Source: Paenibacillus hemerocallicola
Lineage (GTDB): Bacteria > Bacillota > Bacilli > Paenibacillales > NBRC-103111
Length of the DNA stretch: 64,000 bases
Direction of reading: 5' to 3'
NCBI RefSeq assembly: GCF_006265175.1
Contig: NZ_VDCQ01000056.1
Span: forward strand, 1-64,000
In this document: positions 1 to 64,000 of the stretch, in pieces
How the letters are laid out: every line of letters starts with the position of its first letter
Numbering within the stretch: position 1 is the stretch's first letter
The notes under the pieces: generated by a model
What the model was told of the DNA's origin: nothing
Databases searched by the model: none
The model's input: the letters and a program-made list of their open reading frames with translations, nothing else
Made by a program: the position numbers and the translations under genes

Positions 1-53
1 CCGCACGTACGGTTTGATGAGGAGGGGCTGGCATCCCCAGCTCTTTACTCTAC
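1..53 (+). mobile_element. 3' end of a bacterial group II intron (partial)
   Basis: The first bases read GCACGTACGGTT, the 3' half typical of group II intron domain V. A short hairpin follows (GCTGG at 27-31 with CCAGC at 37-41) that fits domain VI, ending in CTTTACTCTACTC, a usual 3' boundary context. The rest of the intron, including any reverse transcriptase, lies outside the window. The exact 3' splice boundary near 53 is inferred. Confidence 0.62.
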
Positions 54-101
54 TCAATGCGTACCAAAAGATATGTCGAGCGATGATTTATCGTGAAGAT
101 G

Positions 102-130
102 TTGACACAGCTAAATCTTCTTAATAATAT
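102..130 (+). promoter_or_regulatory. Sigma-A promoter of the MBL hydrolase gene
   Basis: TTGACA (102-107) and TATAAT-like TAATAT (125-130) are separated by exactly 17 bases. Transcription would start near 137, so the upstream in-frame ATG at 93 cannot be the translation start. Confidence 0.75.
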
Positions 131-170
131 TACTTTACGTACAATATTTATTTTATGGAGGCCCGAAATT

Positions 171-836
171 ATGGAAGTATCTAAGGGAGTAGAAATGCTT
201 CATCTAGATTTTCATGGGAATATTATTCACCCAACTCTTTTGTGGGATCAAGAAATGGCCGTTTTAATAGACACAGGATTCTCAGGGCAAATTGAAGATT
301 TACGCGTCGCCATGGAAAAGGTAGGAGTGTCGTTCGACAAACTAAAAGTTGTGATTTTGACGCATCAGGATGTGGATCATATAGGCAGTCTTCCTGGGAT
401 TTTGAAGGAGTGTGGCACTGATATTAAAGTATATGCACACGAGCTGGATAAGCCGTATATTCAGGGGGAGATACCTCTTATAAAAGACGGTCACCTTGAG
501 AATCCTCCGAAGGGCAAAGTGGATGAAACCTTGATAGACGGTCAGGAACTGCCGTTTTGCGGCAGGATTCGCGTCATCCATACTCCTGGGCATACTCCCG
601 GTCATATCAGCCTTTATTTAAGGCAAAGTAAGACTCTCATTGCCGGGGATTCGATGTACAGTATAGACGGGATTCTCGGGGGAATTCATGTCCCGACCAC
701 ACTGGATATGAATGCAGCTCGTCTCTCTTTGAGAAAATATGTAGACCTTGACATTGCATCCGTGGTTTGTTATCACGGGGGATTAAGTAATGTAAATGTA
801 AATGATCAGATATTAGGACTTAGCCAAGGATTATAA
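171..836 (+). CDS. MBL-fold metallo-hydrolase
   Basis: Predicted cytosolic metallo-beta-lactamase-fold hydrolase of the glyoxalase II-like type, about 221 residues. The metal ligands are visible: THQDVDHIG (a variant of HxHxDH with Gln in place of the second position), HTPGHTPGH, the bridging Asp in LIAGDSMY and a C-terminal His in CYHGG. The start at 171 is chosen because TGGAGG lies 9 bases upstream and the promoter at 102-130 excludes the longer frame starting at 93. It follows directly on the end of a group II intron and has no obvious operon partner. The substrate cannot be told from sequence; thiolester, lactone or phosphodiester hydrolysis are all known in this superfamily. Confidence 0.87.
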   Translation: MEVSKGVEMLHLDFHGNIIHPTLLWDQEMAVLIDTGFSGQIEDLRVAMEKVGVSFDKLKVVILTHQDVDHIGSLPGILKECGTDIKVYAHELDKPYIQGEIPLIKDGHLENPPKGKVDETLIDGQELPFCGRIRVIHTPGHTPGHISLYLRQSKTLIAGDSMYSIDGILGGIHVPTTLDMNAARLSLRKYVDLDIASVVCYHGGLSNVNVNDQILGLSQGL

Positions 837-875
837 AGTTAAGGTTTCAGCAAGTTATCTTTAGTGAAAAGATGT

Positions 876-958
876 TGTTACGTTAGCGGGAGACGATAGC
901 GCAAAAATCAGGGAGCAGATCGCCGCGGCAGCTGCTCCTCTGTTCCCGTTCAAGTAAC
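876..958. repeat. Imperfect palindromic intergenic element
   Basis: GGAGCAG (912-918) and CTGCTCC (932-938) form a perfect stem around the 8-base palindrome GCCGCGGC. Outer arms GTTACGTTAGCGGG and CCCGTTCAAGTAAC are imperfectly complementary. The ~80-base dyad has no T-tract and no open frame, so it resembles a small repeated extragenic palindrome more than a terminator. Confidence 0.4.
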
Positions 959-1066
959 GGTAGTTATGTTTAATAAACGAGGTTCCTATCAGTCATTTTT
1001 TTATTGTCGGTCTTCCAATTTTATGAAATAATGTGCTCAAGTCAAACCAAATGGAGATGGATATGA

Positions 1067-1471
1067 TTGGCTTTTAATGATACATATAGGTTCGGCGCAC
1101 ATGCAATTATATTTAATACCGAAGGTCATGTACTTTTATTAAAGAAGACATACGGGGATAAAGGATGGAGTTTACCTGGTGGTGGTGTTGATCCCGGTGA
1201 AACCATTCATCAAGCGTTACTTCGTGAATGTCGTGAAGAACTTGGAATTGAAGTTCAAGATGTAGTATTAACGGGATTTTATTATCATAGTAGACTCAAT
1301 GCACAAGTTGGAATATTTCGTTGTTCCATTCCAAAGGGCTCCGAAATAATACTTAGCTCTGAGCATTCTGAATATAAATGGATGCATTTATCGGAATTAA
1401 GTGAGGTTCATCGAATACGGGTGTTAGACGCTATGGAATATCAGGGACAAGTAGCAAGTCGTGTTTTTTAA
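1067..1471 (+). CDS. Nudix hydrolase
   Basis: A 134-residue Nudix-fold pyrophosphohydrolase. The complete Nudix box GX5EX7REUXEEXGU is present at about residues 38-60 (GGGVDPGE through REELGI). This motif binds Mg and positions a nucleoside-diphosphate-linked substrate. Start is TTG at 1067, with GGAGATGG upstream; no in-frame ATG lies nearby. It stands alone between an intergenic palindrome and a converging gene on the minus strand. Candidate substrates are oxidised dNTPs, ADP-ribose or NDP-sugars; the sequence does not discriminate. Confidence 0.9.
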   Translation: MAFNDTYRFGAHAIIFNTEGHVLLLKKTYGDKGWSLPGGGVDPGETIHQALLRECREELGIEVQDVVLTGFYYHSRLNAQVGIFRCSIPKGSEIILSSEHSEYKWMHLSELSEVHRIRVLDAMEYQGQVASRVF

Positions 1472-1526
1472 TTGCCGTATAACAGGTAATACAACATCTT
1501 TCTGAAGTGCTGGAGAAGCGGGCCTC

Positions 1527-2006
1527 TCAAGCGCCTTCGGATTCTGACGGGACCGGCATAAATTCTTTTATCGACTCTTCAAATTTGAAAATCTCCAAGA
1601 TGTCATAGTTTTTGTTTGAAATGTTAATCCCGTATTCAGGTTTGCTTGTTTGCCCAGGCTTGTTATAGTTTCGGTCTACAAAAACCTCATTAGGGACTTT
1701 CCAAGCTTCAGATGGTAACAAGAGGAAATCAGGCATTTGGCCTTCTTTGAAAATCAGGAGGGCCATGTACAGGTTAGGATTGCTGATATTGAACTTGCTT
1801 TTCTGAGCAAAAACGTATCCGGTCCCCCTTAATGACTTGACCTGAATTTCTGAGAATCGCCCCAATTTGTCCTTTACTATGAAGTCTATTCCTCGATCGT
1901 CGACCTCTGAGGAAAACACCTCGAGTCCATATGATGCGAACTCCATCTTAGCGAAATATTCAGCATACCTCCCAAGCTGTAATGAGTTAAGTACAGCCCA
2001 GTTCAT
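1527..2006 (-). CDS. PD-(D/E)XK-like (DUF4365-type) protein
   Basis: A 159-residue protein with the core layout of PD-(D/E)XK nuclease-like folds: an N-terminal helix (GRYAEYFAKMEF), then DRGIDFIV and, after a hairpin, EIQVKS, which would supply the Asp and the E-x-K pair. The C-terminal half (LLPSEAW, KPEYGINIS) is typical of small stand-alone members sometimes called intron-associated or DUF4365-like. AGAGGTGAT lies about 14 bases upstream of the ATG, a rather long spacing. Its neighbour at 2059-2426 seems to be a broken gene of the same fold. Nuclease activity is inferred from the fold only. Confidence 0.65.
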   Translation of the reverse strand: MNWAVLNSLQLGRYAEYFAKMEFASYGLEVFSSEVDDRGIDFIVKDKLGRFSEIQVKSLRGTGYVFAQKSKFNISNPNLYMALLIFKEGQMPDFLLLPSEAWKVPNEVFVDRNYNKPGQTSKPEYGINISNKNYDILEIFKFEESIKEFMPVPSESEGA

Positions 2007-2058
2007 ATTTGGTATAAGAGATCACCTCTACTTTAGTTATTAAAGTCTTGTATCACGC

Positions 2059-2426
2059 CTATTCCACTCGGACAGACCCGGATTCATTTACCCAGTAGAT
2101 TTGAAATGGCATGGATTCTTTCAGCCATTTTATACGAGGGACTAAGTTCTCATAAGTCGTGAAATCATCAGGTAGAGCAATGCCAAGTCGTGCCTTGGGA
2201 TTCTCTCCATGGTAAAGAATGAGGTCAAAAAGAGCACCAGAAAACCAGTGACGTGCTTGAACATGATGGATTTTTCAGGATATCCCTTAACGCTTATCCA
2301 GAGTTCATTACCATCCCTAGAGGCAGGTGGTGCCCCAAAAGGAGCGCAATATCGTCCCAAATAAACATCGCCGGAGGCATTAGCCTTGCCGGCGATGGTC
2401 GATTGGCCGCAATTATTTTGCTTCAA
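2059..2426 (-). pseudogene. Frameshifted remnant of a second PD-(D/E)XK-like gene
   Basis: Reading from 2426, one frame gives DGNELWISVKGYPEKS and then runs into unrelated sequence. Shifting by one base near a TTTT run (about 2241) continues sensibly as SGALFDLILYHGENPKARL and on to WVNESGSVRVE with a stop at 2059. The W-x-x-x-VKGYP motif followed by an acidic/helical tail resembles PD-(D/E)XK-type proteins of unknown role. The usual acidic residue two before the Lys is Ser here. The N-terminal half is missing and the remnant overlaps the end of the anti-sigma gene by 14 bases, so it is both truncated and frameshifted. Family assignment is from memory of the motif. Confidence 0.5.
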
Positions 2427-3570
2427 GATTTACGGATGAATCCAATACAACGAGCCTACCCGTAATCACGCCGTTCTCGTCTCTGTAGAATAGTAGCGCT
2501 TTGTAGCCATCGTTTTCTACAATTATGGAGAAGTGATCCGAGAATCCGACCTGCCCCTCCTTAAATATTTGTTCGGGAGGTGTTGTATACTTCCAGCCCT
2601 CGTAGATGTATTGGATATTCCCCGAATCGTCGTAGTCCACTTCTTGGATGGATTCTCGTATCGTCTCCTCAATCGACTCGCCGCTGCGCACTTTGGCCCG
2701 CAGCTCTTCCATCGAGGTTACCCATTGCGGTTGCTCTGCATCAGCGTCGCTTTCTTTTTCCTTAGTTTGCTCCTCCATATAAGCCTCTGCCTTGACAGGG
2801 TCCGCTTTGGCAGGATCGAGCAGGAGATCGAACAGTACTGCGGCGCCGGGATAGTCTGCGTTGGCGTGCATCTCGCCAGTCGCCGCGTCATACGCAAAGG
2901 CTTTGTTGTTATAAAACGGGCTCCCGCTGCTGATTGCAAGGTATACTCCCTTATCTGCAAAAATCTCTATTTGGTCGCATGCGATCAGTCTATACATAAC
3001 GCCATCAATAACATCCTCGCTGTAGGAGCCGTTCATTGTGACGATGTTGAATTTCCAAGGCTCTAAGCCTTTGATCAACGGCGAGATGAAGAATGGATCC
3101 TTGCCATATTCGGGGTCGGCAACATCCGGCATTGGCTTGCCATCCTGTCTAGATATCGAAACAACCGCATAAGTTCTGTCGGGGAAGATTTGCTCCGATG
3201 CATTAGGAAATTCGCTAAGACCAGATCCCGATACGAGGCCATGCAGCGTAAAATGGTAGTCCCCGGAATTCTGCGATTGATCAATTCGAAGTGCGTCCGC
3301 GCTTGCGAATGCATTCGCCAATAATCGATCTCCGAATTGCACGGCGACTTGGTTGGCGTTTAAAAGCTTTGTCGCTGCATAGGCAGATACCGAAAGGACT
3401 AGCAATAAGGCAGCAGCAAGCAGGGCCGTCGACAATCTTTTCTTGTATTTCGGTTTCGTTTGGCGATGCTTCTCTATTTGATGAATGATGCTTTGATTCA
3501 ATTGTTCCTCAGGCTCGACCGTAGGCGCCAGAGATTGTCTGAGTAATCGCTCCCAATCCGCGTCCTTCAT
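2413..3570 (-). CDS. Membrane-anchored anti-sigma-like regulator
   Basis: 385 residues: a cytosolic N-terminus of about 46 residues beginning MKDADWERLL and rich in charged residues, one membrane segment at about 48-66 (LLAAALLLVLSVSAYAA), then a ~315-residue extracytoplasmic part. It overlaps the upstream ECF sigma gene by four bases (ATGA, 3567-3570), the usual arrangement for a sigma factor and its membrane-bound antagonist. The outer part resembles DUF4179/DUF5643-type anti-sigma proteins and has no recognisable enzymatic motif. It would hold the sigma factor at the membrane until an envelope signal arrives; the signal is unknown. Confidence 0.75.
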   Translation of the reverse strand: MKDADWERLLRQSLAPTVEPEEQLNQSIIHQIEKHRQTKPKYKKRLSTALLAAALLLVLSVSAYAATKLLNANQVAVQFGDRLLANAFASADALRIDQSQNSGDYHFTLHGLVSGSGLSEFPNASEQIFPDRTYAVVSISRQDGKPMPDVADPEYGKDPFFISPLIKGLEPWKFNIVTMNGSYSEDVIDGVMYRLIACDQIEIFADKGVYLAISSGSPFYNNKAFAYDAATGEMHANADYPGAAVLFDLLLDPAKADPVKAEAYMEEQTKEKESDADAEQPQWVTSMEELRAKVRSGESIEETIRESIQEVDYDDSGNIQYIYEGWKYTTPPEQIFKEGQVGFSDHFSIIVENDGYKALLFYRDENGVITGRLVVLDSSVNLEAK

Positions 3571-4091
3571 AGGGATTCAACCTCCAATGCTTTTTTAATC
3601 GCCTGACGGGCATTATGCATTCTGCTCTTCACCGTTCCCGTAGGAATGCTTAGCGCGTTGGCAATCTCTTCTACGGTCATGTCTGCCGTATAATGCATAT
3701 AAAGAGGGAGCTTCAGCTTGTCGTCCAGCTGGTGAACGGCTTGCTGAATCAGGGCACGCCTCTCTAACATTAGAACAGCATCCTCCGGTGATGCTTCGAA
3801 TGGAAACAAACGGGACGGAGTCGAATCTTCGTCAAGCTCCTCTATAGGAGCGATTCTTTGCCTACGGGACAGCTTGCGATAATGATTCTTGTATACCCGG
3901 ACGGCGATGGATAGGAGATAGGCTTTCGGATTGTGGGACGCATTCATCTTGAATCGCAGCTCCACTGCTCTCAGAAAAGTCTCCTGATATAGATCGTCAG
4001 TTTCCTCTTTGTTCCTCGTCAGCTTGTAGCAGAAACCGTAAATCGATTTGCCATGCAGCTTTACGAGTTCGATTAGCTCATCGATATTCAA
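3567..4091 (-). CDS. ECF RNA polymerase sigma factor
   Basis: A sigma-70 factor with only regions 2 and 4. Region 2 is seen in IYGFCYKLTRNKEETDDLYQ with AYLLSIAVRVYKNHYRK; region 4 is the C-terminal HTH around TVEEIANALSIPTGTVKSRM. The preferred start is TTG at 4091, seven bases after AAAGGAG. An upstream in-frame ATG at 4121 has no ribosome binding site. The four-base overlap with the downstream membrane protein indicates translational coupling, and the pair probably autoregulates. The target promoters are not evident here. Confidence 0.88.
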   Translation of the reverse strand: MNIDELIELVKLHGKSIYGFCYKLTRNKEETDDLYQETFLRAVELRFKMNASHNPKAYLLSIAVRVYKNHYRKLSRRQRIAPIEELDEDSTPSRLFPFEASPEDAVLMLERRALIQQAVHQLDDKLKLPLYMHYTADMTVEEIANALSIPTGTVKSRMHNARQAIKKALEVESL

Positions 4092-4566
4092 ATATTTTCT
4101 CCTTTCTGAATGGCCACTCATCTAAATATTGTCACAAATAAGGAGCAGGTTCACTGATTTTGGAAAAAACGATATGGCTTCAGAGGAGAATTCTACAGCT
4201 GGAGCTATTAGATATCGTATAGCGAGAATCCGATTGCGAGAGGAGACGAAGAAGGACCGAAGGACGCATAACAGTATCTTCACAACAAACAAGCCGCCAT
4301 ATAGCCCGAGGGCCTGGGAGGCTTATTTTACACGCCCGAAGTCAGCACGAGGTCAACAAACGAGCAGTGAAAGCATGTACGGGCCGGATCGAACCGATCG
4401 CTCGCTCTCATGTCCGTGAAAAAAAGAGACTCGGGTACGCTCCATCATTTTGGTGCGCGAACCCAGCCCCTTGTTAATAAAGTCAACATGTAAGCCTGTC
4501 GACTCCACAATCAACAATGAATCAACGGGAAATTAATTCTCGACTCTCTGATTTATGGCGGTGCGC
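4092..4566. other. Intergenic stretch without a recognisable gene
   Basis: The plus-strand frame at 4129-4419 lacks a ribosome binding site and similarity to any family I know, so I do not call it. The only structure seen is the minus-strand terminator at 4420-4464. The ECF operon promoter should lie just upstream of 4091 but I could not identify it. Confidence 0.5.
4420..4464 (-). terminator. Rho-independent terminator on the minus strand
   Basis: On the minus strand GGGTTCGCGC pairs imperfectly with GCGTACCC around an A/T loop, and the stem is followed by CTCTTTTTTTC. It would terminate the former MurG-like transcript coming from 5058. Confidence 0.55.
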
Positions 4567-5058
4567 TTAATGTTGCTTTGCCGCTCGCTTGATCAGATTT
4601 ATGACATTCGCGATCGCGTCCGTATGCGGTGCTCCTGTCTCCATTTGCCTGATGTATGCTTGTCGATCGTCGTACAGTCGGTCGATCCGAGAAACAAGCT
4701 CTTCCGCCGTCAGATTCTCCTCCGAAGTACGTCGCTGTAGCCGGCTTTGCGGAACGATTCTGCGGTTAGAATTTGGTCGCCGCGGCTTTGTGCCTTTGTA
4801 AGCGGAATGAGTAGCATCGGCTTGCGGAGATGCAAAAATTCGAAAATCGAGTTTGCTCCCGCCCGTGAAAACAACCAGGTCGGTCATCGTCAAAACGTCC
4901 GGCAGTTCGTCTTGAATGTACTCTACCTGTACGTAACCCGGCGCCCTCACGGTGTCGTCAGTTTGACCTTTGCCGTATAGGTGCAAAATTTGATAACGTT
5001 CCGATAAATTCGGTAACTCCTCTCGTACTGTCAGGTTTATCTTACGAGAACCAAGACT
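4567..5058 (-). pseudogene. C-terminal remnant of a MurG-like glycosyltransferase
   Basis: The frame starts SLGSRKINLTVREELPNL, then [13 protein letters not shown]. In MurG-type UDP-GlcNAc transferases the next segment is [17 protein letters not shown]; here [19 protein letters not shown] is present only in the neighbouring frame. After about 48 codons the original frame resumes at [20 protein letters not shown]. One extra base near GGGCGGGAGC and one missing base near CTTCGGAGGAG explain this. The N-terminal half, including the lipid I-binding domain, is absent, and sequence upstream of 5058 is unrelated. It therefore cannot make a functional enzyme. It is probably a decayed paralogue, since MurG normally sits in the dcw cluster. 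Confidence 0.75.
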
Positions 5059-5424
5059 TGAATAAAGCCCTTGGATCGGGTGTTGAAAGGTTGGCAACTA
5101 TGCCGCAACACATTTTTCGCCGATAACTCCGTTAAGCTGAACCGTATCATAAATGACGGCGAAAAAATTGGGGTATTGAAGAGGTTCTAGAGCCCTGTCA
5201 GTGTGGTGAAAGAAGGTGCTAGAGATATATGTTTAAGGTATAACTAGAACTCAGGACAAGTTCTCCAAAAAATCTGTTTACAGAATCAGATGGAGCGATT
5301 ATGATGAATACAAATGTTGCGCTTGGGAAACTTTATGTCCGTAGACAAACAATTATTTTTTTTGTACATAAATTTGCCCTTGGCAAATATTTTTTGACTT
5401 GTACAAAAAAAGGAGGCTGTAAGA
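5059..5424. other. Leader region before the multicopper oxidase
   Basis: No gene is supported here. The only structured part is the nested dyad at 5356-5410. Short AT-rich frames around 5300 have no family resemblance. Confidence 0.5.
5356..5410. promoter_or_regulatory. Nested dyads over the oxidase/ZIP promoter
   Basis: An inner inverted repeat ATTTGCC-CTT-GGCAAAT (5372-5388) sits inside an outer pair TTGTACA (5362-5368) and TGTACAA (5400-5406) flanked by T and A runs. TTGTAC at 5362-5367 and AAATAT at 5385-5390 are 17 bases apart and could be the -35 and -10, placing the inner dyad over the spacer and -10. This is the layout of a repressor operator, perhaps metal-responsive given the genes it precedes. 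Confidence 0.5.
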
Positions 5425-6456
5425 GTGAAGATTAATCGTTCAAGAAGGAACATGTTGAAGTGGGGGGCGGCAAGTACTTTCGCATTAGTGGGAGGGGCGT
5501 TTTTAAATCCCGGTTCATGGTTTCAAAAGTCGGCGCAAGCGATGGATAAACATGATGTTCATAATGCCCTGAAGCAGGACCTGCATTCGGGTATGAAGCA
5601 CGGATACGACCCCGGGACGGAAGTGACAGAAGGGTTGAAATCGGCTCGGGAAGCGTTGACACAGTTCGACTACGGGAAAGTCAGCAAAAGAGCTGATGGT
5701 AAAACGATCAGAGAGTACGAGATCAAAGCTCGTGAAAATGAAGTCGAGATTGCTAAAGGAATTAAATTCCCGGGATGGACGTATAACGGGACGATCCCAG
5801 GCCCAACGTTGCGATGCACGGAAGGGGATATCATTCGCGTAAAATTTTTCAATCAATCCAACCACCCGCATTCCATTCATTTTCACGGCATTCACCCGAC
5901 GAACATGGACGGACTGGAGGCTATACTTTCTGGTGAATCGTTTACTTATGAGTTTGAAGCGAAGCCTGCTGGCATGCAAGTATACCACTGTCATATCGCA
6001 CCGCTGGCGAGACACATCCACAAGGGGTTGTACGGCAACTTTATTATCGACCCGGTAAAACCGAGACCGGCCGCCAAAGAATTCAGCATGGTCATGAACG
6101 GGTTTGATTTGGATTTGGACGGCGAAAACGAAGTGTACACCGTTAACGGTTATGCATTCGCGTATCTTCAGGAGCCGATACAAGTAAAGGTAGGTGAGTT
6201 AGTTCGCATTTATTTGAGCAATCTCACTGAATTTGACCTCATCAATTCATTTCATCTGCATGCAAATTACTTTAATTATTACGCAACCGGCGCCGATCCG
6301 GATGCTCGTCCCAACTTTACGGACACGATCATGCAATGCCAGGGCGAACGGGGCGTTCTGGAAATCGTGTTTCCTACACCTGGCCGATATATGTTCCATG
6401 CCCACCAAAGCGAGTTTGCCGAATTGGGTTGGATGGGATTCTTTGTAGCCGAATAA
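5425..6456 (+). CDS. Tat-exported two-domain multicopper oxidase
   Basis: 343 residues with an N-terminal twin-arginine-type signal (SRRNMLKWGAAST, hydrophobic stretch, AQA cleavage region near residue 39). Copper ligands resemble those of two-domain nitrite reductase-type enzymes: HPHSIHFHGIH (147-157), YHCHIAPLARH (187-197) with Cys189 as the type 1 ligand, HLHANYF (277-283) and HAHQSEFAELG (325-335). The position matching the axial Met of nitrite reductases (GMNG) is Leu (GLYG, 201-204), as in laccase-like sites. GTG start at 5425 is eight bases after AGGAGG. It is followed after 19 bases by a ZIP transporter, so the two are probably co-transcribed. A role in metal or copper oxidation outside the membrane is inferred; the substrate is unknown. 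Confidence 0.83.
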   Translation: MKINRSRRNMLKWGAASTFALVGGAFLNPGSWFQKSAQAMDKHDVHNALKQDLHSGMKHGYDPGTEVTEGLKSAREALTQFDYGKVSKRADGKTIREYEIKARENEVEIAKGIKFPGWTYNGTIPGPTLRCTEGDIIRVKFFNQSNHPHSIHFHGIHPTNMDGLEAILSGESFTYEFEAKPAGMQVYHCHIAPLARHIHKGLYGNFIIDPVKPRPAAKEFSMVMNGFDLDLDGENEVYTVNGYAFAYLQEPIQVKVGELVRIYLSNLTEFDLINSFHLHANYFNYYATGADPDARPNFTDTIMQCQGERGVLEIVFPTPGRYMFHAHQSEFAELGWMGFFVAE

Positions 6457-6475
6457 GAAAGGAGGTCAAGTGATT

Positions 6476-7690
6476 ATGAGCAACCTGGAAATGAATCCCA
6501 TGAATCATAAACTTTCAAGTGGAAAAGGAAAGATGCTGCTTCTCGGCATATTGCCGTTCGTTCTTCTTATTGCTTTGGTCACAGGAATAGCCATAATGGG
6601 AACCGGAGTGGAGAACGAGCCGGCGGCGCCAATCGAAGTATTGAATGTGGAGAAGATTAAACTGACGAATGACGGTTTTGAAGTGAAGGTATTAAATTCG
6701 GGGCCGGAAGAAGTGACAATTGCCCAAGTCGTTGTTGATGGATCATTTTGGAATGCTTCTTACGTCCCGAGTCCGACCTTACAGCGTTTTGGTCAGGCAA
6801 TGGTGCAAATTCCATATCCGTGGGTGGCCGGCGATCCGCATGAGATCAAGTTCATTACATCAAACGGATTGATATTTACCGGGGCGGTAGAAGCTGCAGC
6901 ACAAACGCCGGTTCCCGATGTAAACCGATTCGCACAGTATGCATTGATCGGTTTTTATGTAGGTATTATTCCGGTGGGGCTAGGATTATTGTGGTACCCG
7001 TTCATGCGGCGTTTTAAGACTAAAGGTATGCATGCTATTCTTGCGTTTACTGTCGGACTTTTGTTTTTCCTTTTCGTTGACACGTTTGAAGAAGGGTTTG
7101 AAATGGCGACGGAAGCGCCGGGCGTCTTTCAAGGATCGGGGCTTGTTTGGTTCGGCGCATTTCTTAGTTTTCTGTTTTTGATCGCAGTTGATCAAATGAA
7201 CGAACGGAGAATGAAAAATAAATCCGAAAATGGTAAAAGAGTGTCGTATAAACTCGCGATGGGTATTGGGTTACACAATTTCGGCGAAGGATTAGCAATC
7301 GGAGCCGCATTTGCAATAGGGGAGTCAGCACTCGGTACGTTTCTGGTAATCGGCTTCACCCTGCATAATATTACGGAAGGCGTGGGGATAGCGGCCCCAT
7401 TGCTGAAAGATCGTCCAACTTGGAAAACGTTCGCTTCACTTGCCGCTATTGCCGGCGCACCAGCTATTTTGGGTACATGGACAGGGGGATTTATCTTCAA
7501 CCCGACTTTTGCGGCGCTGTTCTTTGGTATTGGAGCAGGAGCTATTTTACAAGTTATCTACGTCATTTCAAAAATGATTTGGAAGGAGTCGTCGGAAAAG
7601 GGATACGCTGCCGTATCCTGGCCCAACTTCAGCGGAATTTCATTAGGGATTTTGGTTATGTATGTGACGGCACTCTTGGTTAATTTTTAA
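6476..7690 (+). CDS. ZIP-family divalent metal transporter with extra N-terminal domain
   Basis: About 404 residues. An N-terminal membrane anchor (LLLGILPFVLLIALVTGIAI) is followed by a ~100-residue beta-rich domain outside the membrane, then a ZIP permease body. Both ZIP signature helices are present: GLHNFGEGLAIG and TLHNITEGVGIA, giving the paired HNxxEG metal-binding sites. ATG at 6476 is preferred, ten bases after GGAGG; a GTG at 6470 is only four bases away. The extra beta domain looks cupredoxin-like in length but lacks obvious Cys/His copper ligands. With the upstream oxidase this forms a two-gene metal module, and the order suggests the oxidase prepares or senses the ion the permease moves. 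Confidence 0.87.
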   Translation: MSNLEMNPMNHKLSSGKGKMLLLGILPFVLLIALVTGIAIMGTGVENEPAAPIEVLNVEKIKLTNDGFEVKVLNSGPEEVTIAQVVVDGSFWNASYVPSPTLQRFGQAMVQIPYPWVAGDPHEIKFITSNGLIFTGAVEAAAQTPVPDVNRFAQYALIGFYVGIIPVGLGLLWYPFMRRFKTKGMHAILAFTVGLLFFLFVDTFEEGFEMATEAPGVFQGSGLVWFGAFLSFLFLIAVDQMNERRMKNKSENGKRVSYKLAMGIGLHNFGEGLAIGAAFAIGESALGTFLVIGFTLHNITEGVGIAAPLLKDRPTWKTFASLAAIAGAPAILGTWTGGFIFNPTFAALFFGIGAGAILQVIYVISKMIWKESSEKGYAAVSWPNFSGISLGILVMYVTALLVNF

Positions 7691-8055
7691 CATAAATTTC
7701 GTGGTTCGTGATTCCCATACCTTATAAATAAGACGGGAGTGTTAATGGTTTTTTGGCGGCCTTGCTGCTGCTCGGACGAACGACCATCCGGGAACCGAAC
7801 AGAATGGAAGCTCGGCGCAATTACGGCTGCAGCTGCTATGAAGAAATTGAAAAGGAAGCATAGAACATTCTATAGGAGAGTCAATGAATATGAGAACGAT
7901 CGTCTTTGTTGAACGGGCATGACAGCTTAAGATTCGCGTCGTGTTCCACTACAATTTCAAAAAAGGCTTTTACCTCGGGATAAACATCAGTCGCTTTTCA
8001 GATTTTGCAACATTTATTAATAGGATACTGGATTCGGCTAAAGGGGGGAGTATAG
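7691..8055. other. Intergenic region with short gene debris
   Basis: From about 7730 to 7863 one frame reads GFLAALLLLGRTTIREPNR and NYGCSCYEEIEKEA before a stop. It looks like the C-terminal tail of a small membrane protein but has no start codon. At 7885 an ATG with TAGGAG upstream opens a 12-codon frame that stops at 7920. That part belongs to the direct repeat at 7881-7930. Confidence 0.4.
7881..7930 (+). repeat. Direct repeat, left copy
   Basis: About 50 bases match 16231-16280 with roughly eight mismatches; both contain GAATATGAGA, CGTCTT and TTGAACGGGCA. The two copies bracket the glycosyltransferase/SLH protein segment. Confidence 0.6.
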
Positions 8056-9201
8056 ATGATTGAAGCGACTCCCGCAGGCACATATACGACGCTTCGGGAT
8101 TGGATCGTCGCGTCTGAGTCTGCACGGCTTGAGTGCCATCACTTGCATAAAATTATCCATCAAACGCAACCATACCACCTGGTTAGTCCGGGGACCGTCG
8201 ACGACGAGCTCCATCCCGTTTTTCAGCAGCGGCGCGTAACCACTCCGGATGGTTATGTAGCCGTCCTGCCGGAAGGCAGGTACTTCGGTGGCGAGGAACA
8301 TTCGGGGGCCATTATTACCCCGGATAACAAACTGGTATGGGACGTTTCGATGAATTTCTACATCCCGGGCTGGGTCCATCCGATTTTTAAACGAAAATCG
8401 TTGCCTACCGCGACTCGCACATCCGAAACGGTAGCGGTACTTACATTTATATGGAGCCGCAATTACTTCCATTGGATGATTGATGTTTTGGGCCGAATCG
8501 ATTTGATCCGAAAATCCGGTCTATCGGTAGACAAATATATTATTTCGAATGACGGTCCTTCAAAAATTCAGGAAGAGACGCTCGGGCTGTTAGGTATTCC
8601 GAAAGAAAAGATCATTCGTTCTTACGATGGACTTCATCTTAGAGCGGCGCGTTTAATCGTTCCTTCGCTTCAGGTGATTTCATTGCTCCCGTTTAGCTGT
8701 AACCCGATGCCAAGGTGGGCGACCAATTTCGTGCGTAGCGAATTATTCAAAATCGTCAAGCCGAGTCCTTACGGCGGCCATGAGCGCATCTATATTAGCA
8801 GGAGGGAAGCGAAGCATCGGAGAGTTTTGAACGAAAGCGAAGTGCTCCACGTTATGGCGACGTACGGATTCCGGGAAGTGAAGCTAGAGGAGATGACGGT
8901 TGCCGATCAGGTGCGCCTTTTTCATTCAGCCAATATGGTCGTCGCACCACACGGCGCCAGTCTCACAAATATTATGTTTTGCCGGACTGGAACACAGGTT
9001 GTTGACATTTTCCCCCCCGAGTATATGTACCCTTGCTTTTGGCACATAAGCAGTTATTATGGACTTCGCTATTCGTATTTGATCGGCAAAGGCAAACGAC
9101 TCTCCAAAGACGAGAACATCGGCTTGGTTGGACACGTGTACACTGATCTAACCGTTGATATTGGGGCGTTGACGGCAATGCTTCGGCGTATGGTCTCCTG
9201 A
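8056..9201 (+). CDS. Glycosyltransferase family 61 protein
   Basis: 381 residues with the hallmarks of GT61 (formerly DUF563): NYFHWMIDVLGRIDLI at about 136, RIYISRREAKHRRVLNE at about 241, and VAPHGASLTNIMFC near 295. No signal peptide or membrane segment is seen, so it should act in the cytosol or at the inner face of the membrane. ATG is preceded by AAAGGGGGGAG. It lies just upstream of a giant secreted SLH protein and ends in a terminator at 9344-9381. Transfer of a sugar to a cell-wall polymer or surface protein is a reasonable inference; donor and acceptor are unknown. Confidence 0.88.
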   Translation: MIEATPAGTYTTLRDWIVASESARLECHHLHKIIHQTQPYHLVSPGTVDDELHPVFQQRRVTTPDGYVAVLPEGRYFGGEEHSGAIITPDNKLVWDVSMNFYIPGWVHPIFKRKSLPTATRTSETVAVLTFIWSRNYFHWMIDVLGRIDLIRKSGLSVDKYIISNDGPSKIQEETLGLLGIPKEKIIRSYDGLHLRAARLIVPSLQVISLLPFSCNPMPRWATNFVRSELFKIVKPSPYGGHERIYISRREAKHRRVLNESEVLHVMATYGFREVKLEEMTVADQVRLFHSANMVVAPHGASLTNIMFCRTGTQVVDIFPPEYMYPCFWHISSYYGLRYSYLIGKGKRLSKDENIGLVGHVYTDLTVDIGALTAMLRRMVS

Positions 9202-9840
9202 AACGATGCATCTAAAAATTCCGCATGAACAGATCCCAGAACAAATAAACGCAAAAACTCTTTGGAGACACCGATTTGGGCCCACCCACGAGGTCATTTG
9301 GGAGGGGCCTTACCAGAATTAGGCTGCAGACAAGTTCATCCACAAACACGTCACAGAATGTTCCTTCCGTGACGTGTTTTTGATGTAATGAAAATATGGA
9401 AAACCGTAGACCTGTTTCTGGCGGGGCATTCTTAGAATGATGTGTCACAGGAGGGTTGTAAGTGCAACAAAACACCTCACAAAAGGTAATTCGAGTTCCT
9501 ACGGCCTTCTGTATATATGATATAGACATTATCACATGACACGAGGCTCTTATAGACCAGTTTTCCCACCAATAACAGCGCTCCTGTCCGTTACGTTGAT
9601 CGAATGAGAGCGATACGCGTTCGGGCAGCACTAGATCGTTTTTTCGTTATCGTCCATTCGACTGCTCAGTTAAGCCGCTACATAATCAGATCGATCCGTG
9701 CCAGGCACAAAGGAGCGGCATAGCGGGCGTGGCGGTTCAACAGCAAATCTTTCATAATTCTTTCAGAGGGCTCTGTTATAGTTGGGAGAGTCCGTTTTTT
9801 TATGCAAAGTTGCATGATTACGCCTTAGTGAGGGATGTTG
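9202..9840. other. Long intergenic region upstream of the SLH protein gene
   Basis: Apart from the terminator at 9344-9381 I see no gene. The minus-strand frame at 9212-9631 has no ribosome binding site and resembles no family I know. The region probably carries the promoter and leader of the large surface protein gene. Confidence 0.5.
9344..9381 (+). terminator. Rho-independent terminator after the GT61 gene
   Basis: AAACACGTCAC (9344-9354) and GTGACGTGTTT (9369-9379) form a perfect 11-bp stem with a 14-base loop, ending in a run of five T. The flanking A residues make it potentially bidirectional. Confidence 0.8.
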
Positions 9841-12800
9841 ATGATGAAAAAATGGTTTTTGGTATGCTTGATCGCGATGGGTATGCTGCTGGGTCCGTTG
9901 GTGCAGCCAAGGCAGGTCGACGCTGCAAGTCCGTTATTATTCACCGAGGTTGATTCGTACATTTACACAACATTTGCGTTGGATCAAGCGGGCCGAATAT
10001 GGGTTTGGGGTCAAAGTGAAGGTAAATATGGAGATGGAACGGATAACGCCTGGTCTACTTCACCGAAGCGTATTTCAGTAACCGACAACGGATCAGAGGT
10101 GCGGTTTAAGAGTGTGCGAGTCGGTGGTAACAGCGCGTATGCACTGGACGATTCCGGGCACATATGGGTAACAGGGACTAATGACAGCGGTCAGTTAGGA
10201 GTCGGCGCCGGTACGACGAAGTTATTGTCCTGGACAAAGCTGAACGTACAGGAAAGCGGGCTGCCTGTCACCTTCACGAAAGTGGCGGTAGCACGCAATT
10301 CAGTAGGGGCTTTAGATAGCAATGGATATATATGGAGATGGGGGAAGTACGCCAATGATCTTATGGAGAATGTTTATGTTCCAACGAAACAGGCGTATGA
10401 AGACAATGCTGCTTTGATTCGGTTCGAAGACATTAGCATGAGTGAAGTACAGGGGGTTGCACTCGATGCAAATAAGCAGATCTGGACGTTTTATTCGGGG
10501 CAAGTGCCGGTACTTCACTCCTTGTCGGTAACCGAGCATGCAAGCAACGTTCGATTCAAGGCCATTTCAACGGGGAGTACGTATGGATTTTCGGGGAGTT
10601 TTTCAGTTGCCCTCGATGAGAACGGGGAGTTATGGACTTGGGGGGAAGTGATACATAGCTATCAAGGGGAGTTGGGCAACGGTGACCAGACAGGGGCCGC
10701 GGTTTCCGTTCCGACCCGTATTACCGTGTCCGATAGCGGAGCTCCGGTGAAATTTAAGCAAGTACATGCAGGAAACAAGTACGTGCTCGCGATCGATACG
10801 AACAATATGATATGGACGTGGGGGTATAACGGCAGCAGGCAATTAGGCGACGGTACAACGAACAATCAGTACGTGCCGCATAAGCTGTCTGTGATGCATA
10901 ATGGGAATCCGGTTCAATTTCAAGAGGTGAATGCCGGTCAAGGCGTCTCTTTTGCAATCGATACGAATGGTCGGACTTGGGCTTGGGGAAAGCAGTTTGC
11001 ATTTGACTTGCCAGGCTTGCAGACAACGCCCGCCCGGTTTTATTTGCAGCCGGGGATTACGTTGACGAGTTCGCCGAGTTCATCCACGTATCTTCAGCAG
11101 GTCGCATTGAAAGCGACGGTTACGGGGGACTACCTGACGCCTACCGGGACTGTCGAGTTTAAGGATGGCGCTACGGTGCTGGGTACCGCTTCCCTGAATG
11201 GAAGCGGAGAAGCGCAGCTGAACGTATCCAATCTGGCGGCAGGAAGCCGTTCGTTAACAGCCTCCTATTCGGGGAATGACATTTATGCGACGAAGGTTAC
11301 GGGGTCTCAGACGCATTCTGTCTCGATGCCGGCGGCGCCGGATATCCAGATTACACCGTCTACGACCGCCAATACCGCAGGTCCGATCACATTAAATGTA
11401 GCGGTACAGGCGAACGGGAGCGGCAATTCGATTGCGAGTACGAAGTGGATGGCGGGGACTCAGAACGTTTCGGCTTTTGCAAGCGCAGGAACGAATGTCT
11501 CGGGTGGAAGCTTTCAAGTGTCGAATAGCGGAGCCTATACCGTTTATGTAAAGGACTCGGCTGGAAACGAAACGGTCAGCGTTTATACGGTAGCGAATAT
11601 AAACAGTGAGATCAGTCCAACGGCAGCAAGCTTTGACAAATATACCGGAGCGACTGGCTATGTCGATGTGACGACGACTCTGACGTTAAAAGGAAATACG
11701 TTGACGAGCATTAAGAACGGTGTAGCGACATTATCGCCGGGATCGGACTATACGGTCAGCGGCAACACCGTTGCGATTCGGAAAGAGTACCTCGCCGGAC
11801 GATCGACGGGTGCGACAACGTTGACGTTCACGTTTAGTGGAGGAGCGACGAAAACGTTGCAGGTGTCGGTGAGTGATACGACGCCGAGCATCAGCCCGAT
11901 GATAGCGAGCTTTGACAAATATACGGGAGCCTCTGGCTATGCCGATGTGACGACCACGATGACGTTGAACGGCTTTGCTTTAACGAGCATCAAGAACGGA
12001 GCGGCGACACTGGCATCGGGAACGGATTATACGGTCAGCGGCAACACCGTTGCGATTCGGAAAGAGTACCTCGCCGCACGATCGAACGGCACGACAACGT
12101 TGACGTTCACGTTCAGTGGAGGAGCGACGAAAACGTTGCAGGTGTCGGTGAATGATACGACGCCGAGCATCAGCCCGATAACAGCGAGCTTTGACAAATA
12201 TACGGGAGCGTCTGGGTATGCCGATGTGACAACGACGATGACGTTGAATAGTGATACGCTAACGAGTATCCAAAACGGTGCAGCAGTTCTGACGGCGGAA
12301 ACGGATTATACGGTCAGCGGCAATACGGTTACGATTCGGAAAGAGTACCTCGCCGCACGATCGAACGGCACGACAACGTTGTCGTTCACATTTAGTGGAG
12401 GAGTGACGAGAACGTTGCAGGTGTCGGTGAGCGATACGACGCCGAGCATCAGCCCGATGACAGCGAGGTTTGACAAATATACGGGAGCCGCTGGCTATGT
12501 CGATGTGACGACCACGATGACACTGAATGGTCATCCGTTAACGAGCATTAAAAACGATGCAGCGGTACTGACAGCCGGAACGGATTATACGGTCAGCGGC
12601 AATACGGCTACGATTCGGAAAGCGTACCTCGCCGGACAGTCGACCGGTACGACAAACTTAACGTTCACGTTCAGTGGAGGGGCTACGCAAACATTAGCGG
12701 TGGCGGTAGATGACTCGACACCGAGCATGACACCGACGACAGCAAGCTTTGATCGCTATGCCGGCTCCCTGCATCATGTCGATGTTACAACGGAGCTGAC

Positions 12801-15800
12801 GCTGCATGGCGATACGCTGGTCGGCATTACGAACAGTGGAGCGCCGTTGACGTCAGGAACGGACTACACGTTCAGTGGCACCACGGTAACGCTCGCGCAA
12901 TGGTACTTTGCATCGCAGCCGGTCGGTACGACAAGCTTGATGTTCACATTCAGCGGAGGGGCGACGCAAATGTTGGAGGTGGCGGTAGCGGATACGACGC
13001 CGATTATTACGCCGACGACAGCAAGCTTTGACCGTTATGCGGGTTCATTGGGTCATGTGGATGTAACGGCGGCGGTGACGCTGCATAGCGATACGTTGGT
13101 CGGCATCACAAACGGTGTAGTTCCCTTGACGGGCGGAATCGACTACACGTTTTATGGCAGCGCGGCAACGATCGCGAGATCCTATCTCGCCTCGCAGCCG
13201 GTTGGCGCGACAAGCATGACGTTCACATTCAGCGGAGGAGCAACGCAAATATTGGAAGTGTCGGTGAGCGATACGACGCCGATTATTACGCCGACGACAG
13301 CAAGCTTTGACCGTTATGCGGGAGTTGCTCAGCATGTTTATGTAACGACGGCGCTGACGCTGCACAATGATACGCTGGTCAACATCACGAACAGTGGAGC
13401 GCCGTTGACGGCAGGAATCGACTACACGATCAGCGGCAGCACGGTAACGCTGGCGAAATCGTACCTTGCCGCGCAGCCGGTCGGTACGATCAGCTTGACG
13501 TACGCGTTCAGCGGAGGAGCGACACAAACATTAGCCGTGGCGGTAGATGACTCAACACCGAGCATCAGTCCGACAACAGCCAGCTTTGACCGCTATGCGG
13601 GCTCCCTGGGTCATGTCGATGTATCGACGGGGCTGTCACTGCATAGCGACACGCTGGTCGGCATCACGAACAATGGAGTGCCGTTGACGGCAGGAATCGA
13701 CTACACGATCAGCGGCAGCACGGCAACGCTCGCAAGATCCTACCTTGCCGCACAACCGGTCGGCACGACAAGCATGACGTTCACATTCAGCGGAGGAGCG
13801 ACGCAAACGTTGGAGGCAGCGGTGAGTGATACGACGCCGATTATTACGCCGATGACAGCAAGCTTTGACCGCTATGCGGGTTCATTGGGCCATGCGGATG
13901 CAACGACGGCGGTGACGCTGCATAACGATACGCTGGTCAGCATCACAAACGGTGGAGTGCCGTTGACGGAAGGAATGGACTACACGTTCAATGGCAGCAC
14001 GGTAACGATCGCGACCTCCTACCTCGCCGCGCAGCCGGTCGGCACGACAAGCTTGACGTTCGCATTCAGCGGAGGAGCGACGCAAACGTTGGCGGTAGCG
14101 GTGAGTGATACGACGCCGATTATTACGCCGACGACAGGAAACTTTGACCGCTATACGGGTTCATTGGGTCATGTGAATGTAACGACGACGCTGACGCTGC
14201 ATAGCGACACGCTAGTCAGCCTTACGAGCAGCAGTGGAGCGCCGTTGACGGAAGGAATCGACTACACGTTAAGCGGCAGCACGGTAACGCTGGCGAAATC
14301 GTACCTCGCCGCGCAGCAGGTTGGCACGACAAGCTTGACGATCACGTTCAGCGGAGGAGCAACGCAAACGTTGGCGGTAGCGGTGAGTGATACGACACCG
14401 AGTATTACCCCGACGACAGCAAGCTTTGATCGTTATACCGGGGCTTATGATCATGCCGATGTCATAACGACGTTGACACTTCATAACGATACGCTGGTCA
14501 GTCTTACGAACAGTGGAGCGCCGTTGACGGCAGGAATCGACTACACGGTCAGTGGCAATACGGTGTCGATCGCCAAATCGTATGTCGAAGCGCAGCCCTA
14601 TGGTACGACAAGCTTGACGTTCACGTTCAGTAGAGGAGCGACGCAAACCTTGTCGATAACAATAGGAGATACGACACCGGAGAGTAGTGGTGGTGTTGGT
14701 GGGAACTCATCCTCGCCACCGAACGTTCCTTTGCCTGATGCGGCATCTCCTGTACCGGTGAAGCCGACGTATCGTATTGAAGAAGATCCGTTGCACGGCG
14801 TCATCCTGTATATCGATTCGTCGCTGCTCGTTACCCAGCTGGAGCCGGACGGAACGACTGTTCAGAAAGCTCTAATTCCCGACAGTGCCGTAACGGAAGC
14901 AGCGAACTTGCTATCGCGTGCAGCGCGTCCACAACTGATCATTCGTGTTGCGGACACAGCAAGCGACATACAGATCGAGTTATCCGGGGGAGCGATGGAA
15001 ACCATTTCGAATGCAGCGCCTGGAGCAGTTGTGGAAGTAGCGGGGCAACGTGCTCGGATGGAGCTGCAGGCAGGCGGGTTTAATCTGGTCGGCTTAGCTA
15101 GACTTCTGGGTGTCGCGGTAGCGGATCTGAAAATTGTAACCGCTATGGAGCAAGTAAGCGGCGATATCGTGAAGCAATTGCAGCAAGCAGGCGTCGATGT
15201 CGGATTCCAGGTCGTCGGCACGCCGATAAACTTTCAAGTTTATATCGAAGCGAACGGTCAGATTATATCGATTCGGGATATGGGCGGCACGTACCTCGTA
15301 CGAGCGATCATTCACGATGCCGACACCGAGCCGGGACACGTTCTCGCCGTCTACTTCGATCCTGCGACAGGAAGCGTAGTCCCTGTTCCGAACAAGCGGA
15401 TCATGCGCGAGGATGGGCAAGTGGAAGTCGAGATGCAATCACCGAACTACAGAATCTATAGTATGGTCAGCACGACGAAGCGTTCGTTTGCCGATTTGAA
15501 AGGGCATTGGTCGCAGCAAGATGTGGAGCTGCTCGCGTCCAAGCTGATCGTCAACGGTGTATCGAGTGAGCACTTTGCGCCGGATGTGAGCATTACGCGG
15601 GCTGAATTTGCTTCTTTGCTTGTACGGTCACTGGGCATGTCGGTGGAGAAAGATCAGGCTTATCGCGGTTTCGATGACGTTGCGTCGGATGCGTGGTACG
15701 CATTGGCGATAGAAGCAGCGTCGAAGGCGGGGCTGGTCAATGGAATAAGCGCAACCGAATTTGCGCCGAATGAGCCGATAACCCGTGAACAGATGGCGGT

Positions 15801-16059
15801 GATGATCGCGAGAGCGCAGACGCTTGTCCGTACCTTGCAAGGTACGCAAAGCGAAGCAGACAGCGTTCAACTGCAGACGTTTGCGGATATGCAGACGATA
15901 TCATCGTGGGCACTCCGAGCGGTGGGAGAGATGGTCGCATCCGGCATTATGAACGGGATTGATCCGAGCCGGTTTGCACCAGCCGAATGGGCCACTCGGG
16001 CACAGGCCGCGACGATTTTGAAGCGGTTTATGCAAAGCGTTGGTTTTATTGACGGATGA
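9841..16059 (+). CDS. Giant SLH surface protein with RCC1, Ig-like and 11 X2 repeats
   Basis: About 2072 residues. Order: signal peptide (KKWFLVCLIAMGMLLGPL, ending near VDA); RCC1-type beta-propeller blades to about residue 400 (repeated W-x-W-G motifs such as RIWVWGQ and LWTWGE); a Big_3-like domain (TPTGTVEFKDGATVLG); a further Ig-like domain; eleven 93-residue X2-type Ig repeats (residues ~591-1613, consensus TASFDRYAG, DYTVSG, FTFSGGAT); a Gly/Ser/Pro linker; a ~260-residue region without clear homology; and three C-terminal SLH domains (ADLKGHW, FDDVASDAWY, FADMQTISSW). SLH domains bind pyruvylated secondary cell-wall polymer, so the protein should be anchored outside. ATG at 9841 or 9844 fits GTGAGGG. 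RCC1 plus X2 suggests adhesion or polysaccharide contact; no catalytic domain is seen. Confidence 0.92.
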   Translation: MMKKWFLVCLIAMGMLLGPLVQPRQVDAASPLLFTEVDSYIYTTFALDQAGRIWVWGQSEGKYGDGTDNAWSTSPKRISVTDNGSEVRFKSVRVGGNSAYALDDSGHIWVTGTNDSGQLGVGAGTTKLLSWTKLNVQESGLPVTFTKVAVARNSVGALDSNGYIWRWGKYANDLMENVYVPTKQAYEDNAALIRFEDISMSEVQGVALDANKQIWTFYSGQVPVLHSLSVTEHASNVRFKAISTGSTYGFSGSFSVALDENGELWTWGEVIHSYQGELGNGDQTGAAVSVPTRITVSDSGAPVKFKQVHAGNKYVLAIDTNNMIWTWGYNGSRQLGDGTTNNQYVPHKLSVMHNGNPVQFQEVNAGQGVSFAIDTNGRTWAWGKQFAFDLPGLQTTPARFYLQPGITLTSSPSSSTYLQQVALKATVTGDYLTPTGTVEFKDGATVLGTASLNGSGEAQLNVSNLAAGSRSLTASYSGNDIYATKVTGSQTHSVSMPAAPDIQITPSTTANTAGPITLNVAVQANGSGNSIASTKWMAGTQNVSAFASAGTNVSGGSFQVSNSGAYTVYVKDSAGNETVSVYTVANINSEISPTAASFDKYTGATGYVDVTTTLTLKGNTLTSIKNGVATLSPGSDYTVSGNTVAIRKEYLAGRSTGATTLTFTFSGGATKTLQVSVSDTTPSISPMIASFDKYTGASGYADVTTTMTLNGFALTSIKNGAATLASGTDYTVSGNTVAIRKEYLAARSNGTTTLTFTFSGGATKTLQVSVNDTTPSISPITASFDKYTGASGYADVTTTMTLNSDTLTSIQNGAAVLTAETDYTVSGNTVTIRKEYLAARSNGTTTLSFTFSGGVTRTLQVSVSDTTPSISPMTARFDKYTGAAGYVDVTTTMTLNGHPLTSIKNDAAVLTAGTDYTVSGNTATIRKAYLAGQSTGTTNLTFTFSGGATQTLAVAVDDSTPSMTPTTASFDRYAGSLHHVDVTTELTLHGDTLVGITNSGAPLTSGTDYTFSGTTVTLAQWYFASQPVGTTSLMFTFSGGATQMLEVAVADTTPIITPTTASFDRYAGSLGHVDVTAAVTLHSDTLVGITNGVVPLTGGIDYTFYGSAATIARSYLASQPVGATSMTFTFSGGATQILEVSVSDTTPIITPTTASFDRYAGVAQHVYVTTALTLHNDTLVNITNSGAPLTAGIDYTISGSTVTLAKSYLAAQPVGTISLTYAFSGGATQTLAVAVDDSTPSISPTTASFDRYAGSLGHVDVSTGLSLHSDTLVGITNNGVPLTAGIDYTISGSTATLARSYLAAQPVGTTSMTFTFSGGATQTLEAAVSDTTPIITPMTASFDRYAGSLGHADATTAVTLHNDTLVSITNGGVPLTEGMDYTFNGSTVTIATSYLAAQPVGTTSLTFAFSGGATQTLAVAVSDTTPIITPTTGNFDRYTGSLGHVNVTTTLTLHSDTLVSLTSSSGAPLTEGIDYTLSGSTVTLAKSYLAAQQVGTTSLTITFSGGATQTLAVAVSDTTPSITPTTASFDRYTGAYDHADVITTLTLHNDTLVSLTNSGAPLTAGIDYTVSGNTVSIAKSYVEAQPYGTTSLTFTFSRGATQTLSITIGDTTPESSGGVGGNSSSPPNVPLPDAASPVPVKPTYRIEEDPLHGVILYIDSSLLVTQLEPDGTTVQKALIPDSAVTEAANLLSRAARPQLIIRVADTASDIQIELSGGAMETISNAAPGAVVEVAGQRARMELQAGGFNLVGLARLLGVAVADLKIVTAMEQVSGDIVKQLQQAGVDVGFQVVGTPINFQVYIEANGQIISIRDMGGTYLVRAIIHDADTEPGHVLAVYFDPATGSVVPVPNKRIMREDGQVEVEMQSPNYRIYSMVSTTKRSFADLKGHWSQQDVELLASKLIVNGVSSEHFAPDVSITRAEFASLLVRSLGMSVEKDQAYRGFDDVASDAWYALAIEAASKAGLVNGISATEFAPNEPITREQMAVMIARAQTLVRTLQGTQSEADSVQLQTFADMQTISSWALRAVGEMVASGIMNGIDPSRFAPAEWATRAQAATILKRFMQSVGFIDG
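11611..14682 (+). repeat. Array of eleven 279-bp coding repeats (X2 domains)
   Basis: The period is 279 bases (unit starts at 11611, 11890, 12169 and so on); the tenth unit carries one extra Ser codon. Units 1-4 share FDKYTGA and IRKEYLA; units 5-11 share FDRYAG and YLAAQPVGT. Unit ends alternate, DDSTPS after units 4 and 7 and DTTPI after 5, 6, 8 and 9, which points to a three-unit block duplication. Confidence 0.9.
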
Positions 16060-16176
16060 TAGGTAGTCGCAGGTTTTTCATGAAATAGGGGATCAAAGGG
16101 GGAGGTGCCTGCTACAGTCGCTAAATTGTACACTTAGTCAAGGATACATTGAAAATATAATTAGGTGACCCTTAAC

Positions 16177-16214
16177 AGATGATTTCTGTATTGCACAGGA
16201 GTCATCTTTTTTTT
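16177..16214 (+). terminator. Rho-independent terminator after the SLH gene
   Basis: AGATGA (16177-16182) pairs with TCATCT (16202-16207), with an inner CTGT/ACAG stem and an internal loop, followed by eight T. Confidence 0.75.
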
Positions 16215-16230
16215 ATCCCCACTGGTATCT

Positions 16231-16280
16231 TCAGTGAATATGAGATTGGTCGTCTTCTTTGAACGGGCAGGATAGTTAAA
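16231..16280 (+). repeat. Direct repeat, right copy
   Basis: Partner of 7881-7930. In frame it reads NMRLVVFFERAG and a stop, close to NMRTIVFVERA and a stop in the left copy, which suggests both are relics of one coding element. Confidence 0.55.
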
Positions 16281-16440
16281 TACATCACAAGTTTTCCAAA
16301 TGCAGTTCTTTGGGTAGACACAATACTATATTTCCCACACAGTTCCATATGGCGAATGACGCTCATTATCTGCAATAATATACTATAGGGACTTTAATCT
16401 AAGATGTAGTATATGAGAATAGCCAGAAAGAGGGGTTCTC

Positions 16441-17016
16441 ATGGATATTACATCTTTTTTGATTTACTGTATGATTGCTACGTTTACACCTGGACCTACG
16501 AATATCGTCATATTGTCCACCGCGCATAATCTTGGGGCGGAAAAGGCGATGAAATATACGTATGGATCAACGATTGGTTTTGGCTTATTACTGATTATTT
16601 CAGCTATGTTGAATACGATTCTCATGGCGTTCATACCAAAAATAATAATTGTGATGCAGATCATCGGAAGTTGTTATATGCTCTATCTTTCATATCTCAT
16701 TTACAAAATGGATGCATCAAATCCAGCTGTAAACCAAACGGGCACCTTTTTGTCAGGTTTCCTTATGCAATTTCTTAATCCAAAAGTAGTGCTATTTACG
16801 TTGACTGTAATTCCAACTTTTATTATGCCCAACTATAGCTCAAGCACTGCGATGACAATAAGTATTATAGTTATCACAGTAATTGGATTCCTGGCATTTT
16901 TGACATGGGTACTTTTCGGTGCGATCTTCAAGACGTTTATACAGAAGCATAACAAGACTGTTAATGTGTTAATGGCATTATCTCTCGCTTATGCTGCAAT
17001 CATGATTTGGATGTAG
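16441..17016 (+). CDS. LysE/RhtB-family amino acid exporter
   Basis: 191 residues, six predicted membrane segments, with the family's N-terminal signature TFTPGPTNIVILSTA at about 14-28 and the mid-protein GFLMQFLNPKVVLF. ATG is preceded by AGAGGGG. It is followed after 25 bases by an AraC-type regulator on the same strand, so the two probably form an operon in which the regulator controls the exporter. The exported compound (an amino acid or derivative) cannot be told from sequence. Codon use here is AT-richer than in the preceding SLH gene. Confidence 0.9.
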   Translation: MDITSFLIYCMIATFTPGPTNIVILSTAHNLGAEKAMKYTYGSTIGFGLLLIISAMLNTILMAFIPKIIIVMQIIGSCYMLYLSYLIYKMDASNPAVNQTGTFLSGFLMQFLNPKVVLFTLTVIPTFIMPNYSSSTAMTISIIVITVIGFLAFLTWVLFGAIFKTFIQKHNKTVNVLMALSLAYAAIMIWM

Positions 17017-17041
17017 GCAAGCTTACCAAGAGGTGAATGGA

Positions 17042-17818
17042 ATGAACAAATTTATTTATAAAAAATCGGCCGGTATTACCGCGTTGTCGGCAAGTATGAC
17101 GGATTTTACGTATAAAAAGCATGCTCATCAGGAGTATGCAATTGGAGTGACGTTACGTGGGATTCAAGAGTATAACTTGGAGGGCAGCTTACAATTATCC
17201 CATCAGAATGGTGTTATGCTTTTTAATCCGGAACAGGCCCACGATGGAATGGCACATGATAGGACAGGTCTGGATTATGTCATGCTTTATATCGAGCCCC
17301 AATTCCTTTTGGGGGTAATAGAAAAAAAGGATTTCCCGCGGTTCTCTACCCCGATTGTGTATGATGTTCGGCTTGAACAACGAATAGTAAGCCTTTCTGA
17401 TGCAATATTGAGCGGAAAAGACGAGGCTTTGTGTAGTGAATTATTTGTAGCCCTCACAGATAGCCTCGTTCAAACAAAGCTTTCGACTGATAATAAGAAG
17501 GAAAACGCGCTGATTCGCAAAGCAAAGGAAATCCTCCATGCCAACCTGGAGCATGTTCTTAAACTTGATGAGATCAGTAGCGAGCTTCATTTATCGAAGT
17601 TTCAGTTTATCAGATTATTCAAAGCACATACTGGAATCTCACCCTACCAATATTTTCTTAACTGTAAAATCGAACGAGCCAAGAGTTTAATCGAAAAAAA
17701 TAAAGATATTTATACAGCAGTAGCTGCCTGCGGTTTTGTTGATTTGCCCCATTTAAACAAACATTTTAAAAGCGTATACGGGACAACAGCATTTGAATAT
17801 TTGTCACACATACATTGA
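17042..17818 (+). CDS. AraC-family transcriptional regulator
   Basis: About 258 residues: an N-terminal cupin-like sensing domain (YKKHAHQEYAIGVTLRG, with NPEQAHDG in the pocket region) and a C-terminal double HTH (LDEISSELHLSKFQFIRLFK and IYTAVAACGFVDLPHLNKHFK). This is the layout common to regulators of LysE-type exporters. ATG at 17042 is chosen, six bases after GAGGTG; the GTG at 17033 overlaps that site. The gene ends six bases before the tail-to-tail DHA2 pump gene on the other strand. Confidence 0.88.
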   Translation: MNKFIYKKSAGITALSASMTDFTYKKHAHQEYAIGVTLRGIQEYNLEGSLQLSHQNGVMLFNPEQAHDGMAHDRTGLDYVMLYIEPQFLLGVIEKKDFPRFSTPIVYDVRLEQRIVSLSDAILSGKDEALCSELFVALTDSLVQTKLSTDNKKENALIRKAKEILHANLEHVLKLDEISSELHLSKFQFIRLFKAHTGISPYQYFLNCKIERAKSLIEKNKDIYTAVAACGFVDLPHLNKHFKSVYGTTAFEYLSHIH

Positions 17819-17824
17819 GGGAAA

Positions 17825-19246
17825 TCAACTATGTACAGGTAACTTTTTTATAAACCAACCTAGTACCAAAACAAGTATGGCGAGAATAAATTCAATCCAA
17901 AAAACCGTCTGCAAACCGGCAACCATGCTTTGTGTTTTCTCATGCAACGCAGTGGGATCGAGCGAATGGTGAAGATAACGATTGGCTCCAGACGACATGA
18001 TGCCGACGAACAAAGCGATGCCAATTCCCCCTGCAATCTGTTGGAGCGTATTGTATATGGTTGTTCCATGGGGGACCAGGCGACGCGGAAGTTGATTCAA
18101 TCCAACCGTCTGAGCCGGCATGACGACAAACGATATGCCTAAGAATAAGAGGACATGATTGAATAGAACGGAACCTCGCGTTGTATCACTGTCGATGCCG
18201 GCAAACAGCCACAACGATATGGCGATCAAGAACAGTCCGGGCACAATTACGAATCGCGGCCCGAATATATCGAGTAATTTCCCCGACACGGGCATCATCA
18301 TCCCGTTCAAAATGCAACCTGGCATCAGGAGTAAACCTGTCGCGAATGCTGTCAACTGCATCACATCCTGCAAATAGATCGGTAGCAATGTCGTTGTGGC
18401 AAATAGAACCATCATCAGGATTACAACCAATACCGCAACCAGAGAAAAAGTGGGATGCCGGAATACGGAAAGATCGATCAACGGCTCTTTGATCGTGAGC
18501 TGCCGCCATACAAGCAAGAGCAAGAAGAGGCTCCCTATGGCAATCGACCCGTAACCCTCAGGCTCAGCCCAGACATTGGTCTGGCTGAAGCCGTAGGTGA
18601 CGCAACCGAAACCGACGGTTGACATCGCAATGGATAAAAGATCAACCCTTGGCTTGGTCAGTTCTGTTACATTCTTCAAGTACAAGATTGCATAAATAAT
18701 CGAAAACAGCGCGACAGGAATCACCATGTAGAACAGCCATCGCCAGTGAAAGGTATCGATGATCAACCCCGACAAAGCAGGCCCGATGACAGGGGCGACC
18801 ATGATGACCAGCCCCATGAGACCCATGGCGGCACCCCGGCGTTCTGGAGGATAAAGGGCGAGAATCGTATTCATCATCAACGGGATCAATAATCCTGTCC
18901 CGCAAGCCTGAACAACCCTGCCCATCAGCAAGATTCCGAATCCCGGGGATACTGCACACAAGCAGGTACCGGCCAAAAATAACGCCATCGCAGACAAAAA
19001 CATCTGGCGAGTCGTGAACCATTGCTGCAGTAATGCGGTCACCGGCACCAGTACGCCGATAACGAGCATATAGCCCGTCGATAACCACTGTATGGTCGCG
19101 GCAGCAACGTTGAATTCCCGCATCAATCCAGGAAGCGCATTGGCAAGCAAATTTTCGTTAAGAAACGCTACAAATGCACCGATGAGTAGCGCGGTTAACA
19201 TCGGCCCTCTCCTCATTCCATTTGCCTCTTGAACCCGTTTGTTCAT
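17825..19246 (-). CDS. DHA2-family (EmrB/QacA-type) MFS efflux pump
   Basis: 473 residues with about 14 hydrophobic segments, the length and topology of drug:H+ antiporter family 2. Visible landmarks are the loop FLSAMALFLAGTCLCAVSP, the motif C-like stretch GLVIMVAPVIGPALSGLI and the following HWRWLFYMVIPVAL, usual in EmrB-type pumps. ATG follows AGGGAGGTAGAAG. The upstream ~130 bases recur in front of the 79-residue gene at 19405-19644, so both may answer to one regulator. Substrates are likely lipophilic drugs or dyes, by family only. Confidence 0.9.
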   Translation of the reverse strand: MNKRVQEANGMRRGPMLTALLIGAFVAFLNENLLANALPGLMREFNVAAATIQWLSTGYMLVIGVLVPVTALLQQWFTTRQMFLSAMALFLAGTCLCAVSPGFGILLMGRVVQACGTGLLIPLMMNTILALYPPERRGAAMGLMGLVIMVAPVIGPALSGLIIDTFHWRWLFYMVIPVALFSIIYAILYLKNVTELTKPRVDLLSIAMSTVGFGCVTYGFSQTNVWAEPEGYGSIAIGSLFLLLLVWRQLTIKEPLIDLSVFRHPTFSLVAVLVVILMMVLFATTTLLPIYLQDVMQLTAFATGLLLMPGCILNGMMMPVSGKLLDIFGPRFVIVPGLFLIAISLWLFAGIDSDTTRGSVLFNHVLLFLGISFVVMPAQTVGLNQLPRRLVPHGTTIYNTLQQIAGGIGIALFVGIMSSGANRYLHHSLDPTALHEKTQSMVAGLQTVFWIEFILAILVLVLGWFIKKLPVHS

Positions 19247-19263
19247 CTTCTACCTCCCTAATA

Positions 19264-19394
19264 TTCATTGCGTTCCGCCCGTTGCTTGTATATCCAATAT
19301 CCCCCCGATCGATCTGAAGGCCGGTCAACTCTGCAAGGTTAAACGATCGACAAAGCCGACTTTTCATAGTGCCTTGACACCGAATCGCCAGCCT
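19264..19394 (-). repeat. Duplicated leader element, intact copy
   Basis: Read on the minus strand it lies immediately upstream of the DHA2 pump. The same sequence recurs upstream of the 79-residue gene, but there as two parts (19682-19737 and 19894-19970) split by about 156 bases. Shared blocks include ATTCATTGCGTTC, GTATATCC and GGTCAACTCT. Confidence 0.7.
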
Positions 19395-19404
19395 ATCGTG
19401 CAGA

Positions 19405-19644
19405 TTATCCTATACCATCACCTTCTAACAAGGAATAAAAGTTATCGCGGTCTTCGTCATCGAATTTGCCAAGCGTCCGTACCCTGACAAATTCATGTCC
19501 ACCATACATGTCTATTTCCTCGCCATACCTATTGTAGAGCGCGATCATATTGCCATCCCGATTCAACTCCATGTACCCGTAGCATTGTGCCTCGGGCGCT
19601 TCACCGTAAAGGAGTATAAATCTGATTTTGTCCACGCTGTTCAT
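19405..19644 (-). CDS. Small protein of unknown function
   Basis: 79 residues, no family recognised. The sequence is soluble and acidic, with IRFILLYGEAPEAQCYGYM, a Tyr/Asp-rich middle (NRYGEEIDMYGGHEFVRV) and DDEDRDNFYSLLEG near the end. A strong AAAGGAGGAG four bases before the ATG supports real translation. Its leader is a diverged copy of the one in front of the neighbouring efflux pump. It may be co-regulated with the pump; no function can be assigned. Confidence 0.6.
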   Translation of the reverse strand: MNSVDKIRFILLYGEAPEAQCYGYMELNRDGNMIALYNRYGEEIDMYGGHEFVRVRTLGKFDDEDRDNFYSLLEGDGIG

Positions 19645-19681
19645 GCAGCTCCTCCTTTTCTGTCTTTCGTAATGACCTTGA

Positions 19682-19737
19682 ATTCATTGCGTTCTGTCCT
19701 TTGTGTGTATATCCCTTATCTCCCCATCGACCTGAAG
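19682..19737 (-). repeat. Duplicated leader element, split copy, proximal part
   Basis: Matches 19264-19320 of the intact copy, covering ATTCATTGCGTTC through the CGACCTGAAG block, and lies about 40 bases upstream of the 79-residue gene's start. Confidence 0.65.
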
Positions 19738-19893
19738 AAAATTTTACGTGAAACCGGATGAATTGGAAAAAGCGATATCGCTCTTCATACTCGGAAATTC
19801 ATTCCTATTTCGAAAACATAAGGGGGGTCCCTCGCAATGTCGCTCATTCGCACATTATCTCTTGACGAGATGAGATTTGGGGATTATGATAAC

Positions 19894-19970
19894 GTGCCGG
19901 TCAACTCTACAAGGTAAATCAATAAAAAGGCCGACTTTTCGAAGTGCCGCGGCACCGAATCGTCAGCTCT
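19894..19970 (-). repeat. Duplicated leader element, split copy, distal part
   Basis: Matches 19320-19394 (GCCGGTCAACTCT, GCCGACTTTTC, GCACCGAATCG). It is separated from the proximal part by 156 bases with no counterpart in the intact copy. That points to an insertion here or a deletion there. Confidence 0.65.
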
Positions 19971-19980
19971 GGTTCGAGCC

Positions 19981-20009
19981 TTGAACTGAGAATGATTATC
20001 GATTATAAT
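19981..20009 (+). promoter_or_regulatory. Fur-controlled promoter of the AraC gene
   Basis: TTGAAC (19981-19986) and TATAAT (20004-20009) are 17 bases apart. The spacer contains TGAGAATGATTATCG (19987-20001), which matches the Fur 7-1-7 consensus TGATAATNATTATCA at all but two positions. Binding would block RNA polymerase, so expression should rise on iron limitation. Confidence 0.8.
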
Positions 20010-20048
20010 AACCCCAATTCTGCAAATGGCAATCGTGAGGTGCGGGCA

Positions 20049-22043
20049 TTGAATTGGGACGAGCAGATGCTGTTGTGGAATCAGGCGGCTGCCAGTATAT
20101 TGGATATTCGCCATATAGTGTTGTGGGAGGGGCAGGATCTGCTCTCTTATCAGCTCCCCGCGAATATGTTTCTACTTGTAGTTAGTGGCAGCGCTTACGT
20201 GCGAATCGATGAACACAAATGTTATCTCAAGCGGCATCATCTCCTGCACGCAGGCAAGGGGATGAATGTGGACATCATGCCTGCCAAGCATGAATTTTCT
20301 TATTACCTCGTTTACTATAAGGCCGTTCTGCCCGCTTCCGCGGCAAGCGGTGTCGCTAACGGAATGGTCATGAAGGCACAACCATTCCGCCTGTTCTACC
20401 ATGTGATCCTCCCGGAGCCGGGACTCGTGCACGGTCAAGTCCGCCGAATGTACGAGGAATGGCAGCAGTCCGGCGTATTGGCCCAGATTCGCATGAAATC
20501 GATGCTGTTTGAACTGATCTATGTGTTGTTCGGTCAATTGCAAAATTCCAAAGATCGGGGCAGCCCCTCGGATCTTGTGGCGTACGCACTGCGTTACATC
20601 CATGAGCATTACGCCGAAGCCGTATCCATGGATCAATTGGCCGAACTGCTCGGCTGCAGCAGCAGCTATATGTACAGACTGTTCAAAGCGGAGATCGGCA
20701 AAAGCCCGAACGATTACATAATCGGAATACGCCTGGAGCAAGCCCGACAATACCTGCTGACCACTCAGTTGAATCTGCGGGAAATTGCCCAGTCCGTCGG
20801 TTATTCGGATGTGTATTACTTTAGCCGATTGTTCAAAAAACAGTTCGGGATCTCGCCGCTTCAATCCCGCAAGCGTGAGTCCGAACATAGTGCTCTGCAT
20901 CGTAATCCATTAAATACGTCAGTATCCTCCATTGTTCCGTCTATGCCACTCTCCTATAATCATAATGTAAATGAAAATGATTATCATCAACAAGAAGGAG
21001 AGATACCATTGCTTTCGAACAACCATCCAAAATCTTCAATGACCGCCTTGGTCATGCTATGCCTGTCACTGCTGATCAGCGCCTGCCAGGCAGGCAGCGG
21101 CAATGTAGGCTCGGAGAGCAAGGGCAGCACGGCGTCCTCCACAGCCGGCGCCGCCAATTCCGCCGCTGCAAGCAAAGAGGCAGAGCCGTCCTCCGCGACG
21201 AGGCTGTACAAGCATAAATTCGGCGAAACAGCAATTCCGGCGAACCCGAAACGCATTGTTACCGCCTACCACCTCGGACATATGCTGGCATTGGACGTAC
21301 GCCCGCTTGGTGCTGCGACTTACATTCTGCAATACTCCCAGAAAGCCATGGATACGACCGGCGTCGTCGATTTGGGCGCTCCCCTCAATCTTGAGCGGAT
21401 TGCCGATCTGGAACCGGATTTGATTATATTAATCGAAGCCTATCTTGAGCCGAGCGGAGGGTACGAAGGCTTCAATAAAATCGCGCCTACCGTCGTACTC
21501 GAGGCGAATCAGGATCCGGTGAAAGATATCCGGTTGATCGGGGATTTGCTCGGCAAGCAGGACAAAGCCGAACAATGGATTACGCAATATCAGGCGAAGA
21601 TTGCTCAAACGAAAGAGCGTGTACAGCAACGGTTCGACCCTAACGAGACCTTCACCATTCTGAATGTACGGAGCGAGAAGTCTCGGATGATTTATCGGGA
21701 TCGCAATATGGGGGGCAATATTTTGTACTCGTATTGGGGATTAAAGCCGCAAGCGAAAGTGCTCAAAGATGTCATTCAAGGGATTGACGACGAATCCTCC
21801 TATCTGTCTATAGCGGAAGAAGCCATTCCGGAATACGTTGGCGATCATCTCATTGTGGCCGCGGCTCCCGGCGCTCAAGGCTCGGTCGACAAGCTCATGG
21901 CTAGCGGGCTATGGAAAAATCTCGATGCCGTCAAAAACAACCGCGTATACCGGATCGACTTCGATCAATTTCTGTTTAACGATCCTATCTTCGCGATGAA
22001 ACAAGTCGATATTTTGGCGGATGCCCTGACCAAGAACCGTTAA
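20049..22043 (+). CDS. AraC regulator reading in frame into a siderophore-binding protein
   Basis: Start TTG at 20049 is set by the promoter (transcription from about 20016) and by GAGGTG six bases upstream. The N-terminal ~180 residues form a sensing domain (MFLLVVSGSAYVRID). A C-terminal AraC double HTH follows at about 180-285 (MDQLAELLGCSSSYMYRLFK; REIAQSVGYSDVYYFSRLFK). No stop codon separates it from the lipoprotein gene at 21009, so readthrough gives a ~664-residue fusion. AraC fused to a binding-protein domain is known for the bacillibactin sensor Btr, but there the binding domain has no secretion signal; here a full lipoprotein signal lies inside the fusion. It is probably the activator of siderophore uptake. 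Whether the fusion protein is made is open. Confidence 0.75.
   Translation: MNWDEQMLLWNQAAASILDIRHIVLWEGQDLLSYQLPANMFLLVVSGSAYVRIDEHKCYLKRHHLLHAGKGMNVDIMPAKHEFSYYLVYYKAVLPASAASGVANGMVMKAQPFRLFYHVILPEPGLVHGQVRRMYEEWQQSGVLAQIRMKSMLFELIYVLFGQLQNSKDRGSPSDLVAYALRYIHEHYAEAVSMDQLAELLGCSSSYMYRLFKAEIGKSPNDYIIGIRLEQARQYLLTTQLNLREIAQSVGYSDVYYFSRLFKKQFGISPLQSRKRESEHSALHRNPLNTSVSSIVPSMPLSYNHNVNENDYHQQEGEIPLLSNNHPKSSMTALVMLCLSLLISACQAGSGNVGSESKGSTASSTAGAANSAAASKEAEPSSATRLYKHKFGETAIPANPKRIVTAYHLGHMLALDVRPLGAATYILQYSQKAMDTTGVVDLGAPLNLERIADLEPDLIILIEAYLEPSGGYEGFNKIAPTVVLEANQDPVKDIRLIGDLLGKQDKAEQWITQYQAKIAQTKERVQQRFDPNETFTILNVRSEKSRMIYRDRNMGGNILYSYWGLKPQAKVLKDVIQGIDDESSYLSIAEEAIPEYVGDHLIVAAAPGAQGSVDKLMASGLWKNLDAVKNNRVYRIDFDQFLFNDPIFAMKQVDILADALTKNR
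20932..20986 (+). promoter_or_regulatory. Internal promoter with Fur box inside the AraC frame
   Basis: TTGTTC (20932-20937) and TATAAT (20955-20960) have a 17-base spacer. TGAAAATGATTATCA (20972-20986) follows directly and matches the Fur consensus TGATAATNATTATCA with one mismatch. These bases are at the same time open reading frame of the upstream gene. Confidence 0.8.
21009..22043 (+). CDS. Iron-siderophore ABC transporter binding lipoprotein
   Basis: 345 residues from TTG at 21009, eight bases after AAGGAG. A lipoprotein signal (MTALVMLCLSLLISAC, lipobox LISAC) is followed by a Ser/Ala-rich linker and a FecB/FhuD-type periplasmic-binding fold (FGETAIPANPKRIVTAYHLG; LERIADLEPDLIIL; FNKIAPTV). 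This class captures ferric siderophores outside the membrane and passes them to a FecCD permease. No permease or ATPase gene is adjacent; a FecCD-type permease fragment lies at the far end of the window. Its own promoter, Fur box and ribosome binding site support independent expression, in spite of the open frame continuing from the AraC gene. Confidence 0.88.
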   Translation: MLSNNHPKSSMTALVMLCLSLLISACQAGSGNVGSESKGSTASSTAGAANSAAASKEAEPSSATRLYKHKFGETAIPANPKRIVTAYHLGHMLALDVRPLGAATYILQYSQKAMDTTGVVDLGAPLNLERIADLEPDLIILIEAYLEPSGGYEGFNKIAPTVVLEANQDPVKDIRLIGDLLGKQDKAEQWITQYQAKIAQTKERVQQRFDPNETFTILNVRSEKSRMIYRDRNMGGNILYSYWGLKPQAKVLKDVIQGIDDESSYLSIAEEAIPEYVGDHLIVAAAPGAQGSVDKLMASGLWKNLDAVKNNRVYRIDFDQFLFNDPIFAMKQVDILADALTKNR

Positions 22044-22078
22044 AGCCCCTCTTGCACGGCGAAGCTACGCATCAAATT

Positions 22079-22192
22079 GCAAAGTCAGGCAGCCAGTCAG
22101 AAGCAAACGCAGGAAAAAGCAATGAAATCACGGCAGTGCCGGAGTTGCTGTTCATGCTGACGATCAATGGGTGCATCGTCACGGTGGATTGA
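22079..22192 (+). pseudogene. ISAs1-family transposase fragment
   Basis: The frame reads AKSGSQSEANAGKSNEITAV, then PELLFMLTINGCIVTVD and a stop. NEITAVPELL and NGCIVTVDA are the conserved block of ISAs1/H-repeat-associated transposases around the second catalytic Asp. Only about 37 codons survive, and the sequence then joins an SLH-domain remnant at 22186. Confidence 0.7.
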
Positions 22193-22311
22193 ATGGACGT
22201 GAAGGTAATCAATTTAGCTCATTTGAGCCAGCAACAAGGGCGGAAGCGGCTGTGACACTATTGCGGCTGCAGCATGTTCTTGGCGAAATGCCAAGTGAAT
22301 CAAAGGATTAG
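22186..22311 (+). pseudogene. C-terminal SLH-domain remnant (first copy)
   Basis: The frame GLNGREGNQFSSFEPATRAE then AAVTLLRLQHVLGEMPSES ends at 22309-22311. GREGNQF followed by ATRAEAAVTLLRL is the second half of an SLH domain. A near-identical remnant lies at 34067-34177, and both are followed by the same type of hairpin. Confidence 0.72.
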
Positions 22312-22352
22312 AAATCGACAATGCATACGATATGGTGTTGATTCAAGTCGGT

Positions 22353-22392
22353 CCGGCACGTCATTCTCAATGACATGACGGATCGGTCTTGT
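22353..22392 (+). terminator. Hairpin after the first SLH remnant
   Basis: CCG and CGTCAT pair with ATGAC and CGG around the loop TCTCA, followed by a T-rich stretch. It matches the terminator at 34204-34247 in loop and arms, so it belonged to the lost SLH gene. Confidence 0.5.
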
Positions 22393-22500
22393 TTGTCCTT
22401 ATGGTCACTTCCCAAGTATCCTAGATTGGACATGGTTGCCCTGTATGTGAAGGAACTACTACGGGTTCGTGGGGAGCATCGGTACTGCGTGGCAAAGCAA

Positions 22501-22541
22501 TAGCAGTCCTACGGCGGCATATGGTCGCTCCGGGACTGCTA
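22501..22541 (-). terminator. Terminator of the MFS gene on the minus strand
   Basis: TAGCAGTCC (22501-22509) and GGACTGCTA (22533-22541) form a 9-bp stem with an inner GCG/CGC pairing. Read on the minus strand it is followed by TTGCTTTGC. It lies just beyond the stop at 22557. Confidence 0.6.
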
Positions 22542-22556
22542 TTTGGTCTTTCCCTT

Positions 22557-23747
22557 TTAGGATGCTGTCGCCGATTCTTGACCTGTACGATCCGCTTTCC
22601 TCCCCAAGACGCCACCGAACAGAAACGTTCCGAGCGAGAGCGCTAGACATACCGTGGAGAAGATGCCGATCGACGAATATCCGCCGAGCTGGACATAGAG
22701 TAGCCCGGCTAGCCAGGCGCCGAGCGTGTTCGCGCCGTTCATCGTCGAGTTGGCCAGACTGGAGATCGTTCCCCGGATGGAGGCGTTCAGCGAAGTGAGT
22801 GCCCCCATAACAATAGGAAAGATAATCCCGAGCGTCGTGAAAATGATCAGATAGACGATCGTAACGAGAGGGAGGTTCGTCAGATGAGGCATAGCCGTGT
22901 ATAGTACTATGAGCATCGACATTCCTGCTACGACCGCCTTCGCATGGCCTAGCTTTCGAGTTGCATAAGAGCTGATCATGCTCCCCAGCAGACTGCCGAA
23001 TCCGAGGAACATCATCACGGTGCCGATCTGCCCGATGGGAAGCTCGAAGCGATCAGCCATCCACTTGCCAACGAAAGCGAATGCGGTACCGCTCCCTAAG
23101 TGAAGGAGCAGGTAAGCGAGGAAGCCGCTCCTTGCTTTGCCGCTCGTCATCAGCGGGACATACCGGCGAAGGATCGCCGTCCGCTCGCCGTTGAGCACAC
23201 TAGGCTTCAAGTCGGGCAGCGAGTAGAAGGCGACGGCGGCAAGCAGCAGCGATGCGATTCCAATCGTCCAGAACGGGACGGACCAATGAGCGGCCGCGAG
23301 CCAACTGCCGATCGGCACGCCAAGCGCCTGGGAAGCGGCGAGCCCGGCGAAGGCGATGCCCATCGTCTTCGATACTCTGGACGCCGGCATGATGGCGGGA
23401 ATGGAAGCCCACACTTGGGGGGCCGTGAACGCCGCACTGACACCGGCAAGGAAGCAAAACAGGCACATCGTCCAGAAGCTATCCGCGAAGCCGCACAGGA
23501 ATGTCGAGACGGAGAATCCGAGCAAGCCGCTCAGCATAACGGTTCTTCGGTTCCAGCCATCGGACAGTGGCCCGGCGATCAAGGCGAAGATGGCCGAGCC
23601 GAGCGTGTAGGCGCCAAGCATCCATCCTGCGATTCCCGTCGACACGCTGAATTGCGTCTGCAGCGTCGGGAGCAAGGGCGAGATGAGGAACGTATCCGTT
23701 CCAATCATGAACATGATGAGGAAGAACAGAGCGGTATATTTACGCAT
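22557..23747 (-). CDS. MFS transporter (AraJ/12-segment type)
   Basis: 396 residues with about 12 membrane segments. Motif A is seen as GPLSDGWNRRTVMLSG after segment 2; motif C-like GLAASQALGVPIGSWLA lies in segment 5. The layout fits sugar-efflux/AraJ-like or drug-efflux permeases. It is transcribed divergently from a WYL regulator 109 bases away, an arrangement in which the regulator commonly controls the pump. The ATG follows GGGAGTGATCG. Confidence 0.88.
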   Translation of the reverse strand: MRKYTALFFLIMFMIGTDTFLISPLLPTLQTQFSVSTGIAGWMLGAYTLGSAIFALIAGPLSDGWNRRTVMLSGLLGFSVSTFLCGFADSFWTMCLFCFLAGVSAAFTAPQVWASIPAIMPASRVSKTMGIAFAGLAASQALGVPIGSWLAAAHWSVPFWTIGIASLLLAAVAFYSLPDLKPSVLNGERTAILRRYVPLMTSGKARSGFLAYLLLHLGSGTAFAFVGKWMADRFELPIGQIGTVMMFLGFGSLLGSMISSYATRKLGHAKAVVAGMSMLIVLYTAMPHLTNLPLVTIVYLIIFTTLGIIFPIVMGALTSLNASIRGTISSLANSTMNGANTLGAWLAGLLYVQLGGYSSIGIFSTVCLALSLGTFLFGGVLGRKADRTGQESATAS

Positions 23748-23773
23748 GGTCGATCACTCCCAGTGGGTTAGTG

Positions 23774-23820
23774 TTGCTTACAGTTTCTATCGTAAGATAT
23801 AATAGTGACAAAATCTGTCA
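23774..23820 (+). promoter_or_regulatory. Promoter and dyad between the MFS and WYL genes
   Basis: TTGCTT (23774-23779) and TATAAT (23798-23803) are 18 bases apart. TGACA-AAATC-TGTCA (23806-23820), a perfect 5-5-5 inverted repeat at the probable transcription start, is a good candidate operator for the regulator. Confidence 0.6.
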
Positions 23821-23856
23821 TAAACCTATATATTCATTCAAAAGAGGCTGATCAGG

Positions 23857-24801
23857 ATGCCCAAGTCCAAAAGACTGATGGAATTGATGATGACCGTCAA
23901 CCGGAAGCGGCGGTTCAAAGTTCAGGAGCTTGCCGACGAATTCGGCGTCTCCAAGCGAACGATTTTACGGGATTTGCAGGAACTAAGCGAACTGGGGGTG
24001 CCGCTCTACTCGGAAGTAGGTCCGCATGGGGGCTATCAGGTGATAAGGGAAAGGGTGCTGCCTCCGATCGCATTCACCGAGGAAGAGGCCGTGGCCATGT
24101 TCTTTGCGGTACACGCCCTGCGTCATTACGCCTCGCTGCCGTTCGAAGCGGAATCCGCCTCAGCGCTGAGCAAATTCTACCTCCATATGCCCGGTGACGT
24201 CCGGGACCGGATCGACGGCATGAAGAACCGGGTCGACTTCATTACGCCGACAAGGCGTGGCGAAGCCCCCTGCTTGGCCATTCTTCTCGACGCAGCCGTA
24301 CATCAGAAGGTGCTCGCCGTCGAATACGAGTCGAAGGAGGAGGAGGCGAGTAGCCGCCGGATTCAACCTGTCTGCCTTTACGCGAACAACGGTTTCTGGT
24401 ATTGTACGGCCTACTGCTTTCTGCGCCAAGGATTCCGTGTATTTAGGTGTGATCGGATTCGCGAAGCGACGCATGACACGTCCGGCACGGAGCCGCTCGA
24501 TCTAGGTGACATCAGCCTCAGCCGGCGGGAGGCTGCAGAGCCGATGGAGCCTGTTCGCCTTCGCGCAAAGCTGAGCCGTGCTGGCGTCCAGCGTTGCGAA
24601 GCCGAGCTGTGGCTTGCTCCTATGCTGAACGTGCGCGAAGACGGAAGTGGCGTGATCGATAAGGACGTGTCTCGAGGGGACATTCCTTTCTACACAGAGT
24701 TCTTCATCGGACTAGGGGACGAGGCCGACTTGGAGGAGCCGGCGGAATTGAAGAATGCGATCCGGAGGAGGCTCTCCGAGATGTTGGTTCGATACCAATG
24801 A
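23857..24801 (+). CDS. HTH/WYL-domain transcriptional regulator (YafY-like)
   Basis: 314 residues. An N-terminal HTH_11 domain (RFKVQELADEFGVSKRTILRDLQELSELG, residues ~20-48) with wing GPHGGYQV is followed by a WYL domain. In it the usual W-Y-L stretch reads FWYCTAYCFLRQGFRVFRCDRI, and a WCX-like C-terminal part follows. WYL regulators bind ligands such as nucleotides or ssDNA. The divergent MFS gene and the intervening dyad suggest local control. ATG at 23857 has only a weak AGG upstream. Confidence 0.88.
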   Translation: MPKSKRLMELMMTVNRKRRFKVQELADEFGVSKRTILRDLQELSELGVPLYSEVGPHGGYQVIRERVLPPIAFTEEEAVAMFFAVHALRHYASLPFEAESASALSKFYLHMPGDVRDRIDGMKNRVDFITPTRRGEAPCLAILLDAAVHQKVLAVEYESKEEEASSRRIQPVCLYANNGFWYCTAYCFLRQGFRVFRCDRIREATHDTSGTEPLDLGDISLSRREAAEPMEPVRLRAKLSRAGVQRCEAELWLAPMLNVREDGSGVIDKDVSRGDIPFYTEFFIGLGDEADLEEPAELKNAIRRRLSEMLVRYQ

Positions 24802-25041
24802 ATGGGCGCGATCGGCAAGCTCGATCAAGCCATTTCTCGCATGGTTAAGCGGAGAATGAACCGAACGATCTTTTAAAAAGCACTGGTTTACTAAAGGATG
24901 AAGCCGTTACTGAGTTAGCAAGAGAGTATGAAGGAACCACCTCTGAATTGTCGAATAAATCGAGGTAACTATAATCTCCAAAATTCCCCCTCAGTGCTCC
25001 TACGTGATGCATGAGTAGAACAAGCATGAAAGAGAGGAAGT
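24802..25041. other. Short intergenic region with an orphan reading frame
   Basis: One frame (about 24853-24968) reads NEPNDLLKSTGLLKDEAVTE and then LAREYEGTTSELSNKSR and a stop. It looks like a real protein tail but has no start codon and I do not recognise the family. Confidence 0.35.
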
Positions 25042-25713
25042 ATGACACCGAAATTTCCGAATTCGCAGCTGCTGGCTGCATTCCCTTGTTTGAGTGCCAT
25101 TACCCCCGAAGAATGGGCCGAGGCGCAACCGACCGTGCGGACGTTCCCTGTCAAATCTTTTATTTTTCAGCGGGAGGATGCAGCGTCTTACGGCATGTTT
25201 TTGTTGAGCGGTACCGCACGCATCAGCCGTATCGGAGAGGATGGCAGCGAATTCGTCATAAGCACACTCACGGCAGGGCAGGTATGTGCTCTTCTCGTGC
25301 TTAGCGGTCTCAGCGGCCGCGATTACCCGGGGACGATCACGGCCGAGTCGGAAGTCGAGGCGTTGTTTGTTGCGAAACACAGTTTCCTCGGCTGGCTGCA
25401 GACGCACGCTGATATTCGGGGCGCCGTGTTCGGCGGTTTGCTGGACGGATTGCTTCGCATAAGCGAGCAGTCCGAGGAGCGTCGGTTGGAATCTTTGAAT
25501 GCAAGGTTGTCGAAAGCGCTGCTGCGTACCTCTTCTGAGCAGAAGCCGCTGCTTAACGTCACGCATCAGGAGTTGGCCGCGGAGATCGGTTCAGCCCGTG
25601 AAGTCGTAAGTCGTGCGCTGCGGCGCTTCCGACACCAAGGGTGGATCGAGACGGGACGGGGCTGGGTACGAATTATTCGCCGAGACGAATTGGCATCCCA
25701 GCTAAGTGACTAG
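25042..25713 (+). CDS. Crp/Fnr-family regulator
   Basis: 223 residues: a cyclic-nucleotide-binding-type beta barrel (FPVKSFIFQREDAASYGMFLLSG; TITAESEVEALFV), a long dimerisation helix, and a C-terminal HTH (VTHQELAAEIGSAREVVSRALRRF). The lack of an N-terminal Cys cluster argues against an iron-sulfur oxygen sensor. The start is ATG at 25042 after AGAGAGG. It lies 76 bases upstream of a peroxiredoxin-like gene on the same strand, which makes it a likely regulator of that gene, perhaps redox-responsive. Confidence 0.87.
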   Translation: MTPKFPNSQLLAAFPCLSAITPEEWAEAQPTVRTFPVKSFIFQREDAASYGMFLLSGTARISRIGEDGSEFVISTLTAGQVCALLVLSGLSGRDYPGTITAESEVEALFVAKHSFLGWLQTHADIRGAVFGGLLDGLLRISEQSEERRLESLNARLSKALLRTSSEQKPLLNVTHQELAAEIGSAREVVSRALRRFRHQGWIETGRGWVRIIRRDELASQLSD

Positions 25714-25789
25714 GTCACGGAAGCGGTACACACCTCCTGGTAAGATGAAGCTGTAATTCATCAACCTGTATATTTAGGAGGCATTCATT

Positions 25790-26371
25790 ATGATTTCCCC
25801 ACTTCAACCGAGCATGACCGCCCCAACATTCACAACGACGGACATCCTCGGCAACCCTGTAGCGTTACAAAGCTATCGAGGCCGTAAAGTACTGCTCTCC
25901 TTTTTCCGTTTCTCTGCCTGCGCTCTGTGCAATTTGCGCGTACACCAGTTTATCGGTCGGTACCCGCAGTGGCGGCGTCAAGGCATGGACGTCATCGCCG
26001 TGTTCGAATCCCCCATAGCCAACATGAACACTTATGTAGGCGCTCAAAACGCCCCGTTCCCGCTGGTTGCCGATCCTACGGCCACCCTATATGATTTGTA
26101 CGGCGTCGAGACATCCGAAGAGAAGGTGCAGGCCACCTTGACCAACGCCCACACCAAAGAGTTTATCGCTCAGGCGGTGAACGCCGGTTTCGGGCTTACT
26201 CCCGAGGAAGGCTCGAACTTCCAGCGGATTCCGGCCGAATTTATAATCGACGAGCATGGAATCGTGCTGGTTGCGCATTACAACCGGCTCATCACCGACC
26301 ATCTGGAGCTCGCGGCGATCGACCGTTTCGCAGCGGGCCAATCAGATAAAAGTGATGAAGCCAAGAGCTAG
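25790..26371 (+). CDS. Peroxiredoxin-like (AhpC/TSA) protein
   Basis: 193 residues with a thioredoxin fold. The active-site loop after the second strand is FFRFSACALCNLRVHQF, giving a CxxC pair where typical peroxiredoxins have TxxC. The later fold elements VIAVFESP, FPLVADPTATLYDLYGV and AEFIIDEHGIVLVAHYN are clear. It probably reduces peroxides or exchanges disulfides in the cytosol. AGGAGG lies 9 bases before the ATG. Its upstream neighbour is a Crp-family regulator, and a hairpin at 26409-26439 follows. Confidence 0.84.
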   Translation: MISPLQPSMTAPTFTTTDILGNPVALQSYRGRKVLLSFFRFSACALCNLRVHQFIGRYPQWRRQGMDVIAVFESPIANMNTYVGAQNAPFPLVADPTATLYDLYGVETSEEKVQATLTNAHTKEFIAQAVNAGFGLTPEEGSNFQRIPAEFIIDEHGIVLVAHYNRLITDHLELAAIDRFAAGQSDKSDEAKS

Positions 26372-26408
26372 TTCAAGCATTCCAGCTAGCATTTCAATAG
26401 ATATACAA

Positions 26409-26439
26409 AAATCACCAGTCCATCAGGGATTGGTGATTT
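26409..26439 (+). terminator. Hairpin after the peroxiredoxin gene
   Basis: AAATCACCA (26409-26417) and TGGTGATTT (26431-26439) form a perfect 9-bp stem. The following ACTTATG is a poor T-tract, so termination may be weak. Confidence 0.55.
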
Positions 26440-26595
26440 ACTTATGATACGCTCTAATGAAAAATGATTAATATATAAATACGCAATTATGTCGTTTTCT
26501 GTCACTATTAACGATTATGATTGGTTGTAACAAAGGTTAAGCTAAAACGATAAGCGGCATAACCGGCGTTGATAATTTAATAGCAGGGAGATGAA

Positions 26596-27099
26596 ATGAT
26601 GTATAGTACAGTTGAGAATTTTATCACGGAATGGGAAAACGAAGCCGTATTAACCCAGAAAATTTTGGACAGTTTGACCGATGAAGCGCTGCGGCAGCAA
26701 GTATATGCTGAAGGGCGCACGTTGGGAAGAATTGCGTGGCATTTTGTAACGAATATCCCTGAGTACTTAACTGAATTTGGACTGTTGATAGACAAAGTGC
26801 CCGATTCCGGCGAAGTGCCATCTGCGGAAGAAATCGCTGAAACTTTTAAAACTGTAAGTTCCAATGTGACGATCGCTCTGAAAGAGCAGTGGACAGATGA
26901 GACTTTAAAGCAAATAAAAAAAGCATTCGGAAGAATGGAGTCTAATGCTACAATTTTTATGGGATTGATCAAACACATTGTTCATCACCGAGGACAGGTT
27001 ACAGTTCTTATGCGCCAAGCTGGATTGCCGATACCCGCGGTGTATGGTCCATCCAGGGAAGGTTGGATGCAAATGGGGGTACAAACGCCGCCGCTTTGA
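26596..27099 (+). CDS. DinB-family protein
   Basis: 167 residues, a DinB four-helix bundle. The metal-binding His triad is visible: one His in GRIAWHFVTNIPEYL (near residue 53) and two in KHIVHHRGQVTVLM (near residues 133-137). This motif is shared with thiol-dependent S-transferases and damage-inducible proteins. ATG at 26596 (or 26599) follows AGGGAG. It lies 114 bases upstream of an O6-alkylguanine transferase gene, so the pair may belong to alkylation or thiol stress defence. The true substrate is unknown. Confidence 0.88.
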   Translation: MMYSTVENFITEWENEAVLTQKILDSLTDEALRQQVYAEGRTLGRIAWHFVTNIPEYLTEFGLLIDKVPDSGEVPSAEEIAETFKTVSSNVTIALKEQWTDETLKQIKKAFGRMESNATIFMGLIKHIVHHRGQVTVLMRQAGLPIPAVYGPSREGWMQMGVQTPPL

Positions 27100-27213
27100 A
27101 TGACTACTGAAAAGGTCCCCCTTCTTGGGGGGCTATACGCATCACAAAGTTCCAGCATCTCTTGCCGTGCGATTTGCATATTATGAACGTTTCTATTAAG
27201 GAGGGCGTTAGGC

Positions 27214-27774
27214 TTGAAACCACAACGAACGGAAGTGTACTGGAATCCTTTTATTCATTCGGCTTTCTATAACAAACCGATCTATTTAGCTGCTACAGCA
27301 ATCGGCTTATGCCAAGTTACATTTCCGCATGAATCGTTTGAATACTTGCAGAGAGAGATCAAGAAACGGATTCCGAATGCTGAATTCATCCAAGGCATCG
27401 ATCCTATGAGCGAATATAGCCGGCAATTAAAGGAGTATCTGGACGGGGATCGAAAAGAATTCACGTTTGCTATTGATTTTCGAGGTACTGATTTTCAAAT
27501 CTCCGTATGGCGGGCACTTGTTAACATCCCCTATGGAGAAGTGCGGAGCTATTCGGATATCGCGCGGACGATTGGAAATTCCAATGCAGTTCGTGCTGTT
27601 GGAACGGCAAATGGCGCAAATCCCATTCCCATTGTTGTCCCCTGCCATCGTGTACTCGGTAGAAACAAGACGCTCACGGGATTTCGGGGAGGCTTGAAAA
27701 TGAAAGAGACCTTGCTTCGTTTAGAAGGTTTCAATGCTTTTACTGTAAACGGGCACGAGAGATATTTCTTTTGA
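27214..27774 (+). CDS. ogt: Methylated-DNA-[protein]-cysteine S-methyltransferase
   Basis: 186 residues. The C-terminal domain has the HTH-like SYSDIARTIGNSNAVRAVGTANGANPI and the active site VPCHRVLG, in which the Cys takes the alkyl group from O6-alkylguanine irreversibly. The N-terminal domain is the Ada/Ogt ribonuclease-like fold. TTG at 27214 is the start, with AAGGAGG upstream. A second family member at 59154 has Trp in place of the Cys, so this gene is the catalytic one in the window. Confidence 0.93.
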   Translation: MKPQRTEVYWNPFIHSAFYNKPIYLAATAIGLCQVTFPHESFEYLQREIKKRIPNAEFIQGIDPMSEYSRQLKEYLDGDRKEFTFAIDFRGTDFQISVWRALVNIPYGEVRSYSDIARTIGNSNAVRAVGTANGANPIPIVVPCHRVLGRNKTLTGFRGGLKMKETLLRLEGFNAFTVNGHERYFF

Positions 27775-28054
27775 GGCGATGGCCCGAACCCTAATGGCGG
27801 TTTACCGTTATGTTCACCCTGTTTGGCTCTTTGTTTTAATCGTATAGTACATTCTCCATGCATGCTTCGTTCCAATTCTCCGATGGCTCCTAGGCTCATA
27901 TTTCCCACGGATAGATACGTTAAAGCTGAACTGTACTAAACGCTTGCGGATCACGGAAAGCTGTCCCGTATAGGTCAGAGCGGTGGTGCTGGAATCTTAA
28001 CCATCGCTTAACAGAGCTTGTCCTATCATTGAAGCTAATGGAAGGATGGTGGTG

Positions 28055-28750
28055 ATGAACTTGAAAATATTGGTGGTCGAGGATGATTTGTCGATGCAAC
28101 GGTCGATCGGCATGGGGCTGCGAAAATTCGGCTATGCGGTCGATGCGGCGTCGGACGGCGAAGAAGCGTTGCGGATGACCGAGATCCACGAATACGACGC
28201 GGTCGTGCTGGATTGGAACCTGCCAAGGATCGATGGGATCGATGTTCTGAGAGAGATCCGCAAGGATGACCCGGACATCAAGGTGCTGATTCTGTCGGCG
28301 CGCTACGAGGTCGAGGACAAAATCTTCGGTCTTGACGCCGGCGCAAACGATTATATGGCGAAGCCCTTCCACTTTCGGGAGTTGGAGGCCCGACTTCGAG
28401 CACTGCTTCGCCGAAGATTCATCCAAACGGATACGCGGCTGTCCCATGGCGAGATCCGGATCGATACCGCGTTGAAGGTAGCGTACGTTCAGGAACGCAG
28501 AATAGAAGTAACGAAGAAGGAATACGGCGTTCTGGAGTACCTGATGCTCAACACGAATAAGGTCGTCAGTGCGGAAGAAATGATAGAGCACCTGTGGGAT
28601 AGCAGCGCCGACGGTTTCTCGAACTCGCTCAAGGTTCATATCAATTCGCTCAAGAAGAAGTTGGCCGAGCATCTGGGCGAACAAGAAGTGATCAAAAACA
28701 GAAGAGGGCTCGGGTATTACTTGACGGAGGTGCAGCTTGATGCGGATTAG
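28055..28750 (+). CDS. OmpR-family response regulator
   Basis: 231 residues. The receiver domain has acidic residues in VVEDD, the phosphoacceptor Asp53 (AVVLDWNLPR) and the conserved Lys103 (YMAKPF). The C-terminal winged helix (EVTKKEYGVLEYLMLNTNKV; VHINSLKKKL; NRRGLGYYL) binds DNA. ATG at 28055 is nine bases after GAAGG; in-frame ATG/GTG codons at 28046-28052 are too close to it. The gene overlaps its histidine kinase by 11 bases, so the two are a coupled two-component system. The signal is unknown; the membrane peptidase downstream may be a target. Confidence 0.93.
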   Translation: MNLKILVVEDDLSMQRSIGMGLRKFGYAVDAASDGEEALRMTEIHEYDAVVLDWNLPRIDGIDVLREIRKDDPDIKVLILSARYEVEDKIFGLDAGANDYMAKPFHFRELEARLRALLRRRFIQTDTRLSHGEIRIDTALKVAYVQERRIEVTKKEYGVLEYLMLNTNKVVSAEEMIEHLWDSSADGFSNSLKVHINSLKKKLAEHLGEQEVIKNRRGLGYYLTEVQLDAD

Positions 28751-29894
28751 TTCCCTCTCTCTGCGTTTGAGATTGACCCTGCTGATGGCGCTAATTCTCA
28801 CGATCGCCTGCATCTCGCTCATGGCGGCCTCGATTTATGCCGCTCGCGTCGTCTATGTGCTTCCGCAGCCTGTTCCCGAATTCGGCATCGAAGCGGGAAG
28901 GGGGGGAGAGCTCCTTCCCGTCCCCATTCCGCCCGTTCCTGTGCCCGTGCCGCCTGTGCCCGTCTCGACGGAGCAGCAGATCGACTTCGCTTCCATCGGC
29001 TTCCTGTGTGCGATGTTGATTATCGCGATCGGTACCGGGATCACTTACCTGGTAGCGGGAAAAGCGTTAAAGCCTGTCACGGACTTAAGCACGGAGATCG
29101 AGAAGATCGACGAACATAATCTGTACAGGCAGGTTCAAGTCCCCCCGTCCAAGGACGAGGTCGCGAGGCTGTCCTTGTCATTCAACCGCATGATTCACAA
29201 GCTGGAAAAAGCATTCTTGGCCCATAAACACTTCTCGGCCAATGCCGCGCATGAACTCCGAACGCCGCTTGCCGCCATGATGGCCCGGATCGAGGTAGTG
29301 CAGCTAGGCGATCCTCCTACGCTTGAAGAATATGAGGAAGCGCTGGACGATACGCGGAAAAATGCGGAGCGCCTCAGCACCTTGATCCAAGATTTGCTTA
29401 AAATGAACGCAGACATGAATCGGGCCGCATGCGGAACATTCGCAGCCAAGGAACTGTTTCAGACGATCCTGAGCGAGCTAGGCGGGGAACTTCTAAGCAA
29501 AAACATTCGCATCGAAGCCCGTCTCGAGGATGTGTCGCTCTATGGGGAGCGAAATCTTTTGCATCGGGCCTTCTCCAACCTTCTTCATAACGCCATCAAA
29601 TATAACAAGCCGAATGGAAGCATCCGAATCACGGCCGTCCACCATTCGGATACTACGCAGATTACTATCGCCGATACGGGCATCGGGATCCCGGAGGATC
29701 ACTTGGACAAGATCTTCGAGCCGTTTTACTGCGTGGACAAGTCACGCTCCAGAGAGCTCGGGGGCAGCGGACTGGGGCTGTCCATCTCGAAGGCAGTCAT
29801 CGCCAAGCATGGAGGCGAGATCCAAGTTCAGAGCGAGACTGGCGTTGCGACCGCATTCAGCATCCAGCTGCCGAACGCCCGCAGCATCCCTTAA
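28740..29894 (+). CDS. Sensor histidine kinase
   Basis: About 384 residues: a first membrane segment (LTLLMALILTIACISLMAA), a ~60-residue outside loop with a striking Pro/Val run (PVPIPPVPVPVPPVPV), a second membrane segment, HAMP, then HisKA with His171 in NAAHELRTPLAA and an HATPase domain (N box NLLHNAIKYNKP, DTGIGIP, GGSGLGLSI). ATG at 28740 lies nine bases after GGAGG. The short Pro-rich loop is unlikely to bind a small ligand and may sense the wall or membrane. A terminator follows at 29893-29930. Confidence 0.93.
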   Translation: MRISSLSLRLRLTLLMALILTIACISLMAASIYAARVVYVLPQPVPEFGIEAGRGGELLPVPIPPVPVPVPPVPVSTEQQIDFASIGFLCAMLIIAIGTGITYLVAGKALKPVTDLSTEIEKIDEHNLYRQVQVPPSKDEVARLSLSFNRMIHKLEKAFLAHKHFSANAAHELRTPLAAMMARIEVVQLGDPPTLEEYEEALDDTRKNAERLSTLIQDLLKMNADMNRAACGTFAAKELFQTILSELGGELLSKNIRIEARLEDVSLYGERNLLHRAFSNLLHNAIKYNKPNGSIRITAVHHSDTTQITIADTGIGIPEDHLDKIFEPFYCVDKSRSRELGGSGLGLSISKAVIAKHGGEIQVQSETGVATAFSIQLPNARSIP

Positions 29895-29930
29895 AGCGGC
29901 CTGCGTCCTTGCGGCAGGCTGCTTTCCTTA
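29893..29930 (+). terminator. Terminator of the two-component operon
   Basis: AAAGCGGCCTGC (29893-29904) pairs with GCAGGCTGCTTT (29914-29925), 12 pairs with one G-T wobble and a nine-base loop, followed by CCTTA. Confidence 0.7.
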
Positions 29931-29942
29931 ACCGTGAATTAA

Positions 29943-29982
29943 CCCACTCTCCCTTATCGTAATGGTATATCTATAGAGTGGG
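29943..29982 (+). promoter_or_regulatory. Inverted repeat overlapping the peptidase ribosome binding site
   Basis: CCCACTCT (29943-29950) and AGAGTGGG (29975-29982) are perfect complements. The right arm runs into GGGAGG (29980-29985). It could be an operator or, if transcription starts upstream, a hairpin hiding the ribosome binding site. Confidence 0.4.
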
Positions 29983-29992
29983 AGGACAAGAA

Positions 29993-31723
29993 ATGCATAG
30001 AATCGCTGCAATGAGCCTTATCATCATCGTACTGGCGACCGGGATCTGGCTGGGCATTCAACCTCTGAAGCCGCCGTCACCGCCGTCCGAATCCGATGCT
30101 GATTATCCGGCATATCACCAAATGATGGCCAATCTGAAGGCCATGACCCTCGCACCGCACCCATCCGGCTCGGAGGAGCTGGCATCGGTACGGGCCTATT
30201 TATTGGCGCAAATCCGCGCTATGGGCTTGGAAGCGACGATCGAGAAAGTACGCTACACAGTCGCGGACGTGGAAGCTGACATTCTGGAACGTAATGGCGC
30301 GCCGAAGTTCAACAACAATCATGTTGGCGAACCGCCACCCGCGGACGCCTTCAAGGATACCATTCGCCGCAGGGCTCATTTTGACGAGAACGATGAAGTG
30401 GTCCTGCAAAACATACTGGTAAAGCTGGATGCTCCAGGAACCGATCGAGGCATCCTGTTGTCGGCCCATTATGACACCAAACCGACGACCCCGGGCGCGG
30501 CCGACGACATGATCTCCGTAAGCGCCATGCTGGAAGCCATGCGCGAGCAAGCGGACAAAGCGAATTTACGATCGGACCTTTATTTTCTGTTCACGGATGG
30601 CGAGGAGCTAGGGGCGCTGGGAGCGAAGGCTTTCGTTCAATCGCATCCTGAGCTGCTGGATACCATCGATCTGGTCGTTAACTTCGAAGCGCGCGGCAAT
30701 CGCGGCGGGCTGCTGATGTTCGAGACTTCCGACGACAACCTGGATGCGGTACGCTACTTCCAGTCGGCAAGCTCGCGTCCGCTGGCGTACTCGTTCACGA
30801 CCGCGCTGTACCGCAGAATGCCGAACGGGACGGACTTGACCCATTATTTGAAGGCGGGTTATACCGGACTGAATTTCGCGGCGGCGGAGGGGGTCGAGCA
30901 TTACCACAGACTATCGGACAGTTTTGAAAATTTGGATCGCGGCACGGCGTACCATTTTCTGCAGACGGTCATGGAAATGGCGAATCATGCCGCGAGCGAG
31001 CCCTTTCAGGACAGCAGACGACAGGATAGCCTTTATTTCCCGTTGTTCCCAGGCCATTTGGCCGTGATGAGCCGCGCCGCGTCTTATGCCCTGTCGGCAG
31101 CGGCCGCTTTGTTCGCTGTCTGGTGGATGATCGTGCAGATTCGAACGGACAAGGTTCGGCTTCGCATGATTTTCGTAGAAGCGGGCTGGTTGCTCGGCGG
31201 GGTGGTCGGAGCAGCCTTGTTCAGCTGGGGAATCGTATTCGGGTTAACGCGATTGATGCAATTGGATGAGTCCACGAATAATGACACGGTGTTTCTGAGC
31301 GTCATCTTGGCTTTGGGCGCCTGCGTTCTCGCCGCAGGAAGCCTCCTGGTCCGCAAGCTGTCGCTGCGCCAAGCGATTGCCGGTCTCGTGCCGCTTCTTT
31401 TGCTGCTGATTGTCGGTAGCGCCGCTCTGTTCCAAGATATAAGCTATTTGTTTTCCTTTGCCACGCTGGGGATTCTGGTTGTCGCCCTGCTGGATCGGTA
31501 CCGGATCGGAAGATGGATCGCAACGGCCGTTGTCGGCGCAGGAATAGGGTTTTTGTATGCGCCCGTATGTTGGTTGATCTATGTACTGTTCATGTTGCCG
31601 TTCGCCCCGGTCGTGGCCGCAATAAGCGTCATTCCGATCTCGATGGCAGCCGCCTTGTTGGCGACAACGTCGAAAGATGCTTCGGGACCGAACCGTTCCG
31701 CTGCATTGTTTACAAGCAGTTAG
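29993..31723 (+). CDS. Membrane-anchored M28-family metallopeptidase
   Basis: 576 residues. An N-terminal membrane anchor (MSLIIIVLATGIWLGI) is followed by an M28 aminopeptidase-type domain with the zinc set: HYDTKP (His159, Asp161), GAADDM, DGEELG, FEARG and a late His in EHYHRLSD. The C-terminal ~215 residues hold about seven membrane segments, an arrangement like ERMP1/vacuolar-type membrane proteases. The catalytic domain would face outside. ATG at 29993 follows GGGAGG by seven bases. It may act in peptide or signal-peptide turnover; it directly follows a two-component system. Confidence 0.88.
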   Translation: MHRIAAMSLIIIVLATGIWLGIQPLKPPSPPSESDADYPAYHQMMANLKAMTLAPHPSGSEELASVRAYLLAQIRAMGLEATIEKVRYTVADVEADILERNGAPKFNNNHVGEPPPADAFKDTIRRRAHFDENDEVVLQNILVKLDAPGTDRGILLSAHYDTKPTTPGAADDMISVSAMLEAMREQADKANLRSDLYFLFTDGEELGALGAKAFVQSHPELLDTIDLVVNFEARGNRGGLLMFETSDDNLDAVRYFQSASSRPLAYSFTTALYRRMPNGTDLTHYLKAGYTGLNFAAAEGVEHYHRLSDSFENLDRGTAYHFLQTVMEMANHAASEPFQDSRRQDSLYFPLFPGHLAVMSRAASYALSAAAALFAVWWMIVQIRTDKVRLRMIFVEAGWLLGGVVGAALFSWGIVFGLTRLMQLDESTNNDTVFLSVILALGACVLAAGSLLVRKLSLRQAIAGLVPLLLLLIVGSAALFQDISYLFSFATLGILVVALLDRYRIGRWIATAVVGAGIGFLYAPVCWLIYVLFMLPFAPVVAAISVIPISMAAALLATTSKDASGPNRSAALFTSS

Positions 31724-31757
31724 ATTTAGAAAAATTCAAAATTTTCCACTTTGTGTA

Positions 31758-31801
31758 TTGCATCGCGGAGTAATTTTAATTACTATATAAAGTAAGGGAG
31801 G
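31758..31801 (+). promoter_or_regulatory. Promoter with overlapping perfect palindrome before the HTH/F1-beta gene
   Basis: TTGCAT (31758-31763) and TACTAT (31781-31786) are separated by 17 bases. AGTAATT-TT-AATTACT (31769-31784), a perfect 7-2-7 palindrome, covers the spacer end and part of the -10. AGGGAGG at 31795-31801 is the ribosome binding site. The geometry fits autorepression by the HTH protein encoded just downstream. Confidence 0.6.
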
Positions 31802-31809
31802 TGAGAAAG

Positions 31810-32886
31810 ATGAATGATGAATTACATCTCAATGTCTCGCTTTTGCGACGTCGTGTCCCGAATCTTACAACGGCAGCACGCGCCGCAGGTTTAAGGCCGG
31901 CTACAGTTTCAAATCTGTGCACAGGAAAAATTCCTGTAGGTAGGGCTGAAGTCCGAACGCTCGCGATTCTTGCGTCTCTGGCGAATTGCAGTATCGACGA
32001 ATTGATTATTCGAGGGAGTGGGGCAAGCATGATTGAAACGGGAATAAAAGTTTTAGACTTGTTGGCGCCTGTCGTCCGGGGAGGTACCGTTGGTCTGGTG
32101 GCCCGGCATGGGGTGGGGCAGCTTGTTATGCTGGCAGAGCTCTTTCATCGGGTAAAACAGCGCGGGTACAAGACCATTCTCTGGGAACCCCAATATGATG
32201 CCGGGGACAAGTACAACATTAAGAAAGGCATGGAAGATGTGTTGCCTCAAGCCGATTTTATATGCAAATCTCTTGACGAGGTATCCGAACAAATATCTTT
32301 GCTGGGCACGGAATGTGATGTTATCTTGGGCGCCGATCGGGAAATTGTCATTTCCGGCGAATTATTGGCGCTTCGCGAGCGGCTTCAAGAAGCTGGAGTC
32401 CGTCCCTTGACCGTTGCCCTTGTTGACACCCGCTTCAACGCGCCGGATGAAGAAGTTCCCTATGGTCCGCTCGATACGCTTCTTCGCTTTGATGTGGATT
32501 TGGCTTCTCGCAAATTTTTTCCTGCAGTGGATCCACTGGCGTCCACATCGACGGTTTTGGAGGGAGCCCAATTGGAGGCAACGCATCTTATGATTCAGCA
32601 GCGGGCCAAAAAGCTGCTTCGTCGTTATCGGGAACTGCGCTTTCTGGTCGATAAGCAAGGAGTAGAAAAAATACCGGAAACGGATGTGCAAACCTACTAT
32701 CGCGGAGAACGTCTGGAGGCATTTCTTACTCAACCGTTTTATACCGCCGAGCCCTATACGAAAAAGCCCGGAGAATGGTTGACGCTTCAGGGGACATTGG
32801 ATAGCGTTAGGCGTATCATGGATGGGGCTGTTGATGATTTAGAGCCTGACCAACTTATGTATGTCGGAAGCTTGATGAAAAATTAG
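31810..32886 (+). CDS. HTH domain fused to a degenerate F1-ATPase beta-like protein
   Basis: 358 residues. Residues 1-70 form a Cro/C1-type HTH (LTTAARAAGLRPATVSNLCT; VRTLAILASLANCSIDELI). From residue 74 the chain follows the F-type ATP synthase beta subunit: ETGIKVLDLLAPVVRGG (76-92), a P-loop position reading RHGVGQLV where beta has GAGVGKTV, a Walker-B-like DVILGAD (170-176), FFPAVDPLASTST (236-248), and the C-terminal helical domain (RYRELRFLVDKQG, AFLTQPFYTAEPYT, DDLEPDQLMYVGSL). The N-terminal beta barrel and about 60 residues of the catalytic core are missing, as are the P-loop Lys and Thr. It cannot be a rotary ATPase subunit; a transcription factor using the old nucleotide fold as a sensor or scaffold is my inference. 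ATG at 31810 is eight bases after AGGGAGG. Confidence 0.85.
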   Translation: MNDELHLNVSLLRRRVPNLTTAARAAGLRPATVSNLCTGKIPVGRAEVRTLAILASLANCSIDELIIRGSGASMIETGIKVLDLLAPVVRGGTVGLVARHGVGQLVMLAELFHRVKQRGYKTILWEPQYDAGDKYNIKKGMEDVLPQADFICKSLDEVSEQISLLGTECDVILGADREIVISGELLALRERLQEAGVRPLTVALVDTRFNAPDEEVPYGPLDTLLRFDVDLASRKFFPAVDPLASTSTVLEGAQLEATHLMIQQRAKKLLRRYRELRFLVDKQGVEKIPETDVQTYYRGERLEAFLTQPFYTAEPYTKKPGEWLTLQGTLDSVRRIMDGAVDDLEPDQLMYVGSLMKN

Positions 32887-32916
32887 ACCGCTCCTTGGCG
32901 AAGAAGCGGTCTTTAG
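32885..32916 (+). terminator. Terminator of the HTH/F1-beta-like gene
   Basis: AGACCGCT (32885-32892, including part of the stop codon) pairs with AGCGGTCT (32905-32912), followed by TTTAG. Confidence 0.65.
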
Positions 32917-33146
32917 AAAAAAACATGTTCATATTTATCGTAGCACGGATCTTTGGGGTCATCAAGCTATGAATACAACTATAAGTAAGTAACATCGAAG
33001 AAGCGGTTGTCAATCCATACGACGATCGCTTCTTTGGCGGATTCAAGTGCTCTAATGAATTGCTTTAAGAAACGATAAGCAAGCACAAAGTCGTCTTTAA
33101 TTGAAGCGTCAAAAGGCGCCCGTTTATTGTTAATAATTTTACAGTT
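32917..33146 (-). other. Orphan C-terminal reading frame between genes
   Basis: On the minus strand, between the aquaporin stop and about 32985, one frame reads APFDASIKDDFVLAYRFLKQ, then FIRALESAKEAIVVWIDNRF and FDVTYL with a stop. It has normal protein character but no start codon. It may be the tail of a lost gene; no family recognised. Confidence 0.35.
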
Positions 33147-33839
33147 CTACGCTTTCTCTCCCTTATGGCTGTTCAGCCACCGGTATACAGCAACGGCCAG
33201 CGCCGAGCCGGCAAGAGGGGCGATAAGAAACACCCATACTTGGGATAAGGCTTGCCCGCCAAGCAGTAGTGCCGGTCCCAGGCTCCTTGCAGGATTGACG
33301 GACGTTCCCGTTAAGGCGATGCCAAGAATATGTACGAAAGCGAGAGTCAGTCCGATGACCAGGCCGGTTACGTTTCCATTGCTTGCAGTAGAGGTCACGC
33401 CCAGGATCGTATAAATAAAAACGAAGGTTAAAATGATTTCGACAATGACCGCCATCAGCAATGGGATCCCGATCCCATAACCGGGGCCGAAACCATTCTG
33501 ACCGAGACCCGTCATGGGCATGCCCGCGGAGACGACGATGGCATACAGAATGGCCGAGCCCGCAATAGCACCGGCGATTTGCGAAGCAACGTACCCGACG
33601 AAGTCGGTAACCGTTAGCTTACGGCTAATGAGCATGGCGAGTGAAACCGCCGGGTTGATATGACACCCCGAAATCGGACCGATGACATAAGCCATCGCCA
33701 CAATAGACAGTCCGAATGCCAAGGCGATTCCCAAATATCCGAGTTCTCCTCCCGCCGTAGCGGCACTGCCGCAGCCGAACAGAACAAGCACCAATGTTCC
33801 AATGAATTCGGCAGCATACTTTTTGATTGACGCGTTCAT
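33147..33839 (-). CDS. aqpZ: Aquaporin (AqpZ-type water channel)
   Basis: 230 residues, six membrane segments and two half-helices carrying the NPA motifs: GCHINPAVSLA and GTSVNPARSLGPAL. The Arg after the second NPA and a His in the fifth segment region favour a narrow water-selective pore rather than a glycerol facilitator. The second ATG of the MMNAS start is chosen, six bases after GGGAGG. It is a single-gene unit facing the HTH/F1-beta-like gene tail-to-tail. Confidence 0.93.
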   Translation of the reverse strand: MNASIKKYAAEFIGTLVLVLFGCGSAATAGGELGYLGIALAFGLSIVAMAYVIGPISGCHINPAVSLAMLISRKLTVTDFVGYVASQIAGAIAGSAILYAIVVSAGMPMTGLGQNGFGPGYGIGIPLLMAVIVEIILTFVFIYTILGVTSTASNGNVTGLVIGLTLAFVHILGIALTGTSVNPARSLGPALLLGGQALSQVWVFLIAPLAGSALAVAVYRWLNSHKGEKA

Positions 33840-34066
33840 CATCTACCTCCCAATAAATAAAAATCAATCTGATTATAAACGAGATACATTTACAAAAACT
33901 GTACATAAGACCGCATCCTGAATAGAGGAAAGTTGTAGTACGGAGCAGATAAAGCGGTCCGCTCTGTTACTATTCATATCGAGGGAGCTTCACCATAATA
34001 CCTTGCGACAGGAAATATTTGGGGGACCCTGGCAGAACCCGGTACGGAAAGACTCATACCGCTCTC

Positions 34067-34177
34067 GGACTTGGGCTTCTAGAGGGCCGGGAAGGCAATC
34101 AATTTGTGCCGGATGGACTTGCAACAAGAGCCGAAGCTGCCGTCGCACTTTTGCGGCTTTGGAAAGTGCTTCAGTAG
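34067..34177 (+). pseudogene. C-terminal SLH-domain remnant (second copy)
   Basis: The frame GLGLLEGREGNQFVPDG followed by LATRAEAAVALLRLWKVLQ ends at 34175-34177. It parallels the remnant at 22186-22311 (GREGNQF and ATRAEAAV shared). Upstream sequence does not continue as an SLH domain, so the parent gene was cut here. Confidence 0.75.
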
Positions 34178-34203
34178 CACCATAGAATATCGATTCAGGC
34201 TGG

Positions 34204-34247
34204 CCCGGTATGTCATTCTCAATGGCATTACGGGTCAGTCTTTTTTT
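34204..34247 (+). terminator. Terminator of the lost SLH gene (second copy)
   Basis: CCCGGTATGTCAT (34204-34216) pairs imperfectly with ATGGCATTACGGG (34222-34234) around TCTCA, followed by CAGTCTTTTTTT. Confidence 0.75.
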
Positions 34248-34357
34248 GTCGAAGCTGAGATGCCTCGCCTTGCCCCCCATGGATTCGTATACTATATTGA
34301 GAGAAACGATAATAAAGCCAGTCATCTTCCTACGCCAAATCTAAAGGGATCTGCCTC

Positions 34358-36088
34358 ATGAATTCCTCTGTGGAACTTATCCTTATGATTGCTTCATTGA
34401 TCATGATGGGCACCATTTTATTCTTTGTATACGGGTTTAGAAAAGAACGCGGAGTAAGTTATCTCATCGGCTTGATCGTATGCCGGATTATTTACTCGAG
34501 CAGTATCATTTTGGAGAAAAGCAGCTCTTTATTGACGGAGAAGCTGATTTTTCGCAATATTCAGAGTACCGCACTTAATTTAATCGTACCTTTCTTTCTC
34601 CTATTTGTTTATCAGTTGATCGGTCGCGATAAATTATTAAAGCCTCGATGGAAGATCATGCTGTTCGCGATATTTGCGCTCTGGTCGCTACTGTCGTGGT
34701 TCGATCCCGTGCTCCATGTGATCTATCGCGTGATAGAGCTCTATAACGGACATTTAATTACGACGAGGACCATCTATTCAGTCGCTTTCTCGGTCGCTTG
34801 TTACAGCATTTTGGCTGTATGTCTTTATTTTCTATTTCAGTATATACGGAGCATCCGTAACGATTTTCGTAAGCCAGGGATGTGGGTTCTGTTTCTGAGT
34901 TCATTTCCGCTTGTTCTGGAGATTGTCAAACTCATGAATCCCGAATGGTCGTCCTGGCTGCTTCCATTGTCGGTTTACTGTGGATTTACAGGTACATTGA
35001 TGCTGGTAATTACACTGCGGATAAAGTTTTTCTCTACCGTTCCGATTGCCAGGAATATTGTGCTCGATACGCTTCAGGAAAGTATTGTGATTGCGAATGC
35101 TTCGGGTAAGATCATCGACAGCAATAAACGGGCTTCCCAATGGTTTTCAGAGATGGGGTATGCAGCTATATACGGTCGGAATATGGCGGAACTATTGGTG
35201 CCTTGGCCGGAATGGCATAAGTTGTGCAAGTCTATGCAACAAGGCCGTGTAGAGATCGACACTTGGCTGGATGGAGAAAGAAAAATTTACAGTGTGAACG
35301 TATATCCGTTACATATCCTGCGTAAGCAGGGACAGGGGAGCATTTCTCTTATCGTCGATATTACGGAGAAGCAGCGGCATCTGGAGCAGATTGCACAGCT
35401 CAACCAGTTGAAGGATCAGCTGTTTACGATCGTGTCGCACGATATTCGCAGTCCACTGGCGTTGCAGTTTCAACTAGTTGAATTGCTGGAAGAAGACAGA
35501 GACAGCTTCGATCCCGATCATCGGGAAATCATTGAGACGCTGGGTGACCAGATTCGAAATACACTCGGAATGGCTAATAATTTGTTGGAGTGGTTTCGCA
35601 GCCAGCGGAAAGACCTGGCTCTTCGTCCACAGTCAGTGGAGTTGTCCGAGGTTGTGGAGGAATGTTGTCATGTGCTGCATATTAAAAGCGAGGCCAAACG
35701 GATAAGCGTGACAAATACGATTGCCTCAGGCACTTATGTGTATGCCGACCGGGAAGCGCTCGGTTTAATTATCCGTAATTTGTTATCCAACGCCATCAAA
35801 TTTACCGGACTGGGCGGAGCAGTCCAGGTGGATGCTGAGTTACTAGGAGACATGGTGATCGTTTCCGTCCGCGATGACGGGGTGGGCATGGAAGAGGAGC
35901 AGGTTCGTCAGCTATTTGCCGAGAAGCAGCTCAACTCGCTGGTCGGCACCTTGGGAGAGAAGGGGATGGGACTGGGGCTGCTCGTAAGCCGGCAGTTCGT
36001 ACAACTAAGCGGCGGGCGTATGTGGGTGGAAAGCAAAGCAGGGCATGGAAGCGTATTTCACTTCACCATGAGAGGCGGAACAGAATGA
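34358..36088 (+). CDS. Sensor histidine kinase with seven-segment membrane domain and PAS
   Basis: 576 residues. The N-terminal ~225 residues contain seven hydrophobic segments (from LILMIASLIMMGTILFFVYG on), a PAS domain follows (SIVIANASGKIIDSNKRASQWF), then HisKA with His361 (TIVSHDIRSPLAL) and an HATPase domain (NLLSNAIKFTG, RDDGVGM, GMGLGLLVSRQFV). The stop overlaps the ATG of the next gene. Together they form a two-component system in which the partner carries a BTAD domain, an arrangement frequent in Paenibacillus. The seven-segment sensor would respond to a membrane or small-molecule signal, not identified. Confidence 0.9.
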   Translation: MNSSVELILMIASLIMMGTILFFVYGFRKERGVSYLIGLIVCRIIYSSSIILEKSSSLLTEKLIFRNIQSTALNLIVPFFLLFVYQLIGRDKLLKPRWKIMLFAIFALWSLLSWFDPVLHVIYRVIELYNGHLITTRTIYSVAFSVACYSILAVCLYFLFQYIRSIRNDFRKPGMWVLFLSSFPLVLEIVKLMNPEWSSWLLPLSVYCGFTGTLMLVITLRIKFFSTVPIARNIVLDTLQESIVIANASGKIIDSNKRASQWFSEMGYAAIYGRNMAELLVPWPEWHKLCKSMQQGRVEIDTWLDGERKIYSVNVYPLHILRKQGQGSISLIVDITEKQRHLEQIAQLNQLKDQLFTIVSHDIRSPLALQFQLVELLEEDRDSFDPDHREIIETLGDQIRNTLGMANNLLEWFRSQRKDLALRPQSVELSEVVEECCHVLHIKSEAKRISVTNTIASGTYVYADREALGLIIRNLLSNAIKFTGLGGAVQVDAELLGDMVIVSVRDDGVGMEEEQVRQLFAEKQLNSLVGTLGEKGMGLGLLVSRQFVQLSGGRMWVESKAGHGSVFHFTMRGGTE

Positions 36089-37203
36089 TGAAAGTACTCA
36101 TCGTTGACGATGAGCCTGCCATGCTGGTGGCTATGAAGCGAATGCTGTCGAATATGGAAGACGTGGATCTTGTCGGAAGCTTCCGGAATGCGGCGGAGGT
36201 GCTGGACTTCGTTCGGGTCAGCGACGTGGATCTCGCATTCCTGGACATCAAGATTGCTGCGGACGATGGTTTAGAGCTGGCCCGCGGCTTGCGTTCGGTT
36301 CGTGCTGATCTCGACATCGTGTTTACAACCTCCCATGCAGAATATGCGATTCACGCTTACGATGTTTATCCATTGGACTATATGGTCAAGCCGATTTCCA
36401 GAAAGCGCCTGGCCCAAACTATCAATAGAGCGGCAGGCAGACGCAGCCCCTCTTCTTCTGATGTTGGCGACCACACGCCTGATCGGCTGACGGTTCGGGG
36501 ACTCGGTTGCTTCGAGGCCAGCAGCAAGCAAATGGGCGCAGTGAAATGGATTTCAAAAAAAAGTATGGAGTTATTCGCCTATTTGCTTGTTAATCGAGGC
36601 CGAAGTGTAGCCAAAATCCGAGTATTGGAAGATATTTTCCCGGACATGCCCCTTAAAAATGCGGAGGCATACCTCAATACGGCGGTTTATCAGCTTAGAA
36701 AAGCTTTGTCCCTGCATGGGTTCAAAGAGATGGTCATATCGGCGCAGGAACAGTATCGTGTAGACTTGGATCAAGCAGAAGTCGATTTCATACAATTTGA
36801 GCAAGGCGTGGAGGAATTAACCGAAATCAATACGGCAAATGAAGCAGCGGCAATTACTTTGGAGAAACAGTTTGCAGGCGAGCTGTTCGATGATAAATCG
36901 TTTGTGTGGGCTGATGTGGAGCGTGAACGATTGGCGATATTGTACGATGCCTTGGCCAAGCGTCTCGCAAGCTGGCTGCTGGCTCAGCAGCAATATCGAG
37001 AAGCAGCGCACATCGCGAGAAAAATGGTATCCCGCAATGAATTTGAAGAAGAGTCCAATCTCCTGCTCCTGAATATCGTAGGGGCCATGGGGGACCGTCA
37101 GTCCCTTCATCACTATTATGAGCGCTATACGCAATTGCTGCTTCGAGAACTCGGCCTGCAGCCCTCGCCGCTCATTCAAGGGCTATATGAACAGTACCGG
37201 TGA
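36085..37203 (+). CDS. Response regulator with SARP/BTAD output
   Basis: 372 residues: receiver domain with VLIVDDEPAML, phosphoacceptor Asp54 (AFLDIK) and Lys in MVKPIS; a winged helix of the OmpR/SARP type (WISKKSMELFAYLLVNRGRSV; AYLNTAVYQLRKAL); and a C-terminal bacterial transcriptional activation domain with TPR-like helices (REAAHIARKMVSRNEFEEES; YERYTQLLLRELGLQPSP). ATG overlaps the kinase stop (ATGA), so the two are translated together. It resembles the SARP-like regulators of Bacillota rather than antibiotic pathway regulators. Targets are unknown. Confidence 0.88.
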   Translation: MMKVLIVDDEPAMLVAMKRMLSNMEDVDLVGSFRNAAEVLDFVRVSDVDLAFLDIKIAADDGLELARGLRSVRADLDIVFTTSHAEYAIHAYDVYPLDYMVKPISRKRLAQTINRAAGRRSPSSSDVGDHTPDRLTVRGLGCFEASSKQMGAVKWISKKSMELFAYLLVNRGRSVAKIRVLEDIFPDMPLKNAEAYLNTAVYQLRKALSLHGFKEMVISAQEQYRVDLDQAEVDFIQFEQGVEELTEINTANEAAAITLEKQFAGELFDDKSFVWADVERERLAILYDALAKRLASWLLAQQQYREAAHIARKMVSRNEFEEESNLLLLNIVGAMGDRQSLHHYYERYTQLLLRELGLQPSPLIQGLYEQYR

Positions 37204-37458
37204 TCGCCTCCTGGTAAATGGTCATGCTTCCGGGTTCATATATACGATTAGAACGGGGATATTTGGTGAATATGACGTCGAAAGCCTATCCTATAACAGT
37301 AAATTAATATTTTAATCTATATACAATAGTGATACACTATGAATAGGTTATATTGATCCAGAAAAGATGTATGACTAGGTCGCGCCCTGATTTGCAATGG
37401 CGCCTGAGCAGAATCTCCTACATCCTTTCTGCAAACTTAGGGTATAAGGACGGTAAAC

Positions 37459-38988
37459 ATGAGTAACAGACAAACTAAAACAGACGTTATCCTGATTGGT
37501 GCTGGAATCATGAGCGCTACTTTGGGGTCACTGCTGAAGGAATTAGTGCCGGACTGGGAAATTACAGTGTTGGAAAGGCGCGCAATCGCAGGAGAGGAAA
37601 GCTCTAACGAATGGAATAATGCGGGAACGGGGCATTCATCGCTGTGCGAGCTTAACTACACCGTCGAAAAACCGGACCGATCCATAGATATTAGCAAAGC
37701 TGTAAAAGTTAATGAAGAGTTCCAAGATTCCAAGCAGTTTTGGTCTTATCTCGTAAACAGCAGTCTGATACGCAATCCGCAGGACTTTATCATGCCGGTG
37801 CCTCATATGAGCTTTGTGCAAGGGGAACAAGACGTAACGTTTTTAAAGAAGCGTTTTGAAGCGTTGTCCGGCAATCCCTTGTTCCAAGGGATGGAATTTT
37901 CCGATGACCCGGGAAAACTGAAGGAATGGATTCCCCTCATGATGAAAGACCGGACAGTGGATAAACCTATAGCGGCAACAAGAATCGAATCCGGTACGGA
38001 TGTTAACTTTGGCGCTTTAACGCGTTTATTGTTTGATCATTTAAAGAGTAAAAACGTCGATATCAAATTCAAACATAATGTTGATGATATTACACGTACT
38101 AGCGACGGCTCGTGGGAATTGAAAGTGCGGAATGTCGACAGCGGTACCGTAGAACGCCATACTGCAAAATTCGTCTTTATCGGAGGCGGGGGAGGAAGTC
38201 TCCATTTGCTGCAAAAATCCGGTATTCCTGAAGGAAAAGGTATCGGAGGATTTCCGGTAAGCGGACTATTTATGGTGTGTCGGAAACCGGATGTTGTAGC
38301 GCAGCATCGTGCAAAAGTATACGGCAAAGCTGCGATCGGCGCTCCTCCAATGTCCGTTCCGCATCTTGACACCAGGGTTATCGACAAGAAAGAATCATTG
38401 TTCTTCGGACCGTTTGCCGGCTTCTCGCCAAAGTTTTTAAAATTCGGTTCGATGCTTGATTTGTTGACTTCCGTCAAATCGCATAATCTCGTAACGATGA
38501 TGGCCGCAGGCGTAAAAAACGTTCCATTGACAACATACCTGATCAAGCAAGTTATGTTATCGAAAGAAAAGCGCATGGAAGCTTTACGGGAATTTGTCCC
38601 GAATGCCAAAAGCGATGATTGGGAGTTGCTGGTAGCGGGTCAGCGTGTACAAATTATTAAAGATACTGCTGCCGGCAAAGGAACGCTTCAATTCGGTACG
38701 GAAGTTATTAGTGCCGCCGATGGCTCGATAGCTGCATTGCTCGGCGCTTCCCCGGGTGCTTCTACCGCCGTATCCGTCATGCTCGAAGTCATAAAAAAAT
38801 GCTTCCCGCAACATATAAAGGCGTGGGAGCCGAAATTAAAAGAAATGATACCTTCTTATGGCGTGTCATTATTGAAAAACCCGGAACTTATCCAAGAAAT
38901 TCATACTTCAACAGAGCGGGCGCTTGGCTTAGCGGGTAAAAAACAAGCAAATCCGGAACCAAAAAACCGGATGGTAAAGGAAGCGTAA
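37459..38988 (+). CDS. mqo: Malate:quinone oxidoreductase
   Basis: 509 residues, the family's usual length. FAD-binding motif [18 protein letters not shown] at about 9-26, then the family marks [32 protein letters not shown] and [15 protein letters not shown], and [17 protein letters not shown] near the C-terminus. It oxidises malate to oxaloacetate at the inner face of the membrane and passes electrons to quinone, a membrane-bound step of the citric acid cycle. It stands alone with AAGGACGG upstream and a terminator at 38987-39025. Confidence 0.95.
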
Positions 38989-39025
38989 ATTGCCGATTTG
39001 GCAATTTATTGCTTTCTTTTTTTCT
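38987..39025 (+). terminator. Terminator of mqo
   Basis: AAATTGCC (38987-38994) and GGCAATTT (39000-39007) form an 8-bp stem overlapping the stop codon, followed by ATTGCTTTCTTTTTTTC. Confidence 0.75.
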
Positions 39026-39086
39026 ATGTAAGCATAACCCGCATACAAGTTGGACGTTGGTGGGCGTGACAAGACATTGTCTGTGT

Positions 39087-39300
39087 ATAACGGCACTGGA
39101 GTCCGTTATGGTCTCGACTTTCATTACACTCCTGAAAATAACGACGCAGGCTTCCGCTATTTCGATCACTCGGGGTGAAAAAGGGTAGTAAACAGCGGAA
39201 TAGAGGAATCGTTTTCCGTTAATTGGCTGTCGGCACTGCTTTTCGGGGCAATAGCACACGCCAGTTCCGCTATTTGATCGATACGGGGTCTCGCGAGCTC
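39087..39300. repeat. Cluster of TCCGTTAT/CCGCTAT intergenic repeats
   Basis: ATAACGGCACT-GG-AGTCCGTTAT (39087-39109) is an almost perfect dyad. Related words follow: TTCCGCTATTTCGATC, CAGCGGAATAG, TTTTCCGTTA and AGTTCCGCTATTTGATCGA. Such units are scattered between genes in Paenibacillus genomes as I remember them. The ~430-base gap 38989-39421 contains no supported gene. Confidence 0.5.
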
Positions 39301-39421
39301 CGGAAAAGGCGGCAAGCGTTCAACGATCATGCGAGGTGGTTTAGTCGACAGAGGGCAACTTTGACGACTGTCGGTCAATGGTTACATCGCGGAAAAGGGG
39401 GAATGGAAACGGGAAAACGGA

Positions 39422-39649
39422 TCATTTTTCGACCTTTTCCTCAACCAACCGCACCAATTCAGACGGAGAAATATTCAACTGCCCAGCCAACGCAAAAATC
39501 GTATTCAGCGTAGGGCGCCGCTTGCCGCGTTCGAGTAAGCTGATATAAGTTCGGTCGAGCTTGGCCAGAAAAGCAAGCTCCTCTTGGCTAAGCTTTCGCT
39601 CTTCGCGGATTTTGCGTAATTGTTGCCCAAAAACGATCTCTATGCTCAA
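39422..39649 (-). CDS. XRE-family HTH regulator
   Basis: About 75 residues, a single Cro/C1 HTH domain: QLRKIREERKLSQEELAFLAKLDRTYISLLERGKRRP. This is the size of stand-alone phage-repressor-like regulators. TTG at 39649 is the likely start, eight bases after AAGGAG; the in-frame ATG and GTG just upstream overlap that site. It is divergent from a RadC-type gene with two copies of an 11-base palindromic word between them, which are good candidate operators for this protein. Confidence 0.85.
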   Translation of the reverse strand: MSIEIVFGQQLRKIREERKLSQEELAFLAKLDRTYISLLERGKRRPTLNTIFALAGQLNISPSELVRLVEEKVEK

Positions 39650-39702
39650 GGTCATCACTCCTTGAGCTTTATTATTTCCACGATTGTGACAAATGGTCTA
39701 CG

Positions 39703-39750
39703 GACTATAGTCACGTGTGGTTGATTTGTGATATTATGATGACTATAGTC
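39703..39750. promoter_or_regulatory. Twin palindromic operators between XRE and RadC genes
   Basis: GACTATAGTCA occurs at 39703-39713 and again at 39741-39751; its core GACTATAGTC is a perfect 10-base palindrome. The copies are 38 bases apart centre to centre. TTGATT (39721-39726) and TATAGT (39745-39750) with an 18-base spacer could be the rightward promoter, so the right palindrome covers its -10; the left copy is similarly placed for leftward transcription. Confidence 0.62.
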
Positions 39751-39777
39751 AGAGGACGAAGTAATTCAGGAGGTAGC

Positions 39778-40260
39778 GTGGGGAGGAAAAGAGATCGTAA
39801 GATGAATCGGATAGATGTAGTTCATTTGAAATTGGTGCGGGAAAGAAGTTTCTTTTCCTATCCGAAAATAGAATCTCCGGACGATGCTCATCGACTATTT
39901 CGTCAATTTATTGAATCAGAGACGGATCGCGAGATGCTTGTACTACTATGTCTGGATGTTAAGAATAAACCTACGGCTATACAAATTCTAGCTATAGGAA
40001 CGCTGAGCAGCTTGCTTGTTCATCCGAGGGAAGTTTTTAAAACCGCTATATGGGCAAACTCGGCATCTATCATATGTGCTCATAGCCATCCGAGTGGCGA
40101 TCCGGAACCGAGCCCCGAAGACGTTGAAGTCACTCAGCAGTTGATGAAAACGGGGAAGATCGTCGGCATCCATCTGCTGGATCATTTGATTCTTGGGGCG
40201 GATCATGACTATGTCAGCTTTAAAGAAAGAGATTTGATTAATGAGGCCAACATAAGATAA
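39778..40260 (+). CDS. RadC-type JAB/MPN+ domain protein
   Basis: About 160 residues. The MPN+/JAMM metal site is present: SAHSHPSG-like CAHSHPSGDPEPSPED gives the His-x-His and Asp ligands, with the family tail LLDHLILGADHDYVSFKE. The N-terminal HhH domain of full-length RadC is missing, as is typical of plasmid- and island-borne RadC proteins. Start uncertain: GTG at 39778 lies four bases after AGGAGG; ATG at 39802 is the alternative. Divergent from an XRE regulator. JAMM proteins are peptidases or deubiquitinase-like elsewhere; RadC's role is unresolved. Confidence 0.85.
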   Translation: MGRKRDRKMNRIDVVHLKLVRERSFFSYPKIESPDDAHRLFRQFIESETDREMLVLLCLDVKNKPTAIQILAIGTLSSLLVHPREVFKTAIWANSASIICAHSHPSGDPEPSPEDVEVTQQLMKTGKIVGIHLLDHLILGADHDYVSFKERDLINEANIR

Positions 40261-40333
40261 CAGACAAACAACACCCAATTTGACTATCGAAAATATACTT
40301 AGTATAATTTCGGTATCAAGAGGAGGTGGCTGC

Positions 40334-40696
40334 ATGTTTATTCCCGGTTTCACTGTGTGGTATAGCGTCCAAAATCTCGATCGTTCGCTGGCGTTTTATA
40401 CCGAAAAGCTTGGCTTTGAATTGCTTTATCATAATCCCGAGTGGGGGATGGCTATGGTCAAGACGAATACGGAGAACTGTGTGATCGGGTTTTCGGAGGC
40501 GGAAACGGTTGTTCCTTCCACGTCTTCTACGGTCTTCGATGTGGAGAATATCGATACTACCGTACATAAGCTTCAACAGCAAGGCGTAGCCTTTGCCGGT
40601 GAAATCGAAACGATTACGGATTTCGTTAAATTGGCGACTTTCTCGGATCCGGATGGGCATTCTCTCATGCTTTCCCAGCAGTTGACCGAGCTTTGA
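40334..40696 (+). CDS. VOC-family (glyoxalase/dioxygenase-fold) protein
   Basis: 120 residues, two beta-alpha-beta-beta-beta modules: FTVWYSVQNLDRSLAFYTEKLGF begins the first, VFDVENIDTTVHKLQQQGV the second, ending SDPDGHSLMLSQ. Canonical metal ligands are partly absent (His before WYS is Thr/Val), so it may be a binding protein rather than a glyoxalase. AGGAGG lies seven bases before ATG. The next gene, a tandem HxlR regulator, overlaps its stop by four bases, which suggests the two work together. Confidence 0.87.
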   Translation: MFIPGFTVWYSVQNLDRSLAFYTEKLGFELLYHNPEWGMAMVKTNTENCVIGFSEAETVVPSTSSTVFDVENIDTTVHKLQQQGVAFAGEIETITDFVKLATFSDPDGHSLMLSQQLTEL

Positions 40697-41259
40697 ACAA
40701 GAAGCGGACGGTGCTTGAAATTTCACAGCAGCTGTCCGGGCGATGGACGATTCCGATTTTGCTTGAGCTGGAAAGCAGCGGGGGGAGATTCACTCCGTTG
40801 CAGAAGCAGTTGGAGATTACGCCTGCCCGGCTCAGCGATAATCTGAAGCAGCTAAGCGAGGTCGATCTCGTTCGTCATCTAACCCCGTACGAGCGTCGCC
40901 ATCCTCTCTTGCCGGAGTACACGTTAACGGAGAAAGGGAAGCTTTACCGGGAAGCGGCTAAAGCGATTCGGAGCTCCGAAGCGAAGATTGGGCATGGAGC
41001 CTTGTCCGCCAAGGCGTGGAATATGCCTGTGCTCGTTGCGCTTCATTTTCATTATGAGCGATTTCAGGAAATCCGTCGCGTCCTGCATTCGGTCACGCCT
41101 CGCATGCTTTCGACGCGTCTTGACGAGCTGCACGGCGAGGAATTAATTCTCAAGCATTTCTCCGAGCAGTCTCGACCGTCGTTTGTGTACGAGTTGTCTG
41201 CACAAGCCGTTAAACCTATTGAACGGATGACATCCGATATCGCTACTCTGGTCATGTGA
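40693..41259 (+). CDS. Regulator with two HxlR-like winged-helix domains
   Basis: 188 residues made of two HxlR-type halves. The first reads LSGRWTIPILLELESSGGRF, PARLSDNLKQLSEVDLV and YTLTEKGKLYREAA. The second reads SAKAWNMPVLVALHFHYERF, TPRMLSTRLDELHGEELI and YELSAQAVKPI. HxlR proteins normally have one such domain and dimerise; here the dimer may be built into one chain. The start is TTG at 40693, overlapping the VOC stop. It probably senses an electrophile or the VOC ligand; no operator was identified. Confidence 0.8.
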   Translation: MNKKRTVLEISQQLSGRWTIPILLELESSGGRFTPLQKQLEITPARLSDNLKQLSEVDLVRHLTPYERRHPLLPEYTLTEKGKLYREAAKAIRSSEAKIGHGALSAKAWNMPVLVALHFHYERFQEIRRVLHSVTPRMLSTRLDELHGEELILKHFSEQSRPSFVYELSAQAVKPIERMTSDIATLVM

Positions 41260-41278
41260 CGATTTCGGCCAGAAAAAA

Positions 41279-41303
41279 ACCACCCCCGCAAGAAAGGGGG
41301 TGG
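41279..41303. terminator. Bidirectional terminator
   Basis: CCACCCCC (41280-41287) pairs with GGGGGTGG (41296-41303); a run of seven A precedes it on the plus strand, giving T's for the minus strand. It separates two converging genes. Confidence 0.7.
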
Positions 41304-41309
41304 TAAATA

Positions 41310-42368
41310 CTACTGCCTAGCCAGCTCCTTGCGCACGATCGGGGCAACCTTGGTGCCGAGCAGCTCTATGGCATGCAAGACTTCCCGGTGCGGCATCGTA
41401 CCGACATTGATGTGCAGGAAGAAACGGGTGACACCCAAGTTCCGGCGCAGTAGAACGATCTTCTCCGCGACAAACTCGGGATCGCCGACATAGAGAGCGC
41501 CCCGCAGACTGCGGGCGGCGTCAAAAGCCGCGCGGGTGTACGGAGGCCATCCCCGCTCACGCCCGATGACATTCATCTGGGCTTGCGTGGACGGGAAAAA
41601 TAAATCGGCGGCCTGATCGGCTGTGTCTCCGACGAATCCGTGCGAATGCGTGGCAATCTGCAATTGGTCGGGGTTATGTCCGGCGCGTGAGGCAGCTTCT
41701 TTGTAAAGGTCGACTAACGGAGCAAATCTCTCCGGCATGCCGCCGATGATGGCGAAGGCGATCGGAAGACCCAGCGTTCCTGCCCGAACCGCCGACTCCG
41801 GATTTCCGCCGCTTGCGATCCATACCGGCAACGGGCTCTGAACGGACCGGGGATAGACGCCAAGGTTGTCGATGGCGGGACGATGGCCGCCGCGCCAAGT
41901 GACCTTCTCCGAGGCTCTGATCGCGAGCAGCAGCTCCAGCTTTTCCTCGAACAACGCGTCATAATCGTCCAGACTGTATCCGAACAGCGGGAACGATTCA
42001 ATGAACGAACCCCGGCCCGCCATAATTTCCGCCCGACCGTTAGAGATACCGTCAAGGGTGGAGAACGCTTGATACACGCGAACCGGGTCGTCCGAGGACA
42101 GCACGGTAACGGCACTCGTAAGCCGTATGTTCTTCGTCATAGCCGCCGCTGCCGCCAGTACGACGGCGGGCGCAGTTCCTGCATAATCGGCCCGATGATG
42201 CTCCCCGATTCCATACACATCCAGACCGACTTGATCGGCCAGCACGATCTCCTCGACCGCATGGCGCAGCCGCTCGGCATGGCTGATGACCTGTCCGGTA
42301 ACCGGGTCCGGCGTAGCCTCCAAAAAGGTACTGATTCCTATTTCCATATTCATTGCCGTATCGGCCAT
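41310..42368 (-). CDS. LLM-class flavin-dependent oxidoreductase
   Basis: 352 residues, a luciferase-like TIM barrel. Motifs include [22 protein letters not shown], the strand [40 protein letters not shown] and [17 protein letters not shown]. The flavin (FMN or F420) is reduced elsewhere. TGGAGGCG precedes the ATG. It stands alone between a convergent regulator and a divergent carbonic anhydrase gene 155 bases away. A monooxygenase or reductase role is inferred; the substrate is unknown. Confidence 0.9.
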
Positions 42369-42523
42369 GTGGATTCGCCTCCATTCGATACTTCTAGTTT
42401 ACTCATTTTTTTATGGTTTCTCAAATTTAGTAAGTGTTTTCCGTACTCTTGAAAACAAATATGGATTTGAATTGCGACTTAATGTTAGATTAGAGTGTAT
42501 ACAACACGCGAGGAGGACACTGG

Positions 42524-43102
42524 ATGTCAATCGTCCCGAACTTGGTACAGTTCAATAAGAAATTTGTGGAAGAGAAGCGCTATGAAGATTATTTGACGGA
42601 CAAGTACCCCGACAAAAAAATAGCGATATTGACCTGCATGGATACGCGACTCAGTGAACTGCTCCCGAAGGCGTTAGGCTTTAAAAACGGGGATGCGAAG
42701 TTCATTAAAAATGCCGGAGCTATTTTGACCCAGCCGTTCGGCAGCGCCATGCGCAGCATTTTGGTGGCGGTGTACGAGCTGGGGGCGCGCGAAGTGCTCG
42801 TGATCGGCCACTTGGGCTGCGGCATGACGGAGATCGATGTGAAGGGCATGGTCAATAAATTCGCCGAGCATGGCATCGACCCGCTGGCCATCGAGACGCT
42901 GGAGAATGCCGGGATTCGGATGGAAAAGTTTTTGCGGGGATTCGACCGCGCGGAGGACGGTGTGATGCACAGCGTGAAAATGATTCGCCGGCATCCGCTG
43001 TTTCCAAAGGCGATTCCCGTTCATGGCTTTGTGATGAATCCCGAGACAGGGGAGATCGAGGTCATTGTCGAGGACTACAGGGAAGAAGGAAAGACACCGT
43101 GA
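42524..43102 (+). CDS. Beta-class carbonic anhydrase
   Basis: 192 residues. The zinc ligands are in TCMDTRLSELL (C-x-D-x-R) and GHLGCGM (H-x-x-C), with RNAGAI-like KNAGAILTQ between them, the layout of small YvdA/CynT-like beta-CAs of Gram-positive bacteria. It interconverts CO2 and bicarbonate in the cytosol, supplying carboxylases. ATG at 42524 after GAGGAGG. A terminator at 43128-43153 follows. Confidence 0.92.
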   Translation: MSIVPNLVQFNKKFVEEKRYEDYLTDKYPDKKIAILTCMDTRLSELLPKALGFKNGDAKFIKNAGAILTQPFGSAMRSILVAVYELGAREVLVIGHLGCGMTEIDVKGMVNKFAEHGIDPLAIETLENAGIRMEKFLRGFDRAEDGVMHSVKMIRRHPLFPKAIPVHGFVMNPETGEIEVIVEDYREEGKTP

Positions 43103-43127
43103 CGATTCCCGAATATGCAGTACCTAC

Positions 43128-43153
43128 CCCCTTCCGATAAAGGGGATTTTTTT
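43128..43153 (+). terminator. Terminator after the carbonic anhydrase gene
   Basis: CCCCTT (43128-43133) pairs with AAGGGG (43140-43145), followed by ATTTTTTTG. Confidence 0.75.
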
Positions 43154-43199
43154 GTTGTGATCCGGGTTCGACCTTAAGCATTCCTCCGCTTGTCGATCG

Positions 43200-43838
43200 T
43201 TACTGCTTTAGCAATGCAAATGCCGCGCCGGGCAATTGCAGCCGGATTTCGCTTATGACGCATGCAAGCATGACGGCTTCCTGCAGACGGCTTTGTCGAA
43301 TGTCCCCCAAGTCGATAATGTCCGACCAGCCCAAATCTCCAAGGATCGTTTTGACCTGCTGCTTGGCATGATCGGCGTTACCGGAAATAAACATGGCGGG
43401 TATGCCTTCCTTGAAATACGGTTGAACCATGCGCTTGTCGCTGACCGTATTGAGTGCTTTGACGATATGACTCTCCGGCAACCAGCTCTGGACCCATTCT
43501 CCTGCCGAAGTATGGTCGTATTGTAAACGGGGACCGTTGTCAAACCGCACGGCATTGCTTACATCGATGACCGTTTTGTTACTCAGGCGAACAGGGCCGA
43601 TTGTATCGAGCACGTCCTTCAAGCAAGACCAAGGAAGTGCCAAAATGACAATTTCGCCGAACCGGGCGGCTTCGTCAAATGAAGCCATGTCCCCATTTCC
43701 GCCGACCTCTTGCTTCCAAAACCGATGCTTCGCATTTTGCGGATCGCGGCTGCTCATTAAAACGCGATGACCTGCCATAGCCAGCCCTTTTCCCAGAACG
43801 GTTCCGACATTGCCGGCTCCGATGATTCCGATATTCAA
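43200..43838 (-). CDS. NADP/F420-type oxidoreductase (Rossmann fold)
   Basis: 212 residues. N-terminal dinucleotide motif MNIGIIGAGNVGTVLGKGLA, then VLMSSRDPQNAK where SSR fits NADP preference. EIVILALPW, KTVIDVSNAV, VKALNTVSDKRM and FISGNADHAKQQV are the usual marks of the F420-dependent NADP reductase-like (ProC-related) family. It probably reduces or oxidises a small carbonyl compound or cofactor with NADP. It is divergent from an HxlR regulator whose start lies 126 bases away, a typical regulator/target pair. Confidence 0.85.
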   Translation of the reverse strand: MNIGIIGAGNVGTVLGKGLAMAGHRVLMSSRDPQNAKHRFWKQEVGGNGDMASFDEAARFGEIVILALPWSCLKDVLDTIGPVRLSNKTVIDVSNAVRFDNGPRLQYDHTSAGEWVQSWLPESHIVKALNTVSDKRMVQPYFKEGIPAMFISGNADHAKQQVKTILGDLGWSDIIDLGDIRQSRLQEAVMLACVISEIRLQLPGAAFALLKQ

Positions 43839-43964
43839 TGCAATCCCTCCCTTTACTGGTGAGTATAGGCGCTATCGATCCCGCAAACAATTAGGCACTT
43901 TTAAGTGTCCGGCATCGAGAAGGGAGATAGTGTATAATACAGGTAGAAAATGGAGGCGTTGCGG

Positions 43965-44312
43965 ATGCCCGTCCAGCCGAACGACTGCCCCGTGGAGCTC
44001 GTATTTGCGCTCCTGAGCGGCAAATGGAAAATTCCGATCTACCGGAAACTGTACATCAGTACGGAGCCCGTGCGGTATGGCGAGCTGCAGCGCCACATTC
44101 CGTCCATTACGAAAAAAATGCTGACCGAGCAGCTTCGGGAGCTCGAGGCTGACGGCATCGTCGATAGGAATGTGTATCCGGAGACCCCGCCGAAGGTAGA
44201 ATACTCGCTGACAGCCCGGGGAAGGTCCATGATCGCCTTCCTCGATAGGATGAGCGATTGGGGAGAAGAGCACATCCTGCCGGATAAGTCCGTTGTTCAA
44301 AATGTGGAATAA
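43965..44312 (+). CDS. HxlR-family transcriptional regulator
   Basis: 115 residues, one winged-helix domain: LLSGKWKIPIYRKLYISTEPVRYGEL, SITKKMLTEQLRELEADGIV and PPKVEYSLTARGRSM. A Cys near the N-terminus (NDCPVELV) is in the place where HypR/YodB-type members carry their redox-sensing thiol. ATG at 43965 follows GGAGG by eight bases; an upstream in-frame ATG overlaps that site. It probably controls the divergent oxidoreductase gene in response to reactive aldehydes or quinones. Confidence 0.88.
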   Translation: MPVQPNDCPVELVFALLSGKWKIPIYRKLYISTEPVRYGELQRHIPSITKKMLTEQLRELEADGIVDRNVYPETPPKVEYSLTARGRSMIAFLDRMSDWGEEHILPDKSVVQNVE

Positions 44313-44491
44313 GGGAAAGTCCGCTACCTTCTCGCAATCGCGTCATTACGAATTCCCGCGAATAAAAACGACGCAAAGTGGAAGAACTGATGAGAGCCGG
44401 AGGCTGCCGGCCTTCCGAAGCGCACTTATCGGATGACGCCGGCGCAAGGGGATGGCTTCGTAATGTCGTCGGCTGGGAATCCTAATACCGA

Positions 44492-45739
44492 ATGGAGAAT
44501 GCTCCAACCATGAATGCTAATTGGAAAAAAAACATAACGCTCTTCTTGGTCGGCCAGACGATATCGCTGTTCGGATCGTCGCTGGTCCAGTATGCGATCA
44601 TGTGGTACATTACGCTGACGACCCAATCGGGCGTCATGATGACGATCTCCATCGTTTGCGGTTTTCTTCCTACCTTTTTCCTGTCTCCGTTTGCCGGAGT
44701 ATGGGCCGATCGGTATAACCGGAAACTGCTCATCGTGTTATCGGATAGCTTGATCGCGATATCCACCTTAATTATGGCCATTCTGTTTATGGCCGGGTAC
44801 GATGCCCTATGGCTGCTTTTCTTGATGTCGGCGATCCGCGCTCTCGGGACCGGCATTCAAACTCCGGCTGTGGGGGCTTTTATTCCTCAGCTGGTGCCGG
44901 AGGACAAGCTGACGAAGGTGAACGGCACCAACGGAAGCATTCAGGCGTTCATCATGCTGGTGTCCCCTATGGCCAGCGGAGCCCTGCTTACGGTTGCCAC
45001 GATCGAAACGATCTTCTTTATCGACGTGATTACGGCGGCGATAGCGGTCGTGACCTTGCTTCTATTTTTGCGGGTTCCCGTTCATGCGAAAGCATTGGAG
45101 AAGCAAACGACCAGTTATTTCAGCGACATGCGCCAAGGCTTCGTTTATATCAAAAATCATGATTATGTGAAGCAGTTTTTTCTATTCTGCGCCTTTTTCT
45201 TCGTCCTGGCCGCTCCCGTCGCCTTTCTTACGCCGCTGCAGGTCGCCAGAAGCTTCGGTGACGAGGTATGGCGCCTGACGGCGATCGAGATCACGTTCTC
45301 GATAGGAATGATGGCCGGCGGAATTTTCATGGCCTCTTGGGGCGGCTTTGCCAACAAGATTCATACGATGACGCTATCCTGCCTGATGATCGGGGCTTGT
45401 ACATTCGCGCTCGGCGTCATTCCCGTGTTCTGGATTTACCTCGTCTTTATGGGACTGGTGGGCGTCGCCATGCCGGTCTTCAATACTCCTTCTACCGTAC
45501 TGCTGCAAGAGAAGGTGGAGCCCGATTACTTGGGCAGAGTGTTCGGGGTGTTGGGCATGATATCGAGCTCGATGATGCCGCTCGGCATGCTTGTATTCGG
45601 ACCGATATCGGATATAATCCGAATCGAGTGGCTGCTGATAGGGACCGGCGTGCTGCTGTTTATCCAAGGATTTTTCTTGGTAGGCAACAAAGTGCTGATT
45701 GCGGCAGGCAGGCCGAAGCCCGATCAGTCCGGCGTGTGA
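44492..45739 (+). CDS. MFS efflux transporter (DHA3/MefA-like)
   Basis: 415 residues, about 12 membrane segments. Motif A is SPFAGVWADRYNRKLLIVLSD; ALGTGIQTPAVGAFIPQLV and GTNGSIQAFIMLVSPMASGALL are typical of the macrolide-type MFS_3 group. The start may be ATG 44492 or ATG 44510; neither has a strong ribosome binding site. It lies 180 bases after an HxlR regulator on the same strand. Substrates by family include macrolides and other amphiphiles. Confidence 0.88.
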   Translation: MENAPTMNANWKKNITLFLVGQTISLFGSSLVQYAIMWYITLTTQSGVMMTISIVCGFLPTFFLSPFAGVWADRYNRKLLIVLSDSLIAISTLIMAILFMAGYDALWLLFLMSAIRALGTGIQTPAVGAFIPQLVPEDKLTKVNGTNGSIQAFIMLVSPMASGALLTVATIETIFFIDVITAAIAVVTLLLFLRVPVHAKALEKQTTSYFSDMRQGFVYIKNHDYVKQFFLFCAFFFVLAAPVAFLTPLQVARSFGDEVWRLTAIEITFSIGMMAGGIFMASWGGFANKIHTMTLSCLMIGACTFALGVIPVFWIYLVFMGLVGVAMPVFNTPSTVLLQEKVEPDYLGRVFGVLGMISSSMMPLGMLVFGPISDIIRIEWLLIGTGVLLFIQGFFLVGNKVLIAAGRPKPDQSGV

Positions 45740-45750
45740 CGGGGCTGCAA

Positions 45751-45768
45751 AAAAGTCCCTGAAGGGAC
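45751..45768 (-). terminator. Hairpin with T-tract on the minus strand
   Basis: GTCCC-TGAA-GGGAC (45755-45768) is a compact stem with a tetraloop. The A-run just before it (45749-45754) gives T's on the minus strand. No minus-strand gene reads into it, so its use is unclear. Confidence 0.45.
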
Positions 45769-45838
45769 GGCGAGGTTGAATGTCACCCGGGCTGGACAGA
45801 ATGATCTTATATATCGATAGGAGAGCGAGGGAACGGAA

Positions 45839-46003
45839 ATGGCGATACAAGCCGGAGTGGAACGCGATGTGGCGACGGACGCCTATCTCGATGATGTTGA
45901 CGACTGCGACGAAGAAGAGGACCGGTGGCGTCCGTCTGCACCGGAACGCGACCGACGGGATCGGCTCGGCGTGCTACGCAGACGCGGATCGAACGGGCTG
46001 TGA
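45839..46003 (+). CDS. Possible small highly charged protein
   Basis: 54 codons from ATG 45839: [20 protein letters not shown], then [20 protein letters not shown] and a basic tail. The first half is acidic, the second basic. GAGGGAACGGAA precedes the ATG, a moderate ribosome binding site, and a clear terminator follows at 46024-46061. No family recognised; could be a spurious frame in GC-rich DNA. A frame on the same strand from 45780 also spans this region but lacks a good ribosome binding site. Confidence 0.3.
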
Positions 46004-46023
46004 AGTCTACCGGTACGAAATGG

Positions 46024-46061
46024 AAAAGCCTTTTGACTCTCGGAGTCGAACGGCTTTTTTT
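46024..46061 (+). terminator. Rho-independent terminator
   Basis: AAAAGCC (46024-46030) pairs with GGCTTTT (46052-46058), with an inner GACT/AGTC stem and a T-run. It ends the MFS (and possible small ORF) transcript. Confidence 0.75.
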
Positions 46062-46215
46062 GCGTTATAGCAGGAAATGCAATGCTCCTTTCCCGCTTAC
46101 GCCCGCTGCTGCTGCGTCATTTTTCAATACGGTGGCGCTTATGAATAGGCGGCTGCGCTATACCCGGACGAATCGGGGTATTTCTAGTATAATGGGAATG
46201 GGAGGGAGGCCGAAT

Positions 46216-47946
46216 ATGTACACGGTACCCGGGCATCAAATTCATCAGGTCATTTTTGAAGACCCCAATATGGTCATATGCTTCGCTTCCTCTGAAGATC
46301 GCAACACCGATGTCCTCCTGAAAATCGTCAAGGAAGGGCATCGTGCCATGATCGAGAATGCCAAGCTGATCAACGAATTCGAGATCGCCAGCCATTTGCA
46401 AATAGAGGGAATACTCGCGCCGTTGGCGCTTCTTAGACGCGGCAACGGATTGATTCTGGCCAGCGAGTGGGTGAACGGGCTAACGCTCAGGCATTATTGC
46501 GCATCGGGGCCGTTGCCCGTGAAAGAATTTCTGCAACTGGGCATACATATCGCGAGCGTATTGGAGCAGCTGCACGAGAGGCAGGTGCTCCATATGAACC
46601 TGCGCCCGGATACCGTCGTCGTCGTGCCGGGTACGCTCCAAATCTACATTACCGGTATGGGACACGCGATTTTGTCCGAGGAGAGCGGGCTGCAGGCGCG
46701 CAATATGCCGCTGATCGAAGGAAGCCCGCCCTATATGGCGCCCGAGCGAAACGGGCGCACGAACAAGCTGTTGGACGGTCGGACGGACTTGTATTCGCTT
46801 GGCGTGACATTTTTCGAAATATTGGCCGGGAGGCTTCCTTTCGAAGCGAATGACCCGCTCGGCTGGGCACATGCCCATGTCGCCAAAGCGCCGGCGGATG
46901 TAACGGATACACGTCCGGATGTGCCGGCGATTGTCGCCGATATCGTGATGAAGCTGCTTCAGAAGCAGGTGGACAAACGGTATCAATCCGCTCGCGGCTT
47001 AAGATCGGACTTGGAGCGCTGTCTGGCTGCATGGGAGGAAGATGGCTCCGTAGAATCGTTCGAGCTTGGCTTGGCGGACCCGGCTGTTCGGACAGAACCG
47101 CTTGATGACACTACGGCTATAATCGATACTGCTGAATCTCGCGACACGGCGAGCGGCGAATGGGGCTATGACTATTCGCAAATGCTCGATTTGGCTGCGG
47201 TGATGCGCGCTTCCCAGGCGTTCTCTACAGAGGCGGGCATAGACCGGCTCGTTCTCAAATTAATGAGCATCATACTCGAATCGGCGGGTGCGGACCGCGG
47301 CTGCTATATTTCGGCACTTGGCTCCGGGTTGTCCGTCGAGCTTATTGTCGAGGCGGATGCCGGGCAGATTGCGAACCATCGGGCCATTCCTCTTGCCGAT
47401 TGCGATACCCTATGCATCCATCTGGTAACGTACTCGATGCTTAGGCGTTCTCCGTATATCGTATACGACGCTTCGCGGGACGGCTTGTTCGCCCAAGATC
47501 CGTACTTCCCGGCGAATGGCGTCGAATCCGCGCTTTGTATGCCTCTGCTTATTCAAGACCAATACGTCGGGGCGCTGTACATGGAGAACCGCCATACGAC
47601 CGGCGCTTTTGACGAAGGCCGGCTGCGGGTGCTGCAAATGCTCGGGGCTCAGCTGTATACCGTCTACCAGCTATCCGCCTACTTTCCGGACCCGTCCGGA
47701 GCGGCGGGAGGCAGGATCCGGCCACCGGAGCTTCCCGAACCGCGGACCCCGTTGACGGAACGGGAAAAGGAAGTGCTTCGGCTTATGGCGTCCGGGCTTA
47801 CCAACAAGGAAATCGCCGGCCGGCTGGTCACGTCTCCGGAGACGGTGAAGGTGCATGTGAAAAATATATTCGACAAGCTTCAAGTGAATAACCGGGTGAA
47901 AGCGGTAGCCTACGCGGCGAAGTTGTATTTGCTGGATGAACGGTGA
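46216..47946 (+). CDS. Predicted pseudokinase-GAF-LuxR regulator
   Basis: 576 residues. Residues ~10-280 are a protein-kinase-like fold: Lys36 (DVLLKIVK), catalytic loop HMNLRPDT at 126-133 where kinases have HRDLKPxN, ITGMGHA at 145-151 where DFG is expected, then PPYMAPE (171-177) and [20 protein letters not shown]. Both catalytic Asp residues are therefore replaced. A GAF domain lies at about 310-490 ([32 protein letters not shown]) and a LuxR HTH at the end ([20 protein letters not shown]). The start is ATG 46216, six bases after GGGAGG, with TATAAT at 46188-46193. The kinase-like part may be a binding or interaction module; GAF would bind the signal. Confidence 0.82.
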
Positions 47947-48696
47947 TTACACGAACCCGCCGTTTACCCGGACCGTCTGTCCGGTAATCCACTTCGCTTC
48001 CTCGCCGGCCAAGAACAGGACGGTGCCCGTTATATCTTCCGTTTCGCCCAAACGGTCGAAGGCGTTCATGCGCTTGATCGTCTCGATCTGGGCTTCGCTT
48101 TTCCCCTGTGTAAACAATTCCGTATTGACCGGGCCGGGTGCTACGGCATTAATGGTAATGCCCTTCGGGCCCAATTCCTTGGCAAGCTGCCGCGTAAATT
48201 GCTCGACCGCGCCTTTGGTGCCCGCGTACAAGCTGTACTGGGGAAACATGGCGCCTGCGACGGAGGTGGAGAAGTTGATGATGCGGCCGCCCGGCGACAT
48301 GCGAATGGCCGCTTGCTGGCAGGCGAAGAAGGTGCCTTTCACGTTGCTGTCGAAGAGCCGGTCATAGTCTTCCTCGGTAAAGCTTTCGACCGGTTTCGTG
48401 ATCATCACTCCGGCGTTGTTCACTAAAATATCCAGACGGCCGTAAGTTTGAAGGGTGATGTCGAACATGCTGCGGATTTCTCCGACGCGGCTGATGTCGG
48501 CCCGTACGACTACAGCCTCCCCGCCTTCCTGCCGGATGCCGGTTACGACTTGCTGCGCGGCGTTTTCGTTGCTGTTGTAATTGACTGCGACTTTGGCCCC
48601 GCTGCGGGCAAATTGCTCCGCTATAGCGCGTCCGATGCCTCTGGATGCGCCTGTGACCAATACTACTTTATCCTTAAATGCGTTTCCCATGCTCAT
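47947..48696 (-). CDS. Short-chain dehydrogenase/reductase
   Basis: 249 residues. Cofactor motif VLVTGASRGIGRAIA, NNAG at the usual place, and catalytic Ser-Tyr-Lys in FSTSVAG and YSLYAGTKGA. Family features resemble 3-oxoacyl-ACP reductase/glucose dehydrogenase types; Asn39-Tyr (VNYNSNENA) after strand 2 is consistent with NADP use. Its stop abuts that of the converging pseudokinase-LuxR gene with no gap. A short dyad at 48732-48744 lies upstream and may be its operator. Confidence 0.9.
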   Translation of the reverse strand: MSMGNAFKDKVVLVTGASRGIGRAIAEQFARSGAKVAVNYNSNENAAQQVVTGIRQEGGEAVVVRADISRVGEIRSMFDITLQTYGRLDILVNNAGVMITKPVESFTEEDYDRLFDSNVKGTFFACQQAAIRMSPGGRIINFSTSVAGAMFPQYSLYAGTKGAVEQFTRQLAKELGPKGITINAVAPGPVNTELFTQGKSEAQIETIKRMNAFDRLGETEDITGTVLFLAGEEAKWITGQTVRVNGGFV

Positions 48697-49065
48697 GCTC
48701 CTCTCCTCGTCCCGTTCTCAACAACTGCTGACACTCTTAGTGTTACAAGAAGGCACTATTTGTCCGTTCCTCCATTTTCTGCTCCATAAGATCGAGAGCA
48801 TCCTTCATCCGCAACAGCCCGTCCAACCTCATCACATCCCTTTGTTCATCATCGTATCCTCGACTAATCGGATTATCCTGTCATTGTGTGCTGTCCGCGA
48901 ACAGGTTGTTATCGGTTTTACCCCATTATACAAAAAAATGGGGGTCGGGGTAGTTTACCATGCGACGGATTCCCCAGTCTCCACACAAGGAAGAAGCGAT
49001 AATTCCGTAGAATAAGGATACATAGTGTTTTTATGATCCGGATTTAAGAAAAGAGGGGGCGAATC
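48697..49065. other. Intergenic region between divergent SDR and LuxR genes
   Basis: Apart from the dyad at 48732-48744, no gene or terminator is seen. AT-rich stretches at 48930-48945 and 49015-49030 are candidates for the rightward promoter. Confidence 0.45.
48732..48744. promoter_or_regulatory. Small dyad upstream of the SDR gene
   Basis: ACACT-CTT-AGTGT is a 5-3-5 perfect inverted repeat about 36 bases upstream of the ATG, in a position suitable for an operator. Confidence 0.35.
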
Positions 49066-51786
49066 ATGAAAGGGCAGGAAAAGGAAGGGGAAGGTGTGCC
49101 GGGCAGGCCGTCGGAACAGCCGGTTCTGCTCGCAACGAAGCTGCACGTACCCGAGAATCCTTTCTACCTTGTCGCGCGGGAGCGGCTGTACGAGAGTATG
49201 TCACAAGCGCTGTGCTGCAAGCTGACCTCGGTCATAGCCCCTGCCGGATACGGCAAAACAACGCTGGTGGGCAGCTGGCTGAGGAGTGCGCAAGTCCGCT
49301 TCGGCTGGGTATCGCTCGATAAAGGAGAGAATGACCGGCTCCGGTTCTGGACCTATGTGGCGGAAGCGCTTCAATCGTCTCTTCCCGTGTCGGATGAGGT
49401 AGTGGAGAATGGTAGGCGGATATCCCCTTATCCGTTTACCGCCGAACGGGCGGCGGCTTGGCTCATTGCTCGAACGGGCGATTCCGGGGAACCGATCGTG
49501 CTCGTATTGGATGATTATCACGTGATCGAATCGGAAGAGATCCATTCCGATCTGTCCATGTGGATCGACGGGCTGCCCGCCCATGTGCACGTATGTGTGC
49601 TGAGCCGGAAAGACATTCCGTTCCCGTTAGGCGCGATGCGGGCCAAGGGAAGCTTGCATGAGCTGGACATGTCGGAGCTGCGGTTTACGGAAGAAGAAAT
49701 CGTGTCGTACTGGATGAGACGGACCGGGAAGGAGCCCGACGATTCGCTGCTTCAAGATCTCGCCCGCAGTACGGAAGGGTGGGCGGCCATGCTGCAGCTG
49801 TCCGTCCTGTCCCGATCGGGAAGCCGGACGGGGACTCGCCGACCGTTGTCCGGGCGGCACCGGCATGTCGTCGATTATTTGATGGAGGAAGCGTTCGGCA
49901 AGCTGGCGGACGAGGTCAAACGATTCCTGGTCTGTACCTCGATATTGGAGCGGATGAACGATTCCTTGTGCCTCGCTGTAACAGACGGGCCGGACTCCCC
50001 GGCCATTTTGCCAGAGCTGGAGCGAAGCGGATTGTTTCTGATCGCCCTTGACCAAGAGCGGTGCTGGTATCGGTACCATCATTTGTTCGCCGATTTTCTG
50101 CAAAGCCGTCTCCCGTACGACGGGGCTCCGGATGTGTCCCTGCTGCATGGGCGGGCGGCGGCATGGTTCGAAGCCCACGGCTACATGTCGGAAGCGATCC
50201 ATCATGCGCTGGAGGCGGGGGCGTTCGGTCAAGCGGCAGACTGGCTGGAAGCGCATGCGGCGAATTGGCTGAGACGGAGGGAGACAACCACGCTGCTAAA
50301 CTGGCTGGACCGGCTGCCGGAAGAAACGGCGGGCAGTCCTCTGCTCATTTTGCTGCGCATATGGACCGAGCTGATGGCCGGTCTGGGCGAACGGGCATTT
50401 CCCCGCATCAGCGGGCTGAAAGAGGCGCTCAATCGCTGGGAGGCCGCGGACGAATACGGCCTGTTGACCCGATTCCGCGAGGAGGTACAGATCGTGGACA
50501 ATGTCTGCGCCGTATGGTCGGGAGACTTCGAACACGCCTTGCGACTGATCAGGCAGCTGGGCGAACGGGACGAATTGCCGGCCGAGCACGTGTCGGTCTT
50601 GATCAGTCACGGCATCGAGCTGAACGAGGGAACGGTTCCTTTTATACGCGGGAAATTCGGGTTCAAGGGCCGGATCGGACAAGCGGAAGCGTATCATCGT
50701 TCGTACGGGTACTTTCTGGAGAAAAACGGATTGCATGAATTTCCGTTCACAGCCTTTCAGCAGGTCGCTTTGAGCGAGGTGCTGTATGAACGGAATGAGC
50801 TGGAAGCCGCCCATGACGCGGCACAACAAGCCGTTCGTCTCGGCTGGACCTTCGGCGTGCTTGGAGCTTACGTACCGGCCACCATTTGCCTGGCCGACGT
50901 GCTGTGGGCGGATAGCCGCAAGGAGGAAGCAACGGAGCTCGTCGAGCAAGGGATATGGCGTCTGGAGGGTCGGCATCTGCATACGACCCGTTGGTTCGAC
51001 AAGCTGACGGCGAAATGGGCCCGCCAACAGATGTCGCTCGGAAATGCCGAGGAGGCGCGTTCCTGGTCGGCCTACTGGCAGGCGAAGTCGATGAACGGAT
51101 ACGGGGCCTTGTCCGATTGCGAGCCGGCGACGCGTTCCGAAATCGGTGCCGCATCCGACTACGAGTGGCTCACTTATATTCGGACGCTCCTTGCACTGGG
51201 CGAGCTGGAAGCAGCCGGCGAGTATACGGACAAGCTGCTCCGGGCATCACGCCAATCCGGCAATCTCATGAGCGAGCTGCATGGTCTGCTGCTCGGCGCG
51301 GAGATTTATTCGATGCAGCGCCAATCCGGCGAGAGCCACGCTAGGCTGCACGCCGCCTTGCTGCTGGGGGAACGGGAAGGTTATCTGCGTTCGTTTCTGG
51401 ACGAGAGCCCGTTCATAGTCGAACGGATTGTCGGCATGAACCGTAACGCGGGAGCCAATGAGCCCTTGTACGCCGGAGTCACGCCCGACTACGTCCGTTC
51501 GATTTGTTCCGCTGCCGACGTGGCGGCGGTTATCCCGAAGAAGTCTGCCGCCTCGCCCGGCGAAGCGTTCGGGCCCGATGCCCTTACCCCGAGAGAACGG
51601 GAGGTGTTGCGGCTGATGGCCCAAGGGCTGACCAATAAAGCCATCGCAGCCGCTCTGGTTGTGACCGAGGGGACCGCGAAGCTGCATCTGCACCGCATCT
51701 ACGGCAAGCTTCATGCGAGCGGACGGGTCCAAGCGATCCGGGCAGCGGAACAGCTGGGGCTGCTGGACGATTCTACAAGCAGTTAA
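49066..51786 (+). CDS. MalT-like LuxR-family (LAL/STAND) regulator
   Basis: 906 residues. An N-terminal STAND ATPase has Walker A APAGYGKTTLVGSWL and Walker B IVLVLDDYHVI followed by the usual SRKDIP sensor-like stretch. A long helical region of TPR-like repeats fills the middle (such as AAWFEAHGYMSEAIHHALEAG). The LuxR HTH at the end (LTPREREVLRLMAQGLTNKAIA) binds DNA. Proteins of this class are ATP-driven switches that assemble on binding an inducer. AGAGGGGGCG precedes the ATG. It reads toward a flavoprotein oxidoreductase 106 bases downstream, which may be its target. Confidence 0.92.
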   Translation: MKGQEKEGEGVPGRPSEQPVLLATKLHVPENPFYLVARERLYESMSQALCCKLTSVIAPAGYGKTTLVGSWLRSAQVRFGWVSLDKGENDRLRFWTYVAEALQSSLPVSDEVVENGRRISPYPFTAERAAAWLIARTGDSGEPIVLVLDDYHVIESEEIHSDLSMWIDGLPAHVHVCVLSRKDIPFPLGAMRAKGSLHELDMSELRFTEEEIVSYWMRRTGKEPDDSLLQDLARSTEGWAAMLQLSVLSRSGSRTGTRRPLSGRHRHVVDYLMEEAFGKLADEVKRFLVCTSILERMNDSLCLAVTDGPDSPAILPELERSGLFLIALDQERCWYRYHHLFADFLQSRLPYDGAPDVSLLHGRAAAWFEAHGYMSEAIHHALEAGAFGQAADWLEAHAANWLRRRETTTLLNWLDRLPEETAGSPLLILLRIWTELMAGLGERAFPRISGLKEALNRWEAADEYGLLTRFREEVQIVDNVCAVWSGDFEHALRLIRQLGERDELPAEHVSVLISHGIELNEGTVPFIRGKFGFKGRIGQAEAYHRSYGYFLEKNGLHEFPFTAFQQVALSEVLYERNELEAAHDAAQQAVRLGWTFGVLGAYVPATICLADVLWADSRKEEATELVEQGIWRLEGRHLHTTRWFDKLTAKWARQQMSLGNAEEARSWSAYWQAKSMNGYGALSDCEPATRSEIGAASDYEWLTYIRTLLALGELEAAGEYTDKLLRASRQSGNLMSELHGLLLGAEIYSMQRQSGESHARLHAALLLGEREGYLRSFLDESPFIVERIVGMNRNAGANEPLYAGVTPDYVRSICSAADVAAVIPKKSAASPGEAFGPDALTPREREVLRLMAQGLTNKAIAAALVVTEGTAKLHLHRIYGKLHASGRVQAIRAAEQLGLLDDSTSS

Positions 51787-51822
51787 ATGCCGAGGCGAAC
51801 GACAAATATATATCCTCTCCTA

Positions 51823-51864
51823 TATCGTTCGATAGACGTGTATCCGACCGATAGCGGGTATAAT
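51823..51864 (+). promoter_or_regulatory. Promoter region of the FAD oxidoreductase
   Basis: TATAAT lies at 51859-51864 without a recognisable -35, which suggests activation. Upstream, TATCG-TT-CGATA (51823-51834) is a perfect dyad and TATCCGACCGATA follows as a related word, possible sites for the adjacent LuxR regulator. Confidence 0.4.
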
Positions 51865-51892
51865 CAGTGCATTCGGTGCAGGAGGGGAAGGA

Positions 51893-53122
51893 ATGAAGAA
51901 CGAATTTGACGTCATTGTAGTCGGGGCGCGCATTGCCGGATCGTCGCTCGCGTACGAGCTGGGCAAGGCGGGGTATAGCGTGCTGCTGGTCGACCGGGCT
52001 CATTTTCCGAGCGATGTGCTGTCTACCCACAATTTCTTTAACAATTCGGTAGCGATGCTGAGGGAGATGGGGGTGCTGGACCGGCTGCTAGCCACGGGCA
52101 CTCCGACGTACAGGAGGGCGTTCATCCGGATGGAGGACGCCGTGATCGACGGCCGGTTTCCGGAGACGGCCGGCGAGACCGATTGCCTGTGCATTCGCCG
52201 CACGTATTTAGATCAAGCTTTGTTCGAGCATGCCGCCGCTCACCCCAACGTAACCGCGCGGGAAGGCTTTCGTGCAACGGGCTTGCTGCGGGAGGGAGAT
52301 ACGGTGGTCGGTATCGGGGGCGTCGGAAGCAACGACGAAGCGGCGGCTTACCGCGCCAAGCTAGTCGTCGGCGCGGACGGCAGACGCTCCAAGGTCCGCG
52401 AATGGGCGGGAAGCGCGCGCAAGATGGCGGTGCCGACCGATTTCGCCTCCTATGTCGGATATTTCGAAGGCTTCCGGCAGGAGGGCGAGAGCTGCACGGA
52501 ATTTTACAAAATCGGCGAATATTTGGCCATCGTATTTCCGACCAGCGACAATTTGCATGTGGTCGGCCTCATGTTCCCGCTCGAATGGAACGATTGGATC
52601 AGCCGGTTCAACCGGGACGCCGAAGCCAGCTTTCGGGAGCTTATCGGCAAAGGCTTCGCCGCAACGTCTTTCCCGGAACGGCTGGAGGAGGCGAAGCTAG
52701 TTGGCCCGATCAGAGGGCTGCAAGGGTATGACAACGATTGGCATGAAGAGATGGGGCGCGGCTGGGCTCTGACGGGAGACGCGCTTGCCTTCAAGGACCC
52801 GGCGGTGGGGCAAGGTCAGCATGATGCGCTGTACGGCGCCCGCGTGCTGACGAAAGTATTGGCCGGGCGCCCCTCCTGGGATTCGCATTGGGAGTCGATG
52901 GCGAGCGAATATGCAGGCGAGCTGGAGCGGAAGCTGCTCTCCCGCTACCATATGGCGTGTCAATTTACGAAAAATAGGCCGACCGGACCGGAGCAATCCG
53001 CCGCCAATCACTTGATCGCCAGCGTCCCGGAAGCGACCGGCGCTTTCCTCGGCATATACAACCATGCCAATGAGCCGCAGGATTTGGAGCGCGTCATCAT
53101 GAGCATCATCGGCAAACAATGA
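51893..53122 (+). CDS. FAD-dependent monooxygenase/reductase (PHBH fold)
   Basis: 409 residues. N-terminal FAD motif DVIVVGARIAGSSLAYELGK (third Gly replaced in GARIAG, as in many halogenase/geranylgeranyl-reductase-like proteins), RRTYLDQALFEHA, the DG motif LVVGADGRRSKVREW and the GD motif GWALTGDALAFKDPAVGQG. Typical of aromatic hydroxylases and isoprenoid reductases. ATG follows GGAGGGGAAGG. It probably belongs to the regulon of the preceding LuxR-type gene. Substrate not predictable. Confidence 0.88.
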   Translation: MKNEFDVIVVGARIAGSSLAYELGKAGYSVLLVDRAHFPSDVLSTHNFFNNSVAMLREMGVLDRLLATGTPTYRRAFIRMEDAVIDGRFPETAGETDCLCIRRTYLDQALFEHAAAHPNVTAREGFRATGLLREGDTVVGIGGVGSNDEAAAYRAKLVVGADGRRSKVREWAGSARKMAVPTDFASYVGYFEGFRQEGESCTEFYKIGEYLAIVFPTSDNLHVVGLMFPLEWNDWISRFNRDAEASFRELIGKGFAATSFPERLEEAKLVGPIRGLQGYDNDWHEEMGRGWALTGDALAFKDPAVGQGQHDALYGARVLTKVLAGRPSWDSHWESMASEYAGELERKLLSRYHMACQFTKNRPTGPEQSAANHLIASVPEATGAFLGIYNHANEPQDLERVIMSIIGKQ

Positions 53123-53135
53123 AGCCGGGATAAGG

Positions 53136-53179
53136 GAAGCCTTTCGCTGCCGCTTGAAAAGGCGGGCGCGAAGGGCTTC
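53136..53179 (+). terminator. Inverted repeat after the FAD oxidoreductase
   Basis: GAAGCCTTTCGC (53136-53147) and GCGAAGGGCTTC (53168-53179) form a 12-bp stem with one G-T-type mismatch. No strong T-tract follows, so the terminator call is tentative. Confidence 0.45.
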
Positions 53180-53341
53180 TCTGGCTTCGATCCGGATCAG
53201 ATTTGGGGACTAGTATGCGAAGGCGGGGCTTGTCGCGTTTTTTTTGCGTTAGCACAGAAAAAACAGGAAGGAATTGATCGTCGGATCGATAATATATAGG
53301 GAAACTGAATGTCATCTTGGATGACGAGGAGTATAACGACG

Positions 53342-53950
53342 ATGATGCATCCGCACACGGAGCTGCGCTTCATTAACGAGCAAATCGGTTTCGGCGTATT
53401 TGCTACGCGGTTCATCCCCAAAGGGACTTTAACATGGGCATTGGACGACCTGGATCAAATTCTGGAGCCGGAGGTCGTGGAGGGGCTGGATGAGGACCGG
53501 AAGAAGCTGGTGAAAAAGTATTCTTACCGCAATCAGTACGGGATGTTCATTCTGTGCTGGGACAACGGGCGGTTCGTCAACCACAGCTTCCACGCCAACT
53601 GCATCGGGACCGCCTACGAGGTGGAAATCGCCGTTCGCGATATATACCCCGGGGAGCAGTTGACTGACGACTACGGATCATTGAATGTGGATGAGCCGTT
53701 CGAATGCTTTCCGGAGGAAGGAACCGACCGGACCCGGGTCATGCCGGGCGATTTGCTTCACTATGCGGATGTATGGGATGCTCAGGCGCTGGAAGCTTTC
53801 CGGCACTACAACGAAGTAGAGCAGCCGCTCGCCCACCTGATCCGCGAGGAGTTCAAGGATAAGGTGGAGATCGCGGCGACGCTGGGCAAGCTGATCGATT
53901 CCATTCGTGTCATTTATTTGGAACGGGACTCGAGAAGCGCGGCCAGATGA
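53342..53950 (+). CDS. SET-domain protein
   Basis: About 202 residues. SET core elements are visible: GFGVFATRFIPKGTLTWAL at the N-terminus, FVNHSFHANCIGTAYEVEIAV (the NHS/C pseudoknot region), and GEQLTDDYGSL near the end of the core. In eukaryotes this fold methylates Lys in histones. In bacteria it is found sporadically, with few known substrates. The C-terminal ~80 residues are helical. ATG at 53342 follows GAGGAG by ten bases; ATG at 53309 is an alternative. The last 37 bases overlap the end of the converging ABC transporter gene. Confidence 0.85.
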   Translation: MMHPHTELRFINEQIGFGVFATRFIPKGTLTWALDDLDQILEPEVVEGLDEDRKKLVKKYSYRNQYGMFILCWDNGRFVNHSFHANCIGTAYEVEIAVRDIYPGEQLTDDYGSLNVDEPFECFPEEGTDRTRVMPGDLLHYADVWDAQALEAFRHYNEVEQPLAHLIREEFKDKVEIAATLGKLIDSIRVIYLERDSRSAAR

Positions 53951-56055
53951 GGGGCTTGCTCGATCAAGTCCCGGAAAAACTCGCGCTGCAGCGTAATAAA
54001 TACGACCGGCGTCAACGTGTGGATCGTAGCCGTACGGGGAATGTTGCGGAGCAACGCGACTTCCCCGAAGAAGTCTCCGTCGGATAATACGGCGACCCGC
54101 TTGCTATCGCCGAGCCCGTCCTTCTTCATCACCTCGACCTTTCCCCGTACAATGACGTAAAACTTGTCCCCCGGATCTCCTTCGTGAATAATCGTCCGAT
54201 CGTTGGCATACGATTCCGTCGCAAAAAAACGGGAAATGTTATGCAAGAAGGCATCGTCCATGTCCGAGAAAATCGGAAACAGCTTAAGCCGCTCCGCCCG
54301 AACCTCCACGTGGTACCCGTCATCGCTGAAATCGAACCCGGTCTGCTTCTGCCACGACTGTTTGTAGCGTCCATCCGGGCGCTGCAATAATTGTCGGTGC
54401 GAGCCTTGCTCAGCAATTTCCCCTTGGTGCAGCACATAGATACAGTCGGCGTGTTCGGCCGAAGCGAGACGGTGAGTCACCGATATAACGGTCCTCGTGG
54501 CGGTTAATCGCTGCAGCGTCTTGTTGATGGCCGCTTCCGTGGCAGGATCGAGCGCCGACGTCGCTTCATCCAGAATCAGGATGGCCGGATTGCGTACGAT
54601 CGCCCGGGCGATCGCCACACGCTGCCGTTGTCCGCCGGACAGGCGTCCGCCCCGTTCGCCGACATCGGTGTCATAGCCGTCCGGCAAGCTCATAATGAAG
54701 TCGTGAATTTCCGCCGAGCGAGCCGCTTCCATCACTTCGTCGTCGGTGGCTTCAGGCTTGCCGAGACGGATGTTCTCCCGAATGGAGGAGCGGAACAGAA
54801 AGCTTTCCTGGAAAACGATCCCGATCCGGGAACGGAGCGACTGCAGCGTCGTTTGGCGGATGTCGGTTCCGTCGTACAGAACGGCGCCGTGCTGCGGATC
54901 ATAGAACCGCATAAGCAAATTGATAATCGTGCTTTTGCCGGAACCGCTGGCTCCGACGAAAGCGGCATACGTTCCCTTCGGAATCGTAAGGCTAATCGCG
55001 TTCAGACTGCGCTGCCCGACACTGTAGCCGAACGACACGTCGCGGAATTCAATCGTACGTTCGAAGGGCGGCAGTGGGGCGGCCTGCGCATCATCCGCAA
55101 CGGACGGCCGTTCATCCAAAAGCTCGCGAATCCGCTGCATCCCCGTGGTCGCTTGAATGAACTGGGGCGCAAGCCAGGTGATCGCCGCTACCAGATAGCT
55201 CAGGCTGATCAGAATGGCGCTGAAGGCGAGCAGCGAGCCGATCGAGAGAAACCCGAAGAATGCCAGTATGGATCCGGTGCATATAGTCGTCAGGTTGAGG
55301 ATCATCGTACCCATGTTGGTCGTGCGGTCGATCAGGAAGTTCGTAAAGCTGGAGCGGGTGGACAAGCTTCTGTAACGGTCCATGCGGTCGTCGAACCGCC
55401 GGATGAACAAGGGCTGCAGCCCGAACGCCTTAATGACCGGCTGGGCGCTGACGTTTTCCTGGACGGCGACGGCGATGTCCGCCTGCTCCTCCTTCAGCTT
55501 GTAGCTCGCATCGTACGCCTTTTGCCCGAACAGCTTCGGGCCGATGAGGCAAAGCGGCAGCCCGATTACGGCGAGCAGAGCCAACTGCCACTGGAGAACG
55601 AAGAGCACAGCCACGTTCAACAGAAGTCCGAGCACGGACAAAATCGCGTAAGGGATCAGCATAATAAAGGCATCGATGGAAATGAGATCGTTATTGAACC
55701 GCGACACGATGTCTCCGCCGTTCACCCGGTGGTAATAATCGGCGGACAGGCTTTGCAGCTTTCCGAACATTCGCCGGTAGTAGTCCGTAACGATGCGGGA
55801 GCCGAGTCCGGCGAACATGCGGTCGCGGTATATGCCGATCACGACCGAAGCGAGGGCGCCCGTCACCATCAGGCCGAGAATAAGCAGGAGTAGTCCGTAC
55901 CGGTGCGGGACGATGGCGAAATCGACAATAAATTTGAAGCTGAGCGGCATGAAGGTCTCATAAGCCAGTTCGACAAGAAGGGCGGCCAACAGCAGTGCGG
56001 TTCGCAGCTTGTATTGCACAAACGAATTCATGACCGAGCGAACGAAGGAAAGCAT
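53914..56055 (-). CDS. ABC exporter fused to a cyclic-nucleotide-binding domain
   Basis: 713 residues. The N-terminal ~300 residues are a type IV exporter membrane domain with six segments. The ATPase follows: Walker A GASGSGKST near 368, LSGGQRQRVAIARAI near 471, Walker B ILILDEATSALDP near 495, and the H-loop SVTHRLAS. After a linker a CNMP-binding domain occupies ~588-710 (LFPIFSDMDDAFLHNISRFF; IIHEGDPGDKFYVIVRGKVEV; GDFFGEVALLRNIPRTATIH). The phosphate-binding-cassette part FGEVALLRNIPRTA keeps the Arg and Glu usual for cyclic nucleotide binding. It would dimerise in the membrane; gating of export by a cyclic nucleotide is inferred from the domain order. Cargo unknown. Confidence 0.9.
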   Translation of the reverse strand: MLSFVRSVMNSFVQYKLRTALLLAALLVELAYETFMPLSFKFIVDFAIVPHRYGLLLLILGLMVTGALASVVIGIYRDRMFAGLGSRIVTDYYRRMFGKLQSLSADYYHRVNGGDIVSRFNNDLISIDAFIMLIPYAILSVLGLLLNVAVLFVLQWQLALLAVIGLPLCLIGPKLFGQKAYDASYKLKEEQADIAVAVQENVSAQPVIKAFGLQPLFIRRFDDRMDRYRSLSTRSSFTNFLIDRTTNMGTMILNLTTICTGSILAFFGFLSIGSLLAFSAILISLSYLVAAITWLAPQFIQATTGMQRIRELLDERPSVADDAQAAPLPPFERTIEFRDVSFGYSVGQRSLNAISLTIPKGTYAAFVGASGSGKSTIINLLMRFYDPQHGAVLYDGTDIRQTTLQSLRSRIGIVFQESFLFRSSIRENIRLGKPEATDDEVMEAARSAEIHDFIMSLPDGYDTDVGERGGRLSGGQRQRVAIARAIVRNPAILILDEATSALDPATEAAINKTLQRLTATRTVISVTHRLASAEHADCIYVLHQGEIAEQGSHRQLLQRPDGRYKQSWQKQTGFDFSDDGYHVEVRAERLKLFPIFSDMDDAFLHNISRFFATESYANDRTIIHEGDPGDKFYVIVRGKVEVMKKDGLGDSKRVAVLSDGDFFGEVALLRNIPRTATIHTLTPVVFITLQREFFRDLIEQAPHLAALLESRSK

Positions 56056-56234
56056 GGAGTCCTCCTGCGGCAGATAGTCCGGTTGACGGACGGATTCCCT
56101 CTATTTTATCACGAATTTCCATCATGAAGTGATAAAACACCCGAGGAGGCGGGCGATCGCCCGCGTCGCGATGCGCCTTACAAATCCCATACGAAAACCT
56201 TGACGGCCGCGAGTCACAAATCGTTGCATTTTGG

Positions 56235-56278
56235 TGTGATCGCAATCACAAGGGCGATGGCTTCGTCTTGCGTATACT
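56235..56278 (+). promoter_or_regulatory. Crp/Fnr-type site and promoter of hmp
   Basis: TGTGA-N6-TCACA (56235-56250) is an exact Crp/Fnr-type palindrome. TATACT at 56273-56278 is a -10; transcription would start near 56285, placing the site centre at about -42.5, the class II activator position. No good -35 is present, as expected for an activated promoter. Confidence 0.7.
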
Positions 56279-56316
56279 TGGTTCATGCCAACTATTGCGA
56301 AAGCGGGGAAACGATT

Positions 56317-57579
56317 ATGCTAAGCGAAAAAACGATCCGGATCATCAAGTCGACGGTGCCCGTGCTGGAAAAGCACGGAACGGAAATTACGACGCGCTTC
56401 TACCAAATGCTGTTCGCCAACCATCCGGAGCTGCTGAACGTGTTCAATCACGCCAATCAAAAGCAAGGGAGACAGCAGGCCGCGCTGGCCAATGCCGTAT
56501 ACGCCGCGGCGAAATATATAGACAAGCTGGAAGCCATTTTGCCCGTTGTGAAGCAGATCGCTCATAAGCATCGCAGTCTCGGGGTCCAAGCGGAGCATTA
56601 TCCGATCGTCGGGCACCATCTGCTTGGCGCGATCCAGGACGTGCTCGGCAGCGCGGCTACGGACGAGATCCTGGAAGCCTGGGCGGAGGCGTATGGACTC
56701 ATTGCGGATGCCTTCATCGGCGTAGAGCGCGGGCTGTACGAGCAAGCCGAACGTCAAGCGGGCGGCTGGGCCGGATTCAGGAAATTCCGGGTCGATCGGA
56801 AGGTGAAGGAGAGCGACGCGATTACTTCCTTCTACCTGGAGGCGGAGGACGGAGAGGCGATTGCGGCGTTCGAGCCGGGGCAATATGTCAGCTTGAAAAT
56901 GGACATTCCGGGAGAGGGCAACACCCATATTCGCCAATACAGTCTTTCCGATGCCCCCGGCAAGCCGTATTACCGGATATCCGTCAAGCGGGAGGACGGA
57001 ACGGAGGATCGGGCGGCAGGCAAAGTATCCGTCTATTTGCACGAACGTGTCCGGGAGGGCGACACGCTGCTGCTATCGGCGCCCGCAGGGGAGTTTGTTT
57101 TGGAACGGAACGATGAGCGGCCTGTCGTCTTGATCAGCGGAGGAGTCGGACTGACGCCGATGGTCAGCATGCTGAATACGCTCGTAGAGACGCAGCCCGC
57201 GCGCCGGGTAACGTTCATTCATGCCGCCCGGAACGGCAGGCTGCATGCGATGAAGGATCATGTCGAGGAGATTGTCCGCAAGCATGAGCATGTACAAGTG
57301 TACTGGTGCTATAACGAGCCGGAGGAAGAGGATAACGTGGACAATGCTTTCCATAAACACGGCTACGTCGATCATGCTTGGCTGGAATCGATCGTGTCGG
57401 ACAAAGACGCCGGTTATTATTTCTGCGGCCCCGTTCCTTTTATGAGGGCAATCAACGGTGCGCTTAAAGCCATGGAAATCCCGGACGCCGATATCCATTA
57501 TGAATTTTTCGGTCCGGCCGGAAGTCTGGAGCCCGTATCGGAACAAAAACCGGAAGTACTATCCGGGCAAAGGCCGTAA
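56317..57579 (+). CDS. hmp: Flavohemoprotein (nitric oxide dioxygenase)
   Basis: 420 residues. Globin domain (1-140) with distal Tyr in TRFYQMLF and Gln in NHANQKQGRQQAAL, and the proximal His in QIAHKHRSLGV. FAD-binding domain next (HIRQYSLSDAPGKPYYRISVKRE), then the NAD-binding domain (LISGGVGLTPMVSML; YYFCGPVPFMRAI; EFFGP). It converts NO to nitrate with oxygen and NADH. ATG 56317 is chosen over the longer frame since the promoter and Crp/Fnr site lie within that extension. A Crp-family gene lies tail-to-tail eight bases beyond its end. Confidence 0.95.
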   Translation: MLSEKTIRIIKSTVPVLEKHGTEITTRFYQMLFANHPELLNVFNHANQKQGRQQAALANAVYAAAKYIDKLEAILPVVKQIAHKHRSLGVQAEHYPIVGHHLLGAIQDVLGSAATDEILEAWAEAYGLIADAFIGVERGLYEQAERQAGGWAGFRKFRVDRKVKESDAITSFYLEAEDGEAIAAFEPGQYVSLKMDIPGEGNTHIRQYSLSDAPGKPYYRISVKREDGTEDRAAGKVSVYLHERVREGDTLLLSAPAGEFVLERNDERPVVLISGGVGLTPMVSMLNTLVETQPARRVTFIHAARNGRLHAMKDHVEEIVRKHEHVQVYWCYNEPEEEDNVDNAFHKHGYVDHAWLESIVSDKDAGYYFCGPVPFMRAINGALKAMEIPDADIHYEFFGPAGSLEPVSEQKPEVLSGQRP

Positions 57580-57587
57580 CGGCCGTT

Positions 57588-58094
57588 TCATTCCGAGGCG
57601 GATTGCGCCCGCAGCAGCCGATTGACCGTCTCGCGCCGAAGGCCGATGAATTGTCCGATTTCATCCTGAGTCAGAATATCGGTTATCGGTACAGAGGCGA
57701 TATGGGTTTGAAACCAACCTTGTAGCTTCCGCAGCTTCTCTGCGGGAGCCGCTTCGGTCAACTGGTCGATCCGCTGCTGCATCATTCTCAGCTTGTCCTG
57801 CAGCTGCAGCGCGATATCGCGGTATTTCCGGGGATCTTGCTCCAGGCTGCGGTACCATTCCGAAGGAGAGATCGCCTCGATTTCGCTCGTAACCAACGCA
57901 ACGGCAGTGCCGTAGTAGGGGTTCGGCGAGAGCAGGGAATGGTGCGGAATAAGCTCGTCGGGCACGATCATGTTTACGAGAGTCGAATTGCCGTCCGCAT
58001 GGAGGCGTACGATTTTGAGAAGACCTTTGTGCAGACGGTAAAGCGGCCCCGACTCCCCTTGGCGGAACAAGGTCTCGCCTTTATGCAAAATCAT
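57588..58094 (-). CDS. Crp/Fnr-family regulator without cysteines
   Basis: About 168 residues from ATG 58094. A cNMP-type barrel (ILHKGETLFRQGESGPLYRLHKGLLKIV), a dimerisation helix (DIALQLQDKLRMMQQRIDQL) and an HTH (LTQDEIGQFIGLRRETVNRLL). There is no Cys in the chain, so it is not an iron-sulfur oxygen sensor. The start overlaps the end of the methyltransferase gene by 14 bases, so the two are co-transcribed. The perfect Crp/Fnr-type site before the neighbouring hmp gene is a candidate target. Confidence 0.85.
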   Translation of the reverse strand: MILHKGETLFRQGESGPLYRLHKGLLKIVRLHADGNSTLVNMIVPDELIPHHSLLSPNPYYGTAVALVTSEIEAISPSEWYRSLEQDPRKYRDIALQLQDKLRMMQQRIDQLTEAAPAEKLRKLQGWFQTHIASVPITDILTQDEIGQFIGLRRETVNRLLRAQSASE

Positions 58095-59112
58095 CCGCAG
58101 TATCCCCCGATCTTGTACAAACCGTAATGTGTCTCGAGAACGAGCCCTTCCTCGCAACGCACCGTTCTGCTATGATAAATCCAGCATCCTCGATCATGCC
58201 GTCGATCGATTCGATGGAGACAATAACCGCCTTGCGGGCGATTCGGCGTGCGTGCCGCAGGATGAAGAGCTGTTCCTGCGGCGTAATTCTGGATACCAAA
58301 TTGTACGGCATGTCGACGATGGCTGCATCGTAGTCTTCTGTAATATCGGAAATATTGCCCAGCTCGACAACGCCCGTCAGCCCGAAGTGAGCCAAATTTT
58401 CGCGCGCCCCGCGGACGACGAGCGGGTTTATGTCGCGTCCGACGATATCGATTCCCATCGAGAGAGCTTCCACGAGTACCGTCCCGACGCCGCAGCACGG
58501 ATCGATTGCCCGGATGCCGGATACGCGGGGAACGGCGATATTCGCGATAGCTCTGGCCGTGCGGGCAGGAAGCGCGATGGAATAGCTGCCGGGCTTATTC
58601 TTATGACGGAGCCAGACGGATTTATTTTTCGTGCAGGGGCCGAGATACCAGCTTCCGTCCATAGCAGCAACTATGCCGAATACGCGATCGGGATCGCGTA
58701 CGTCCGCTTTGCCGCGTATATGCGCTCCCACTTGACGCTCGATGGCACGCTGCTCCGCATAATCGGGTTGCAGGGACGCTTCCAGGCCGTTCCGCTTCAC
58801 GAACATGACCTTGAACGTCGCTCCGTTCAGCTGCAGCTCTTCGGCTTGTTCCGCTATGTCGGCCACGCTTGCGCCTTCGAAGAGAACTTCGATTCGTTCC
58901 TTCACGAACGGGCTGCGGCTCGGATCGAGCCGGATATCGCTATGCACGATGTTGGGCGGCGCATCGGCCCCGAACAAGGAGCGCAGCTCCAACCGGCACA
59001 AAGAAAGCTCGTCCTCGTGACAAGCGTATGTATATAGAAATCGGGGCGATTGCCGGGAACTGTTCAAAGGATGACCGACCTTTTTTCGTATCGAATGGGG
59101 ATGCTCATCCAA
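58081..59112 (-). CDS. UPF0020/Trm11-like RNA or DNA methyltransferase
   Basis: 343 residues. The N-terminal part resembles a THUMP-like region (FLYTYACHEDELSLCRLELRSLFG). The C-terminal Rossmann domain has AdoMet motif I AIDPCCGVGTVLVEALSMG, motif II DIVGRDINPLVV and the catalytic DMPYNL (in place of NPPY). This is typical of guanine-N2 tRNA methyltransferases of the Trm11 type. It is the first gene of an operon with the Crp regulator. The first ~20 residues may not be part of the protein. Confidence 0.82.
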   Translation of the reverse strand: MDEHPHSIRKKVGHPLNSSRQSPRFLYTYACHEDELSLCRLELRSLFGADAPPNIVHSDIRLDPSRSPFVKERIEVLFEGASVADIAEQAEELQLNGATFKVMFVKRNGLEASLQPDYAEQRAIERQVGAHIRGKADVRDPDRVFGIVAAMDGSWYLGPCTKNKSVWLRHKNKPGSYSIALPARTARAIANIAVPRVSGIRAIDPCCGVGTVLVEALSMGIDIVGRDINPLVVRGARENLAHFGLTGVVELGNISDITEDYDAAIVDMPYNLVSRITPQEQLFILRHARRIARKAVIVSIESIDGMIEDAGFIIAERCVARKGSFSRHITVCTRSGDTADDFA

Positions 59113-59153
59113 ACAATACTAGCATTTGTCCGCAAAAGCAAAGGGGGAGGCGC

Positions 59154-59471
59154 ATGGAGCCTTACACGCAGCGGGTACTCGAGATTATTAAAGGAATACC
59201 GGCGGGCCGCGTCATGACATACGGTCAAATCGCGGGCGAGGCCGGCCACCCGCGTGGAGCGAGGCAGGTCGTAAGGGTGCTGCACGCGATGAGCCGGGCC
59301 CACGGACTTCCGTGGCACAGAGTCGTTAACGCCAAAGGGGAAATCGCGATTATGGACGACGAGCTGAGATTCACGCAGACGGCACTGCTGGAGAGCGAGG
59401 GCGTTCCTGTCGACGACAGAGGGCGTATCGAGCTGGCAAGCTATCGGTACACGCCGGACTGCGACGGCTGA
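59154..59471 (+). CDS. Alkyltransferase-like protein (ATL)
   Basis: 105 residues, only the DNA-binding half of the MGMT fold: RVLEIIKGIPAGRVMTYGQIA, GARQVVRVLHAM, then LPWHRVVNAKGEI. The active-site PCHR of true alkyltransferases is PWHR here, so it cannot accept alkyl groups. ATL proteins bind O6-alkylguanine and flag it for nucleotide excision repair. ATG 59154 follows AAGGGGGAGG. A catalytic family member is at 27214. Confidence 0.92.
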   Translation: MEPYTQRVLEIIKGIPAGRVMTYGQIAGEAGHPRGARQVVRVLHAMSRAHGLPWHRVVNAKGEIAIMDDELRFTQTALLESEGVPVDDRGRIELASYRYTPDCDG

Positions 59472-59519
59472 TGGGCCGAATGTTACCAATAGATGAATTC
59501 GGTTAGGGAGGCGTGAGTT

Positions 59520-60113
59520 ATCGCCGTCTACGTATATGAGGCCGTACCTGTCGTCCTCGCGGGAATCGTATTTCTGGCGATGGTGTCTATCGTCTACGCG
59601 AGCTGGCGGAACGGGATTTCCCCCATGCCCTCGTCGGCCCGGGTACGTACCGCCGTGGCCGAGGAAGTGAATCGGCTCGCCACGTACGGAACGATCGTGG
59701 ATGCGGGGTCAGGCTGGGGAACGCTCGCCTTCGAGCTGGCGCGACGTTGTCCGGGAAGCCGGATTATCGGTATCGAGAATTCCCCGGTGCCTCTGTGGAC
59801 AGCCCGGTGTCTTGGCAGGCTCGCCTTCCGCTACAGGCAGGGAGCCGGAATCGCCATGGAGCCTCGCATCCGGTTCATCCGGGGAGACTTGTACGACTAC
59901 TCTTACGAAGGTGCAGACGTGGTCGTCTGCTACTTGTACCCTGGAGCGATGAAGAGGCTCGGCCCGATTTTGCGCAAGCGGCTGCCCACGGGTGCCCGAG
60001 TGATTAGCGTTTGCTTTGCGATGCCCGGCTGGGTGCCGGAGCGGGTCGTCGTTTGCGGCGATGCGCTCCATACGAAGGTCTACGTATATGCTCCCGCAGA
60101 GTGCGGGGAATAA
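59520..60113 (+). CDS. Membrane-anchored class I SAM methyltransferase
   Basis: 197 residues if it starts at ATC 59520. A membrane segment (VPVVLAGIVFLAMVSIVYAS) is followed by RNGISPMPS and an AdoMet fold: motif I IVDAGSGWGTLAFELA, IIGIENSPV, and DVVVCYLYPGAM. The only standard start, ATG 59580, cuts into the membrane segment and has no ribosome binding site. GGGAGG ends eight bases before the ATC, and the frame has a stop just upstream. A non-canonical ATC start is therefore likely. The substrate is unknown; the family is found as membrane-tethered methyltransferases. Confidence 0.72.
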   Translation: MAVYVYEAVPVVLAGIVFLAMVSIVYASWRNGISPMPSSARVRTAVAEEVNRLATYGTIVDAGSGWGTLAFELARRCPGSRIIGIENSPVPLWTARCLGRLAFRYRQGAGIAMEPRIRFIRGDLYDYSYEGADVVVCYLYPGAMKRLGPILRKRLPTGARVISVCFAMPGWVPERVVVCGDALHTKVYVYAPAECGE

Positions 60114-60135
60114 AATCTGCAGACTGATGCAAGCT

Positions 60136-61053
60136 TTATCGGACATTCCCCAGTTTATCCGGGTTCAATACGATATAAATAGCTTCCAGCAGATCGTTCT
60201 CCACATGAAAGGAAATGACGGTACTAGGTTCCCCGTCCACGTACGTAACGATTCCGGTTTGCCCGTTGACGACGGACGTCTTGTAGGAGAAGCCGGGAGG
60301 AGCTTTCTCCAGAATGCCGGCCAGAAACGGAACGATCCGTTCGGCTCCGAGGATCGGACGAACAGCCGCCCTTACTTTGCCTCCGCCGTCCGAATACAGA
60401 GCGGCGTCCTTGGCCAGCAAATTCATCAGCGTGCCGAGATCGCCGGTCGACAGAGCGTGGACGAACCGGTTGACCAGTTGTGCGGTATGCTCGCCAAGCG
60501 CTTCAGTCTGCTTGCGCGAGGCCGATCCGGCTTCCTCGTCTACCGGCGGGCGAACGCCGATGCTTCGTTTGGCGCGGTGGAAAATTTGCCGGCAGTTCGT
60601 ACTGCTCTTGCCGACAATGTCGGCAATTTCGTCGTATTCGTACTGCAGCACCTCCCGCAGCAGGAAGACCGCCCGTTCCACCCAGGACAGCTGCTGCAGA
60701 AGCAGCAAGTAAGCGGTCGAGACCGATTCGTTTCGTACGTACGCCTGGAGCGGGTCGTCGCCAAGGTCCGAATCGTCTGCAACGATAGGCTCGGGTAGCC
60801 ACGGTCCTACATAGAGCTCCCGCTGCTTCTGCGCGGAGCGCAGCCGATCGATGCAGCGGTTGGTGACGATTTTGCACAAATACGATTTTCCGCTGCGGAT
60901 GCGCTCGGGCTCCGGCGCCGCATTCAAGGATAGAAACGCCTCCTGCACGATATCCTCCGCATCCATGACGCTTCCGAGCATCCGATAAGCAAGGGAAAAC
61001 AACAACGGTTTGTAAGAGGCATACAACTGTTCTATCGATAACGGAGCTTCCAT
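60136..61053 (-). CDS. ECF41 (SigJ-type) sigma factor
   Basis: About 305 residues. Sigma regions 2 (YKPLLFSLAYRMLGSVMDAEDIVQE) and 4 (YEYDEIADIVGKSSTNCRQIFHRAK) are followed by a SnoaL-like C-terminal domain of ~110 residues with the DGGGKV motif conserved in ECF41 factors, which controls their activity in place of an anti-sigma factor. ATG at 61053 follows AAAGGGG; a GTG at 61074 overlaps that site. It lies 49 bases after a flavoprotein gene on the same strand. An exact ECF41-type promoter precedes that gene, so the operon should be self-activated. Confidence 0.9.
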   Translation of the reverse strand: MEAPLSIEQLYASYKPLLFSLAYRMLGSVMDAEDIVQEAFLSLNAAPEPERIRSGKSYLCKIVTNRCIDRLRSAQKQRELYVGPWLPEPIVADDSDLGDDPLQAYVRNESVSTAYLLLLQQLSWVERAVFLLREVLQYEYDEIADIVGKSSTNCRQIFHRAKRSIGVRPPVDEEAGSASRKQTEALGEHTAQLVNRFVHALSTGDLGTLMNLLAKDAALYSDGGGKVRAAVRPILGAERIVPFLAGILEKAPPGFSYKTSVVNGQTGIVTYVDGEPSTVISFHVENDLLEAIYIVLNPDKLGNVR

Positions 61054-61101
61054 GATCGGGACACCCCTTTCCACTCCAATTTTCCGAAAGTCGGCCGAGT
61101 C

Positions 61102-62430
61102 TCAGCCGATCTGGACGGCTGAGACGGCCGGATAGCCGGCAGCATGACGTTTTCCTTCCGCCGCCATGTCCTTCAAGATTTGGACCGCCGCGCGTCGCGC
61201 ACTGGCTGCAGCCGCGTCCACAAGCATTTCCCCATGGCTGACCCAGTCTCCGGCGACGTAAAGGCCGCGAACCTCCGGAACCGAAGGGCCGGGCAGCGGG
61301 TCGCTTCTACCTATGTGCGCATAGTCATGGACCACGGTAATATTGGGCAGAAACTGCCTCGCCTCCACTTCCCGCTGCCAATCGGGGTGCAGCAGGCTCA
61401 TCGTCTGCTCCAGCATGCTCTCATCCGCTTTCGGATCGCTTTCGTCCTTGCCGTTGTATTTGATCAGATGCACCACCAGTGTACCATGGTCGCTAAGCTT
61501 TGCCACTCTCGAATGATTCGTGAAAAAGACCGGTTGATCGAGACCGATCGCAAAATGGCGGTCTGCGACCGGAAGCCGCTTCAGACTAAGATCGAGGCAA
61601 GCGGCCATGACCGGTCGCGCGCTGTCCTTCCACCTCCGCAGCGAGGTTCGCTCCGCGTCCCGGACCAGCCGGTACGTTTCAGCCGGAGCCAACGTACTGA
61701 TGACATAGTCCGCCTTCACGCTGTCCCCGTCCGCAAACCGGAGACCGCTCACGCCGCCGTCCCGCAAAATTTCGGTGACGTGCTTGCCGTTCATAACGGT
61801 GGCGCCGGCGCGAATCGCCTGCTCGCGGAGCTGGTCGACAATCGTTTGCCAGCCTCCGTTCACGTAGAGCACCCCGCTGCCCAGCGAGCGCTGCACTTGC
61901 TTCATGACGGGACCTGCCAGCTGATGATCGAGCTCTTTGCTGTAAGTGGCCGTTCGGCATAGCGCGTAAAAAATATGGCGCACCATCGGATCGCGGATTT
62001 GCCGCTCGGCCCAGTCCCGCAGGCTGACGCCCGGTATCGCGTCGGCATCGATTTTGCCCAAGCCGAGCATAAACCGGCCGAGCTCCATTTTGCCCGACCA
62101 CGACAGCAGCCTGGACGAGAGCAGACGGACCGGATCGCCGGGCAGCCGCATCAGCCGGTTTTGCCAAATGGCATATCCGCTCGGACTCGGCGAGCCGCCC
62201 TCCAGCTTCACGCCAAGCTCTCCGAGGATGGCATGCATCTCCCCGGCGCGATAAATCGCGTGTCCTCCCAGATTGAAGCAAGCTCCGTTCCTGTTGACCG
62301 TCATCGCCCGTCCGCCCATCCGATTCGATTTCTCCAGCACGATTACCGATTTATTCGCTCTGGCCAAATCGATGGCCGCGATCAATCCCGAGACGCCTCC
62401 GCCAATAATGGCCGCATCATACGTTTTCAT
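61102..62430 (-). CDS. FAD-dependent oxidoreductase (amine oxidase/desaturase-like)
   Basis: 442 residues. N-terminal FAD motif DAAIIGGGVSGLIAAIDLARANKSVIVLE with the following GGRAMT, and a C-terminal FAD stretch VRGLYVAGDWVSHGEMLVDAAAASAR. The fold is that of phytoene desaturase/protoporphyrinogen oxidase-like proteins. ECF41 sigma genes are usually linked to an oxidoreductase or carboxymuconolactone decarboxylase-like gene, and this one fills that place. It is the first gene of the operon. Substrate unknown. Confidence 0.88.
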   Translation of the reverse strand: MKTYDAAIIGGGVSGLIAAIDLARANKSVIVLEKSNRMGGRAMTVNRNGACFNLGGHAIYRAGEMHAILGELGVKLEGGSPSPSGYAIWQNRLMRLPGDPVRLLSSRLLSWSGKMELGRFMLGLGKIDADAIPGVSLRDWAERQIRDPMVRHIFYALCRTATYSKELDHQLAGPVMKQVQRSLGSGVLYVNGGWQTIVDQLREQAIRAGATVMNGKHVTEILRDGGVSGLRFADGDSVKADYVISTLAPAETYRLVRDAERTSLRRWKDSARPVMAACLDLSLKRLPVADRHFAIGLDQPVFFTNHSRVAKLSDHGTLVVHLIKYNGKDESDPKADESMLEQTMSLLHPDWQREVEARQFLPNITVVHDYAHIGRSDPLPGPSVPEVRGLYVAGDWVSHGEMLVDAAAASARRAAVQILKDMAAEGKRHAAGYPAVSAVQIG

Positions 62431-62465
62431 CCTTCATCGCCCTCCGTTGTTGGATTCACATACAA

Positions 62466-62492
62466 GACGGGGGAGAGTGCGCTGCTGTGACA
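62466..62492 (-). promoter_or_regulatory. ECF41-type promoter
   Basis: On the minus strand TGTCACA (62492-62486), 16 bases, then CGTC (62469-62466). This is the published ECF41 consensus exactly. It lies 35 bases upstream of the flavoprotein start. Confidence 0.85.
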
Positions 62493-62538
62493 AATAATGC
62501 GAACCAAATCCCGATTATTTTTTGGCAATGGTTGCAGC

Positions 62539-62612
62539 TTGACTGCCTACTCGGCAATGCTTACAATAAAATTAGTTAAAAGGTATGAACTATTAAATGA
62601 TGTGAAATAGTT
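62539..62612 (+). promoter_or_regulatory. MarR operon promoter and operator
   Basis: TTGACT (62539-62544) and TACAAT (62562-62567) have a 17-base spacer. Downstream, AACTATT (62588-62594) and AATAGTT (62606-62612) form a perfect 7-11-7 inverted repeat in the leader, a likely binding site for the MarR protein itself. Confidence 0.65.
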
Positions 62613-62632
62613 TTGGATGAGGGAGGTGATGG

Positions 62633-63061
62633 CTGCTGGACAAGAAGGAACGGCTGTCGCAGCTTGTCTCCAGTCAAATGACCCACTTCGTGGTCGGTTA
62701 CGCCAAAATATTGGAGAACGATTTGACGGCGCCGCAATATTTCATCCTGCAAACGCTGGCGGCCGCGGAGATGCGGAATTGCTCGGAGCTTGCCGGCGCA
62801 ATGGACGTCACCCTGCCGGCCGTTACGAATTTGACGAATAAACTGGCCCGCAAAGGGTATATTGAACGAATCGTATCCGAAACGGACAGGCGCAACGTCT
62901 ACTTGCGAATTACGGACAAGGGCAGGGAAGTGGAGGCCCGAATGATAGAAAGGTACAAAGAATTGACGGAAGGCTTGTGGTCGGACTTCTCCGAGAAGGA
63001 AATCGATTTGCTGATCGCCTCCTTCGAGAAGATGATCCGAAATTTTCCGATAAAATCTTAG
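62633..63061 (+). CDS. MarR-family regulator
   Basis: About 142 residues. The winged helix is complete: CSELAGAMDVTLPAVTNLTNKLARKGYIERI and the wing SETDRRNVYLRITDKGREV, with flanking dimerisation helices. The first in-frame ATG (62678) would remove helix 1 (KKERLSQLVSSQMTHFVVGY). A CTG at 62633 or 62636, six or nine bases after GGGAGG, gives the normal MarR length. The frame has a stop at 62627. So a CTG start is probable. It lies 12 bases before an SDR gene, which it probably controls. Confidence 0.82.
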   Translation: MLDKKERLSQLVSSQMTHFVVGYAKILENDLTAPQYFILQTLAAAEMRNCSELAGAMDVTLPAVTNLTNKLARKGYIERIVSETDRRNVYLRITDKGREVEARMIERYKELTEGLWSDFSEKEIDLLIASFEKMIRNFPIKS

Positions 63062-63073
63062 GAGGGCTCGGAT

Positions 63074-63826
63074 ATGGGAAGATTGCAGGGGAAAGTCGCT
63101 ATCGTTACGGGTGCGGCCGGCGGTATGGGAAAGGCGGACGCCCTACTGTTCGCGAAAGAAGGGGCAAAGCTGGCCATTACCGATTTGCAGCAGGACAAGC
63201 TGCAGGAGGTCGTGCGGGAAATCAAGCAGAACGGCGGGGAAGCGATAGGGTTTTCCCATAACGTCGCCTCGGAGGAAGATTGGATCCGCGTCGTGGAGGA
63301 GACGGTTGCCCATTACGGCAAGATCGACATTCTCGTGAACAATGCCGGCATTTCCAGTGCCATTCCGTTTCTGGAAACAAGCGTCGAGCAATGGGACAAG
63401 GTGATGTCCATCAATGTAACCGGCACATTTCTCGGCCAGAAGCACGTCATCCCCCATATGATCAACAACGGCGGAGGGTCGATCGTCAACATTTCGTCGA
63501 TCGCCGGACTGACCGGCGGCAGCGGAGCGGGGGCTTACACGGCGAGCAAGGGAGCCGTCCGGATGCTTACCAAGGCTACGGCAATCGACTATGCGAAGCA
63601 CAGCATTCGGGTCAACTCGGTCCATCCGGGCTATATCGCCACGCCGATGACCGTCGATTTGTTCGCCGACGAGGGAATGAAGCAGTGGTTTTTGTCCCAG
63701 ACGCCGCTGCCTCGTCTCGGCAATCCGGAGGATATCGCGGCCGGCGTCTTGTTCCTGGCCTCCGACGAGTCGTCCTTCATTACGGGAATCGAGCTCCCGA
63801 TCGACGGCGGCTATTACGCGAAATAA
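63074..63826 (+). CDS. Short-chain dehydrogenase/reductase
   Basis: 250 residues. Cofactor motif AIVTGAAGGMGKADALLF, Asp after strand 2 (AITDLQQ) favouring NAD, NNAG, and catalytic Ser/Tyr/Lys in ISSIAG and YTASKGA. Resembles cyclopentanol/2,3-butanediol-type or glucose 1-dehydrogenase-like SDRs. AGGAGGGC lies before ATG. Second gene of the MarR operon; a strong terminator follows. Confidence 0.92.
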   Translation: MGRLQGKVAIVTGAAGGMGKADALLFAKEGAKLAITDLQQDKLQEVVREIKQNGGEAIGFSHNVASEEDWIRVVEETVAHYGKIDILVNNAGISSAIPFLETSVEQWDKVMSINVTGTFLGQKHVIPHMINNGGGSIVNISSIAGLTGGSGAGAYTASKGAVRMLTKATAIDYAKHSIRVNSVHPGYIATPMTVDLFADEGMKQWFLSQTPLPRLGNPEDIAAGVLFLASDESSFITGIELPIDGGYYAK

Positions 63827-63853
63827 GAGCCGGAATGCGGTCTGAACGCGCTC

Positions 63854-63917
63854 AAGAACCCCATATTTGCTATTGTCGAGCCTAGGCTCGCAATAGCAAA
63901 ACGGGGTTCTTTTTTGT
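63854..63917. terminator. Long hairpin terminator
   Basis: AAGAACCCC (63854-63862) pairs with GGGGTTCTT (63903-63911). Inside lie TGCTATTG with CAATAGCA and the palindrome GAGCCTAGGCTC. A T-run follows; the leading A's suggest it also serves the minus-strand gene. Confidence 0.85.
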
Positions 63918-63935
63918 CTGACCGATCCCGATCAG

Positions 63936-64000
63936 TCAGGAGTATGATCTGCGACGTTCCCGGCGCAGCAGGTATACGAAGTACGGAGCGCCGAGGACGG
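63936..64000 (-). CDS. C-terminus of a FecCD-type ABC permease (partial)
   Basis: Only the last ~21 codons are inside the window: VLGAPYFVYLLRRERRRSYS and a stop at 63936-63938. GAPYFVYLL followed by basic residues is the typical end of iron-siderophore permeases of the FecCD/BtuC family. The rest lies beyond the right edge. Confidence 0.6.
   Translation of the reverse strand, partial: VLGAPYFVYLLRRERRRSYS

Follow-up and report, generated by a model that had tools for sequence, protein, structure and literature searches.

A gene at positions 31810–32886 of the window, by which we mean the whole 64,000-nucleotide stretch of Paenibacillus hemerocallicola DNA that was analysed, raises the question of what a helix-turn-helix (HTH) domain joined to the body of an F1-ATPase β subunit might control and what it might sense. 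We took the ATG at 31810 as the likely start of this regulator because GGGAGGTG lies 6 bp upstream of it and the in-frame GTG at 31801 is weaker. The features of the gene and its protein are as follows, with the basis of each assignment in brackets.

31810–32886 (+): coding sequence of the HTH–F1-β-like regulator, 358 aa (ORF list, profiles, orthologues)
31822–32013 (+): Cro/C1-type HTH, residues 5–68 (profile, homologue alignment)
32029–32883 (+): F1-β nucleotide-binding and C-terminal helical domains, residues 74–358, without the N-terminal barrel (profile, model)
32101–32127 (+): degenerate P-loop ARHGVGQLV, residues 98–106; family AR[PH]GMGQLV (67-homologue alignment)
32317–32340 (+): Walker B-like DVILGADR, residues 170–177, Asp176 invariant (alignment)
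32518–32520 (+): Phe237, equivalent of the adenine-stacking Tyr345 (F/Y in 67/67)
32737–32757 (+): adenine box, Phe310 (bovine F418) and Tyr316 (bovine F424) (F in 67/67; F/Y in 63/67)
31796–31803 (+): Shine–Dalgarno sequence GGGAGGTG (sequence)
32885–32912 (unstranded): terminator-like hairpin past the regulator stop codon, 12 pairs (hairpin computation)

A sequence-only reading of this DNA had proposed that the chain follows F1 β over about 280 residues and lacks its N-terminal barrel. In the profile search, TIGR01039 (atpD) matched the regulator with E 9.7e-37 and 126.8 bits, without reaching its cut-off of 462.85, and Pfam ATP-synt_ab scored 32.1 bits, exceeding its cut-off of 29.5. The HTH match on the N-terminus came out just below threshold (HTH_26, E 0.0011, 19.6 bits, cut-off 22); helices are predicted for this region in the model. 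Among the PDB sequence matches listed, all were rotary/T3SS-type ATPases, the best being the ancestral hybrid F1 β 9nvl_D (E 3.5e-33). An AlphaFold model computed from 67 family sequences had a mean pLDDT of 87.5, and its residues 70–358 superposed on F1 β with Z 28.5 over 280 of 289 residues, at an rmsd of 2.6 Å and about 28% identity (Foldseek, VIA-align). The match to F1 β continued past residue 74 as far as residue 355, so that the objection of no significant match beyond residue 74 falls away. It began at residue 70, and alignment and model agreed that the N-terminal β-barrel (crown) is missing. Judged from these sequence and model comparisons, the ORF is a Cro/C1-like HTH joined to a catalytically dead F1-β body. 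As had been stated, no ATP synthase genes lie beside the regulator; the true AtpD of this genome sits on a different contig (C87). Enzyme-derived regulators are already known, and the claim that none built from F1 β had been described agreed with our literature searches, in which we found neither an HTH–F1-β regulator nor any regulator derived from a rotary ATPase subunit.

We then examined the residues of the nucleotide pocket across the 67 homologues. The replacement of GAGVGKTV by RHGVGQLV is as the sequence-only reading described it and is general: the Walker A Lys is Gln in 67/67 (GxGQL instead of GxGKT), and the Thr is L, M, V or I in all 67, with Leu in 60. The column of the catalytic Glu188 is mostly G (E in 10/67), and the R189 position is not kept. 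We infer from these missing residues that catalysis was lost in the F1-β body, and a low affinity for triphosphates is therefore expected. The adenine-box aromatics are retained (Y345 as F/Y in 67/67, F418 as F in 67/67, F424 as F/Y in 63/67), as is the Walker B Asp176, which is invariant in the family. Because these aromatics are kept and the former P-loop has become the conserved motif AR[PH]GMGQLV, the pocket looks remodelled rather than decayed. The earlier suggestion that the old nucleotide pocket acts as a sensor can accordingly be retained in part: since the aromatic box and the new motif ARPGMGQLV persist, the pocket may still serve as the sensor site, but its ligand is probably other than the nucleotide of F1 β.

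The region upstream of the gene carries the following elements.

31758–31763 (+): TTGCAT at the putative −35 position (TTGC at −22 in the array)
31770–31783 (+): GTAATTTTAATTAC, putative 14-bp operator dyad, located in the spacer and −10 region of the promoter (upstream-region alignment)
31780–31795 (+): TTACTATATAAAGTAA, second putative dyad overlapping the −10 (TACTAT, 31781–31786) and the start region (upstream-region alignment)

The gene's own promoter carries GTAA/TTAC half-sites in 78 of 80 homologues; they recur about every 11 bp across spacer, −10 and start. This conserved array is consistent with the earlier prediction that the protein acts on its own promoter. When promoters were aligned on TTACtatataaaGTAA, half-sites of alternating orientation were found at −55, −45, −33, −22, −10, 0 and +12, yielding alternate dyads GTAA-N6-TTAC and TTAC-N8-GTAA. 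The proximal four matched at three or more of four bases in 79–97% of 78 promoters, compared with 5–6% at control positions; in the window they are TTGC 31758, GTAA 31770, TTAC 31780 and GTAA 31792. In acetamidase promoters the −22 element reads TTGACT, with TACTAT or similar following 17 bp later, which makes it the probable −35 box. A promoter scan called no promoter at the regulator's own site in the window because the −35 is poor there.

Because the plain pattern GTAA-N6-TTAC-N8-GTAA was too noisy in AT-rich genomes, we used a profile model, namely a sequence-only covariance model with a threshold of E ≤ 1e-3. The whole array in the window scored E 3.1e-9. The model matched 85 of 97 regulator genomes (40/40 in a first set and 45/57 in a second set, for which the search filters were stricter), of which about 28 had supplied training sequences and a few were counted twice. 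Among 40 regulator-less genomes, none matched at E ≤ 1e-3, the best value being 1.5e-3. TnrA/GlnR boxes (TGTNA-N7-TNACA) were ruled out as the source of the array, given that spacing and outer bases differ and that the array tracks the regulator gene.

The regulator presumably binds these elements. Its HTH would recognize the GTAA/TTAC half-sites as alternating dyads, and neighbouring dimers, about 22 bp apart on the same DNA face, would bind cooperatively. Both this spacing and the 14-bp GTAA-N6-TTAC dyads resemble 434-type operator geometry. Lambda/434-type repressors differ in having a LexA-type dimerisation domain in place of the F1-β-like effector domain, and we saw no sign of a role for the regulator in phage lysogeny. 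Protein bound along the array would occlude a σA-type promoter at its spacer, −10 and start and thereby block RNA polymerase; repression is therefore favoured over activation. That the protein instead activates the same promoters is unlikely: the array extends upstream of −35 in many species, as an activator would allow, but the half-sites conserved best are those of the spacer, the −10 and the start, and protein bound there would obstruct the polymerase.

Arrays outside the regulator's own operon precede genes for M3 oligoendopeptidases (L189, E 2.9e-9; L250, E 3.7e-10), amidases (L191, E 6e-7; L199, E 2.5e-3), acetamidases/formamidases (L244, E 1.4e-5; L208, E 3.4e-4; L200, E 2e-3) and an alpha/beta hydrolase (L195). 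At L192 (E 2e-6) the acetamidase/formamidase gene lies behind a kinase gene, and a weak array at L196 (E 5e-4) precedes an adenine deaminase-like gene. These families were named by Pfam and NCBIfam, except for L244, which was named by sequence resemblance. Arrays at L193 (G003:C10), L251 (G426:C1) and L252 have no clear target, the first two scoring E about 1e-5. Within L192, positions 3230–3390 hold two arrays in succession before the small kinase-like gene and the acetamidase gene.

At some loci the regulator gene itself is linked to such enzymes. Of 95 distinct loci, 17 have acetamidase-like genes within the regulator's same-strand run; in this survey some hydrolase labels derive from reference proteins of those same loci, and thus only the families confirmed by Pfam or NCBIfam are independent. 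In several Paenibacillus (L240, L245–L247) a single array is followed by acetamidase, alpha/beta hydrolase and regulator; other orders are regulator–acetamidase (L255, L258) and regulator–amidase (L256, L257), and at L040 an M3 peptidase gene precedes the regulator. Since regulator genomes hold none to a few acetamidase genes each, chance linkage at the observed rate is implausible. Of the acetamidase loci scanned in these genomes, only 1/25 had an array, so that control would be confined to a subset; every acetamidase as a target was thereby ruled out. The model found the self site only in the window's own genome, where Pfam found no acetamidase; the regulator's neighbours are an M28 peptidase gene, missing in close relatives, and an aquaporin gene. 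These results point to a predicted regulon of amide and ester hydrolases, comprising acetamidase/formamidase, amidase, M3 oligoendopeptidase and alpha/beta hydrolase.

The same data bear on the proposal that the protein senses the energy state of the cell or the ATP synthase itself, which they do not support: we saw no array at an atp gene, the protein has lost the Lys, Thr, Glu and Arg that would hold the nucleotide phosphates, and its predicted targets are amide and ester hydrolases. In its energy-sensing form, the F1-β domain would bind ATP, ADP or adenosine and tune nitrogen scavenging through amide hydrolysis to the energy state. The retained adenine-box aromatics and Walker B Asp would suit such a role, and so would the array before the adenine deaminase-like gene at L196. 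We nevertheless regard it as improbable, considering the expected low triphosphate affinity and that we found no array at any atp or central energy gene, nor any atp gene adjoining the regulator. In the other form, the regulator would contact α, γ or ε of the real ATP synthase through its β surface, and its C-terminal domain is indeed well conserved and resembles the real β subunit. However, the barrel that holds the α3β3 crown is absent, atp genes are not linked, and the HTH rather than the β part is most conserved (mean pairwise identity of 0.82 compared with 0.57–0.60 in the F1 part among 67 homologues), which makes this form very improbable.

The fold, the residue losses, the conserved array, the co-occurrence of array and gene, and the hydrolase linkage are direct observations. 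Beside them we consider it probable that the protein serves as a dedicated transcription factor and, most likely, represses its own and amide-hydrolase genes, using the dead F1-β body as its sensor. Control would be cis-acting, the protein serving as autorepressor of its own gene and of linked hydrolase genes. The pseudo-ATPase body would probably have been reused as an effector-binding domain. Its ligand is likely to be a substrate or product of the hydrolases, of amide or peptide nature; once bound, it would weaken the grip on DNA and thereby turn on the regulator and the amide/ester hydrolase genes. A rotary-motor subunit has thus apparently been turned into a genetic switch that acts on the gene encoding it and on amide-cleaving enzymes close by.

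A different ligand is conceivable. The dead F1 β could be a decoy that detects natural ATP-synthase inhibitors, or related peptides or amides, and induces hydrolases that destroy them. The predicted regulated enzymes cut amides, peptides and esters, the hosts are often soil Bacillales, and the body has lost catalytic residues yet retains the nucleotide and C-terminal domains, which hold the binding sites of known F1 inhibitors. A catabolic substrate with small-amide hydrolases is the simpler account, and we rate the decoy as a long shot. If true, it would be the rotary-ATPase counterpart of PBP-derived β-lactam sensors, of which BlaR1 is one.

For the catabolic repressor that we prefer, the nearest working parallel for an enzyme-derived effector sensor is BzdR of Azoarcus, in which an HTH-XRE domain is carried on a dead shikimate kinase-like domain that retains Walker A and binds benzoyl-CoA (PMC3602430). 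Both proteins combine an N-terminal XRE-type HTH with a P-loop enzyme fold in which catalysis is lost (here inferred from residues), and both have operators within the controlled promoter and a catabolic gene set under control (here both predicted). They differ in source (shikimate kinase compared with rotary ATPase β), in the pocket (Walker A kept and benzoyl-CoA as ligand, compared with a Walker A rewritten to GxGQL), and in phylum and regulon. Compared with AtpD (TIGR01039), the regulator is alike in fold across its nucleotide-binding and C-terminal domains, at the Z-score and identity given above, but it lacks the barrel, the Walker A Lys/Thr and the catalytic Glu, lies outside the atp operon and has gained an HTH. 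The N-ATPase β (TIGR03305), MSC_0618 and MMOB1670/G1-ATPase families are likewise divergent F1-β homologues beyond the housekeeping synthase. They are ATPase subunits without an HTH, and their profiles score lower on the regulator than TIGR01039.

In a tree with sparse sampling, the regulator family had a single origin on a long stem, nearer to housekeeping AtpD than to N-ATPase β, which branches apart from it, or to α. At least 251 relatives are present in the species-level genome collection. The 80 listed are all from Bacillales-type Firmicutes, ranging from Paenibacillus to Bacillus, Sporosarcina, Lysinibacillus and Alicyclobacillus, and many hosts are soil Bacillales. A relatives search found 16 full-length members, including the window's, in 60 genomes, whose true AtpD genes are located elsewhere; across the order the gene was present in 48/395 genomes. 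Another 397 genomes sampled across the phylum yielded just two more members, and over the genomes surveyed the family thus has a restricted distribution. Since the family has a single origin, predicted operator and targets and a rewritten pocket, what the protein does, what it binds and how it evolved can be addressed together.

The window gene and its nearest orthologue showed purifying selection (dN 0.032, dS 0.214, dN/dS about 0.15). No neighbour gene is conserved in every genome, and the regulator gene changes location. Comparison of window positions 31723–33051 with positions 5914–7244 of the nearest relative (L063), whose regulator is 94% identical, showed that only 1.33 kb, containing gene, promoter and terminator, is common in about 13 kb. 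The gene thus seems to move as a unit. One true member resides on a large Paenibacillus plasmid; this protein, WP_152404100.1, is annotated as a hypothetical protein in RefSeq. Members match ATP synthase β profiles yet are likely to be transcription factors for amide catabolism, which is a warning for annotation.

Two other origins were rejected. Joining of separate HTH and β-like genes by a sequencing error, which the sequence-only reading had named as a possible objection, was ruled out, as every orthologue read is one continuous ORF. A phage or plasmid origin was likewise dismissed, the matches in a phage collection being partial and below 60% identity, as ordinary F1 β would give.

Additional copies or traces of the gene were also seen. 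In one genome, two regulator copies occur (L190, G423; L194, G415), each with an array before it. The window's own genome holds a C-terminal remnant (L031, G000:C78:482-718, − strand), 42% identical to residues 301–355, which is probably a decayed second copy (paralogue). Elsewhere in the window, a 699-aa ORF at 19944–22043 (+) contains an AraC-type HTH and a periplasmic-binding-protein domain (PF01497) separated by a lipobox-like stretch, LLISAC. It is either a fusion of a regulator with a lipoprotein of the siderophore-binding type or two joined genes.
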